Shown piece after piece: positions 1 through 40,988 of a DNA stretch of 40,988 bases. Under the pieces are notes generated by a model. The model saw nothing but the letters and a program-made list of their open reading frames with translations. It had not been told where the DNA came from and did no database searches. Origin of the DNA: Streptomyces ossamyceticus (lineage in GTDB: Bacteria; Actinomycetota; Actinomycetes; Streptomycetales; Streptomycetaceae); assembly GCF_001418475.1 (NCBI RefSeq), contig NZ_LIQX01000034.1:1-40988 (forward strand), read 5' to 3'. The position numbers and the translations under genes are program-made. The stretch's first letter is position 1, and each line of letters begins with the position of its first letter.

Positions 1-2678
1 GGGGGCACGGCACCGGGACCGTTGTCACCGGCGCCGCCCTGGCGCGGAGCACCGCCGTCACCGAAGCTGCCGCCCGGACGCAGACCCGAGCCGCCGCCGG
101 CGAAGCCGCCCTGGCGACCGGAGTCGTTGAAGTTCTCGAAGTTCCTGGTGTCGGGAGCACCGGTCCCGGCGGCCTGGAGGCCCTGCGGGGCACCTGGGGC
201 CTGACCGCCGCCGAACGCACCGGCACCGGCGCCCGCCGGAGCCGGCCGGCCACCCTGCGGAGGCATCGGCGGACCGCCCTGCGGCCCACGCTGACCACCG
301 GGGTTGCCCGGACCGCTGGGGTTGCCGGGCAGTGCCGCGCGCGGACCCTGACCGGCGCCGACCTGGCCGCGCTGCGGGGCGCCGCCGAGCAGACCGCCAC
401 CGGAGGGGCCACCGCCGAGCTGCGGGCCCGACTGGCCGGCCTGGCGACGCGCGGCGGCGGCACCGGCCGCGGCCTGCGCGGCGGCGGGGCCACCGGTGGA
501 GGGGGCACCCTGGCCGGGCTTGCCGGGGGCCGGCTTCTTGTTGCCCTGCGCGACGTCCACGGGAAGCATGACCAGCGCGGTCGTGCCGCCCGAGTCGGAC
601 GGACGGAGCTGGATGCGTATGCCGTGACGCTGCGACAGACGACCGACCACGAACAGACCCATGCGGCGGGAGACCGACACGTCCACGGTGGGCGGCGAGG
701 CGAGGCGCTCGTTGATCGCCGCGAGGTCCTCGGGGGAGAGGCCGATACCGGTGTCGTGGATCTCGATCAGCACCCGCCCGTCGGGCAGCGCGTGACCGGT
801 GACCTTGACCTTGGTCTGCGGCGAGGAGAAGGAGGTCGCGTTCTCGAGCAGCTCGGCGAGGAGGTGCACGAGGTCGTTGACCACGCGGCCGGCCACTTCG
901 GTGGTCGGCACGGCGGCCAGCTCGATGCGCTCGTACTGCTCCACCTCGGAGGCGGCGGCGCGGAGCACGTCGACCAGCGGGACCGGGCGGGTCCACCGGC
1001 GGCCGGGCTCCTCACCGGCGAGGACGAGGAGGTTCTCACCGTTACGGCGCATGCGGGTGGCGAGGTGGTCGAGCTTGAACAGCGAGGACAGCTGGTCCGG
1101 GTCGGCCTCGCGGGACTCCAGTTCGGAGATGAGCGAGAGCTGACGCTGGATGAGGCCCTGCGAGCGGCGCGAGAGGTTGGTGAACATCGCGTTGACGTTG
1201 CCCCGGAGGAGGGCCTGCTCGGCGGCGAGGCGGACCGCCTCGCGGTGCACGTCGTCGAAGGCCGCGGCCACCTGGCCGATCTCGTCCCGCGAGTGCACAC
1301 CGACGGACTCGACAGAGGTGTCGACGTCCTGCGGGTCCGACTCCGAGAGCTGCTTGACCAGCTCGGGCAGACGGTCCTGGGCGACCTTGGTCGCCGTGTC
1401 CTGCAGCCTGCGCAGCGAGCGGATCATGGAGCGGGCCACGACGAACGCGCCGACCAGGGAGACACCGAGGACGAGCAGGATGAGCGCACCGGAGATGATC
1501 GCCTCTTGCTCGGCGTCCGCACGGAGCGCGCGAGCCGTCTGCTCCATCTCCTCGAGGAGCGAGCCCTCGATCTTCTCCATACGCTCGATCTTGGTCCCGG
1601 AGTCGTCGGTCCAGTCCTTGTACGAGCGCTTGTCCTGGCCGCGCAGACCGCCGGCGCTGGCGAGCACGCGGTCCGCGTAGAGGTCGGAGGCCTCGATGGT
1701 GGGGCTGGCGTCGTCGATCGGCTTGGTGAGCTCCTCGGCGCCGTCGCCGTAGATGTCGGCGAAGGCGGTGCGGTCGGACTCCTCGTTCGCCAGCGCCGAG
1801 CTGGCGTAGAGGCGGTCGTTCTCGGAGAGGGTGCCGAACGTGTCCTTGTTCTCCGGCAGGGCCGCGGCGATGACCGCGCGCTGCACGGACGCGTACTCCT
1901 TGGCCGAGGAGAACGCGGCCAGGGCGCGGGTGCGCTTGATCATGTCCGGGTTGCTGGTGGCCTCCGCCATGTCCTGGGAGAGTTCCAGCAGCTGGATGAT
2001 CAGACGGTGGTAGGCCTCGACCGTCTGCGTGGAGTTCTTCGGGTCGGCGTAGGCCTTGTTGCGGACGCTGTTGAGGTTGTTGAGCTCACGCACGACGCGC
2101 ACGAGGCTGTCGCGGACGCCGGGGAGGTTCTGGGCGGTGCTGGAGCTGTCGGCCTCTTGGGTCGCGTCGGCGAACTGGACGCGGGCCTGGTCCGTCTTCT
2201 GGCGGGCGCCCTTGACCGTGAAGTCGCTGGCGTCGAGACCCCGCGCGAGGGGACCGGCGGAGAGGTCGCGCTCGTTCTGCAACGCGTCGGCGAGCTCGGT
2301 CGCCTGCTTGGTCATGTCGGTCAGCAGCCGCATGTTGTCGAGCTGCTGGATGTCGTCCACGTTGTCGCCGATGCGCAGTGCGCCCAGCGAGGTCGCCGCC
2401 ACCACGGGGAGGGCGAGCAGCGAGACGAGACGAGTGGAGATGCGCCAGTTGCGCAGGGCTACTCGTGATCCGGGACCGGTCACACCGGCCGTGTCGCCCT
2501 TGGGCTTGCCGGGCGCGGGAGGAGCGGACGCGCCGGTGCGCCCGGAGCGCTCACCGCCGTCGCCGATCTCCGCCGGACCCGGGTTCTGGGCGTGCTGGGG
2601 GGAGGAACCGTTACCGGTTCCGTTGTGTGGCTCCGGCTCCGCCGAAGCGCTGCCATCCCTCTTGAAACGTCCCTGCAC
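1..2678 (-). CDS. cvnA1: CvnA-type nitrate-sensor-like histidine kinase (conservon), C-terminus cut by window edge
   Basis: Membrane sensor kinase of the conservon type, in which the kinase is usually encoded first and followed by a roadblock protein, a DUF742 protein and a small GTPase; those would lie left of the window. The GTG start at 2678 gives VQGRFKRDG, with GAGG upstream. A charged cytoplasmic N-terminus precedes a membrane segment around residues 75-95 (RLVSLLALPVVAATSLGAL). A long extracytoplasmic NIT-like helical domain follows, then a second membrane segment (ISGALILLVLGVSLVGAFVV), a HAMP region, and an atypical dimerisation helix (NLSRRSQGLIQRQ) without a classic H-box. The GHKL ATPase shows the N-box ELLENATSF and the G1 box HDTGIGL. 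The C-terminal tail is long and Gly/Pro/Gln-rich, hence disordered, and runs off the edge. The frame stays open upstream of the GTG, but I see no better start. The number 1 is inferred from synteny with S. coelicolor. Confidence 0.88.
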   Translation of the reverse strand, partial: MQGRFKRDGSASAEPEPHNGTGNGSSPQHAQNPGPAEIGDGGERSGRTGASAPPAPGKPKGDTAGVTGPGSRVALRNWRISTRLVSLLALPVVAATSLGALRIGDNVDDIQQLDNMRLLTDMTKQATELADALQNERDLSAGPLARGLDASDFTVKGARQKTDQARVQFADATQEADSSSTAQNLPGVRDSLVRVVRELNNLNSVRNKAYADPKNSTQTVEAYHRLIIQLLELSQDMAEATSNPDMIKRTRALAAFSSAKEYASVQRAVIAAALPENKDTFGTLSENDRLYASSALANEESDRTAFADIYGDGAEELTKPIDDASPTIEASDLYADRVLASAGGLRGQDKRSYKDWTDDSGTKIERMEKIEGSLLEEMEQTARALRADAEQEAIISGALILLVLGVSLVGAFVVARSMIRSLRRLQDTATKVAQDRLPELVKQLSESDPQDVDTSVESVGVHSRDEIGQVAAAFDDVHREAVRLAAEQALLRGNVNAMFTNLSRRSQGLIQRQLSLISELESREADPDQLSSLFKLDHLATRMRRNGENLLVLAGEEPGRRWTRPVPLVDVLRAAASEVEQYERIELAAVPTTEVAGRVVNDLVHLLAELLENATSFSSPQTKVKVTGHALPDGRVLIEIHDTGIGLSPEDLAAINERLASPPTVDVSVSRRMGLFVVGRLSQRHGIRIQLRPSDSGGTTALVMLPVDVAQGNKKPAPGKPGQGAPSTGGPAAAQAAAGAAAARRQAGQSGPQLGGGPSGGGLLGGAPQRGQVGAGQGPRAALPGNPSGPGNPGGQRGPQGGPPMPPQGGRPAPAGAGAGAFGGGQAPGAPQGLQAAGTGAPDTRNFENFNDSGRQGGFAGGGSGLRPGGSFGDGGAPRQGGAGDNGPGAVP

Positions 2679-3281
2679 TAGCTTCGCAACCTCTGGACCA
2701 GGCGCCCCACCGAATGAACGGCGGGACGGTGTCGGCGTCTTGGGGGCGCCCTGAATTACGTCCCCTGTGTGTGGTCGTGAGTGACCGGCGCTGGCTCCCC
2801 CTTCCGCCGCCGCCCGGCGCTGCTTTGCGCCCCTGCGCACCGGCACGATCCTGCGGCGGTCCGAGGAATTCCAGCACAGTGCCGGATCTGCAACAAGGCC
2901 AACGGATAACGGTCTGTTCACAGTGACAGTGCGTGAGGGGTGAGTCACTGGATGTGGAGGCAGATTCGCAGCAAAGCGGGCAAACTCCCGCGATATGGGG
3001 GCGCACGGGGGGTGTCCCAGTCGCCATGATCAGGAGCGGAATGCCTGATTCAGTTAACTGATGTCCGGTTTGTCCGAGTGAAGGGAGGGTCCGGATTGTC
3101 TGATTTGCCCATGAGTAGGTGAGCAAACTCACACGGTGATCATGCCTTCTTCCTGCCCTGGCCCGGGAATCGGATGTTTAGCCTGACGCTTTACAGGGAT
3201 GGCGAATCCGACAACCCGCGCTTGTGGGGCGGCCCTTGCGGTCCGGCCCGGCGCCCGCTCACGACGAGGTCCTGGACAACA
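2679..3281. other. 603-nt gap between the sensor kinase and a small ORF
   Basis: No convincing gene. The DNA is less GC-rich than its surroundings and holds the promoter region of the leftward kinase gene. An inverted repeat at 2921-2950 and a short palindrome at about 3118-3131 (GTGAG, 4 nt, CTCAC) are the only structured elements seen. A 173-codon open frame on the minus strand overlaps the kinase start in another frame and looks like a GC-driven shadow. Confidence 0.5.
2921..2950. promoter_or_regulatory. Inverted repeat upstream of the sensor kinase gene
   Basis: CAGTGAC at 2921-2927 and its exact reverse complement GTCACTG at 2944-2950 are separated by 16 nt. The element lies about 245 nt upstream of the kinase start. 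It could be a regulator-binding site; no binding protein can be named. Confidence 0.3.
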
Positions 3282-3461
3282 GTGAAGACGACGATGATGT
3301 TCCGCACGATAGCCAACCCCCGGCGCACCACGCTGGCCCACCTCGCCGACGCCGAGGACCTGCGCACGCCGGAGCAGGAGCACTCCGTCGACCTCCCCTC
3401 CCAGACCGCGAACCCCCGTCGTACGGTCCTGATGAACGTACCCGCCCAGTCCGCTGAGTAG
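3282..3461 (+). CDS. Small ORF, 59 aa, with twin NPRRT motifs; function unknown
   Basis: An open frame from GTG at 3282 (or the ATGs at 3294 and 3297) to the TAG at 3459-3461. GAGG at 3266-3269 is a possible ribosome-binding site, 12 nt from the GTG. The peptide contains the same motif twice: IANPRRTTLAHL near the N-terminus and TANPRRTVLMNV near the C-terminus, joined by an acidic stretch with EQEHSVDLPSQ. There is no signal peptide, membrane segment or Cys. A strong stem-loop at 3558-3591 follows. I do not recognise the family. The repeated motif and the terminator suggest a real gene, but a GC-rich spurious frame cannot be excluded. The small size and duplicated motif would also fit a peptide precursor or a regulator-interacting peptide, which is speculation. 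Confidence 0.5.
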   Translation: MKTTMMFRTIANPRRTTLAHLADAEDLRTPEQEHSVDLPSQTANPRRTVLMNVPAQSAE

Positions 3462-3557
3462 TTGCAGGCTCAAGTACGCACGGAATCCGCCCTGTGCTCA
3501 AGGCGGATCCCGTGAACCCCGTGAAAGCGGAGGACCGCTCCGTCAGGTACGCGGACC

Positions 3558-3591
3558 AAGGGCGCCCGGCACCACGACCAGGGCGCCCTTT
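3558..3591 (+). terminator. Stem-loop terminator
   Basis: AAGGGCGCCC at 3558-3567 pairs with GGGCGCCCTT at 3581-3590 around a 13-nt loop, with T residues at 3589-3591. It separates the small ORF from the FAH-family gene. Confidence 0.65.
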
Positions 3592-3702
3592 CCCATGGGT
3601 GCGGCCGACCGCGCCCCCTTAATGCGCGAGGCGGGCCCCCCTTGCCGCGTTAGCCTGGAGCGTCAGACTCCAGCCAGCTCAGGTAAGGGGCACGAGGATC
3701 CC

Positions 3703-4497
3703 GTGCGCATCGCCAGGTTCTCCATCGACGGGAACGTAGCCTTCGGAGCGGTCGAGGGCGACAAGCCGGACGAGCTCGTCCTGGACATCATCAAGGGCAT
3801 CCCGTTCGCGGACTTCGAGCTCTCCGGCACGAAGGTCCCGGTGGCCTCCCGTGACGCGAGGACACGGGTCAGGCTGCTGCCGCCGGTGCTCCCCAACAAG
3901 GTCGTGGCCTTCGGCCGCAACTACGCCGAACACGCCCGGGAACTCGGCAACGAGGTCCCCGACGCCCCGTTCGCCTTCTTCAAGCCGGCCACCTCGGTGA
4001 TCGGCCCCGGCGACGAGATCCAGTACCCGTCCTTCTCGCAGGAACTCCACCACGAGGCCGAGCTCGCCGTGGTCATCGGCCGGATGTGCCGCGAGGTCCC
4101 GCGCGAACGCGTCAAGGACGTGATCTTCGGCTACACCTGCGCCAACGACATCACCGCCCGTGACGTCCAGCGGCGCGAGAAGCAGTGGGCCCGGGCCAAG
4201 GGCTTCGACACGTCCTGCCCGCTCGGCCCCTGGGTCGAGACCGAACTGGACCCCTCGGACCTGACCATCCAGCTCACGGTCAACGGCGGTCAGCGCCAGC
4301 TCGGCCGCACGAGCGAGATGATCCACTCCATCGAGGACCTGATCGTCAACATCACCGAGGCCATGACGCTGCTCCCGGGCGACGTCATCCTCACGGGCAC
4401 CCCGGCAGGGGTCGGCCCCCTCAACGTCGGCGACGAGGTCGCCGTCACCATCGAAGGCATCGGCACTCTCACCAACAAGGTGATCAAGCGTGGCTAA
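3703..4497 (+). CDS. Fumarylacetoacetate hydrolase family protein
   Basis: 264-residue protein of the FAH fold, a group of Mg/Mn-dependent C-C hydrolases, decarboxylases and isomerases acting on oxo-acids; the substrate cannot be read from sequence. The short N-terminal domain contains [15 protein letters not shown]. The metal-binding face follows, with [15 protein letters not shown], then [12 protein letters not shown] supplying the conserved Glu residues, and [11 protein letters not shown]. The C-terminus has the family signature [15 protein letters not shown]. The GTG at 3703 is chosen because GAGG (3694-3697) lies 5 nt upstream and the first residues (RIARFSIDG) match the usual start; an in-frame ATG at 3595 would add 36 low-complexity residues. 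The TAA at 4495-4497 overlaps the gltX start by 8 nt, implying translational coupling with gltX. Confidence 0.9.
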
Positions 4498-5965
4498 CGG
4501 CTCCGTCCGCGTACGTTTCTGTCCGTCCCCGACCGGCAACCCCCATGTGGGACTGGTCCGCACGGCCCTCTTCAACTGGGCGTTCGCCCGCCACACCGGC
4601 GGCACGTTCGTCTTCCGCATCGAGGACACCGACGCGGCCCGCGACTCCGAGGAGTCCTACGAGCAGCTCCTGGACTCGCTGCGCTGGCTGGGCTTCACCT
4701 GGGACGAGGGCCCCGAGGTCGGCGGCCCGCACGCGCCGTACCGCCAGTCGCAGCGCATGGAGACGTACACGGAGATCGCCCGGAAGCTCCAGGACGCCGG
4801 CCACGCGTACTCCTGCTACTGCACCGCCTCCGAGCTGGAGGAGCGCCGTGACGCCGCCCGCGCCGCGGGCCGCCCCTCCGGCTACGACGGCAAGTGCCGC
4901 GAGGTCACGCCGGAGCAGAAGGCCCAGTACGAGGCCGAGGGCCGTGAGCCGATCGTCCGCTTCCGGATGCCCGACGAGACGATCACCTTCACCGACCTGG
5001 TCCGCGGCGAGCTGACCTTCACCCCGGAGAACGTCCCGGACTACGGCATCGTCCGCGCGAACGGCGCCCCGCTGTACACGCTGGTCAACCCGGTCGACGA
5101 CGCCCTGATGGAGATCACCCACGTCCTGCGGGGCGAGGACCTGCTCTCCTCGACGCCGCGTCAGATCGCGCTCTACAAGGCGCTGATCGACCTGGGCGTC
5201 GCCAAGGAGATCCCGTCCTTCGGCCACCTGCCGTACGTGATGGGCGAGGGCAACAAGAAGCTCTCCAAGCGCGACCCGCAGTCCAGCCTGAACCTCTACC
5301 GGGAGCGCGGCTTCCTCCCCGAGGGCCTGCTGAACTACCTCTCCCTCCTCGGCTGGTCGCTCTCCGCGGACAAGGACATCTTCACGATCGAGGAGATGGT
5401 CGCCGCCTTCGACGTCGCCGACGTGAACCCCAACCCGGCCCGCTTCGACCTGAAGAAGGCCGAGGCGATCAACGCGGACCACATCCGCATGCTGAGCGTG
5501 ACGGACTTCACCGAGCGCTGCGCCCCCTGGCTGAAGGCCCCCTTCGCCCCCTGGGCCCCGGAGGACTTCGACGAGGCCAAGTGGCAGGCCGTCGCCCCGC
5601 ACGCGCAGACCCGGCTGAAGGTCCTCTCGGAGATCACCGACAACGTCGACTTCCTGTTCCTGCCGGAGCCGGTCGAGGACGAGGCGTCCTGGTCGAAGGC
5701 GATGAAGGAGGGCTCCGACGCCCTGCTGCGCACCGCGAAGGAGAAGCTGGAGTCCGCCGAATGGACCTCGGCCGAGTCCCTCAAGGAGGCCGTCCTGGCT
5801 GCCGGCGAGGCCCACGGCCTCAAGCTCGGCAAGGCGCAGGCTCCCGTCCGCGTGGCCGTCACCGGCCGCACGGTCGGCCTGCCCCTCTTCGAGTCCCTGG
5901 AGATCCTGGGCAAGGAGAAGACCCTGGCCCGCATCGACGCGGCCCTGGCCAAGCTGGCCGCGTAA
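4490..5965 (+). CDS. gltX: Glutamyl-tRNA synthetase (class I)
   Basis: 491 residues, the normal length for bacterial GluRS, which ligates glutamate to tRNA-Glu. Actinobacteria lack GlnRS, so this enzyme is expected to be non-discriminating and also to charge tRNA-Gln with Glu for GatCAB amidation (family knowledge). The Rossmann domain carries the HIGH-type motif in [18 protein letters not shown] (residues 8-25) and FRIEDTD. The KMSKS-type loop appears as [10 protein letters not shown] near residue 255. The C-terminal helical anticodon-binding domain follows. The GTG start at 4490 overlaps the preceding gene. A strong stem-loop at 5977-6012 ends the transcript. The tRNA-Gln/Glu array lies less than 1 kb downstream. 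Confidence 0.97.
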
Positions 5966-5976
5966 CGCCCGTGCGC

Positions 5977-6012
5977 AAGGGGCGGCACCCGGAGTTCCGG
6001 GTGCCGCCCCTT
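5977..6012 (+). terminator. Strong bidirectional-looking terminator after gltX
   Basis: A near-perfect stem of about 17 bp, with arms 5977-5993 and 5996-6012, starts AAGGGGCGGCAC and ends GTGCCGCCCCTT. The tract TTCGTC follows. Confidence 0.8.
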
Positions 6013-6058
6013 CGTCATCCGCCGGACAGGACGGCCGGCCTCGGGCTACCGTCGGACC

Positions 6059-6787
6059 ATGAACATCAAGGCCGTGGTCTGGGACGTCGACGACACCCTC
6101 TTCGACTACACCACGGCCGACCGCACCGGGATGCGGGCGCATCTGACGGCGGAGGGGCTGCGCCGCTACGGCTCCGTCGAGGAGGCCCTCGACCGCTGGC
6201 GCGAACTCACGAGCCTGCACTGGCGGCGGTACGCGGCCGGTGAGGGCGACTGGGAGGCCACCCGGCGCGACCGGGTGCGCGACTTCCACGGCCGACCGCT
6301 GACCGACGCCGAGGCCGACGCCTGGTTCGAGCGCTACATCGTCCACTACGAGCGGGCCTGGGCGCTCTTCCCGGACGTCCTGCCCGTCCTGGACGCCCTC
6401 GCCGCGACCCACCGGCACGCGGTGCTCTCCAATTCCAGTCTCCCCGTGCAGGAGCGCAAGCTGCGCGCCCTCGGGGTGTGGGACCGCTTCGAGACGGTCC
6501 TGTGCGCCGAACAGCTGGGCGTCCACAAGCCGGCCGCCGAGGCCTTCCACGCCGCGTGCGAGTCCCTGGACCTGCCGCCGGGCGAGGTCGCGTACGTCGG
6601 CGACCACCCGGAGATCGACGGACAGGGTGCCGCCGAGGCGGGCCTGCTGTCGGTCTGGATCGATCGCGGCGGCCTCTACGCGACCGTCGACCCGCCGGTC
6701 GGACCGCACCGCATCGCCACCCTCGCCGAACTCCCCGCGATCCTCGGCTCGGATACTCGTTTTGGAGCGCCGTCCACCTTCGGGTAA
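6059..6787 (+). CDS. HAD-superfamily hydrolase
   Basis: 242 residues. Motif I at the N-terminus is VWDVDDTLFDY (nucleophile Asp in DxD). Motif II is the Ser/Thr region AVLSNSSLPVQ, the motif III Lys is in LGVHKPAAEAF, and motif IV is YVGDHPEIDGQGA. The cap between motifs I and II is helical, as in the subfamily I phosphatases. The substrate is unknown; sugar phosphates and small phosphoesters are typical for the family. The ATG at 6059 is used because the protein begins immediately with motif I. A promoter for the tRNA array overlaps the last codons of this gene. Confidence 0.88.
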   Translation: MNIKAVVWDVDDTLFDYTTADRTGMRAHLTAEGLRRYGSVEEALDRWRELTSLHWRRYAAGEGDWEATRRDRVRDFHGRPLTDAEADAWFERYIVHYERAWALFPDVLPVLDALAATHRHAVLSNSSLPVQERKLRALGVWDRFETVLCAEQLGVHKPAAEAFHAACESLDLPPGEVAYVGDHPEIDGQGAAEAGLLSVWIDRGGLYATVDPPVGPHRIATLAELPAILGSDTRFGAPSTFG

Positions 6788-6790
6788 TGT
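6762..6790 (+). promoter_or_regulatory. Predicted promoter of the tRNA array
   Basis: TTGGAG (6762-6767), a 17-nt spacer and TAATGT (6785-6790) match a housekeeping-sigma promoter. It overlaps the 3' end of the HAD gene and lies about 90 nt before the first tRNA. Confidence 0.55.
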
Positions 6791-6877
6791 TCTTTCTGCG
6801 CCGCCGGGGAGCGGGCCGAAAGGCCGGAACCGGAAGCGCAAACTAGAACAAGATCCCCTCAGGGGCTTGCGTTCCAG

Positions 6878-6949
6878 TGGCCTATGGTGTAATTGGCAGC
6901 ACGACTGATTCTGGTTCAGTTAGTCTTGGTTCGAGTCCAGGTAGGCCAG
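6878..6949 (+). tRNA. tRNA-Gln (CTG), copy 1
   Basis: 72-nt cloverleaf. The acceptor arm TGGCCTA pairs with TAGGCCA, with discriminator G. The anticodon stem ACTGA/TCAGT encloses the loop TTCTGGT (anticodon CUG, reads CAG). The T-arm contains GGTTCGAGTCC. CCA is not encoded. It differs from copy 2 by the compensated pair 4:69 (C:G here). Confidence 0.95.
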
Positions 6950-6988
6950 CTCGCAGAGCTTATCTGCGCCAGCGGATCTCATCCGCAA

Positions 6989-7061
6989 GCCCCCGTTGTG
7001 TAGCGGCCTAGCACGCTGCCCTCTCAAGGCAGTAGCGCCGGTTCGAATCCGGTCGGGGGTA
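6989..7061 (+). tRNA. tRNA-Glu (CTC), copy 1
   Basis: 73-nt cloverleaf. The acceptor arm GCCCCCG pairs with CGGGGGT (G1 pairs with U72), discriminator A. The anticodon stem CTGCC/GGCAG encloses CTCTCAA (anticodon CUC, reads GAG). The T-loop is GGTTCGAATCC. CCA is not encoded. The anticodon-stem pair T:A is C:G in the other two copies. Confidence 0.95.
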
Positions 7062-7123
7062 CAGATCCTTCCCGCGAGGAGAGTTCGGGTCGCACCCTCT
7101 CACCTCGATGCAGGATCGCTAGG

Positions 7124-7196
7124 GCCCCCGTTGTGTAGCGGCCTAGCACGCCGCCCTCTCAAGGCGGTAGCGCCGGTTCGAATCCGGTCGGGGGTA
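7124..7196 (+). tRNA. tRNA-Glu (CTC), copy 2
   Basis: Same 73-nt structure as copy 1, but with anticodon stem CCGCC/GGCGG around CTCTCAA. It appears identical to copy 3 and is separated from copy 1 by a 62-nt spacer. Confidence 0.95.
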
Positions 7197-7216
7197 CTGA
7201 CTGGTCTAAACCACAT

Positions 7217-7288
7217 TGGTCTATGGTGTAATTGGCAGCACGACTGATTCTGGTTCAGTTAGTCTTGGTTCGAGTCCAGGTAGACCAG
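7217..7288 (+). tRNA. tRNA-Gln (CTG), copy 2
   Basis: Same 72-nt tRNA as copy 1 except acceptor arm TGGTCTA/TAGACCA, a compensated T:A pair in place of C:G. Anticodon CUG. CCA is not encoded. Confidence 0.95.
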
Positions 7289-7332
7289 CTTGGACCTGCG
7301 GCGATGCAGTACTGAACGCCCGCAGGCTCCAC

Positions 7333-7405
7333 GCCCCCGTTGTGTAGCGGCCTAGCACGCCGCCCTCTCAAGGCGGTAGCGCCGGTTCGAATCCGGTCGG
7401 GGGTA
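7333..7405 (+). tRNA. tRNA-Glu (CTC), copy 3
   Basis: 73-nt tRNA-Glu like copy 2 (anticodon stem CCGCC/GGCGG). It is the last gene of the array and is followed 7 nt later by a stem-loop terminator. Confidence 0.95.
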
Positions 7406-7412
7406 CCTCACA

Positions 7413-7442
7413 GAAGGCCCTTCGCTTCGGCGGAGGGCCTTC
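7413..7442 (+). terminator. Terminator of the tRNA array
   Basis: GAAGGCCCT (7413-7421) pairs with AGGGCCTTC (7434-7442) around a 12-nt GC-rich loop. Confidence 0.7.
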
Positions 7443-7522
7443 GTCGTGCGCACGTCCGGAGCGGTGAAGCCACCGGAGCGGTGAAACAAGGGGGCGTGCC
7501 CCTTCGCCCGCCGGTGGCCCAC

Positions 7523-8167
7523 TCACTCGAGGCCGTACCGCCGGGCCGACTCCTCCTCCTGGGCCAGCCGGTGCAGTGCCCGCAGCACCGGCTCGAACAG
7601 CACCGCCGAGGACACCGCCGACTCGACCATCTCCGTGTCGGACTCGTACGTCTCCATGCGGTCCAGGTCCCGTGCCGCCGCCTGACGCATCAACTCGGCG
7701 TACGGGGCCATGGTTTCGGCGTCGCACGGATACCCCAGCCGGATCTGCGTGGCCACCAGGGCCACCAGGGAACGGTGCACGGGGGACAGGGCCCCGATCT
7801 CCCGCGCCGCGTCCCAGCCCAGCGTCCGCAGCAACCGGTCCACCTCCGCCGTCGCGGCGGCCGTGGCCGGGTCCTCCTCGTCCGGGTCGGGGGCCTGGGG
7901 GAGTGCCCACAGCGCCGCGCCGAGGCGGATGGTGCGGCCCAGCGACTCGTCGTCGACGTGCTTGAGCACCTCCCTGGCGCTCGCCACCGGCACCCGCCCC
8001 ACCTGGATCAACGCCCGCACCAGCCGCAGCCGGCGCAGATGCGTCTCGTCGTACTCGGCCGTCGTCGCGTTCAGCTGGCGGCCCGGCGCCAACAGCCCCT
8101 CGCGCAGGTAGTACTTGATCGTCGCGGTGGACACCCCGCTGCGTGCGCTCAACTCCGCCAACCGCAT
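7523..8167 (-). CDS. MerR-family transcriptional regulator
   Basis: 214 residues. The N-terminal winged helix begins MRLAELSARSGVSTATIKYY and continues LREGLLAPGRQ, the typical MerR HTH and wing, followed by HLRRLRLVRALIQVG in the dimerisation region. The C-terminal 130 residues form a helical effector domain without the Cys set of metal-sensing MerR proteins, so the ligand is unknown. The ATG at 8167 is preceded on the minus strand by a strong AGGAGG-type ribosome-binding site. The gene is divergent from the DUF4188 gene with an 81-nt gap that contains an inverted repeat, so it probably controls that gene and itself. Confidence 0.9.
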   Translation of the reverse strand: MRLAELSARSGVSTATIKYYLREGLLAPGRQLNATTAEYDETHLRRLRLVRALIQVGRVPVASAREVLKHVDDESLGRTIRLGAALWALPQAPDPDEEDPATAAATAEVDRLLRTLGWDAAREIGALSPVHRSLVALVATQIRLGYPCDAETMAPYAELMRQAAARDLDRMETYESDTEMVESAVSSAVLFEPVLRALHRLAQEEESARRYGLE

Positions 8168-8195
8168 CTCTCTTGCGCCCCTCCTTGGGAAGTGT

Positions 8196-8225
8196 CACTA
8201 TCCAAGCATGAGTGGTCGGATAGTG
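8196..8225. promoter_or_regulatory. Candidate MerR operator in the divergent promoter
   Basis: CACTATCC (8196-8203) and GGATAGTG (8218-8225) form a perfect 8-bp inverted repeat with a 14-nt spacer. It sits between the divergent MerR and DUF4188 genes, where a MerR-type regulator normally binds a stretched promoter spacer. Confidence 0.5.
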
Positions 8226-8248
8226 CTGCTCACCAACAAGGGGGAGTC

Positions 8249-8755
8249 ATGTCGGGAAAGACGGTCGTCGCCGGACGGACCACCGCTGCCGCCGAGGGCG
8301 ATGTGGTGGTCCTGCTCATCGGCGTGCGCATCAACCACTTCTGGGCCGTCCACCACTGGATGCCGGTGCTGACCGCGATGCCCCGGATGCTGCGCGAACT
8401 GCGCAAGGACCCGGGCCGGGGGCTGCTGAACGCGGTCCTGCTCACGGCCTCGCCGCGGACGTACTACGTCGTCCAGTACTGGGAGTCCAAGGAGAAGCTC
8501 TACGGCTACGCGCACGCGCCCGACGCGTTCCACCGTGTGGCGTGGGCCGCGATGAACCGCAAGGAGCGCAAGGGGAAAGGCCGCGGACACGTGGGGCTCT
8601 GGCACGAGACGTACGTGGTGCCGGAAGGGTCGTACGAGTCGATCTACGCGGACATGCCGGCCTTCGGTCTCGCGGCGGCCACCGGGGTGCTGCCGATCGA
8701 GAAGCGGGGCCGGTCCGCGAAGGAGCGGTTCGCCCACCGGAGGGTGGACGCCTGA
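8249..8755 (+). CDS. DUF4188 domain protein (monooxygenase-like ferredoxin fold)
   Basis: 168 residues. The core reads VVLLIGVRINHFWAVHHWMP, then RTYYVVQYWESKEKLYGYA and GHVGLWHETYVVPEGSYES, the pattern I associate with DUF4188 proteins related to small dimeric alpha-beta barrel monooxygenases. The catalytic role is not established. The ATG at 8249 follows GGGGGAG by 3-4 nt. It is divergent from the MerR gene and probably its target. A stem-loop with flanking A and T runs follows at 8801-8846. Confidence 0.75.
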   Translation: MSGKTVVAGRTTAAAEGDVVVLLIGVRINHFWAVHHWMPVLTAMPRMLRELRKDPGRGLLNAVLLTASPRTYYVVQYWESKEKLYGYAHAPDAFHRVAWAAMNRKERKGKGRGHVGLWHETYVVPEGSYESIYADMPAFGLAAATGVLPIEKRGRSAKERFAHRRVDA

Positions 8756-8800
8756 TCGGGGACGCACCGAGGCCGACCGTCCGTAAGGTGCGGTCGACCG

Positions 8801-8846
8801 CACGAGAAAAGGCCTGCCGCGGCGTTGAGGCAGGCCTTTTTCGTGG
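8801..8846. terminator. Bidirectional terminator between DUF4188 gene and ndgR
   Basis: AAAAGGCCTGCC and GGCAGGCCTTTTT form a 12-bp stem (8807-8818 and 8829-8841) with A/T runs on both sides. It can therefore end the rightward DUF4188 transcript and the leftward ndgR transcript. Confidence 0.85.
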
Positions 8847-8865
8847 TCGTACGGCAGGGGGAGGG

Positions 8866-9582
8866 TCAGCCCGAGCGGCGCAGGGCCTCGGAGAGGCGGG
8901 CCGCGGCGTCGATCACCGCTTGGGCGTGCATACGGCCCGGGTGGCGGGTCAGGCGCTCGATCGGCCCGGAGACCGAGACCGCGGCGACCACGCGGTTGGA
9001 GGGGCCGCGGACCGGGGCCGAGACCGAGGCCACGCCCGGCTCGCGCTCGCCGATCGACTGGGCCCAGCCGCGGCGGCGCACCCCGGACAGGGCGGTCGCG
9101 GTGAAGCGGGCGCCCTGGAGGCCGCGGTGGAGGCGCTCGGGCTCCTCCCAGGCCATGAGGATCTGCGCCGAGGAGCCGGCCTTCATCGTGAGCGTCGAGC
9201 CGACCGGCACCGTGTCCCGCAGGCCGGACAGCCGCTCCGCCGCGGCGACGCAGATGCGCATGTCGCCCTGGCGGCGGTAGAGCTGGGCGCTCTCGCCCGT
9301 CACATCCCTGAGGTGCGTGAGCACCGGGCCGGCCGTGGCGAGGAGGCGGTCCTCACCGGCGGCCGCGGCCAGCTCGGCCAGCCTCGGGCCGAGGATGAAA
9401 CGGCCCTGCATGTCCCGTGCCACCATGCGGTGGTGTTCCAGAGCCACGGCCAGGCGGTGGGCCGTGGGTCGTGCGAGTCCGGTGGCGCCGACCAGACCCG
9501 CGAGGGTGGCCGGACCGGACTCCAGAGCGCTCAGGACCAGGGCCGCCTTGTCCAGAACGCCGACGCCGCTACTGTTGTCCAT
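8866..9582 (-). CDS. ndgR: IclR-family regulator NdgR
   Basis: 238 residues, the expected size of NdgR, the IclR-type regulator that controls leuCD and other amino-acid genes in Streptomyces (LtbR in corynebacteria). The N-terminal winged HTH spans roughly residues 8-70 (VLDKAALVLSALESGP, then GATGLARPTAHRLAVALEHH). The C-terminal IclR effector domain includes VGSTLTMKAGSSAQILMAWE and VAAVSVSGPIERL. The ATG at 9582 gives MDNSSGVGVLDKA. It is divergent from leuC across a 198-nt promoter region with a palindrome at 9607-9629, consistent with direct control of leuCD and itself. Confidence 0.93.
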   Translation of the reverse strand: MDNSSGVGVLDKAALVLSALESGPATLAGLVGATGLARPTAHRLAVALEHHRMVARDMQGRFILGPRLAELAAAAGEDRLLATAGPVLTHLRDVTGESAQLYRRQGDMRICVAAAERLSGLRDTVPVGSTLTMKAGSSAQILMAWEEPERLHRGLQGARFTATALSGVRRRGWAQSIGEREPGVASVSAPVRGPSNRVVAAVSVSGPIERLTRHPGRMHAQAVIDAAARLSEALRRSG

Positions 9583-9606
9583 GCAACGATACTCGCGTCT
9601 CACTCT

Positions 9607-9629
9607 GTGAAACGCAAGTTCAATTTCAC
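9607..9629. promoter_or_regulatory. Candidate NdgR operator between ndgR and leuC
   Basis: GTGAAA (9607-9612) and TTTCAC (9624-9629) form an inverted repeat with an 11-nt AT-richer centre. It is 25 nt upstream of ndgR and 150 nt upstream of leuC, the arrangement expected for a shared IclR operator. Confidence 0.5.
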
Positions 9630-9744
9630 GTGGACCTTGCCACTCTGGAAGCAGAACAACAGCGGCTCGCGGACCGACGAGCCCGGCGGCAGGCGCGTGC
9701 GACGAGGGGATGCGCACACGCTCGCCACCTCCGAGATCTAGTTG

Positions 9745-9768
9745 GGTCGACGCGCTGAGGCGTCGACC
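9745..9768 (+). promoter_or_regulatory. Hairpin directly before the leuC ribosome-binding site
   Basis: GGTCGACGC (9745-9753) pairs perfectly with GCGTCGACC (9760-9768) around a 6-nt loop. The GGAGGG ribosome-binding site starts at the next base (9769). It may affect translation or mRNA stability of leuCD. Confidence 0.45.
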
Positions 9769-9780
9769 GGAGGGAAAGCG

Positions 9781-11205
9781 ATGGGTAGGACACTCGCGGA
9801 GAAGGTCTGGGACGACCACGTCGTCCGGCGCGCCGAGGGCGAGCCCGACCTCCTCTTCATCGACTTGCACCTGCTGCACGAGGTGACCAGCCCCCAGGCC
9901 TTCGACGGTCTCCGCAAGAGCGGGCGGAAGGTCCGCCGGCTCGACCTGACCATCGCGACCGAGGACCACAACACCCCCACCCTCGACATCGACAAGCCCA
10001 TCGCGGACCCCGTCTCCCGCGTCCAGCTGGAGACGCTGCGGAACAACGCCGCCGAGTTCGGCGTGCGGCTGCACCCGCTGGGTGACGTCGAGCAGGGTGT
10101 CGTCCACGTCGTGGGCCCGCAGCTGGGTCTGACCCAGCCCGGTATGACGGTCGTCTGCGGCGACTCCCACACCTCCACGCACGGCGCCTTCGGCGGTCTG
10201 GCGTTCGGCATCGGCACCTCCCAGGTGGAGCATGTGCTGGCCACCCAGACGCTGCCCATGGCCCGCCCGAAGACCATGGCCATCACGGTCGACGGCGAGC
10301 TGCCCGACGGTGTCACCGCCAAGGACCTGATCCTCGCGATCATCGCCAGGATCGGCACGGGCGGCGGTCAGGGCTACGTCCTGGAGTACCGCGGCTCCGC
10401 CATCGAGAATCTCTCGATGGAGGCCCGCATGACCATCTGCAACATGTCGATCGAGGCCGGTGCCCGCGCGGGCATGATCGCCCCCGACCAGACCACGTTC
10501 GACTACCTGGAGGGCCGTCCGCACGCCCCCAAGGGCGAGGACTGGGACGCGGCCGTCGCGTACTGGAAGACCCTCAGGACGGACGACGACGCCGAGTTCG
10601 ACGCCGAGGTCGTGATCGAGGCCGCCGAGCTGTCGCCGTTCGTCACCTGGGGCACCAACCCCGGCCAGGGTGCGCCGCTTTCGGCGGACGTCCCCGATCC
10701 GGCTTCGTACGAAGACGCTTCGGAGCGCCTGGCCGCCGAAAAGGCCCTGGAGTACATGGGGTTGGAGGCCGGACAGCCGCTGCGCTCCATCAAGGTGGAC
10801 ACCGTCTTCGTAGGTTCCTGCACCAACGGCCGCATCGAGGACCTGCGCGCCGCCGCGGACCTGCTCAAGGGCCGCAAAGTCGCCGACGGCGTACGGATGC
10901 TGGTCGTCCCCGGCTCCGCGCGGGTCGGTCTCCAGGCCGTCTCCGAGGGCCTGGACGTCGTCTTCAAGGAGGCCGGCGCCGAGTGGCGGCACGCGGGCTG
11001 CTCCATGTGCCTGGGCATGAACCCGGACCAGCTGGCCCCCGGTGAGCGTTCCGCGTCCACCTCCAACCGCAACTTCGAGGGCCGGCAGGGCAAGGGCGGC
11101 CGTACGCACCTGGTCTCGCCGCAGGTCGCCGCCGCGACCGCCGTGCTGGGCCACCTGGCCTCGCCCGCCGACCTGTCCGACGCCCCCGCGCCCGCTGGAG
11201 TCTGA
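9781..11205 (+). CDS. leuC: 3-isopropylmalate dehydratase large subunit
   Basis: 474 residues, the usual length of LeuC. It forms with LeuD the [4Fe-4S] isomerase that converts 2-isopropylmalate to 3-isopropylmalate in leucine synthesis. The aconitase-fold signatures are [20 protein letters not shown] (around residues 125-145), [17 protein letters not shown] with one cluster Cys, and [15 protein letters not shown] with the remaining two. The start is [15 protein letters not shown] at 9781, after GGAGGG. leuD begins 5 nt after the stop, so the two are cotranscribed. Confidence 0.97.
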
Positions 11206-11210
11206 GAGTC

Positions 11211-11804
11211 ATGGAAGCATTCACCACGCACACCGGCCGGGCCGTCCCGCTGCGCCGCAGCAACGTCGACACCGACCAGATCATCCCCGCCCACTGGCTC
11301 AAGAAGGTGACCAGGGACGGCTTCGAGGACGGGCTGTTCGAGGCCTGGCGCAAGGACGAGACCTTCATCCTCAACCAGCCCGAGCGCGCGGGTGCCACGG
11401 TCCTGGTCGCCGGCCCCGACTTCGGCACCGGCTCCTCCCGTGAGCACGCGGTCTGGGCGCTGCAGAACTACGGCTTCAAGGCCGTGATCTCCTCCCGGTT
11501 CGCCGACATCTTCCGCGGCAACTCGCTCAAGAACGGCCTGCTCACGGTCGTGCTGGAGCAGAAGATCGTGGATTCGCTGTGGGAGCTCACCGACAAGGAC
11601 CCCCAGGCCGAGGTGACGGTCGACCTGGAGACCCGGCAGGTGCGTGCCGAGGGCATCACCGCCTCCTTCGAGCTGGACGAGAACTCCCGCTGGCGGCTGC
11701 TGAACGGGCTGGACGACATCTCCATCACCCTCCAGAACGAGGCCGACATCGCCGCGTACGAGGCCAAGCGGCCGTCGTACAAGCCGCGGACGCTGCCGGT
11801 CTGA
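11211..11804 (+). CDS. leuD: 3-isopropylmalate dehydratase small subunit
   Basis: 197 residues, normal for LeuD. It supplies the swivelling domain that completes the isopropylmalate isomerase active site. Motifs: [18 protein letters not shown] near the N-terminus, [19 protein letters not shown] around residue 70, and [20 protein letters not shown] at 11211, 5 nt after leuC, in the same operon. No T-rich terminator follows directly, but a strong inverted repeat lies 68 nt downstream. Confidence 0.97.
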
Positions 11805-11871
11805 TCCGCCGCGCGGACCACCCCCCCGGGGAGGCCCGCGCACGACGGATTCCAGCCACCGCCACACCCCT

Positions 11872-11905
11872 CTGTACCCCCAATCGTGCACGGTTGGGGG
11901 TACAG
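11872..11905. terminator. Perfect inverted repeat after leuD, possible terminator
   Basis: CTGTACCCCCAA (11872-11883) and TTGGGGGTACAG (11894-11905) pair perfectly. The 10-nt loop contains a further CGTG/CACG pairing. There is no T-tract, so factor-independent termination is likely but not certain; an operator role is possible. Confidence 0.5.
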
Positions 11906-12092
11906 CCATGTTTGGCGTAACGCACCTTGGAAGTGGGGTGCAGAAAGGTTTCAACTCCCCTAGTTACAAAGGCGATTACCGGGGTACGCGCATCATCGTG
12001 CGGCATTGGATGGGGGTGCTCGACAGGCCCCCCGGAGACGGCAGTTGCCCCCTGGGCAGGCGACAACTCGCCCCAGATGGCACAATCTGTGC

Positions 12093-12323
12093 ATGGAACA
12101 CGACGGCCAACTCGAGCTCTATGCGGCGGTCGCGGGCCAACTCAAGGAAGCGCACGCAAGAGTGCGCGCACTGCAAGTCCCGGAGGGCGTACGGATGGCG
12201 CTGACCCGGAAGCTGCTGGTCATTACGGCCGTGGCCAAGCACGATCTCGCCGACGCGGCAAGGCGTCTGGAGAGCTTCACGGTGGACCTCGACGAGGGGC
12301 GAATGCCCACCGGGGAACGCTGA
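12093..12323 (+). CDS. Small helical protein, 76 aa, function unknown
   Basis: The protein starts MEHDGQLELYAAVAGQLKEA and is predicted mostly alpha-helical and charged, with LTRKLLVITAVAKHDLADA in the centre and no Cys, signal peptide or membrane segment. The ATG at 12093 has no ribosome-binding site. A -10-like CACAAT at 12081-12086 lies 6 nt upstream, so the mRNA may be leaderless. It lies between leuD and hupS. I recall small ORFs of this kind at this position in Streptomyces but know no function. Confidence 0.7.
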   Translation: MEHDGQLELYAAVAGQLKEAHARVRALQVPEGVRMALTRKLLVITAVAKHDLADAARRLESFTVDLDEGRMPTGER

Positions 12324-12381
12324 AGCAACTCTGTGACAGCCGAGTTCGTTGCGGCACAAGGGTGATAAGCCCGTTTCGTGT

Positions 12382-12410
12382 TTGATTTGCGGTATATATC
12401 TGCCTAACGT
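12382..12410 (+). promoter_or_regulatory. Predicted hupS promoter
   Basis: TTGATT (12382-12387), a 17-nt spacer including TATATA, and TAACGT (12405-12410), about 50 nt before the hupS start in a locally AT-rich stretch. Confidence 0.5.
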
Positions 12411-12460
12411 GCGAAAAGCTTGAACACTTTCGTTCTGGCGATGTCTCCGAAGGGGAAGAC

Positions 12461-13111
12461 GTGAACAAGGCGCAGCTCGTAGAAGCGATTGCGGACAAGC
12501 TCGGTGGCCGTCAGCAGGCCGCCGACGCGGTGGACGCCGTCCTGGACGCCATCGTCCGGGCGACGGTCGCGGGTGAGAGGGTCTCGGTCACCGGCTTCGG
12601 TTCGTTCGAGAAGGTCGAGCGTCCCGCCCGTTACGCCCGCAACCCGCAGACGGGTGAGCGGGTTCGGGTGAAGAAGACCTCCGTGCCCCGCTTCCGCGCA
12701 GGTCAGGGCTTCAAGGACCTGGTGAGCGGCTCCAAGAAGCTGCCCCGCGGCGGCGAGGTCGCCGTCAAGAAGGCGCCCAAGGGCAGCCTGAGCGGCGGCG
12801 CCTCGGCGACGGTCAAGAAGGCGGCCGCGAAGAAGACGACGACCGCGAAGAAGGCCACCACGGCCCGTAAGACGACGCCCGCCAAGAAGACCACGGCGGC
12901 GGCGAAGAAGACGACGGCGAAGAAGACCACCGCGAAGAAGACGACGGCGACGAAGTCGACCGCGGCGAAGAAGACCACGGCCGCGAAGTCGACCGCGGCG
13001 AAGAAGACCACCGCGGCCAAGGCCCCGGCCAAGAAGGCCACCGCGAAGAAGGCTCCGGCCAAGAAGTCGTCGGCTCGAAAGACCACGGCGAAGAAGACTG
13101 CCGCCCGTTAG
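12461..13111 (+). CDS. hupS: HU-family nucleoid protein with lysine-rich tail (HupS)
   Basis: 216 residues. The first ~95 form an HU domain: MNKAQLVEAIADKLGG, then VTGFGSFEKVERPARYARN and GERVRVKKTSVPRFRAGQGF, including the DNA-bending beta arm. The remaining ~120 residues are almost only Lys, Ala and Thr in repeats of the type KKTTAKK, like the actinobacterial histone-H1-like HU proteins (mycobacterial HupB, Streptomyces HupS linked to sporulation nucleoid compaction). GTG start at 12461 after AAGGGGAAG. A strong terminator follows. The repetitive tail DNA is prone to length variation. Confidence 0.95.
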   Translation: MNKAQLVEAIADKLGGRQQAADAVDAVLDAIVRATVAGERVSVTGFGSFEKVERPARYARNPQTGERVRVKKTSVPRFRAGQGFKDLVSGSKKLPRGGEVAVKKAPKGSLSGGASATVKKAAAKKTTTAKKATTARKTTPAKKTTAAAKKTTAKKTTAKKTTATKSTAAKKTTAAKSTAAKKTTAAKAPAKKATAKKAPAKKSSARKTTAKKTAAR

Positions 13112-13141
13112 CAGGGGGGGCGCTGGATACTCACACGCGCC

Positions 13142-13170
13142 GGGCCGGGCTCCTAGTCGGAGCCCGGCCC
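13142..13170 (+). terminator. hupS terminator
   Basis: GGGCCGGGCTCC (13142-13153) and GGAGCCCGGCCC (13159-13170) form a 12-bp stem with loop TAGTC. Confidence 0.8.
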
Positions 13171-13249
13171 GCGGCGTTCTCGGGGTAAGGGTTCGTTGAG
13201 AATTCCCGGTTCCCCGCTCCCTTTCGGCGGAGCCTCTGGCCGGCCCGCC

Positions 13250-13453
13250 TCAGAAAGTCTGCAACGTGATCAACGTGACGCGGAGGGCGTCGCCCGTGCC
13301 CTCCGTCTCGATGCGGACGCGCTGCCCGGGGCGGAGGAGGCGCAGGCCCCCCGCGTCGAAGGCCGGGGCGTCGAAGGGCACGGGGGTGCCGTCGTCCAGG
13401 AGGACCTGGCCCGAGCGGGTGGCGGCGTCGTAGGTGTACGCGGTGGCCTGCAT
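13250..13453 (-). CDS. Small beta-rich, cold-shock-like protein
   Basis: 67 residues. YDAATRSGQVLLDDGTPVPF followed by RPGQRVRIETEG resembles the first half of a cold-shock/OB fold (a Gly-x-Val strand, a turn, then an RxGQRV motif). The aromatic RNP1 and RNP2 motifs of true CspA proteins are not evident, so nucleic-acid binding is uncertain. It starts 9 nt after the cofC stop on the same strand, so the two are probably cotranscribed, with cofC first. Confidence 0.72.
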   Translation of the reverse strand: MQATAYTYDAATRSGQVLLDDGTPVPFDAPAFDAGGLRLLRPGQRVRIETEGTGDALRVTLITLQTF

Positions 13454-13462
13454 GGACGCAGC

Positions 13463-14125
13463 CTACTGGCCGGGTATCAGCAGGCGCGCGGCCGCGGCGG
13501 CCGTACGGGGGCCCACGCCGAGACAGAGGGCGGCGCGCAGGTCGTCCCCGGTGTCGACGTCCTGGCGTACCGAGTCGACGTCGTCGAGCACGAGCTCCAC
13601 GGCGCCGGAGCGGCGGTGGCTGTGCCGGGAGCCGGGGCCGAACGCCGGGCGCAGCGCCCGGCCGGGAGCGGCGGCGAGCAGCGTGGTCCCGGTGCCGGCG
13701 GCGTCCGCGAGGAACGCCCGCGGGAACGCGGCTGTGGCGCCCAGGACGCGGGCGAGTTCGTCGGGGCGCAGCGCCGGCAGATCGGCGTTCAGCGTGGCCA
13801 CCGGGGCGTACGGCCTGGCGGTGCGCGCGAGGGCCGCCGCGTGCCGCAGCGCCGCGTTCAGACCGTCCGCCGGATCGGTCGCCGGATCGGCCGCGGGATC
13901 GTCGGGGACGATCCGGGCGCCGAGCGCCGCCAGCTCACGCCCGGCCAGCGGATCGTCCGTGACGACCACCACATCGTGCACCGCCGCACAGGCCAGCGCC
14001 GCGGCCACCGTGTCCAGCGCGAAGGCGAGGGCCAGGCCGGGGCGCACGCCGTCGTCGGCGGTGTCCGCGAGCCTGCTCTTGGCCCGCGCCAAGGGTTTCA
14101 GGGGTACGGCCAGGGTCCACTGCAC
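13463..14125 (-). CDS. cofC: 2-phospho-L-lactate (phosphoenolpyruvate) guanylyltransferase, F420 synthesis
   Basis: 220 residues, as expected for CofC/FbiD. It uses GTP to activate phospholactate or phosphoenolpyruvate to the guanosine-diphospho form that CofD/FbiA then transfers to Fo. The nucleotidyltransferase start is WTLAVPLKPLARAKSRLAD. DVVVVTDDP forms the second strand, VATLNADLPALRPDEL supplies metal-binding Asp, and DSVRQDVDTGDDLRAAL is the C-terminal signature. ATG at 14125, divergent from the PlsC gene. The other F420 genes are not in the window. Confidence 0.9.
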   Translation of the reverse strand: MQWTLAVPLKPLARAKSRLADTADDGVRPGLALAFALDTVAAALACAAVHDVVVVTDDPLAGRELAALGARIVPDDPAADPATDPADGLNAALRHAAALARTARPYAPVATLNADLPALRPDELARVLGATAAFPRAFLADAAGTGTTLLAAAPGRALRPAFGPGSRHSHRRSGAVELVLDDVDSVRQDVDTGDDLRAALCLGVGPRTAAAAARLLIPGQ

Positions 14126-14295
14126 GGGTGTTCCGTCCCTCTCTCGTCGCCGCCATTGTCACCTGGGGGCCACGGAAGTCCGCAGGGCGGGGCGTACGGT
14201 GTTCTCGACAGACCGGCGGTCCGGGGCGACACTTGTGCGGCTCCCCGGGCGAGGAGCCCCCTGGCCCCCCTGGCCCCCTAGAGGAAGGTGTCCGA

Positions 14296-15108
14296 GTGTC
14301 CCGCCGCAGAATCGGCTTCTGGTACCGCTTCGCCGCGGTCCTGTGCAAACCGCCGCTGGTGATTCTGATCAAGCGGGACTGGCGCGGAATGGAGAACATT
14401 CCTGCTGAAGGCGGATTTATCACCGCGGTGAACCACAATTCGCATGTGGACCCCTTCGCGTACGCGCACTTTCAGTACAACAGCGGCCGCGTTCCGCGAT
14501 TCCTCGCGAAGAGCGGCCTTTTCAAGAAGGGATTCGTGGGCGCCGCGATGCGCGGCACCGGACAGATCCCCGTCTACCGCGAGACCACGGACGCCCTGAG
14601 CGCCTTCCGTGCCGCGATCGACGCCGTGGAGCGCGGCGAGTGCGTCGCCTTCTACCCGGAGGGCACCATCACCCGGGACCCCGACCAGTGGCCCATGACC
14701 GGCAAGACCGGCGCCGCGCGGGTCGCCCTCCAGACCAAGTGCCCGGTGATCCCCGTGGCGCAGTGGGGCGCCAACGAGCTGTTGCCGCCGTACGCCAAGA
14801 AGCCCCACTTCCTGCCGCGCAAGACGCACCACGTGCTCGCGGGCCCGCCCGTCGACCTCTCCAGCTTCTACGACAGGGAGATGACCCCCGACCTGCTGAA
14901 GGACGCCACGGAGGTCATCATGGCCGCCATCACCCGCCAGCTGGAGGAGATCCGCGGCGAGAAGGCGCCCGAGACTCCCTACGACCCGAAGCGGGAGCGC
15001 ATCGAGCAGCGGCGCCGGACCGCGGCGGCGGTCGAGCACCAGCGGCCCGGTCAGCACAATGGAGCCCTGCGGGAACAGGAACCACAGGAAGAGGGGCAGG
15101 GCAAGTGA
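14296..15108 (+). CDS. 1-acyl-sn-glycerol-3-phosphate acyltransferase (PlsC family)
   Basis: 270 residues. It transfers a fatty-acyl group to lysophosphatidate (or a related acceptor) at the membrane. Block I is the catalytic NHNSHVDP (around residue 46). Block II includes GTGQIPVYRE, block III is FYPEGTITRD, and block IV is CPVIPVAQWG. The N-terminus is amphipathic (RIGFWYRFAAVLCKPPLVIL) and the C-terminus is charged and low in complexity. The GTG at 14296 follows GAGGAAGG by 7 nt. The TGA overlaps the gpsA GTG by 4 nt, pairing the acyl acceptor route with glycerol-3-phosphate supply. Confidence 0.92.
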   Translation: MSRRRIGFWYRFAAVLCKPPLVILIKRDWRGMENIPAEGGFITAVNHNSHVDPFAYAHFQYNSGRVPRFLAKSGLFKKGFVGAAMRGTGQIPVYRETTDALSAFRAAIDAVERGECVAFYPEGTITRDPDQWPMTGKTGAARVALQTKCPVIPVAQWGANELLPPYAKKPHFLPRKTHHVLAGPPVDLSSFYDREMTPDLLKDATEVIMAAITRQLEEIRGEKAPETPYDPKRERIEQRRRTAAAVEHQRPGQHNGALREQEPQEEGQGK

Positions 15109-16115
15109 GCAAGCCGGTCAAGGCGGCCGTGTTCAGCGCCGGTTCATGGGGCACGGCCTTCGGCATGGTGCTCGCCGACGCGGGGTGCGAGGTCACGCTG
15201 TGGGCACGCCGTCCGGAGGTCGCGGACGCCATCAACTCCACCCGGACCAACGTGGACTATCTGCCGGGCCTGGAGCTCCCGCGGAACGTGCGCGCCACCA
15301 CGGACCCGGCCGAGGCCGCTGCCGGCGCCGACTTCACCGTGCTGTCCGTCCCCTCCCAGACGCTGCGCGCCAACCTCGCCGAATGGGTGCCGCTGCTGGC
15401 CCCGGACACCGTCCTCGTCTCGCTCATGAAGGGCGTCGAACTCGGTTCCGCCATGCGGATGAGCGAGGTCATCGAGGATGTCGCCAAGGTCGGGCAGGAG
15501 CGGATCGCCGTCGTCACCGGCCCCAATCTGGCACGGGAGATCGCTTCCCGCATGCCGGCCGCCTCCGTGGTCGCCTGCACCGACGAGGCCGTCGCCCAGC
15601 GACTCCAGGCCGCCTGCCACACCTCGTACTTCCGCCCGTACACCAACACCGATGTCGTCGGCTGTGAACTGGGCGGCGCCGTCAAGAACGTCATCGGTCT
15701 CGCCGTCGGCATCGCGGACGGCATGGGCCTCGGCGACAACGCCAAGGGGTCGCTCATCACCCGCGGCCTCGCCGAGACCACCCGACTGGGCCTGGCCATG
15801 GGCGCCGATCCGCTGACCTTCTCCGGGCTCGCGGGCCTCGGCGACCTGGTGGCGACCTGCTCCTCGCCGCTCTCCCGCAACCACACCTTCGGTACCAACC
15901 TCGGCAAGGGCATGACCCTCCAGGAGACCATCGCGGTCACCAAGCAGACCGCCGAGGGCGTCAAGTCCTGTGAGTCCGTCGCGGACTTGGCGCGTCGGCA
16001 CGGCGTCGACATGCCGATCACGGAGACGGTCGTCGACATCGTGCACGAAGGCAAGCCGCCCGTGGTCGCCCTCAAGGAGCTGATGTCGCGCTCCGCCAAG
16101 TCGGAGCGACGCTGA
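15105..16115 (+). CDS. gpsA: Glycerol-3-phosphate dehydrogenase [NAD(P)+]
   Basis: 336 residues. It reduces dihydroxyacetone phosphate to glycerol-3-phosphate for phospholipid synthesis. The Rossmann motif is VFSAGSWGTAFGMVLADAG; the family consensus usually has GAGSWG, so the first Gly is Ser here. The signature GPNLAREIASRMPAA and the catalytic region GAVKNVIGLAVGIADGMG with its Lys follow, then KGSLITRGLAE. GTG at 15105 overlaps the upstream acyltransferase stop (GTGA). Confidence 0.96.
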   Translation: MSKPVKAAVFSAGSWGTAFGMVLADAGCEVTLWARRPEVADAINSTRTNVDYLPGLELPRNVRATTDPAEAAAGADFTVLSVPSQTLRANLAEWVPLLAPDTVLVSLMKGVELGSAMRMSEVIEDVAKVGQERIAVVTGPNLAREIASRMPAASVVACTDEAVAQRLQAACHTSYFRPYTNTDVVGCELGGAVKNVIGLAVGIADGMGLGDNAKGSLITRGLAETTRLGLAMGADPLTFSGLAGLGDLVATCSSPLSRNHTFGTNLGKGMTLQETIAVTKQTAEGVKSCESVADLARRHGVDMPITETVVDIVHEGKPPVVALKELMSRSAKSERR

Positions 16116-16135
16116 GCGATACCGGCCGTGCGGGC

Positions 16136-16164
16136 GCTGACGACCGCACTACCAACGGGTACTC
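16136..16164 (+). promoter_or_regulatory. Predicted ddlA promoter
   Basis: CTGACG, a 17-nt spacer and TACTCT, ending about 10 nt before the ddlA ATG. No ribosome-binding site intervenes, so the transcript could be nearly leaderless. ddlA can therefore be transcribed separately from gpsA. Confidence 0.4.
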
Positions 16165-16174
16165 TCATCGCGAT

Positions 16175-17332
16175 ATGAGCACCGAGAACCTCCCCCAGAG
16201 CCCTGAGCAGCCGCCCCGCAAGCCGCGCGTGGCCGTCGTCTTCGGCGGCCGCAGCTCGGAACACGGGATCTCCGTGGTCACGGCCGGCGCCGTCCTGCGT
16301 GCCATCGACCGGACGAAGTACGACGTCCTGCCGATCGGCATCACCCGGGACGGCCGTTGGGCGCTCACCGCCGACGAGCCGGAGCGCATGGCGATCACCG
16401 ACCGCCGCACGCCGACCGTCGAGGAGCTCGCCGAGTCCCAGGAGGGCGGCGTGGTGCTCCCCGTCGACCCGGCCAACCGCGAGGTCGTCTACAGCGAGCC
16501 CGGTTCGGTGCCCAAGGCGCTCGGCGAGGTCGACGTCGTCTTCCCCGTCCTGCACGGCCCGTACGGCGAGGACGGCACCCTCCAGGGTCTGCTGGAGCTG
16601 TCCGGCGTCCCGTACGTCGGCTCGGGCGTCCTCGCCTCGGCCGTCGGCCAGGACAAGGAGTACATGAAGCGGGTGTTCACCTCCTTCGGGCTGCGGGTCG
16701 GCCCGTACGTGGTGATCCGGCCGCGCGAGTGGCAGCTCGACGAGTCCGCCGCACGCAAGAAGATCATCGACTTCGCCGGTGAGCACGGCTGGCCGCTCTT
16801 CGTGAAGCCGGCCCGCGCGGGCTCCTCCATCGGCATCACCAAGGTCGACGACCTGGCCGGTCTGGACGAGGCGATCGCGGAGGCCCAGAACCACGACCCG
16901 AAGATCCTCGTCGAGGCCGCGCTGCGGGGCCGCGAGATCGAGTGCGGCGTCCTGGAGTTCGAGGACGGACCCCGCGCCTCCGTGCCCGCCGAGATCCCGC
17001 CGCCCGAGACCCACGCGTACTACGACTTCGAGGCCAAGTACATCGACTCGACGCCGGGTATCGTCCCGGCGCCCCTGACGGAGGAGGAGACCGCCGAGGT
17101 CCGGCGCCTCGCCGTCGACGCCTTCGAGGCCGCCTCCTGCGAGGGCCTGGTCCGCGCGGACTTCTTCCTCACGGAGGACGGCCACTTCGTCATCAACGAG
17201 ATCAACACGCTCCCCGGTTTCACGCCGATCTCGATGTACCCGGCGATGTGGCAGGCGAGCGGCATCGCGTATCCGGAGTTGGTGGACCGCCTGATCCAGG
17301 CGGCACTGCGCAGGCCGACCGGCCTTCGCTGA
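16175..17332 (+). CDS. ddlA: D-alanine--D-alanine ligase
   Basis: 385 residues. An ATP-grasp ligase that forms the D-Ala-D-Ala end of the peptidoglycan stem peptide. The N-terminal VVFGGRSSEHGISVVTAGAV is the family signature. LHGPYGEDGTLQGLLEL follows near residue 128, the ATP-binding KPARAGSSIGITKVDD near residue 210, and EINTLPGFTPISMYP near residue 345 supplies the Mg-binding Glu/Asn. ATG at 16175. It is followed by the terminator 17349-17380 and by remnants of a convergent lipoprotein gene. Confidence 0.97.
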   Translation: MSTENLPQSPEQPPRKPRVAVVFGGRSSEHGISVVTAGAVLRAIDRTKYDVLPIGITRDGRWALTADEPERMAITDRRTPTVEELAESQEGGVVLPVDPANREVVYSEPGSVPKALGEVDVVFPVLHGPYGEDGTLQGLLELSGVPYVGSGVLASAVGQDKEYMKRVFTSFGLRVGPYVVIRPREWQLDESAARKKIIDFAGEHGWPLFVKPARAGSSIGITKVDDLAGLDEAIAEAQNHDPKILVEAALRGREIECGVLEFEDGPRASVPAEIPPPETHAYYDFEAKYIDSTPGIVPAPLTEEETAEVRRLAVDAFEAASCEGLVRADFFLTEDGHFVINEINTLPGFTPISMYPAMWQASGIAYPELVDRLIQAALRRPTGLR

Positions 17333-17348
17333 CGCACACGGCACCCCC

Positions 17349-17380
17349 GAGGGGGCGATCCCCCAGGGGGTCGCCCCCTT
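17349..17380 (+). terminator. ddlA terminator
   Basis: GGGGGCGA (17351-17358) pairs with TCGCCCCC (17371-17378), with an inner CCCCC/GGGGG pairing, followed by TT. Confidence 0.75.
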
Positions 17381-17401
17381 GATCGCGGGTACGCCGTCCA
17401 G

Positions 17402-17677
17402 GGCGGCCGGGGAACACGGCAGCGCAGTATGATCGCCGGGCTGCCCCGGACCGCCCGTCAGCGGCGGGGCGGGCCCGGGGGCCCGGCGGCCGAGACCGTC
17501 CACCGTCCGCGGCGACGCCCCGTCCAGGTTCCGGCACAGCTTCGTGACGGTCGAGTCCGGGCCGGGAACCGCCGCTGATCCGCTGTCGTCTGCTGAGGAG
17601 CAGCCCGCGACGGCGATCAACGACATGACCAGGACGGGCAGCCCGAGACAACGGAGCGCCGGTGCCGCGAGGAGCAC
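17402..17677 (-). pseudogene. Decayed DUF3515-type lipoprotein gene
   Basis: From GTG at 17677 the minus strand encodes a lipoprotein signal peptide with lipobox (SLIAVAGCSSADDSG), then VTKLCRNLDGASPRTVDGL, which I recognise as the start of the actinobacterial DUF3515 lipoprotein family. After LTGG the expected family motif PAIILRC is present (17419-17439) but in another frame, so there is an indel between about 17440 and 17460. The C-terminal half of the family (from recollection about 150-170 residues in total) is missing: the frame runs into the ddlA terminator. A sequencing indel could explain the frameshift but not the missing half. If the first frame is used, it reads on without a stop into antisense ddlA. 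Confidence 0.6.
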
Positions 17678-17700
17678 ACCGGCCGAGGGCAGACGGGGGC

Positions 17701-17934
17701 TTACAGGTGCACGACCGGGCAGGTCAGCGTGCGGGTGATGCCGTCCACTTGCTGGACTTTGGCGACCACCAGCCGGCCGAGATCATCCACGGTGTCGGCC
17801 TGGGCGCGGACGATGACGTCATAGGGACCCGTCACGTCCTCGGCCTGGATGACCCCAGGGATCTTGCTGATCGTGTCGGCGACGGTCGACGCTTTGCCGA
17901 CCTCCGTCTGGATCAGGATGTACGCCTGTACCAC
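17701..17934 (-). CDS. Stand-alone Lrp/AsnC ligand-binding (RAM) domain protein
   Basis: 77 residues comprising only the C-terminal sensor half of an Lrp/AsnC regulator: VQAYILIQTEVGKASTVADT, then KIPGVIQAEDVTGPYDVIV and VDDLGRLVVAKVQQVDGI. No helix-turn-helix is present. Such stand-alone RAM proteins bind amino acids and can form mixed oligomers with full-length Lrp proteins; the target here is unknown. GTG at 17934, with GGAGG 5 nt upstream on the minus strand. Divergent from thiL. Confidence 0.9.
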   Translation of the reverse strand: MVQAYILIQTEVGKASTVADTISKIPGVIQAEDVTGPYDVIVRAQADTVDDLGRLVVAKVQQVDGITRTLTCPVVHL

Positions 17935-18063
17935 GGAACCTCCAGGGCGGCCACGAGGATCATGTGGGGAAAAGGAACGCCACGGTATCGCGTAGTCGCG
18001 CGTCGCGGGGAGACCCGCACATGCCGCGCCGCGCACACCGGGGCGCGGGGAGTGCGGAAGTTG

Positions 18064-18080
18064 ACGGTCGACTCGACCGT
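18064..18080. promoter_or_regulatory. Perfect 17-bp palindrome upstream of thiL
   Basis: ACGGTCGA, a central C, then TCGACCGT. It lies 73 nt before the thiL ATG and 130 nt before the divergent RAM gene. A repressor-binding site is plausible; the binding protein is unknown. No TPP riboswitch is seen before thiL. Confidence 0.4.
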
Positions 18081-18152
18081 ACCGAGGGCGAGGACCGCTC
18101 GCGACCGGGCGCGAGTGACACTGGAAGCGGCACAAGAAGGGGCGATACGACG

Positions 18153-19118
18153 ATGAAGGGCACCGTGGGAGAGCTGGGGGAGTTCGGGCTCATCAGGGAG
18201 CTCACCTCCCGGCTCACCACCACCCCGGCGGTCCGGGTCGGCCCCGGCGACGACGCCGCCGTGGTGGCCGCGCCGGACCGCCGGGTCGTGGCGAGCACCG
18301 ACCTCCTGTTGGAGGGGCGGCACTTCCGCCGCGACTGGTCCACGGCGTACGACGTCGGGCGCAAGGCGGCCGCCCAGAACCTCGCGGACATCGCCGCCAT
18401 GGGCGCGGTGCCCACCGCGCTGCTCCTCGGCCTGGTCGCGCCCGTCGACCTCCCGGTGACCTGGGCGACCGAGCTGATGGACGGCCTGCGCGACGAGTGC
18501 CAGGTCGCGGGGGCGGCCGTCGTGGGCGGGGACGTCGTCCGCGGCGACACCATCATGATCTCCATCACCGCGCTCGGTGATCTCCGCAACCACGAGCCCG
18601 TGACCAGGGGCGGGGCACAGCCCGGCGATGTCGTGGCCGTCACCGGCTGGCTCGGCTGGTCCGCCGCCGGGCACGCGGTCCTCTCCCGCGGCTTCCGCTC
18701 GCCGCGCGCCTTCGTGGAGGCCCACCGGCGCCCCGAGCCGCCGTACCACGCGGGTCCCGCCGCGGCCGACCTGGGCGCGACCGCGATGTGCGATGTGAGC
18801 GACGGGCTGATCGCGGACCTCGGGCACATCGCCGAGGCCAGTAACTGCCGGATCGACATCCGTTCCGGCGCCATCGACATCCCGTCCCAGATGAACGACA
18901 TCGGGCAGGCCGTCGGTGTCGACCCCATCCAGTGGGTGCTCACCGGTGGCGAGGACCACGCCATAGTGGCGACGTTCCCGCCGGACGTGAAGCTGCCGGC
19001 CCGCTGGAAGGTGATCGGCGAGGTCCTCAACCCGTCGGCGCTGCCGCAGGTCACCGTGGACGGGGCGCCCTGGACCAGCAAGGGCGGCTGGGACCACTTC
19101 GCGGACATAGAGTCGTGA
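18153..19118 (+). CDS. thiL: Thiamine-monophosphate kinase
   Basis: 321 residues, normal for ThiL. It phosphorylates thiamine phosphate to thiamine diphosphate. PurM/AIR-synthase-like fold with [14 protein letters not shown] near residue 30 (Mg-ATP-binding Asp pair), [35 protein letters not shown] and [16 protein letters not shown]. The ATG at 18153 follows AAGGGG; upstream in-frame starts would add non-family sequence. thiD overlaps its stop by 4 nt, so the two enzymes of thiamine synthesis and salvage are translationally coupled. Confidence 0.95.
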
Positions 19119-19933
19119 CCGGGGCACCGGGCGCGCCGCCCAGGGTGCTCACGGTCGCCGGCTCCGACTCCGGGGGCGGGGCGGGCATCCAGGCCGACCT
19201 CAAGACCATGCTGGCGCTCGGTGTGCACGGCATGAGCGTCGTCACGGCGGTCACCGCGCAGAACTCCCTCGGGGTGCAGGGCGCTTGGGAACTGCCGGTG
19301 GAGGCCGTCCGCGCCCAGTACCGCAGTGTCGTCGACGACATCGGTGTGGAGGCCGTCAAGACCGGCATGCTCGCCTCCGCCGAACTCGTCGAGACTGTCG
19401 CCGAGTTGCTCGCCGCCACGGACGCGCCCGTGGTCGTCGACCCGGTCGGCGTGTCCAAGCACGGTGATCCGCTGCTCGCCGCGACGGCCCTGGACTCCGT
19501 CCGTGAGCGGCTGCTGCCCACGGCGACCGTCGCCACCCCCAACCTCGACGAGGTCGCCCAACTCACCGGGGTGCGCGTCGAGTCGGAGGCCGGGATGCGC
19601 GAGGCCGCTCAGGCCGTGCTGGCGTACGGGCCACGGTGGGTGGTGATCAAGGGCGGGCATCTCTCGGGGGACGCCGTCGACCTGCTCAGCGACGGCTCCG
19701 AGGAGCACTGGCTGCGGGCACCGAGGTACGACAACCGGCACACGCACGGCACGGGCTGCACGCTGGCCTCCGCGATCGCCGCGCGTCTCGCGCAGGGGCT
19801 GACCGTGCCGGAGGCCGTGGCGGCGGCCAAGGAGTACGTCACCGGGGCGATCGCCGCCGGGTTCGCCCTCGGCGGCGGCATCGGGCCTGTGGATCACGGG
19901 TGGGCGCTCACACGGGGTGGTCCGGCCGTCTGA
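19115..19933 (+). CDS. thiD: Hydroxymethylpyrimidine/phosphomethylpyrimidine kinase
   Basis: 272 residues. It phosphorylates HMP and HMP-P to supply the pyrimidine half of thiamine. Ribokinase-like fold: [20 protein letters not shown] at the N-terminus, [35 protein letters not shown]-equivalent [13 protein letters not shown], and the catalytic anion-hole motif [17 protein letters not shown] near the C-terminus. GTG at 19115 overlaps the thiL stop (GTGA). Confidence 0.95.
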
Positions 19934-20270
19934 CGGGGGCCGACCCTTCGGTGGGGCCTTCGGCGAGCCCCGGGGAGAGAAGGCCGGAAGGCCGGCATCG
20001 GTCGCATCGGTCGGGTCGCGCGCGTCGGCATGCCTGCGGCCCGGCCCCTCGTGGGCGCGGCCCGCTGTCGCGTCCGCAAGGGCCGGGCACGACGGACGGG
20101 CTGGTCTCGCGAGGCGGGCTGGACTCACGCGAAAGGCGGGTCACGCGAAGGGCGGGCCGCCGCCCGGAAGACGCGCTGGTCTCGCGAGCGGGCACGGCAA
20201 AAAGCCGGCCCACCAAAGGTGGACCGGCTCTGTGCAGCGAACCAGCAGGTGGCCGCGCGCTAGCTGAGCG
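19934..20270. other. Repeat-containing gap between thiD and rpmB
   Basis: No gene seen. It contains a tandem 16-bp imperfect repeat at 20125-20140 and 20141-20156 (TCACGCGAAAGGCGGG and TCACGCGAAGGGCGGG). There is also an exact 13-bp direct repeat CTGGTCTCGCGAG at 20101-20113 and 20176-20188, and the rpmB terminator at 20200-20230. Confidence 0.6.
20200..20230 (-). terminator. rpmB terminator (minus strand)
   Basis: AGCCGGCCCACC (20203-20214) and GGTGGACCGGCT (20218-20229) pair with one mismatch. On the minus strand the stem is followed by TTTTT, so it ends the leftward rpmB transcript. Confidence 0.8.
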
Positions 20271-20456
20271 TCAGCGCGAGACCTTGCCGGCCTTGATGCA
20301 CGAGGTGCAAGCGTTCACGCGCTTCGGCGTCCCGCCCACCACGGTACGCACACGCTGGATGTTCGGGTTCCAGCGGCGGGACGTACGGCGGTGCGAGTGC
20401 GAGATGTTGTTGCCGAAGCCCGGCCCCTTGCCGCAGACGTCGCAGTTGGCAGCCAC
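20271..20456 (-). CDS. rpmB: 50S ribosomal protein L28, zinc-ribbon form
   Basis: 61 residues, typical of L28. CDVCGK near residue 5 and CTSCIK near residue 50 form the two CXXC pairs of the zinc-binding (C+) form; [19 protein letters not shown] is the L28 core. GTG start at 20456 (VAANCDVCG). The gene is monocistronic, reads left and ends in its own terminator. Streptomyces often carry a second, Zur-repressed Cys-free L28 elsewhere; only the zinc form is here. Confidence 0.95.
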
Positions 20457-20755
20457 GGGTCACTCCAAAGACTTCAGATGCACTTACGGTTGATCCCGGC
20501 ATGCCGGGATCACAATCCCGAGACCGGGATCCGAGTGGCGTTGCCAGGGGGAAGGCCCGGTCTGGATCGGTGATCTGGATCGGGCAACCGGAGCAGCATA
20601 CAACGACTGCGTCCGTACAACGAAACTACCATGGCTGGTCGGGGCCTCGCCCCGGCCCTCTTACCGGCGGTCACGGCTGCGGGTCTACGCTGCGTGCGGC
20701 GTGCGGCGTACCCCCCGGCGCCCGTCCAGCAGCCAAGCAGCTCAAGGAGGCGCAG

Positions 20756-22528
20756 GTGCCGCAGGTGCCGCAGACATTCTTCGATGCTCTCGCGGTGCGC
20801 ACCTGGTGCGGCCTCGCGCTGGCCGCCCTGGGGCGGGCCCGTGAGGAGATCGACGCGATCAACGTCTACCCGGTGGCCGACGGCGACACCGGGACGAACC
20901 TCTACCTGACGATGGAGTCGGCGGCGGCCGCCGTGGAGGCGGTGTTCGCGGGCCACGAGACGGGCGCGGCGCCCGGCTCGCCCGCCGCCGGGCAGCCCAC
21001 GCTCGCCGAGGCCGCGCGGGCCATGGCGCACGGCGCGCTCATAGGCGCCCGGGGCAACTCCGGGACGATCCTCGCGCAACTCCTGCGCGGGATGGCCCAG
21101 GTGCTCGCGCACGACAGTGAGGCCGCTCACACCGACGGCCAGGGGCTCCGTCTCGCTCTCCGCCACGCCGCCGACTCCGCACGGGAGGCCGTCGCGCACC
21201 CGGTGGAGGGCACCGTCCTCACAGTGGCCTCCGCGGCCGCCGAAGCGGTGGTGGCCGCCGAGGGCGACTGCGGCACGGTGGCCCGCGCCGCGTACGAGGG
21301 CGCCGGTACGGCCCTGCTGGCGACCCCCGGGCAACTGGCGGCGCTGGCCCGCGCGGGCGTCGTGGACGCGGGCGGGCGCGGACTGGTGGCGGTGCTGGCC
21401 GCGCTGGTGGAGACGTTCACGGGGGAGACCCCGAGGGCGCACGCCTACGCCGCCCTCGTCGCTTCACCCGACCTCCCGCCCACGCACGCGCGCGTGGCGG
21501 GGGCCGGCCCCCGCGACGACGGCACCGGCGGGGCCGATGCGATGCGCGACGCGGAAGGTGTCGGGCCGGAGGTGTGCGCCGACGACCGGCCGGGCACCGG
21601 TGGGCCGGCCTTCGAGGTGATCTACCTCCTGGAGGCGGACGACGAGGCCGTGGCCCGGTTGCGCGGCAGGCTGGACGGGCTGGGCGACTCGCTCGTCGTG
21701 GTCGGCGGGGACGGCCTGTGGAACGTCCATGTGCACGTCGACGACGCGGGCGCCGCCGTGGAGGCGGGGGTCGAGGCCGGGCGGCCGTACCGGATCCGGA
21801 TCACGCACTTCGGGGCCGAGGACGCGCATGTGGCCGGCGGGGCCGGACGGCAGCCCCGTGAGCGGGCCCAGCGCGCCGTGGTGGCCGTCGTACCGGGGGA
21901 GGGTCTGGCGGGGCTGTACTCGGAGGCGGGCGCGACCACGGTGCTGGCCCGCCCCGGGGAGCCGCCCGCGAGCGGGGAGCTGGTGGAGGCGGTACGGCGG
22001 GCCCACGCGCGCGAGGTGGTGCTCCTGCCCAACGACGCGGATCTGCGCCACACGGCGGCCGCGGCGGCGGAACAGGCCCGCGCCGAGGGCGTACGGGTGG
22101 CGTTGATCCCGACGCGGTCGGCCGTCCAGGGCATCGCCGCCCTCGCCGTGCACGAGCCCGGCCGCCGCTTCGACGAGGACGTGGTCTCCATGACCTCCGC
22201 GGCGGGCGCCACGCGCTACGCCGAGGTCGTCATCGCCGAGCGCCAGTCCTGGACCATGGCCGGCATCTGCCAGGCCGGCGACGTCCTCGGTCTCATCGAC
22301 GGGGACGTGGCCGTCATCGGCGACGACGTCACCGCGACCGCCACCAGGGTCGTCGACCGCATGCTCGCAGCCGGCGGCGAAATGGTCACCCTGGTCCTCG
22401 GCGACGAGGCCCCCACCGACATCGCCGACCACGTGGAAACCCGACTCCGCGAGTCCCACCTGGGCGTGGACACGGTGGTCTACCGAGGCGGCCACCAGGG
22501 CACGCTCCTGCTGATCGGCGTCGAATAG
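20756..22528 (+). CDS. DAK2/DegV-like family protein (YloV/FakA-type)
   Basis: 590 residues. The N-terminal DhaL (DAK2) domain contains NVYPVADGDTGTNLYLTM around residues 40-57, whose Asp residues bind Mg-ATP, and LIGARGNSGTILAQLLRGM around residue 100. The middle and C-terminal parts match the FakA arrangement (VYLLEADDE-type strand, GDGLWNVHVHVDDAG, VVAVVPGEGLAGLYSEAGA, VVLLPNDADLRHTA). FakA phosphorylates FakB-bound fatty acids in Firmicutes; whether this protein does so in Streptomyces is not shown by sequence. GTG at 20756 lies 5 nt after AAGGAGG. The usual actinobacterial order is rpmB, this gene, then recG; here an HSP90/helical-repeat pair is interposed. Confidence 0.88.
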   Translation: MPQVPQTFFDALAVRTWCGLALAALGRAREEIDAINVYPVADGDTGTNLYLTMESAAAAVEAVFAGHETGAAPGSPAAGQPTLAEAARAMAHGALIGARGNSGTILAQLLRGMAQVLAHDSEAAHTDGQGLRLALRHAADSAREAVAHPVEGTVLTVASAAAEAVVAAEGDCGTVARAAYEGAGTALLATPGQLAALARAGVVDAGGRGLVAVLAALVETFTGETPRAHAYAALVASPDLPPTHARVAGAGPRDDGTGGADAMRDAEGVGPEVCADDRPGTGGPAFEVIYLLEADDEAVARLRGRLDGLGDSLVVVGGDGLWNVHVHVDDAGAAVEAGVEAGRPYRIRITHFGAEDAHVAGGAGRQPRERAQRAVVAVVPGEGLAGLYSEAGATTVLARPGEPPASGELVEAVRRAHAREVVLLPNDADLRHTAAAAAEQARAEGVRVALIPTRSAVQGIAALAVHEPGRRFDEDVVSMTSAAGATRYAEVVIAERQSWTMAGICQAGDVLGLIDGDVAVIGDDVTATATRVVDRMLAAGGEMVTLVLGDEAPTDIADHVETRLRESHLGVDTVVYRGGHQGTLLLIGVE

Positions 22529-22545
22529 CTCCGGGGGGCCAGAGT

Positions 22546-22577
22546 CTGAAGGGCGGCGGGAACCGCCCGTCCTTCAG
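22546..22577. terminator. Stem-loop between convergent genes
   Basis: CTGAAGG (22546-22552) pairs with CCTTCAG (22571-22577), and an inner GGCGG/CCGCC pairing closes the loop. It lies between the converging DAK2 and helical-repeat genes. Confidence 0.5.
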
Positions 22578-22623
22578 GGGCGCGGGGAACTGCGCGAGGA
22601 ACCACGACGCACCCGCACTCGCC
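22573..22623. repeat. Streptomyces intergenic repeat, copy 1
   Basis: TTCAGGGGCGCGGGGAACTG followed by CGCGAGGAACCACGACGCAC is the GC-rich intergenic sequence common in Streptomyces genomes. The same core appears twice more at 35383-35463. Confidence 0.7.
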
Positions 22624-22751
22624 ACACCCCAGGCGCCCCCGAGCCATCAGGCGCCGACGCGGGGTCGAAGGGGCGGCAGCCCCTGGAGGACGGGGATGGG
22701 TAGGGGCGGCGGGGGCGAGACCCGTGAGGCCCGCCCCCAACCCGCTGAGCC

Positions 22752-25715
22752 CTACCTGTCGCCCGGGCCTTCCACCAGCCCCAGCATCCGCTCCGCCTCG
22801 GCACGACGCGCGACCGCCGTCTCGTCCTCCTGGCTGCCGGCGCCGCCACCGTCGCCGTCGGCGCCGCCGACTCCGTCGCCACCGCCGTACGCGGCCAACA
22901 CACTCCGCGCCCGCCCCGCCGCGTCGGCCGCCCTCCGAAGGTCCGCCTCCAGCCACCCGGCCGCGAGTTCCGCGCCGGTCCGCGCGTCGAGGAAGTCGGC
23001 CCCCAGGGAGCCGTACACCGCCACCGCCCGCTCGACGAGCGTCAGCGCCTCCTCGAACACCGCCCGGTACGCGTCGAGTTCGGCGTCCTCGGCGACGGAG
23101 CGGGCGAGCAGGTCGCCGAACTGCCGGTACGTCTCGCCGAGTTCCGCGTGGATCCGCAGCCGGTTCTCCTCGCCGGTCACATCCGACAGGGCCGCCTCGC
23201 ACCCGGCCACCGCGTCACCCATCAACTCCCTGGCGGCGTCGAGCCCCGTACCCTCCTGCGCCGCGTACCAGGCCCGCGCCCGCAGCGCCCGCACATACCC
23301 GTGGACGTTGCCCAGCTCTCCCCACAGGGTGCCCGCGCGCTCGTACGCCCGGTCCGCCTCGGCGGGCAGCCCCGCGCGGGCGAGGGCCTCCGCGGCGAGG
23401 TGCGCGAGCACGGCGTGGTCGCGCTGCTCGGGCCAGTGCCGGGTGATGTCGGCGGCCCGCAGCCACCGGTCGGCCGCCTCACGGTGCTCGCCCATCTCGG
23501 TGTGGCAGTCGCCGAGCCACCACAGGGTCTGGGCTACGGCCCCGTCCCCGTGGATCTCGGCGGTCAGGTCCAGCAGGGCCGACTCCAGCACCTCCGCGGC
23601 CTCCGCCCACCGCCCCTGCCGCAGCAGGAACCCGCCGAGCAGATGCCGGGCCCAGGAGCCGAGCGTCCGGCTCTCACCGGCCTCGTCGGCCCAGTGTGCC
23701 GCCTCCAGCGCGTGCGCGGCGCCCGGCTCGACCCGGTCGGCGGCCCCGAGGAGCTCGGCCAGCTGGACATGGAGCTGAGCGTGGCCCATCGGCTCCAGAT
23801 CCGTACCGCCGTGCTCCAGCGCCGCGCCGGCCGCCCGCTCGGCCCGCTCCAGATCCCCGAGCTGCTGCGCGAGCCCGGCCAGCCGGGCCTCGTACTGCAC
23901 CGCGAACCAGGGCGCCCCGGCCGTCACATAGCGTTCCGCGGCCTCCTCGAACAGCGCGGCGGCGGTCTCCGCGTCCCCGCCGCGCTCGGCCAGCTCCCCG
24001 AGCATGGCCCGCGCCTCCGCGGCCCGCGAGGCCAGCCGCACGTCCTGCTCACGGCGCGGTTCGACGAACTCCGCCAGCTCCCGCACGGCGGCCTCGGCGG
24101 CGGGCACCGCGCTCTCGTCCGGGTCCGCCTCCTCCAGCCGCTGCATGAGTATCCGGGCCCGCCCCACCAGCACGGACGCCGTCTGCCGAAGCCCCGTGGC
24201 GCCGCCCGCGTGGAGCGCGAGGACCTTCTCGTACGGCTCGGACAGCAGCTCCAGCGCTTCCTCGGTGTGCCCGTTCAAGGCGTGGACCGTCGCTCCGCGC
24301 GCGCGTGCCGCGAGCGCCTCGCCCAGGTCACCGGCCTCCTCGTACAGCTCGGCCGCGTGCTCGAACAGGGTGCGTCCCTCGGGCCCGAGGCCGATCGCCC
24401 GGTGGTCGACGATCTCCGCCCTGTCATGGGCGTCCAATTCCGCGCCGTCCGCCTCGGCGGCCCGCGCCACCGCGGCCCACGCGCCCACGGAGTCCGGATG
24501 CAGGGACTCGGAGAGCCGCCGCGCCTCGGCGAGGAGCGCGGGCAGGTCGTCCCGCGCCGGTGCCGCCTCGGCGCGCTCCACGGCCAGGGGCTGCCGGGGC
24601 GCCGGGACCGTGCGCGTCGCCCGCACGCCCAGCGGCAGCCGGTCCACGAGCGGTGGCTGGTCCATGCGCTCCCGGACGTGGGTGCTGACGTACGCCGTGC
24701 CGTTGCGCTCGTCGAACCGGGCGGCCAGGGACAGTGCCTCCGCGCGCGCGTGTGCGGCCAGTTCGGCGGCCGTCCAGGTACGGCCGGCGGGACCCGGGAC
24801 CGTCTGATCGGCGAAGCCACGGCTGACCAGGCGGTCCATGAGGAGCGCCACCACGGCCGCGAAGTCCGCTTTGCTGCGCGGGTCCCCGGAGTCCGTGAAG
24901 TACGCCGGCCGCTCGGCGAGCAGCTCAAGACCGCGGGCCTCGTTGCCGGTCAGGGCGCAGAACTCCACGTGGTCCGCGTACGCGCCGCGCATGCTCTCCA
25001 TGGCCCGCACCAGCCGGAAACCGCGCAGATGGTGGGCGCGCGCCTCGTCCGGGCGGCCCAGCCGCAGCAGCGGCAGCAGGGAGGACGCCAGAGCGGTGTG
25101 CGGTTCGTGGGCGCAGGTGTACTCGCCCTCCAGGACCGGCGCCCACAGCCGCAGCGCCTCGGCGTCGCGCCGCTGCCGCGCCTGCCACCAGCCCTGGCCG
25201 TGCAGCTCGCACGCGTGGCAGTCGGCCATGCTGTCCCGGTCGGCCGCCAGCCACGCCTCGTACGCCCGCTCGGCCCGCGCCAGGTCACCGACGTGCGCGG
25301 CCACACTGAACTCGGCGCTGCGCACAGCCCGTTCCGAGTGCCCGGCGAGCCGGTAGCGGTGCTCCATCTCGCCGAGCCACTTCTCGATCGAGGCGAGCGG
25401 CACATGCGGCTGGTTGAGCATGCCGGCCGACATCCACTTGAACACCCAGTGCAGCGAGTGGACCTCGTACTCGTCGAAGTCCTCGGGGCGCTCGTCCCAC
25501 ATGCGCAGCAGGCGCGCGAAGGGGACGAACATCTTGTCCTTCTCGGAGCTGTAGTTGTAGACCTTCAGCTGGTGCCCGAGCGCCTCGATCACGGCGAGCG
25601 GGATGTTCAGCTTCTCGGCCTCGGCGAGCAGCCGCTCCGCGCGCGCGTTGCGGGCGGGGCCCTCCGGCTGCTCGTAGTTCTCCGCCATGGCCCGGCGCAG
25701 TTCGTCGAAGTCCAT
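22752..25715 (-). CDS. Large helical-repeat (TPR-like) protein paired with an HSP90-family gene
   Basis: 987 residues. It starts MDFDELRRAMAENYEQPEGP; ATG at 25715 has GAGGG 5 nt upstream. An alternative in-frame GTG lies at 25727. Most of the protein is Ala/Leu-rich antiparallel helices with TPR spacing, for example LARAERAYEAWLAAD, AGDLGEALAARARGATVHAL, and LGDCHTEMGEHREAADRWLR followed by AADITRHW. A Gly/Asp-rich linker precedes the last helix. No signal peptide, membrane segment or enzyme motif is seen, so it is probably a cytoplasmic scaffold. Its start is 8 nt after the HSP90 stop, so the two are cotranscribed and may act together, as TPR co-chaperones do with HSP90 in eukaryotes (analogy only). 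Confidence 0.8.
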   Translation of the reverse strand: MDFDELRRAMAENYEQPEGPARNARAERLLAEAEKLNIPLAVIEALGHQLKVYNYSSEKDKMFVPFARLLRMWDERPEDFDEYEVHSLHWVFKWMSAGMLNQPHVPLASIEKWLGEMEHRYRLAGHSERAVRSAEFSVAAHVGDLARAERAYEAWLAADRDSMADCHACELHGQGWWQARQRRDAEALRLWAPVLEGEYTCAHEPHTALASSLLPLLRLGRPDEARAHHLRGFRLVRAMESMRGAYADHVEFCALTGNEARGLELLAERPAYFTDSGDPRSKADFAAVVALLMDRLVSRGFADQTVPGPAGRTWTAAELAAHARAEALSLAARFDERNGTAYVSTHVRERMDQPPLVDRLPLGVRATRTVPAPRQPLAVERAEAAPARDDLPALLAEARRLSESLHPDSVGAWAAVARAAEADGAELDAHDRAEIVDHRAIGLGPEGRTLFEHAAELYEEAGDLGEALAARARGATVHALNGHTEEALELLSEPYEKVLALHAGGATGLRQTASVLVGRARILMQRLEEADPDESAVPAAEAAVRELAEFVEPRREQDVRLASRAAEARAMLGELAERGGDAETAAALFEEAAERYVTAGAPWFAVQYEARLAGLAQQLGDLERAERAAGAALEHGGTDLEPMGHAQLHVQLAELLGAADRVEPGAAHALEAAHWADEAGESRTLGSWARHLLGGFLLRQGRWAEAAEVLESALLDLTAEIHGDGAVAQTLWWLGDCHTEMGEHREAADRWLRAADITRHWPEQRDHAVLAHLAAEALARAGLPAEADRAYERAGTLWGELGNVHGYVRALRARAWYAAQEGTGLDAARELMGDAVAGCEAALSDVTGEENRLRIHAELGETYRQFGDLLARSVAEDAELDAYRAVFEEALTLVERAVAVYGSLGADFLDARTGAELAAGWLEADLRRAADAAGRARSVLAAYGGGDGVGGADGDGGGAGSQEDETAVARRAEAERMLGLVEGPGDR

Positions 25716-25723
25716 GACGTCCC

Positions 25724-27577
25724 TCACGGTCGGCCGCCCTCCCCGGGCCCGCTCTCGCTGTGCGTGGCCCACTCCAGGAGGCCTATGAACGCGCGGTTCA
25801 GGAGCGCCGAGTCCGCCGGCCTGAGCGGTCGCTGCGCCATCAGCAGGGCCTGCCCGTACAGGGACTCGGTGGCGGTCCCGATCAGCTCGGGATCGCGCAG
25901 GGCACCGATCCGCCGGACGAGCGGGTTGAGGTGGTTCAGCACCAGCCGCGCGCGCGGGGCGCTGCCGCGCAGCGAGCCGAGGATGCCCGCCCACAGATCG
26001 TCGGCCTGCTCCTCGGCCTCCGCGCGGGCCTGCTCGTGCCGGGAGGAACGGTCGTCCAGGTGCAGCGCGGGCACCGACAGCGGATGGAACGCCCGCAGCA
26101 CGACATCGCAACCCAGGGGGTCGAGCTTCGCCCGCGCGGCCGACAGGAAGCCCGCCAGCGCCAGCTCCTCGTCCGGGTCGGGCGCGTCCAGATGCGCGGT
26201 CACCGTGTCGGCGTCCAACTCGGCGACCATCGTGCCCGGCCGCACCGACGGCAGTGCCTCGACCAGCTCGCTGTCGTACGTGTAACCGCCGTTGATCACC
26301 CCGACGCCCTGCGCGGAGGCGATCGGCGCGACCTGGCGGTACTCCTCCACCGTCCGCGTGAAGTGCACCACCGGGTGCCGCTGCGCGAACTCCTCCAGGG
26401 ACAGCCGCCCGTCGGTCGTCTCGAAGGGCAGCCACGGCAGCATCGTGCGCAGCATCTCCTTGTCGTGCCGCGCCAGGGACTTCACTCCCAGGTAGTGCAC
26501 CGAGAGGAAGGCCGCCAGCCGCTCCGGATCACCCGCGGCGAGACCGGTCAGCCACCCGCGGATCCGCTCGCCCAGCGCCTCCCGGACGGCAGCGAGGGTC
26601 TCGTCCTCGTACAGCGACTCACGGGACGCCGTGGGCCGCAGACTGTCCGTGTCGAGCACACAGCGCACGAAGAACGCCCACTCCGGCAGCAGCTGTTCGG
26701 CCCGCTCCGTGAGCAGCATGCCCTTCAGGTGCACCCGGTGGCCCACCCGCTGCGCCGGGCTGACCGCGGACGGCAGCACGTAGGCCACGCCCCGCACCCC
26801 GGCCAGCGGCACGTCCAGCTCGATCGCGTCCAACGGGGTGAACCCGAACAGGTCGTGGCAGTGCCGCGCGAGAGCCACCCGCCGGGTGGCGGGGGAGGGG
26901 TACGGGCGGTCCCAGGGCGCCGGCAGATCCGTGACGGCCTCCTCGCCGACCCGCACGTCGTACGGCAGCAGCGAGCCGAAGTCCCGCGCCAGCGACAGCA
27001 CGCGCGTGTGCGAGAGCCACTCCGCCGCTCCCGGCCGCGCGACCAGATGCACGGTCGTCCCCGGCTCGGGGCGCGCCTCGTCCGGCAGCGTCCGCACCGT
27101 GTACGAGCCGTCGTCGGTCGCCGTCCACTCCACGGGCGCCGCGTCCGGTGTACGGGCGCTGCGGCTGACGACCCGGATGCGCTCGGCGACCACGAAGCAC
27201 GCCAGCAATCCGATGCCGAACTGCCCGAGGAAGTCCGAGCGGACCTCCTGCAGCCCGTCGGCCCGCTTGGAGCTGCGGCCGATCGTCGCGAGGAGACTGT
27301 GCACGTCGGACTCGGTGAGCCCCACGCCGGAGTCCTCCACCCGCAGCGCGCCGCCCTCGGCGAACAGCCGCACCCGGGCGGGCGCGTCGGGTTCCTCGGC
27401 CCGCCGCGCGGTGATCGCGTCCACCGCGTTCTGCAGCAGCTCGCGCAGGTAGACCTTCGGACTGGAATAGAGGTGGTGCGAGAGCAGATCCACCAGGCCA
27501 CGCAGATCGACCTGGAACGTGTGAGGTGACTGTGGAGTCCGGGATGCCTGGGATGACTGTGAGGTCATTGAGTCCAT
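25724..27577 (-). CDS. HSP90-family (HtpG-like) ATPase
   Basis: 617 residues, close to E. coli HtpG. The N-terminal GHKL ATPase has YLRELLQNAVDAI near residue 45 (catalytic Glu and Mg-binding Asn), RVEDSGVGLTESD, and GQFGIGLLACFVVAERI (lid and Gly motif). The middle domain retains CVLDTDSLRPTASRESLYED, matching the conserved SRE loop whose Arg contacts ATP. The C-terminal domain is divergent and lacks a clear canonical dimerisation helix. ATP turnover is therefore expected, but the client range may differ from HtpG. ATG at 27577 (MDSMTSQSSQ) has only a weak ribosome-binding site; a second ATG is at 27568. The downstream partner is the helical-repeat gene. Divergent from recG. Confidence 0.88.
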   Translation of the reverse strand: MDSMTSQSSQASRTPQSPHTFQVDLRGLVDLLSHHLYSSPKVYLRELLQNAVDAITARRAEEPDAPARVRLFAEGGALRVEDSGVGLTESDVHSLLATIGRSSKRADGLQEVRSDFLGQFGIGLLACFVVAERIRVVSRSARTPDAAPVEWTATDDGSYTVRTLPDEARPEPGTTVHLVARPGAAEWLSHTRVLSLARDFGSLLPYDVRVGEEAVTDLPAPWDRPYPSPATRRVALARHCHDLFGFTPLDAIELDVPLAGVRGVAYVLPSAVSPAQRVGHRVHLKGMLLTERAEQLLPEWAFFVRCVLDTDSLRPTASRESLYEDETLAAVREALGERIRGWLTGLAAGDPERLAAFLSVHYLGVKSLARHDKEMLRTMLPWLPFETTDGRLSLEEFAQRHPVVHFTRTVEEYRQVAPIASAQGVGVINGGYTYDSELVEALPSVRPGTMVAELDADTVTAHLDAPDPDEELALAGFLSAARAKLDPLGCDVVLRAFHPLSVPALHLDDRSSRHEQARAEAEEQADDLWAGILGSLRGSAPRARLVLNHLNPLVRRIGALRDPELIGTATESLYGQALLMAQRPLRPADSALLNRAFIGLLEWATHSESGPGEGGRP

Positions 27578-27716
27578 CGTCGCAGCGCCGGTGGGGTGGG
27601 GGTCGGGCGACGGCGCGGGGTAGGGCGGTCCCACGAGACGGTGACCGCGGACGGGAGGCGGCACGGGCCTTCGCTACAGGCCCGGGAGTGCGCCATCCTA
27701 GGCGCGAACGACCCGC

Positions 27717-27745
27717 CTGACCAGCGGATTTCAAGGACGTATACG
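27717..27745 (+). promoter_or_regulatory. Predicted recG promoter
   Basis: CTGACC (27717-27722), a 17-nt spacer and TATACG (27740-27745). A start point 7-10 nt further falls at 27752-27755, where an in-frame GTG (27755) begins, so a leaderless recG mRNA is possible. Confidence 0.45.
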
Positions 27746-27769
27746 GGATTGTCAGTGCAGTGGTGTGCA

Positions 27770-30700
27770 ATGGATCTCGTGCCCGCGCTCGAAGAACCGC
27801 TCAAGAACACGCTCGGCGCCGCCACCGCGAAGGTGATGGCCGAGCACCTCGGCCTGCACACCGTCGGAGACCTGCTGCACCACTATCCCCGCAGGTACGA
27901 GGAGCGTGGGCAGCTCACCCACCTCGCCGACCTGCCCATGGACGAGCACGTCACGGTGGTCGCCCAGGTCGCCGACGCCCGCCTGCACACCTTCGCCTCC
28001 GCCAAGGCCCCCCGCGGCAAGGGCCAGCGCCTCGAGGTCACGATCACCGACGGCAGCGGCCGCCTCCAGCTGGTCTTCTTCGGCAACGGCGTGCACAAGC
28101 CCCACAAGGAGCTCCTCCCCGGCACCCGCGCCCTCTTCGCCGGCAAGGTCTCCGTCTTCAACCGCCGCCTCCAGCTGGCCCACCCGGCGTACGAACTGCT
28201 GCGCGGCGAAGACGTGTCGGAGACGGTCGACAGCTGGGCGGGCGCCCTCATCCCGATCTACCCGGCCACCGCCAAGCTGGAGTCCTGGAAGATCGCCAAG
28301 GCGGTGCAGACGGTCCTGCCGAGCGCCCAGGAGGCCGTGGACCCCCTCCCCGAGTCCCTGCGCGCGGGCCGGGGCCTGGTCCCCCTCCCCGAAGCCCTGC
28401 TGAAGATCCACCGTCCCCACACCAAGGCGGACATCGAGTCCGCCCGGGACCGCCTCAAGTGGGACGAGGCCTTCGTCCTCCAGGTCGCCCTCGCCCGCCG
28501 CCGGCACGCCGACGCCCAACTGCCCGCCGTGGCCCGCCGCCCCACCCCGGACGGCCTCCTCACCGCCTTCGACGCCCGCCTCCCGTTCACCCTGACCGAG
28601 GGCCAGCAGAAGGTCTCCCGCGAGATCTTCGACGACCTCGCCACCGAACACCCGATGCACCGGCTGCTCCAGGGAGAGGTGGGCTCCGGGAAAGCCCAGC
28701 CCCTCGATTCATTGGTCCTGACGCCTTCGGGATTCCGGCGCATGGGCGACCTCTCGCCGCGGGACGAGGTGATCGTGCCCACCGGCGAGATCGCCCTCGT
28801 GGACGGTGTCTTTCCCCAGGGAGAGCGTGATGTGTGGCGCGTCGTACTCTCCGACGGAAGCTCCGTGGAATGCGATGACGAGCACCTCTGGATCGTCGGC
28901 ACCAGTTGCGGATGGCACCGCAGGCAAGCACCCAAGGTGATGACCACACGGGAGATCCGCCAGGACCTTCACAAGGCCAATGGTTCATCGAAGTGGTACA
29001 TCCCTTCAGCGACCCCGGTCGACCTCGGAGACGACTCTGCGCTGCCTCTCGATCCCTACCTGTTCGGCCTGCTTCTGGGAGACGGTTCCTTCCGCCACAA
29101 TCTGCGCGTGTCCACCGTCGACCCCGAGATCCACGATGCCGTGGCGACGTCCGTGGCACCGGAATGCCGACTCGTGCCCGTCGCGGGTTCCCGCTGCGAC
29201 TACACGATTCAGCCGACGCGGCGCCTGGGTGGCGCCCGCAACCCCGTGATCCAGACGCTGCGGGACCTTGGCCTGTGGGGCGTGACGGCTCACGGCAAAT
29301 TCGTCCCCGAAGTGTTCAAGAACTCGTCGATCAAGAACCGCCTCGCATTGCTGCAGGGGCTCCTGGACACCGACGGCACCGTGGATGGGAACGGGCTGAG
29401 CGTCTCGCTCTGTTCTACCTCTCGCAGACTCGCGGAGGACGTCGCGTGGCTCGTACGGTCGCTCGGCGGCCGCGCCCGAGTGCTGCCGCAGAAAGCCGCC
29501 TTCAATGTCTCGGTGGCCCTTCCCGACGTGTTTCCTCCGTTCCGGCTGACCCGAAAAGCCGAACGAACTCGTCCTCGGCCGAAGTACAACACATTCCGGC
29601 GAGGCATCCGCGATGTCGAATACGTGGGACGAAAGCCCGTCCAGTGCATCAGCGTCGCCCATCCCAGCCACGCGTACATCACGGACCACTTCACTGTCAC
29701 CCACAACACGATGGTGGCCCTGCGCGCCATGCTCGCCGTGGTGGACGCCGGTGGGCAGGCGGCCATGCTCGCGCCGACCGAGGTGCTCGCCCAGCAGCAC
29801 CACCGGTCGGTGACGGAGATGATGGGCGAACTGGCCGAGGGCGGCATGCTGGGCGGCGCCGAACACGCCACCAAGGTCGTGCTGCTCACCGGTTCCATGG
29901 GCGCGGCGGCCCGCCGTCAGGCGCTCCTCGACCTGGTCACCGGCGAGGCCGGCATCGTCATCGGCACCCATGCGCTGATCGAGGACAAGGTGCAGTTCCA
30001 CGACCTGGGCCTGGTCGTCGTCGACGAACAGCACCGCTTCGGCGTGGAGCAGCGCGACGCTCTGCGCGGCAAGGGCAAGCAGCCGCCGCACCTCCTCGTC
30101 ATGACGGCCACGCCCATCCCGCGCACCGTCGCGATGACCGTCTTCGGCGACCTGGAGACCTCGGTCCTCGACCAACTCCCCGCGGGCCGCTCGCCGATCG
30201 CCAGCCATGTCGTCCCCGCCGCCGACAAACCGCACTTCCTCGCCCGCGCCTGGGAGCGGGTCCGCGAGGAGGTGGAGAACGGCCACCAGGCGTACATCGT
30301 CTGCCCCCGCATCGGCGACGACATCGACGAACAGACCGGCCCCGGGAAGAGCAAGAAGTCCCCGGAGGACGAGGCGGAGAAGCGGCCGCCGCTCGCCGTC
30401 CTCGACATCGCCGACCAGCTCGCCCAGGGCCCCCTGCGCGGCCTCCAGGTGGAGGTCCTGCACGGCCGTATGCACCCGGACGACAAGGACGCGGTCATGC
30501 GCCGCTTCGCCGCCGGCGAGACCAAGGTCCTGGTGGCGACCACGGTCATCGAGGTCGGCGTCAACGTCCCGAACGCCACGGCGATGGTCATCATGGACGC
30601 CGACCGCTTCGGCGTCTCCCAGCTCCACCAGCTCCGCGGCCGCGTCGGCCGGGGGTCCGCCCCTGGTCTCTGCCTCCTGGTCACGGAGATGCCCGAGGCC

Positions 30701-30997
30701 AGCGCAGCCCGCCAGCGCCTGGGCGCCGTCGCCTCCACCCTCGACGGTTTCGAACTCTCCCGCATCGACCTCGAACAGCGCCGCGAGGGCGACGTCCTCG
30801 GCCAGGCCCAGTCCGGCGCCCGCACCAGCCTGCGGATGCTCACCGTCATCGACGACGAGGAGATCATCACGGAGGCGAGGGAGGAGGCGGCGTCGGTGGT
30901 GGCCGCCGACCCGGAGCTGGAGTCCTTCCCGGGCCTGAGGACGGCCTTGGACGCCCTCCTGGACGAGGAGAGGGAGCAGTACCTGGAGAAGGGCTGA
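27770..30997 (+). CDS. recG: ATP-dependent DNA helicase RecG interrupted by an intein
   Basis: RecG remodels stalled replication forks and branch-migrates Holliday junctions. From ATG 27770 (MDLVPALEEPLKN) the precursor has 1075 residues; removing the 338-residue intein leaves 737, a normal RecG length. The N-extein (residues 1-308) has the wedge/OB domain (GSGRLQLVFFGNG) and ends with GEVGSGK. The C-extein (429 residues) starts with Thr and carries the remaining helicase motifs: LAPTEVLAQQHH, VVVDEQHRFGVEQ, MTATPIPRT, VEVLHGRMHPDDK, ATTVIEVGVNVPNAT and QLRGRVGRG. The intein splits the Walker A sequence GSGK|T, so unspliced protein should not bind ATP. An in-frame GTG at 27755 is an alternative, possibly leaderless, start. 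rsmD follows after 129 nt. Confidence 0.96.
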   Translation: MDLVPALEEPLKNTLGAATAKVMAEHLGLHTVGDLLHHYPRRYEERGQLTHLADLPMDEHVTVVAQVADARLHTFASAKAPRGKGQRLEVTITDGSGRLQLVFFGNGVHKPHKELLPGTRALFAGKVSVFNRRLQLAHPAYELLRGEDVSETVDSWAGALIPIYPATAKLESWKIAKAVQTVLPSAQEAVDPLPESLRAGRGLVPLPEALLKIHRPHTKADIESARDRLKWDEAFVLQVALARRRHADAQLPAVARRPTPDGLLTAFDARLPFTLTEGQQKVSREIFDDLATEHPMHRLLQGEVGSGKAQPLDSLVLTPSGFRRMGDLSPRDEVIVPTGEIALVDGVFPQGERDVWRVVLSDGSSVECDDEHLWIVGTSCGWHRRQAPKVMTTREIRQDLHKANGSSKWYIPSATPVDLGDDSALPLDPYLFGLLLGDGSFRHNLRVSTVDPEIHDAVATSVAPECRLVPVAGSRCDYTIQPTRRLGGARNPVIQTLRDLGLWGVTAHGKFVPEVFKNSSIKNRLALLQGLLDTDGTVDGNGLSVSLCSTSRRLAEDVAWLVRSLGGRARVLPQKAAFNVSVALPDVFPPFRLTRKAERTRPRPKYNTFRRGIRDVEYVGRKPVQCISVAHPSHAYITDHFTVTHNTMVALRAMLAVVDAGGQAAMLAPTEVLAQQHHRSVTEMMGELAEGGMLGGAEHATKVVLLTGSMGAAARRQALLDLVTGEAGIVIGTHALIEDKVQFHDLGLVVVDEQHRFGVEQRDALRGKGKQPPHLLVMTATPIPRTVAMTVFGDLETSVLDQLPAGRSPIASHVVPAADKPHFLARAWERVREEVENGHQAYIVCPRIGDDIDEQTGPGKSKKSPEDEAEKRPPLAVLDIADQLAQGPLRGLQVEVLHGRMHPDDKDAVMRRFAAGETKVLVATTVIEVGVNVPNATAMVIMDADRFGVSQLHQLRGRVGRGSAPGLCLLVTEMPEASAARQRLGAVASTLDGFELSRIDLEQRREGDVLGQAQSGARTSLRMLTVIDDEEIITEAREEAASVVAADPELESFPGLRTALDALLDEEREQYLEKG
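28694..29707 (+). mobile_element. Class 3 intein with LAGLIDADG homing endonuclease in RecG
   Basis: A 338-residue in-frame insertion. It begins AQPLDSLVLTPSGFRRMGDL (Ala1, no Cys or Ser) and ends HFTVTHN followed by Thr of the extein. Block B is GSSVECDDEHLW with His64 and Trp66 at B:12. Block F is VQCISVAHPSHAYI with Cys318 at F:4. Block G is FTVTHN with Thr336 at G:5, then His337 and Asn338. Trp66-Cys318-Thr336 is the WCT set that defines class 3 inteins, in which the block F Cys replaces residue 1 as first nucleophile (family knowledge). Between them lies a LAGLIDADG endonuclease with both motifs: LFGLLLGDGSF (Asp130) and LLQGLLDTDGTV (Asp227). No stop or frameshift is visible. A/T-ending codons are more frequent than in the exteins, suggesting later acquisition. 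Confidence 0.93.
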
Positions 30998-31126
30998 GGA
31001 GAGGGCCGCACGCGCAGGGCCGGTGCCGCGTGTGACCTCGCCCCCTCCCCGTACCGGTGGCACGCGCCCGTGCCTCCCCGCCTGACAGACTGGAGTCGTA
31101 GCCGTCCCCTCCTCCAAGGACCCAAG

Positions 31127-32220
<1,094 letters not shown>

Positions 32221-32229
32221 AGCACCCCG

Positions 32230-32260
32230 TCGCGGGGCCCGTTCGCGGGGCCCGCGCGGA
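32230..32260 (+). terminator. Stem-loop after coaD
   Basis: CGCGGG pairs with CCCGCG, and an inner CCCG-TTCG-CGGG hairpin has a G/G mismatch between the two stems. No clear T-tract. Confidence 0.45.
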
Positions 32261-32354
32261 CTCGCTCGCGCCACCCGGTGTCCGGTGGTCCTCCACTGGC
32301 CGTACAGTCGATCCGACCGTCTCCAACACAGCTGTAGAGAGTGGCGAGCACACG

Positions 32355-33452
32355 GTGGACGTGCAGAAGAAGCTCGACGAGATCGTCTCGGTGGTCTCCG
32401 GCGCCCGATCCATGCCCATGTCGGCCTCGTGCGTGGTCAACCGCGCCGAACTGCTCTCACTGCTGGAGGAGCTGCGCGCGGCCCTGCCCGACTCCCTCGC
32501 CCAGGCGCAGGAGTTGATCGGGGACCGCGACCACATGGTCGAGCGGGCCCGCCAGGAGGCCGAGCGGATCATCGAGTCGGCCCACGCCGAGCGCGGCTCC
32601 CTGATCTCCGACACCGAGGTCGCCCGCCGCTCCCAGAACGAGGCCGACCGCATCCTCACCGAGGCCCGCCAGGAGGCCGAGGACGTCCGCGCCGAGGCCG
32701 ACGACTACGTCGACTCCAAGCTCGCCAACTTCGAGGTCGTCCTCACCAAGACCCTCGGCTCGGTCGGCCGCGGCCGCGAGAAGCTCCTCGGCACCGGCCC
32801 CGGCCTGGACGAGCAGGGCTACGAGGACGAGGACGCCCCCGAGCGCAGCCACGACCCCGAGACCCTGCGCCGCGACGCCGACGCCTACGTCGACGCCAAG
32901 CTCGGCGCCTTCGAGGCCGTCCTCGCCAAGACCCTGGAGGCCGTCGGCCGCGGCCGGCAGAAGCTCCACGGCCGGATCGCCACCGACGACCTCGGCGCCC
33001 TCGCCCTGAACGACGACGGCACCTCCCCGAGGCCCACCAGCGACGCCGACTACCTGGCCGAACTGGCCGCCCTCTCCCCGAGCCCCGCCGACCCGTCCCG
33101 CGCGGTTCCGGAGCAGTCGTCGTACGCCCCGCAGCAGGACGCGTACGGGGCGACGGCCTACCAGCAGGGCCAGTACGGCAGCTACCAGCAGCAGTACGCG
33201 CAGCCCCAGCAGGCAGCGGACCCCTACGGCTACCAGCAGGCCGACCCGTACGCCGTGGGCTACCCGCAGCAGCCGTCGTACGACCCGAACCAGCAGCACC
33301 TGGACCAGCAGCAGTTGGATCAGCAGCACCAGGACCAGCAGGGTCACCAGGGGTACGCGCAGCCCCCGGGGAACGCGCTCGACGAGACGAGTCTCTTCGA
33401 CACCACGATGATCACCGCGGAGCAGTTGCGGCGCTACGAGCAGGGCCGCTGA
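32355..33452 (+). CDS. DivIVA-like coiled-coil protein with a duplicated segment
   Basis: 365 residues from GTG 32355 (VDVQKKLDEIVSVVSGARSM). Residues ~25-125 form a long coiled coil (LLEELRAALPDSLAQAQELI, then ARQEAERIIESAH and ARQEAEDVRAEAD), of the type annotated as DivIVA or ATP-synthase-b-like. A segment is duplicated: ADDYVDSKLANFEVVLTKTL and ADAYVDAKLGAFEAVLAKTL, each followed by a VGRGR(E/Q)KL sequence. The C-terminal ~120 residues are Gln/Tyr/Pro-rich and disordered (YQQGQYGSYQQQYAQPQQ). No membrane segment. Likely a cytoskeletal or polar-growth factor; the exact role is unknown. A second GTG six bases downstream is possible. Confidence 0.8.
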   Translation: MDVQKKLDEIVSVVSGARSMPMSASCVVNRAELLSLLEELRAALPDSLAQAQELIGDRDHMVERARQEAERIIESAHAERGSLISDTEVARRSQNEADRILTEARQEAEDVRAEADDYVDSKLANFEVVLTKTLGSVGRGREKLLGTGPGLDEQGYEDEDAPERSHDPETLRRDADAYVDAKLGAFEAVLAKTLEAVGRGRQKLHGRIATDDLGALALNDDGTSPRPTSDADYLAELAALSPSPADPSRAVPEQSSYAPQQDAYGATAYQQGQYGSYQQQYAQPQQAADPYGYQQADPYAVGYPQQPSYDPNQQHLDQQQLDQQHQDQQGHQGYAQPPGNALDETSLFDTTMITAEQLRRYEQGR

Positions 33453-33459
33453 CAGCGGA

Positions 33460-33489
33460 TTGGGCCGATAGCGAAAGGTCCAGTATCCT
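33460..33489 (+). promoter_or_regulatory. Predicted promoter of the yceD-rpmF-rnc operon
   Basis: TTGGGC (33460-33465), an 18-nt spacer and TATCCT (33484-33489), about 110 nt before the yceD ATG. Confidence 0.45.
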
Positions 33490-33601
33490 GGCTCTTCGGT
33501 CGCGCGTGCGTTCATGCTGTCCGCAGAAGACGCCCGCGATCGTGCGCTGCCCGGAACACCGGGGCGGCGCCCTCCCCCGGATTCGAAGATCGAAAGTTGA
33601 C

Positions 33602-34255
33602 ATGGCTCTGAACGCCCGTCTCGACCACCGCAACCCCCTCGTGTTCGACACGCACGAGCTGGGCCGGCGGCCGGGTGCGATGCAGCGCCTGACGCGTTCG
33701 GTCGACGCTCCCAAGGATCTGGGGATCAAGAGCGTCATCGGAGTGCCGGAAGGCGCCCCGGTGGAACTCGAACTCCGCCTGGAGTCGGTCTTGGAAGGGG
33801 TGCTCGTCACAGGCACCGCCCGTGCCAAGGCCCGGGGGGAGTGCGTAAGGTGTCTGGAGCCGCTGGAGCTGGAGCTCGAAGCGGACTTCCAGGAGATGTT
33901 CTCGTACCCCGACGCCGACGAGCGGGGCCGCGTGATCGCGGAGCCCGACACCGACGCCGAGGACGACGAGGACAGGCTCTTCCTCGAGGACGGCCTGTTC
34001 GACCTCGAGCCCGTGCTGCGGGACGCGGTGGTGCTCGCACTGCCGATGCAGCCGGTGTGCCAGGACGACTGCCCCGGCCTGTGCTCCGAATGCGGAGCGC
34101 GGCTCGCGGACGACCCGGACCACCACCATGACGCCGTCGACATCCGTTGGGCGGCACTGCAGGGACTCGCCGGTTCACTCGAAGATGGCGAGAAGGACGA
34201 GATGAGCGGCGGCGCGACTCAGTCAGCACGCGCCGACGAGAAGCAGGAGAAGTAG
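33602..34255 (+). CDS. YceD/DUF177 family protein, linked to large-subunit rRNA accumulation
   Basis: 217 residues. In bacteria YceD is encoded next to rpmF and affects 23S rRNA accumulation (family knowledge). The core contains [40 protein letters not shown] with a CXXC, and the C-terminal [19 protein letters not shown], which may form a zinc site with it. The acidic stretch [19 protein letters not shown] is also typical. ATG at 33602 ([16 protein letters not shown]). The gene ends 2 nt before rpmF. Confidence 0.9.
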
Positions 34256-34257
34256 CC

Positions 34258-34431
34258 GTGGCTGTTCCGAAGCGGAAGATGTCGCGCAGCAACACGCGCC
34301 ACCGCCGGTCGCAGTGGAAGGCTGCGGTCCCCACCCTGGTTGCGTGCGAGCGCTGCCACGAGCCCAAGCAGCAGCACATCGCGTGCCCGTCTTGCGGCAC
34401 CTACAACAAGCGCCAGGTCCTCGAGGTCTGA
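34258..34431 (+). CDS. rpmF: 50S ribosomal protein L32, zinc-ribbon form
   Basis: 57 residues, normal for L32. [20 protein letters not shown] is the family N-terminus, and CERCHEPK with CPSCG gives the two CXXC pairs of the zinc form. GTG start at 34258, 2 nt after the yceD stop; rnc starts 19 nt downstream. The order yceD-rpmF-rnc-mutM-smc is conserved in actinobacteria. Confidence 0.97.
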
Positions 34432-34450
34432 GCGGCTGGTGAGAGGCTCC

Positions 34451-35284
34451 ATGTCTGACGCCAAGGCGGAGACCACCGCCAAGAAAAAGGCGGACACCAC
34501 AGCCTCGTCCCACACGCTTCTGGAAGGGCGGCTCGGCTACAAGCTCGAGTCCGCCCTTCTGGTGCGCGCACTCACCCACCGTTCCTACGCGTACGAGAAC
34601 GGCGGTCTGCCCACCAACGAGCGGCTGGAGTTCCTCGGTGACTCCGTCCTCGGCCTCGTGGTCACGGACACGCTGTACCGCACCCACCCCGACCTGCCCG
34701 AAGGCCAGCTGGCCAAGTTGCGGGCCGCGGTGGTCAACTCTCGTGCGCTGGCGGAGGTGGGCCGTGGGCTCGACCTCGGCTCCTTCATCCGGCTCGGCCG
34801 CGGTGAAGAGGGCACAGGCGGCCGGGACAAGGCGTCCATCCTCGCCGACACCCTCGAAGCGGTGATCGGTGCGGTCTATCTCGATCAGGGACTGGACTCG
34901 GCGGCGGAGCTGGTGCACCGCCTGTTCGACCCGCTGATCGAGAAGTCCTCGAACCTCGGTGCCGGCCTGGACTGGAAGACCAGTCTCCAGGAGCTCACCG
35001 CGACCGAAGGGCTCGGCGTACCCGAGTACCTGGTCACGGAGACCGGCCCCGACCACGAGAAGACCTTCACAGCTGCCGCCCGCGTCGGAGGCGTCTCGTA
35101 CGGCACCGGCACCGGCCGCAGCAAGAAGGAAGCGGAGCAGCAGGCGGCCGAGTCCGCCTGGCGTGCGATCCGCGCCGCGGCGGACGAGCGGGCCAAGGCG
35201 GCGGCCGAGGCCACAGAGGCCGCGGAGGCCGCCGCGCGGGCCGCCGAGACCGAGGGCGCGCCCTCGGACGCCGCGTCGGCCTGA
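34451..35284 (+). CDS. rnc: Ribonuclease III (AbsB)
   Basis: 277 residues. Double-strand-specific RNase that processes rRNA and mRNA; in Streptomyces it is AbsB, a global activator of antibiotic synthesis. The catalytic signature [16 protein letters not shown] lies near residue 57, and the second metal-binding region is [15 protein letters not shown]. The C-terminal dsRNA-binding domain runs from [14 protein letters not shown] to [16 protein letters not shown]. An Ala/Glu-rich helical tail ends the protein. ATG at 34451 after GAGAGG. Two strong hairpins in the 246-nt gap before mutM could themselves be RNase III substrates. Confidence 0.97.
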
Positions 35285-35311
35285 CAGTTCGGTGCCCCCT
35301 CTTCGGGGGCT

Positions 35312-35348
35312 GCCGCCCCCGTACCCCCGCTGGGGGTGAGGGGGCGGC
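35312..35348 (+). terminator. Terminator after rnc
   Basis: GCCGCCCCC (35312-35320) pairs with GGGGGCGGC (35340-35348), with an inner CCCCC/GGGGG pairing, followed by TTCC. Confidence 0.65.
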
Positions 35349-35382
35349 TTCCGTACGTCGTCTCGTGCGACCTGTCTCTGGG

Positions 35383-35463
35383 CTGGTCGCGCAGTTCCCC
35401 GCGCCCCTAAAGAGCCAGGGGTCACCCCGTGTTTCAGGGGCGCGGGGAACTGCGCGAGCAACC
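35383..35463. repeat. Streptomyces intergenic repeat, inverted pair (copies 2 and 3)
   Basis: Two copies of the core AGGGGCGCGGGGAACTGCGC in opposite orientation. The arms 35387-35408 and 35436-35457 are perfectly complementary over 22 bp around a 27-nt loop. The transcript would form a long hairpin between rnc and mutM. A single copy is at 22573-22623. Confidence 0.8.
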
Positions 35464-35530
35464 ACAGAGCACCCGCAGCCGCCCCACGACAACAACCCAC
35501 CCTCTCTCGGCTCATCCTCCGGAGGACCCC

Positions 35531-36391
35531 GTGCCAGAACTGCCCGAGGTCGAGGTCGTCCGGCGGGGACTGCAGCGGTGGGTCGCCCAGCGCACCGTCG
35601 CCGACGTCGAGGTGCTGCACCCGCGGGCGATCCGGAGGCATCTGGCCGGGCCCGAGGACTTCGCGCACCGGCTCAAGGGGCACCGCATCGGTGAGCCGAG
35701 CCGGCGCGGCAAGTACCTGTGGCTGCCCGTGGCGGACACCGGGACCGCCGTTCTCGCGCACCTCGGCATGAGCGGCCAACTGCTCGTGCAACCGCACGAC
35801 GCGGCCGACGAGAAGCACCTCAGGATCCGGGTCCGCTTCGCGGACGACCTGGGCACCGAACTCCGCTTCGTCGACCAACGCACCTTCGGCGGCCTGTCGT
35901 TGCACGACACCGCCCCCGACGGTCTGCCGGACGTCATCGCGCACATCGCCCGCGACCCCCTGGACCCGCTGTTCGACGCGGAGGGGTTCCACCAGGCACT
36001 GCGCCGCAAGCGCACCACCATCAAACGGGCCCTGCTCGACCAGTCGTTGATCAGCGGCGTCGGCAACATCTACGCCGACGAGGCGCTGTGGCGCGCCCGG
36101 ATCCACTACGAACGCCCGACCGCCGGCTTCACCCGCCCCCGCACCACCGAACTCCTCGGCCACGTACGGGACGTGATGAACGCGGCCCTCTCGGTGGGGG
36201 GCACGAGCTTCGACAGCCTCTACGTCAACGTCAACGGCGAGTCGGGGTACTTCGACCGCTCCCTGGACGCGTACGGGCGTGAGGGACTGCCCTGCCGCCG
36301 CTGTGGCACACCGATGCGGCGGCGGCCCTGGATGAACCGCTCCAGCTACTTCTGCCCGACGTGTCAGCGGGCCCCGCGGGCCTCGTCGTAG
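35531..36391 (+). CDS. mutM: Formamidopyrimidine-DNA glycosylase
   Basis: 286 residues. It removes 8-oxoguanine and FapyG and nicks the abasic site. The N-terminus [14 protein letters not shown] places the catalytic Pro2 and Glu3 after Met removal. [10 protein letters not shown] and [20 protein letters not shown] (helix-two-turn-helix with the DNA-binding Asn) follow. The C-terminal zinc finger is [13 protein letters not shown] and [11 protein letters not shown] at 35531 is fixed by the PE requirement and by GGAGG upstream. The 3' end overlaps the convergent HxlR gene by 28 nt. Confidence 0.97.
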
Positions 36392-36804
36392 CGCGCCCGG
36401 GCCCGCAGCACGTCCTCCATACGCTCCTCCACGCAGACGATGAGGGAGAGCAGCCGCTCGGAGACCTCGTGGCCGAGCGGAGTGAGGGTGTAGTCGACGC
36501 GCGGCGGGTTCGTGGGCTGCGCCTCACGGTGGACCAGCCCGTCGCGCTCCAGCGCGTGCAGGGTCTGGGAGAGCATCTTCTCGCTGACGCCGTCGACACG
36601 CCGCCGCAGCTCGTTGAAACGCAGCGACCCCTCGTGCAGCGCGCCCAGCGTCAGCGCGCCCCAGCGGCCGGTGACGTGCTCCAGGGTGCCCCGGGAGGGA
36701 CAGTTCCTGGCGAAGACGTCGAAAGCCAGGTCGTCGAAGTCCCGGTCGTCCGCATCCGCGGAGGCCTGCGCGGGCGTCACGGCGGTCTGCGCGGCTGATT
36801 CCAT
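36364..36804 (-). CDS. HxlR-family transcriptional regulator
   Basis: 146 residues from ATG 36804 ([11 protein letters not shown]). The winged HTH shows [39 protein letters not shown] and [20 protein letters not shown], then [14 protein letters not shown], all typical of HxlR/DUF24 regulators, many of which sense aldehydes or redox through the N-terminal Cys. One Cys stands at the usual position. An in-frame ATG at 36837 lies inside the palindrome and is less likely. No divergent gene exists, so the operator at 36827-36864 probably serves autoregulation. The 3' end overlaps mutM. Confidence 0.9.
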
Positions 36805-36826
36805 GCCCCGAGAATACTCCGAAGCA

Positions 36827-36864
36827 GCGCTAACCATAAGGTTGCACTAACTCATGGTTAGCGC
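36827..36864. promoter_or_regulatory. Palindromic operator of the HxlR gene
   Basis: GCGCTAACCAT (36827-36837) and ATGGTTAGCGC (36854-36864) form a perfect 11-bp inverted repeat with a 16-nt spacer, 22 nt upstream of the HxlR start. The centre is AT-richer, as in a promoter. Confidence 0.65.
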
Positions 36865-36921
36865 CTGCTGGGCCCGTGGAGGCGGGAGAGCGGGGCCCGG
36901 AAGCCCTTTCCCAGGGTCGGT

Positions 36922-37887
36922 TCAGTAGCCGAAGTCCTGGGTCCACCACGGGCCGCCGTCGCCCAGGTGCACTCCCACGCCCAGCGTCTTGAAGTCGCAG
37001 TTCAGGATGTTCGCGCGGTGGCCGGGGCTGTTCATCCAGGCCTCCATGACCGCCTCGGCGGTGGCCTGGCCGCGGGCTATGTTCTCGCCGCCGAGGCCGG
37101 TGATCCCGAGGGCCGCGGCACGGTCCCAGGGGTCCTTGCCGTCGGGGTCGGTGTGGTCGAAGAAGCTGCGCAGGGCCATGTCCTCGCTGAACACCTCGGC
37201 CAGCTTCGCCAGCGAGCTGTCCGCCGCGACCGGGTTGCAGCCCGCCTTCGCGCGCTCCTCGTTCACCAGCTGGAGGACGGCCGCCTCGGCCTGGGTCGCC
37301 GCGGAGATCTGCCCCGGAGGAGTGCCCTTCTCCTCCTTCTGCTTGGGAGGCTTGGCGGACGGCTCCTTGGTCTTCTCGGAGCCCGACTCCTTCTCCGGCT
37401 TCTTCTCGGGCTTCTCGGACGGCTTCTTGGACGGGGCCGGGGTCGCCGACGGAGAGGCCTCGCGCTCGGCGTCGCGGCTCGTGGACTGGTCCTCGCGCTG
37501 CTGCGCGGCGCCGTCCGCGCCGCCCTGCTGGGCGGGCGCACCCGTGGGTGACCCGGCGGGCACCACGGCGTCGGGGCTGCTGCCACCGCTGACGGTGTAC
37601 TTGTCGCCGCCCGGCAGGACCCCGGTGGCCACCGCGGCGGTGCCGATCGCGACGGCCGCGGAGACGCCCAGCAAGCCCGTCTTCACAGGCGTGACGGTCC
37701 TCTTCTTACGACGACGCGAACCGCCCCCGCGCGACGCGGCCTGGGCGTCGGCCTCCAGGAACTCGGCGAACCCGTACAGGTTCTCGGGCCCGTAGTGCGG
37801 CTCCTCGGCGGCGAAGCCCGTGTTCGTGACCCCGGTGGCGCGGCCCCTGGCGGCGCGGCCGGCGGCGGAGCGTCGGTGGCGTCCCAT
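36922..37887 (-). CDS. Membrane-anchored CAP-domain (SCP/PR1-like) protein
   Basis: 321 residues from ATG 37887 (MGRHRRSAAGRAARGRA), with GAGGAAGG upstream. A basic cytoplasmic segment of ~70 residues ends in RRRKKRTVTPVK, followed by one membrane helix (TGLLGVSAAVAIGTAAVATG). A long Ser/Pro/Lys/Glu-rich linker crosses the wall region. The C-terminal ~125-residue CAP domain starts AEAAVLQLVNEERAKAGCNP and has FFDHTDPDGKDPWDRA, GENIARGQATAEAVMEAWMN, SPGHRANILNCDF and WWTQDFGY. Bacterial CAP proteins are extracellular; their activity is mostly undefined. The promoter region carries repeats at 37923-37950 and 37967-38003. Confidence 0.92.
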   Translation of the reverse strand: MGRHRRSAAGRAARGRATGVTNTGFAAEEPHYGPENLYGFAEFLEADAQAASRGGGSRRRKKRTVTPVKTGLLGVSAAVAIGTAAVATGVLPGGDKYTVSGGSSPDAVVPAGSPTGAPAQQGGADGAAQQREDQSTSRDAEREASPSATPAPSKKPSEKPEKKPEKESGSEKTKEPSAKPPKQKEEKGTPPGQISAATQAEAAVLQLVNEERAKAGCNPVAADSSLAKLAEVFSEDMALRSFFDHTDPDGKDPWDRAAALGITGLGGENIARGQATAEAVMEAWMNSPGHRANILNCDFKTLGVGVHLGDGGPWWTQDFGY

Positions 37888-37922
37888 GTCCTGGCCTTCC
37901 TCGTCCTTGCGGTGTCCCTGCG

Positions 37923-37950
37923 TCAACGTTGGGGGGTGCTGTCAACGTTG
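37923..37950. repeat. Direct repeat before the CAP-domain gene
   Basis: TCAACGTTG occurs at 37923-37931 and 37942-37950, 19 bp apart, about two helical turns. Each contains the palindrome AACGTT. Candidate regulator sites. Confidence 0.4.
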
Positions 37951-37966
37951 TGATCGTCGTCTTCAC

Positions 37967-38003
37967 GAATCTCACACGAAGGAGTGAGTTTCATATGAGA
38001 TTC
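37967..38003. promoter_or_regulatory. Inverted repeat between CAP-domain gene and acyP
   Basis: GAATCTCA (37967-37974) and TGAGATTC (37996-38003) form a perfect inverted repeat with a 21-nt spacer in an AT-richer segment upstream of the CAP-domain gene and 75 nt before acyP. Confidence 0.4.
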
Positions 38004-38078
38004 ATTGGGTGGGGACGGTACAGCATGGCGCCAGGGGAGGGTGAGACCCAGGAGACATTGGCCCGTTAGCGTGCACTC

Positions 38079-38360
38079 ATGAGCGAGGATGTGCGACTGG
38101 TCGCGTGGGTGCGCGGACGGGTACAAGGTGTGGGTTTCCGCTGGTTCACCCGGGCCAGGGCCCTGGAGATCGGGGGCCTGAGTGGTTTTGCTCTCAATTT
38201 GGCCGACGGGCGGGTGCAGGTGGTCGCCGAGGGCTCTCGCGGAGCGTGTCAAGGGCTGCTGGAGTGGCTCCAGAGTGACGACACGCCCGGGCGCGTGGAC
38301 GGCGTCACCGAGATCTGGGACACACCCCGCGGTGGCTATGACGGCTTCGCCATCCGCTGA
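38079..38360 (+). CDS. acyP: Acylphosphatase
   Basis: 93 residues. It hydrolyses carboxyl-phosphate bonds of acylphosphates. The signature [16 protein letters not shown], with the catalytic Arg in GFR, lies near residue 15. The second signature is [17 protein letters not shown] with the catalytic Asn. ATG at 38079 ([13 protein letters not shown]). No clear ribosome-binding site precedes it, so the mRNA may be leaderless. Confidence 0.96.
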
Positions 38361-38759
38361 CGCCGACTGCGAAGCGCGGTGAACGCGAGGGGCAGGGTGC
38401 GCCACGGGCATATGCCAGGTGCATGTACAGAACAGAAATGTGCAGGTGGTTGCCAAGAAGGTGCCGTCATGGCAAGCTCCGCGACAAGGATGATCCCCTC
38501 GCCCCCACGGCCAGGAGAGGCCCCGGAACCGCCGCAGCGCCGCCCGTTCAGGGCCGCGCGCCACCGGGATGCCCGCCAATACGGGGCGTGATCGTGTTGA
38601 CCGTCAAACTTTTTGGTGAGACGCTGAAAGCCCCGCGCACCTTAGCTGTTTGGCATGGAGAACGGCAGCAAAAACTCAACAGTGCCAAGCACCACGGGTG
38701 CGATTCCCTCACGACCCACACCGCTTCGGTCGGTCACTCAGTGTGGAGGACCATCCATC
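38361..38759 (+). other. 399-nt gap between acyP and a small coiled-coil gene
   Basis: No secure gene. A 40-codon frame at 38469-38591 starting MASSATRMIPSPPRPGEAP, with AAGAAGG 7 nt upstream, is possible but has no recognisable features. The TTGACC at about 38595 resembles a -35 box. The downstream gene could start in frame at 38655 (MENGSKNSTVPS). Confidence 0.4.
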
Positions 38760-38963
38760 ATGGCAAAGGCGCTTCTCGGTTACGTCGGCGGCTCCGACCC
38801 GCGACTCCTCGCCGAGATGCGACGGCTCCAGCAGCGTGTCCAGGACCTGGAATCCGAGCTCGTACGGATCCAGGCCGAGAACGACGCGCTGACGGCTGCC
38901 GCTTCTCACGACTCGCTTATGGAGAGCATCGACGCACACCAGGCGGAGCCTGCGCTCACCTGA
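38760..38963 (+). CDS. Small coiled-coil protein, 67 aa, function unknown
   Basis: MAKALLGYVGGSDPRLLAEM is followed by a single predicted coiled coil, RRLQQRVQDLESELVRIQAE, and an acidic C-terminus. ATG at 38760 has GGAGG 10 nt upstream; an in-frame ATG at 38655 would add 35 polar residues. I recall similar short proteins at this place between acyP and smc in Streptomyces, but know of no function. It has its own terminator at 39039-39069. Confidence 0.82.
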   Translation: MAKALLGYVGGSDPRLLAEMRRLQQRVQDLESELVRIQAENDALTAAASHDSLMESIDAHQAEPALT

Positions 38964-39038
38964 TCACTGCATCGCATCGCACGACTACGACAGCAGTGGT
39001 TGGGCTGCCCGTATCAACCGCTAAGTTGTCAGATCTGC

Positions 39039-39069
39039 AAGGGACGCCTTCCTGAGGCGTCCCTTCTTT
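39039..39069 (+). terminator. Terminator with T-rich tail
   Basis: AAGGGACGCC (39039-39048) pairs with GGCGTCCCTT (39056-39065), followed by CTTTCTT. Confidence 0.85.
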
Positions 39070-39197
39070 CTTCCCCCGCGCTTCCCCTACGCTTCAAAGT
39101 TGTCCCACCCTCTTAACGTCTGATGTGCCCTGCGTGTTCATGGGCGAAACCGCGCGCTCATGGAGTGAGACAAGGCCGAGAGGTAAAGTCCAGCGCC

Positions 39198-40988
39198 GTG
39201 CACCTCAAGGCCCTGACCCTCCGCGGGTTCAAGTCGTTCGCCTCGGCCACCACGCTCCGGTTCGAGCCGGGCATCACGTGCGTCGTCGGGCCGAACGGTT
39301 CGGGCAAGTCCAACGTCGTGGACGCGCTCAGCTGGGTCATGGGCGAGCAGGGCGCGAAGTCGCTGCGCGGCGGCAAGATGGAGGACGTCATCTTCGCCGG
39401 CACCACCGGGCGGCCCCCGCTCGGCCGCGCCGAGGTGTCCCTGACCATCGACAACTCCGACGGGGCCCTGCCCATCGAGTACTCCGAGGTCACCATCACG
39501 CGGATCATGTTCCGCAACGGCGGCAGCGAGTACCAGATCAACGGCGACACCTGCCGGCTCCTCGACATCCAGGAACTGCTGTCCGACTCCGGCATCGGCC
39601 GCGAGATGCACGTCATCGTCGGCCAGGGTCAGCTCGACTCGGTGCTGCACGCCGACCCCATGGGCCGCCGCGCCTTCATCGAGGAGGCCGCCGGCGTCCT
39701 CAAGCACCGCAAGCGCAAGGAGAAGGCGCTGCGGAAGCTGGACGCCATGCAGGCCAACCTGGCCCGCGTCCAGGACCTCACCGACGAACTCCGCCGCCAG
39801 CTCAAGCCCCTCGGCCGTCAGGCCGCCGTCGCCCGCCGAGCCGCCGTCATCCAGGCCGACCTCCGCGACGCCCGTCTCCGACTCCTCGCCGACGACCTCG
39901 TCCGGCTGCGCCAGGCGCTCAGCAACGAGATCGCCGACGAGGCCGCGCTCAAGCAGCGCAAGGAGGCCGCCGAGACGGAGCTGAAGAAGGCGCTCCAGCG
40001 CGAGGCGGTCCTGGAGGACGAGGTGCGCCGGCTCACCCCGCGCCTCCAGCGGGCCCAGGAGACCTGGTACGAGCTGTCGCAGCTCGCCGAGCGGGTGCGC
40101 GGCACGATCTCCCTCGCCGACGCCCGCGTCAAGAGTGCCACCTCCGCCCCGCCCGAGGAGCGGCGCGGCCGCGATCCCGAGGATATGGAGCGCGAGGCCG
40201 CCCGGATCCGGGAGCAGGAGGCCGAACTCGAAGCAGCCCTCGAAGCCGCCGAGCGGGCCCTGGAAGACACGGTCGCCCACCGGGCCGACCTGGAGCGGGA
40301 GCTGGCCCTGGAGGAACGGCGCCTGAAGGACGTCGCCCGCTCCATCGCCGACCGCCGCGAGAGCCTCGCCCGCCTCGGCGGCCAGGTCAACGCCGCCCGC
40401 TCCCGCGCCGCCTCCGCCCGCGCCGAGATCGACCGGCTCGCCGCCGCCCGCGACGAGGCACAGGACCGCGCCGTCGCCGCCCAGGAGGAGTACGAGGCAC
40501 TGAAGGCCGAGGTCGACGGCCTCGACGCCGACGACACCGAGCTGGCCGAGCGGCACGAGGCCGCCAAGCGGGCCCTCGCCGACGCGGAGTCCGCCCTCAC
40601 CGCCGCCCGCGAGGCGACCACCACCGCCGAGCGCCGCCGCGCCGCTACCCAGGCCCGCCATGAGGCCCTCGCCCTGGGCCTGCGCCGCAAGGACGGCACG
40701 GGCGCCCTGCTCGCCGCGAAGGACCGGCTCGGCGGTCTGCTGGGGCCGGCCGCGGAACTGCTGACCGTGACGCCCGGCCACGAGGTCGCCCTGGCGGCCG
40801 CGTTCGGCGCGGCGGCCGACGCGATCGCCGTGACCAGCCCCGTCGCGGCCGCCGAGGCCATCCGGCTGCTCCGCAAGCAGGACGCGGGCCGCGCCTCCCT
40901 GCTGCTGGCGGGAGCACTGGAGGACCCCTCGGCCGAGAGGGGCGACAGCCCGGCCGGCCCCGGCACACCCGTGGACCCCGTCCGTCCC
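39198..40988 (+). CDS. smc: Chromosome segregation protein SMC, C-terminal half outside window
   Basis: 597 codons are visible from GTG 39198 (VHLKALTLRGFKSFASATTL). With ScpA and ScpB, SMC condenses and segregates chromosomes, which in Streptomyces matters most at sporulation. The Walker A motif VVGPNGSGKSNVVDALSWVM is near residue 30, and the Q-loop follows. GREMHVIVGQGQLDSVL marks the N-terminal head. A long coiled coil begins at about residue 170, rich in Ala/Glu/Arg. The hinge begins near LGGLLGPAAELLTVTPGHEV, at about residue 515. The C-terminal coil and the signature and Walker B motifs lie beyond the edge. The ribosome-binding site is weak (AGAGG, about 14 nt away). Confidence 0.97.
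   Translation, partial: MHLKALTLRGFKSFASATTLRFEPGITCVVGPNGSGKSNVVDALSWVMGEQGAKSLRGGKMEDVIFAGTTGRPPLGRAEVSLTIDNSDGALPIEYSEVTITRIMFRNGGSEYQINGDTCRLLDIQELLSDSGIGREMHVIVGQGQLDSVLHADPMGRRAFIEEAAGVLKHRKRKEKALRKLDAMQANLARVQDLTDELRRQLKPLGRQAAVARRAAVIQADLRDARLRLLADDLVRLRQALSNEIADEAALKQRKEAAETELKKALQREAVLEDEVRRLTPRLQRAQETWYELSQLAERVRGTISLADARVKSATSAPPEERRGRDPEDMEREAARIREQEAELEAALEAAERALEDTVAHRADLERELALEERRLKDVARSIADRRESLARLGGQVNAARSRAASARAEIDRLAAARDEAQDRAVAAQEEYEALKAEVDGLDADDTELAERHEAAKRALADAESALTAAREATTTAERRRAATQARHEALALGLRRKDGTGALLAAKDRLGGLLGPAAELLTVTPGHEVALAAAFGAAADAIAVTSPVAAAEAIRLLRKQDAGRASLLLAGALEDPSAERGDSPAGPGTPVDPVRP

Follow-up and report, generated by a model that had tools for sequence, protein, structure and literature searches.

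A putative mobile class 3 intein with a predicted LAGLIDADG endonuclease in the Walker A loop of Streptomyces RecG

The window analysed here, a 40,988-nt stretch of contig NZ_LIQX01000034.1 of Streptomyces ossamyceticus, carries a recG gene that is interrupted within its Walker A codons. We interpret the interruption with high confidence as a mobile intein of the rarer class 3 type, equipped with a LAGLIDADG homing endonuclease and lodged in the Walker A loop of the chromosomal RecG. The evidence comprises its position, the residues that mark class 3, HINT and endonuclease folds in a structure prediction, and its pattern of presence and absence across Streptomyces.

The insert in recG and its class 3 signature

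The recG open reading frame runs from an ATG at 27770 to a stop codon at 30995–30997. It contains an insert at 28694–29707 (1014 nt), which adds 338 stop-free codons in the same frame as recG. The Walker A motif GEVGSGK|T is thereby split between Lys and Thr, with the codons GAG GTG GGC TCC GGG AAA (E V G S G K) on the 5′ side of the insert and ACG (T) on the 3′ side. Without the insert, RecG has 308 + 429 = 737 residues. An initial annotation of this DNA had given the same in-frame interval, the same split of GSGK|T and the same length for the uninterrupted protein, and all three proved exact. The whole interrupted protein scores as RecG (NCBIfam PRK10917.2-1, 1129.2 bits against a cut-off of 995), and Pfam matches to the RecG wedge, DEAD and Helicase_C domains identify the host as a RecG orthologue. 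On the 3′ side, recG is followed by an RsmD-like methyltransferase gene and then a CoaD-like gene, names that we base on Pfam and on the known order of these genes; both genes are present at 80/80 RecG intein loci (the best 80 of 134 relatives). Between a fakA-like gene and recG lie an Hsp90-like ATPase gene and a TPR-repeat gene (22752–27664, minus strand). The Hsp90-like gene occurs at 56 of the same best 80 of 134 loci, within the ≤4 kb upstream that were examined, and its product has a weak PADLOC similarity to TmtA that is confined to the ATPase part. The features of the interrupted gene are as follows.

27770–28693, plus strand: RecG N-extein, 308 aa, with Walker A GEVGSGK at its end (NCBIfam RecG match on the whole protein)
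28694–29707, plus strand: putative class 3 intein, whole element, 338 aa (residues, relatives, predicted fold)
28694–28696, plus strand: Ala1, the N-terminal position without a nucleophile; Ala in 107/107 RecG inteins
28868–28891, plus strand: block B ECDDEHLW, with Asp61 (DxxH), His64 (B:10) and Trp66 (B:12)
29060–29086, plus strand: first LAGLIDADG motif, LFGLLLGDG (Asp130)
29303–29494, plus strand: Pfam Hom_end PF05204 match (3.6e-6, residues 204–267), with the second motif LQGLLDTDG (Asp227) inside
29645–29647, plus strand: Cys318 (block F:4), predicted initiating nucleophile (residue position, relatives)
29699–29707, plus strand: Thr336 (G:5), His337 (G:6) and Asn338 (G:7) (residue position, relatives)
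29708–30997, plus strand: RecG C-extein, 429 aa, from the Walker A Thr+1, plus the stop codon

The insert carries each sequence hallmark of class 3. Position 1 is Ala1, and so lacks a Cys, Ser or Thr nucleophile; His B:10 stands in its DxxH form (D61-x-x-H64); Trp66 lies two residues after His64, at B:12; and Cys318, at F:4, is 20 residues ahead of the terminal Asn. The THN|T junction supplies the G:5 Thr, G:6 His, G:7 Asn and Thr+1. This combination (Ala1, H-x-W, the block F Cys at the same distance from the last Asn, THN and Thr+1) recurs in all 107 distinct RecG inteins, each inserted at exactly this K|T point. More broadly, the WCT trio with His B:10 and His-Asn is complete in 210/210 rows (82 others, 18 PhoH and 110 RecG, the last containing duplicates). 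The junctions are equally constant, reading GEVGSGK|AQP on the left and THN|T on the right at each of the best 80 of 134 relatives. Three RecG inteins (L022, L024 and L027) have an additional inner HN-T besides the true THN|T junction. Class 1 is ruled out by Ala1, and class 2 by the presence of the block F Cys. The equivalent residues in Mycobacterium chimaera DnaB-1 are His65, Trp67, Cys124 and Thr143 (PMC7664689). A second Cys, Cys60, just ahead of DxxH, is kept in 105/107 RecG inteins and replaced by Ser in L240 and Ala in L247, both shortened. The initial annotation had already placed the Ala start, the His-Asn end, Trp66, Cys318 and Thr336 as we find them, and none of W66, C318 and T336 falls outside its class 3 position in any of the 107 RecG inteins.

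Pfam splicing models (Hint, Intein_splicing) gave no match to the RecG intein protein. PF14890 (Intein_splicing) had zero matches across the S. ossamyceticus genome, while matching 6/14 control genomes, and sequence motifs and structure were therefore used instead. An AlphaFold2 model of the intein, built with 60 aligned sequences, reached a mean pLDDT of 94.7 and a pTM of 0.92. Foldseek placed PI-SceI at the top, with class 3 DnaB inteins at rank 17 and below. In VIA-align, the whole chain matched PI-SceI (1ef0_A; Z 27.0, 3.0 Å over 313), and the splicing part matched the M. smegmatis class 3 DnaB intein (6bs8_C; Z 21.1, 1.5 Å over 123) and M. chimaera DnaB-1 (6rix/6riy; Z 20.4). Among the matches listed, class 3 DnaB inteins head those to the splicing domain only, followed by gp41-1 (Z 18.8). 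The class 3 split intein AceL NrdHF (6zgq) stands at rank 43 (Z 15.6), beneath many class 1 inteins, so that class is not given by fold rank alone. By sequence, phmmer matched gp41-1 (2.5e-6) and 6bs8 (1.8e-5). The model thus has a HINT splicing fold without a Pfam splicing-domain match, and the Hint-domain check proposed in the initial annotation comes out negative with Pfam and positive by structure. Sequence and model together support the assignment of the insert as a putative class 3 intein, as the initial annotation had proposed.

The two LAGLIDADG motifs, which the initial annotation lacked, contain Asp130 and Asp227, which we take to be the catalytic residues from knowledge of this motif. 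A LAGLIDADG_3 match (PF14528, 6e-9, residues 216–260) lies within the Hom_end stretch. The two motifs with their acidic residues, together with the fold, identify a predicted LAGLIDADG homing endonuclease. Under a simple motif-and-length test, 61/107 RecG inteins are full length with both motif Asp residues and 46/107 fail. In the 15 shorter RecG inteins that were mapped, mainly residues 133–200 are gone and the splicing blocks are kept. Estimates of dN/dS are ~0.08 for the splicing parts versus 0.16 for the nuclease part (600 random pairs, 79 full-length inteins), values that are rough because pS, near 0.55, is near saturation.

Distribution, mobility and relatives

Within Streptomyces, RecG is not an unusual host. 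By a hand count at identity ≥48%, at least 70 of 392 Streptomyces genomes, S. ossamyceticus included, carry a RecG intein; the match is single and full in 44 of them and broken or partial in the other 26. Every one of these 26 and 12/44 full matches were read at the DNA level, and all were in RecG; the remaining 32 genomes were assigned to RecG by identity ≥67%. A smaller draw gave a similar picture: 59/61 drawn genomes yielded a RecG N-extein match, and 11/59, again including S. ossamyceticus, were occupied (8 read as such and 3 by match adjacency), while 48 were read as empty. In these 48 intein-free RecG sites, K is followed directly by T. A scan of the genome collection for the insert returned, among the best 80 of 134 relatives, 79 Streptomyces loci and one from Actinacidiphila (L062), complete chromosomes among them. 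Class 3 matches of any kind occurred in 116/296 genomes, a figure that pools inteins of RecG, PhoH and other hosts and cannot serve as a RecG count. The 107 distinct RecG inteins comprise 94 that remained from 110 RecG rows after removal of duplicates and 13 read later; with the same site and residues in all of them and 48 empty sites alongside, the insertion is not a matter of chance. The initial annotation had regarded RecG as an unusual bacterial host for this class; it overrated this rarity, given the Streptomyces count, Actinacidiphila and a Rhodococcus plasmid.

The composition of the intein differs from that of its host gene. In S. ossamyceticus, GC3 is 0.79 in the intein versus 0.955/0.956 in the RecG exteins, and the means over 94 alleles are 0.82 versus 0.94/0.95. 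Trees of RecG and of the intein were built from 116/117 rows, one occupied row with a short N-extein being omitted and occupied rows being over-sampled; 25 empty and 13 occupied sites read later are in neither the trees nor the independent-pairs test below. On the RecG tree, presence and absence require 21 changes, against a mean of 21.1 for shuffled labels. The intein and RecG trees are correlated (Spearman 0.76, with 0/500 permutations as high), and of 39 intein splits with support, 22 contradict RecG splits that are themselves supported. The correlation and the conflicts together point to inheritance over short times and to transfer or loss over longer ones; the correlation also fits much vertical inheritance.

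The P-loop Ser codon is associated with occupancy. It is TCN at 103/107 occupied versus 29/48 empty sites (Fisher p 3.8e-8, a test that ignores kinship). In 15 independent pairs, over 200 random pairings, TCN went with the intein 6.9 times on average and against it 0 times (median p 0.016, range 0.004–0.125). Among the eight codons ahead of the insertion, the Ser codon differs most between occupied and empty sites; the Gly codon 7 before the insertion shows a weaker difference (p 0.0006), to which we assign no meaning. Four occupied alleles have AGC, one of them with an intact nuclease by motif. A drift of broken-nuclease inteins away from TCN was unsupported (TCN in 60/61 intact versus 43/46 others, p 0.31). 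The Ser-codon association is compatible both with nuclease recognition and with co-conversion of flanking sequence, and proves neither of these, nor cutting.

To place the element among its relatives, a class 3 tree was computed from 12 RecG, 18 PhoH and 70 other rows, identical ones removed; it covers class 3 only and has weak deep branches. Alignment A2 holds 18/80 RecG and 41/80 viral loci. The Streptomyces RecG inteins have as their sister (98*) an intein in a RecG encoded on a Rhodococcus rhodochrous plasmid (NZ_CP120357.1), a host that NCBIfam recognizes as RecG (2.8e-194) at 647.7 bits, under the model cut-off of 718. Its site, RLLQGDVGSGK|T, matches RLLQGxVGSGK|T, and the inteins are 48% identical, whereas the Rhodococcus gene is plasmid-borne and its exteins are just 33% and 44% identical to those of S. 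ossamyceticus. Next in the tree is an intein at HPVGAGK|T of a 2042-residue open frame (L184), with 47% identity. Low GC3, scattered presence, tree conflicts, eroded nucleases and the Rhodococcus sister all argue for a mobile element rather than an oddity of one genome.

Phage sequences contain many more distant relatives. The RecG intein matched 769/50,697 phage records at E 0.01, and PHROGs matches fell in families with names such as DNA primase, terminase and helicase loader, probably owing to inteins inside family members; we draw no function from these matches. At the viral class 3 loci that were read (80 of 200 relatives), 62/80 inteins interrupt their host at GK|S or GK|T, and in 18 of these the complete GxxxxGK is present. 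No close donor was found among the 50,697 phage records (best identity 37%) or among the best 80 of 200 viral relatives (43–46% at best), and a phage origin is thus a placement and not a traced transfer. The RecG intein lineage probably comes from a large class 3 pool in P-loop ATPases of phages and plasmids, and a jump between P-loops via plasmids or phages is its likely history.

Proposed splicing route and alternative readings

We infer that the RecG intein splices and that its endonuclease cuts. The proposed route follows class 3 chemistry as described in PMC5222942 and PMC6195587. After translation, Cys318, with His64, Thr336 and Trp66, would attack the Lys-Ala1 bond to form a branched thioester at block F. 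The N-extein would then be transferred to Thr+1, cyclisation of Asn338 would release the intein, and an O-N shift would restore GSGKT and the 737-residue RecG. Because the insert separates the Walker A Lys and Thr, the precursor should be without ATPase activity; Thr+1 would serve both as splicing nucleophile and as Walker A residue, so that the precursor has no intact P-loop. In homing, the endonuclease would cleave the P-loop codons of a recG without the intein, where a copy of the element would then be inserted.

RecG is not known to be essential in model bacteria. Its loss could therefore be tolerated, and the insert might be a decayed intein that retains the right residues, no longer splices and leaves RecG dead. 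We consider this very unlikely. Parts of the element do decay, as the 46/107 inteins that fail the intact-nuclease test show, and a class 3 pseudogene is on record (Arsp-FB24 Arth_1007). In that pseudogene, however, Cys F:4 and His B:10 are gone, whereas the splicing residues are complete in 107/107 RecG inteins, nuclease-eroded ones included; the low dN/dS of the splicing parts and the score of the exteins above the RecG cut-off also speak against decay. An error of assembly or annotation, or a separate gene overlapping recG, has a negligible probability in our view. We found nothing in favour of it; the genome is a draft in 1008 contigs. The same in-frame insert, with the same site and precise junctions, is present at 80 loci of other assemblies, complete chromosomes included, and rsmD and coaD accompany it at 80/80, which excludes an assembly error. 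An overlapping gene is ruled out by the continuity of the frame and the precise junctions.

By analogy with the mycobacterial DnaB class 3 intein, the element might have been retained by some Streptomyces because it works as a post-translational switch that holds RecG inactive until splicing is permitted, for example by redox or metal state. We judge this improbable, if less so than decay. Splicing of DnaBi1 of M. smegmatis, an intein of the same class and at the same kind of site, a P-loop, is inhibited by H2O2 (PMC6195587), and the title of PMC7360933 reports zinc inhibition. The persistence of RecG inteins without an intact nuclease and the conservation of Cys60 would also suit a switch. 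Against it, Cys48, the partner Cys in DnaBi1, aligns with Val47 of the RecG intein, and the random-looking presence and absence across Streptomyces does not point to a needed regulator. A redox trap of the DnaBi1 type (Cys48 + Cys118) is ruled out, the aligned place having no Cys. Were the switch real, the Walker A loop would come together only once class 3 splicing was permitted, and fork remodelling by RecG could answer redox or other stress without new transcription. The reading that we prefer remains that of a mobile element of class 3 carrying a LAGLIDADG homing endonuclease.

Published hosts and comparison with known class 3 inteins

RecG appears among the intein hosts in Table 1 of a 2018 review (PMC5874633), under 'Eubacteria', in an entry that gives no class, species or site. 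The initial annotation had not counted RecG among the well-described sites. No account of a class 3 intein in RecG turned up in the open-access literature searched, and an earlier record is possible. Published class 3 hosts include DnaB, PhoH, TerL, RecB, Snf2 and IcmO, a range for which the initial annotation's 'mostly phage DnaB-like helicases' was too narrow. Streptomyces TdS inteins are also in print (PMC5050341). RecG is a new and well-populated host for a known kind of element, not a new kind. With it, a chromosomal repair helicase joins the hosts of class 3 inteins, and a single culturable genus offers >100 natural alleles together with many relatives that lack the intein. This wealth of alleles and intein-free relatives makes it a good system for studying class 3 homing, nuclease loss and any regulation of hosts by P-loop inteins, and the alleles are a source of Thr+1 class 3 splicing domains for protein engineering.

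Several further inteins and intein-like matches came to light alongside. One Streptomyces genome (G315) has a class 3 intein at the P-loop AGCGK|S with Ser+1 (L094), in a host that is UvrD-like by eye. Enterobacterial plasmid matches (H45–H49) are intein-like and 37.6% identical to the RecG intein, and one is annotated as conjugation TraD. Thr+1 is usual, and the class 3 inteins of Mycobacterium phage Phrappuccino (L235/L142) and L119 have Cys+1 at KSGK|C or KTGK|C, in hosts annotated as DarB-like or terminase.

The class 3 inteins in P-loops of phage helicases, terminases and DarB-like proteins share the class 3 signature with the RecG intein and differ from it in their phage hosts, with ~30–46% identity. 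PMC5050341 places TerL1-a inteins at the same Lys|Thr point, leaving their class unstated, and states class 3 for TerL1-c, -d, -e and RecB. The mycobacterial PhoH intein described in PMC6195587 resembles the RecG intein in its class, its nuclease motifs and its location on an actinobacterial chromosome. PhoH inteins differ in that their site, YMRGR|T, lies outside the P-loop and they form a separate clade (100*). We read 18 PhoH loci with an intein at YMRGR|T. One is a second class 3 intein in the S. ossamyceticus genome itself, beyond the 40,988-nt window and absent from the initial annotation (L085, 855–1934, minus strand, contig C76); it has WCT, nuclease motifs, Ala1 and Thr+1 and is ~40% identical to the RecG intein. 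DnaBi1 of M. smegmatis (6bs8) and M. chimaera DnaB-1 (6rix, 6riy) share WCT, DxxH, the P-loop site and the fold with the RecG intein. The DnaB-1 inteins, with 26–31% identity to it in the structural alignment, are nuclease-less mini-inteins of a replicative helicase with Ser+1, whereas the RecG intein carries a nuclease and has Thr+1.
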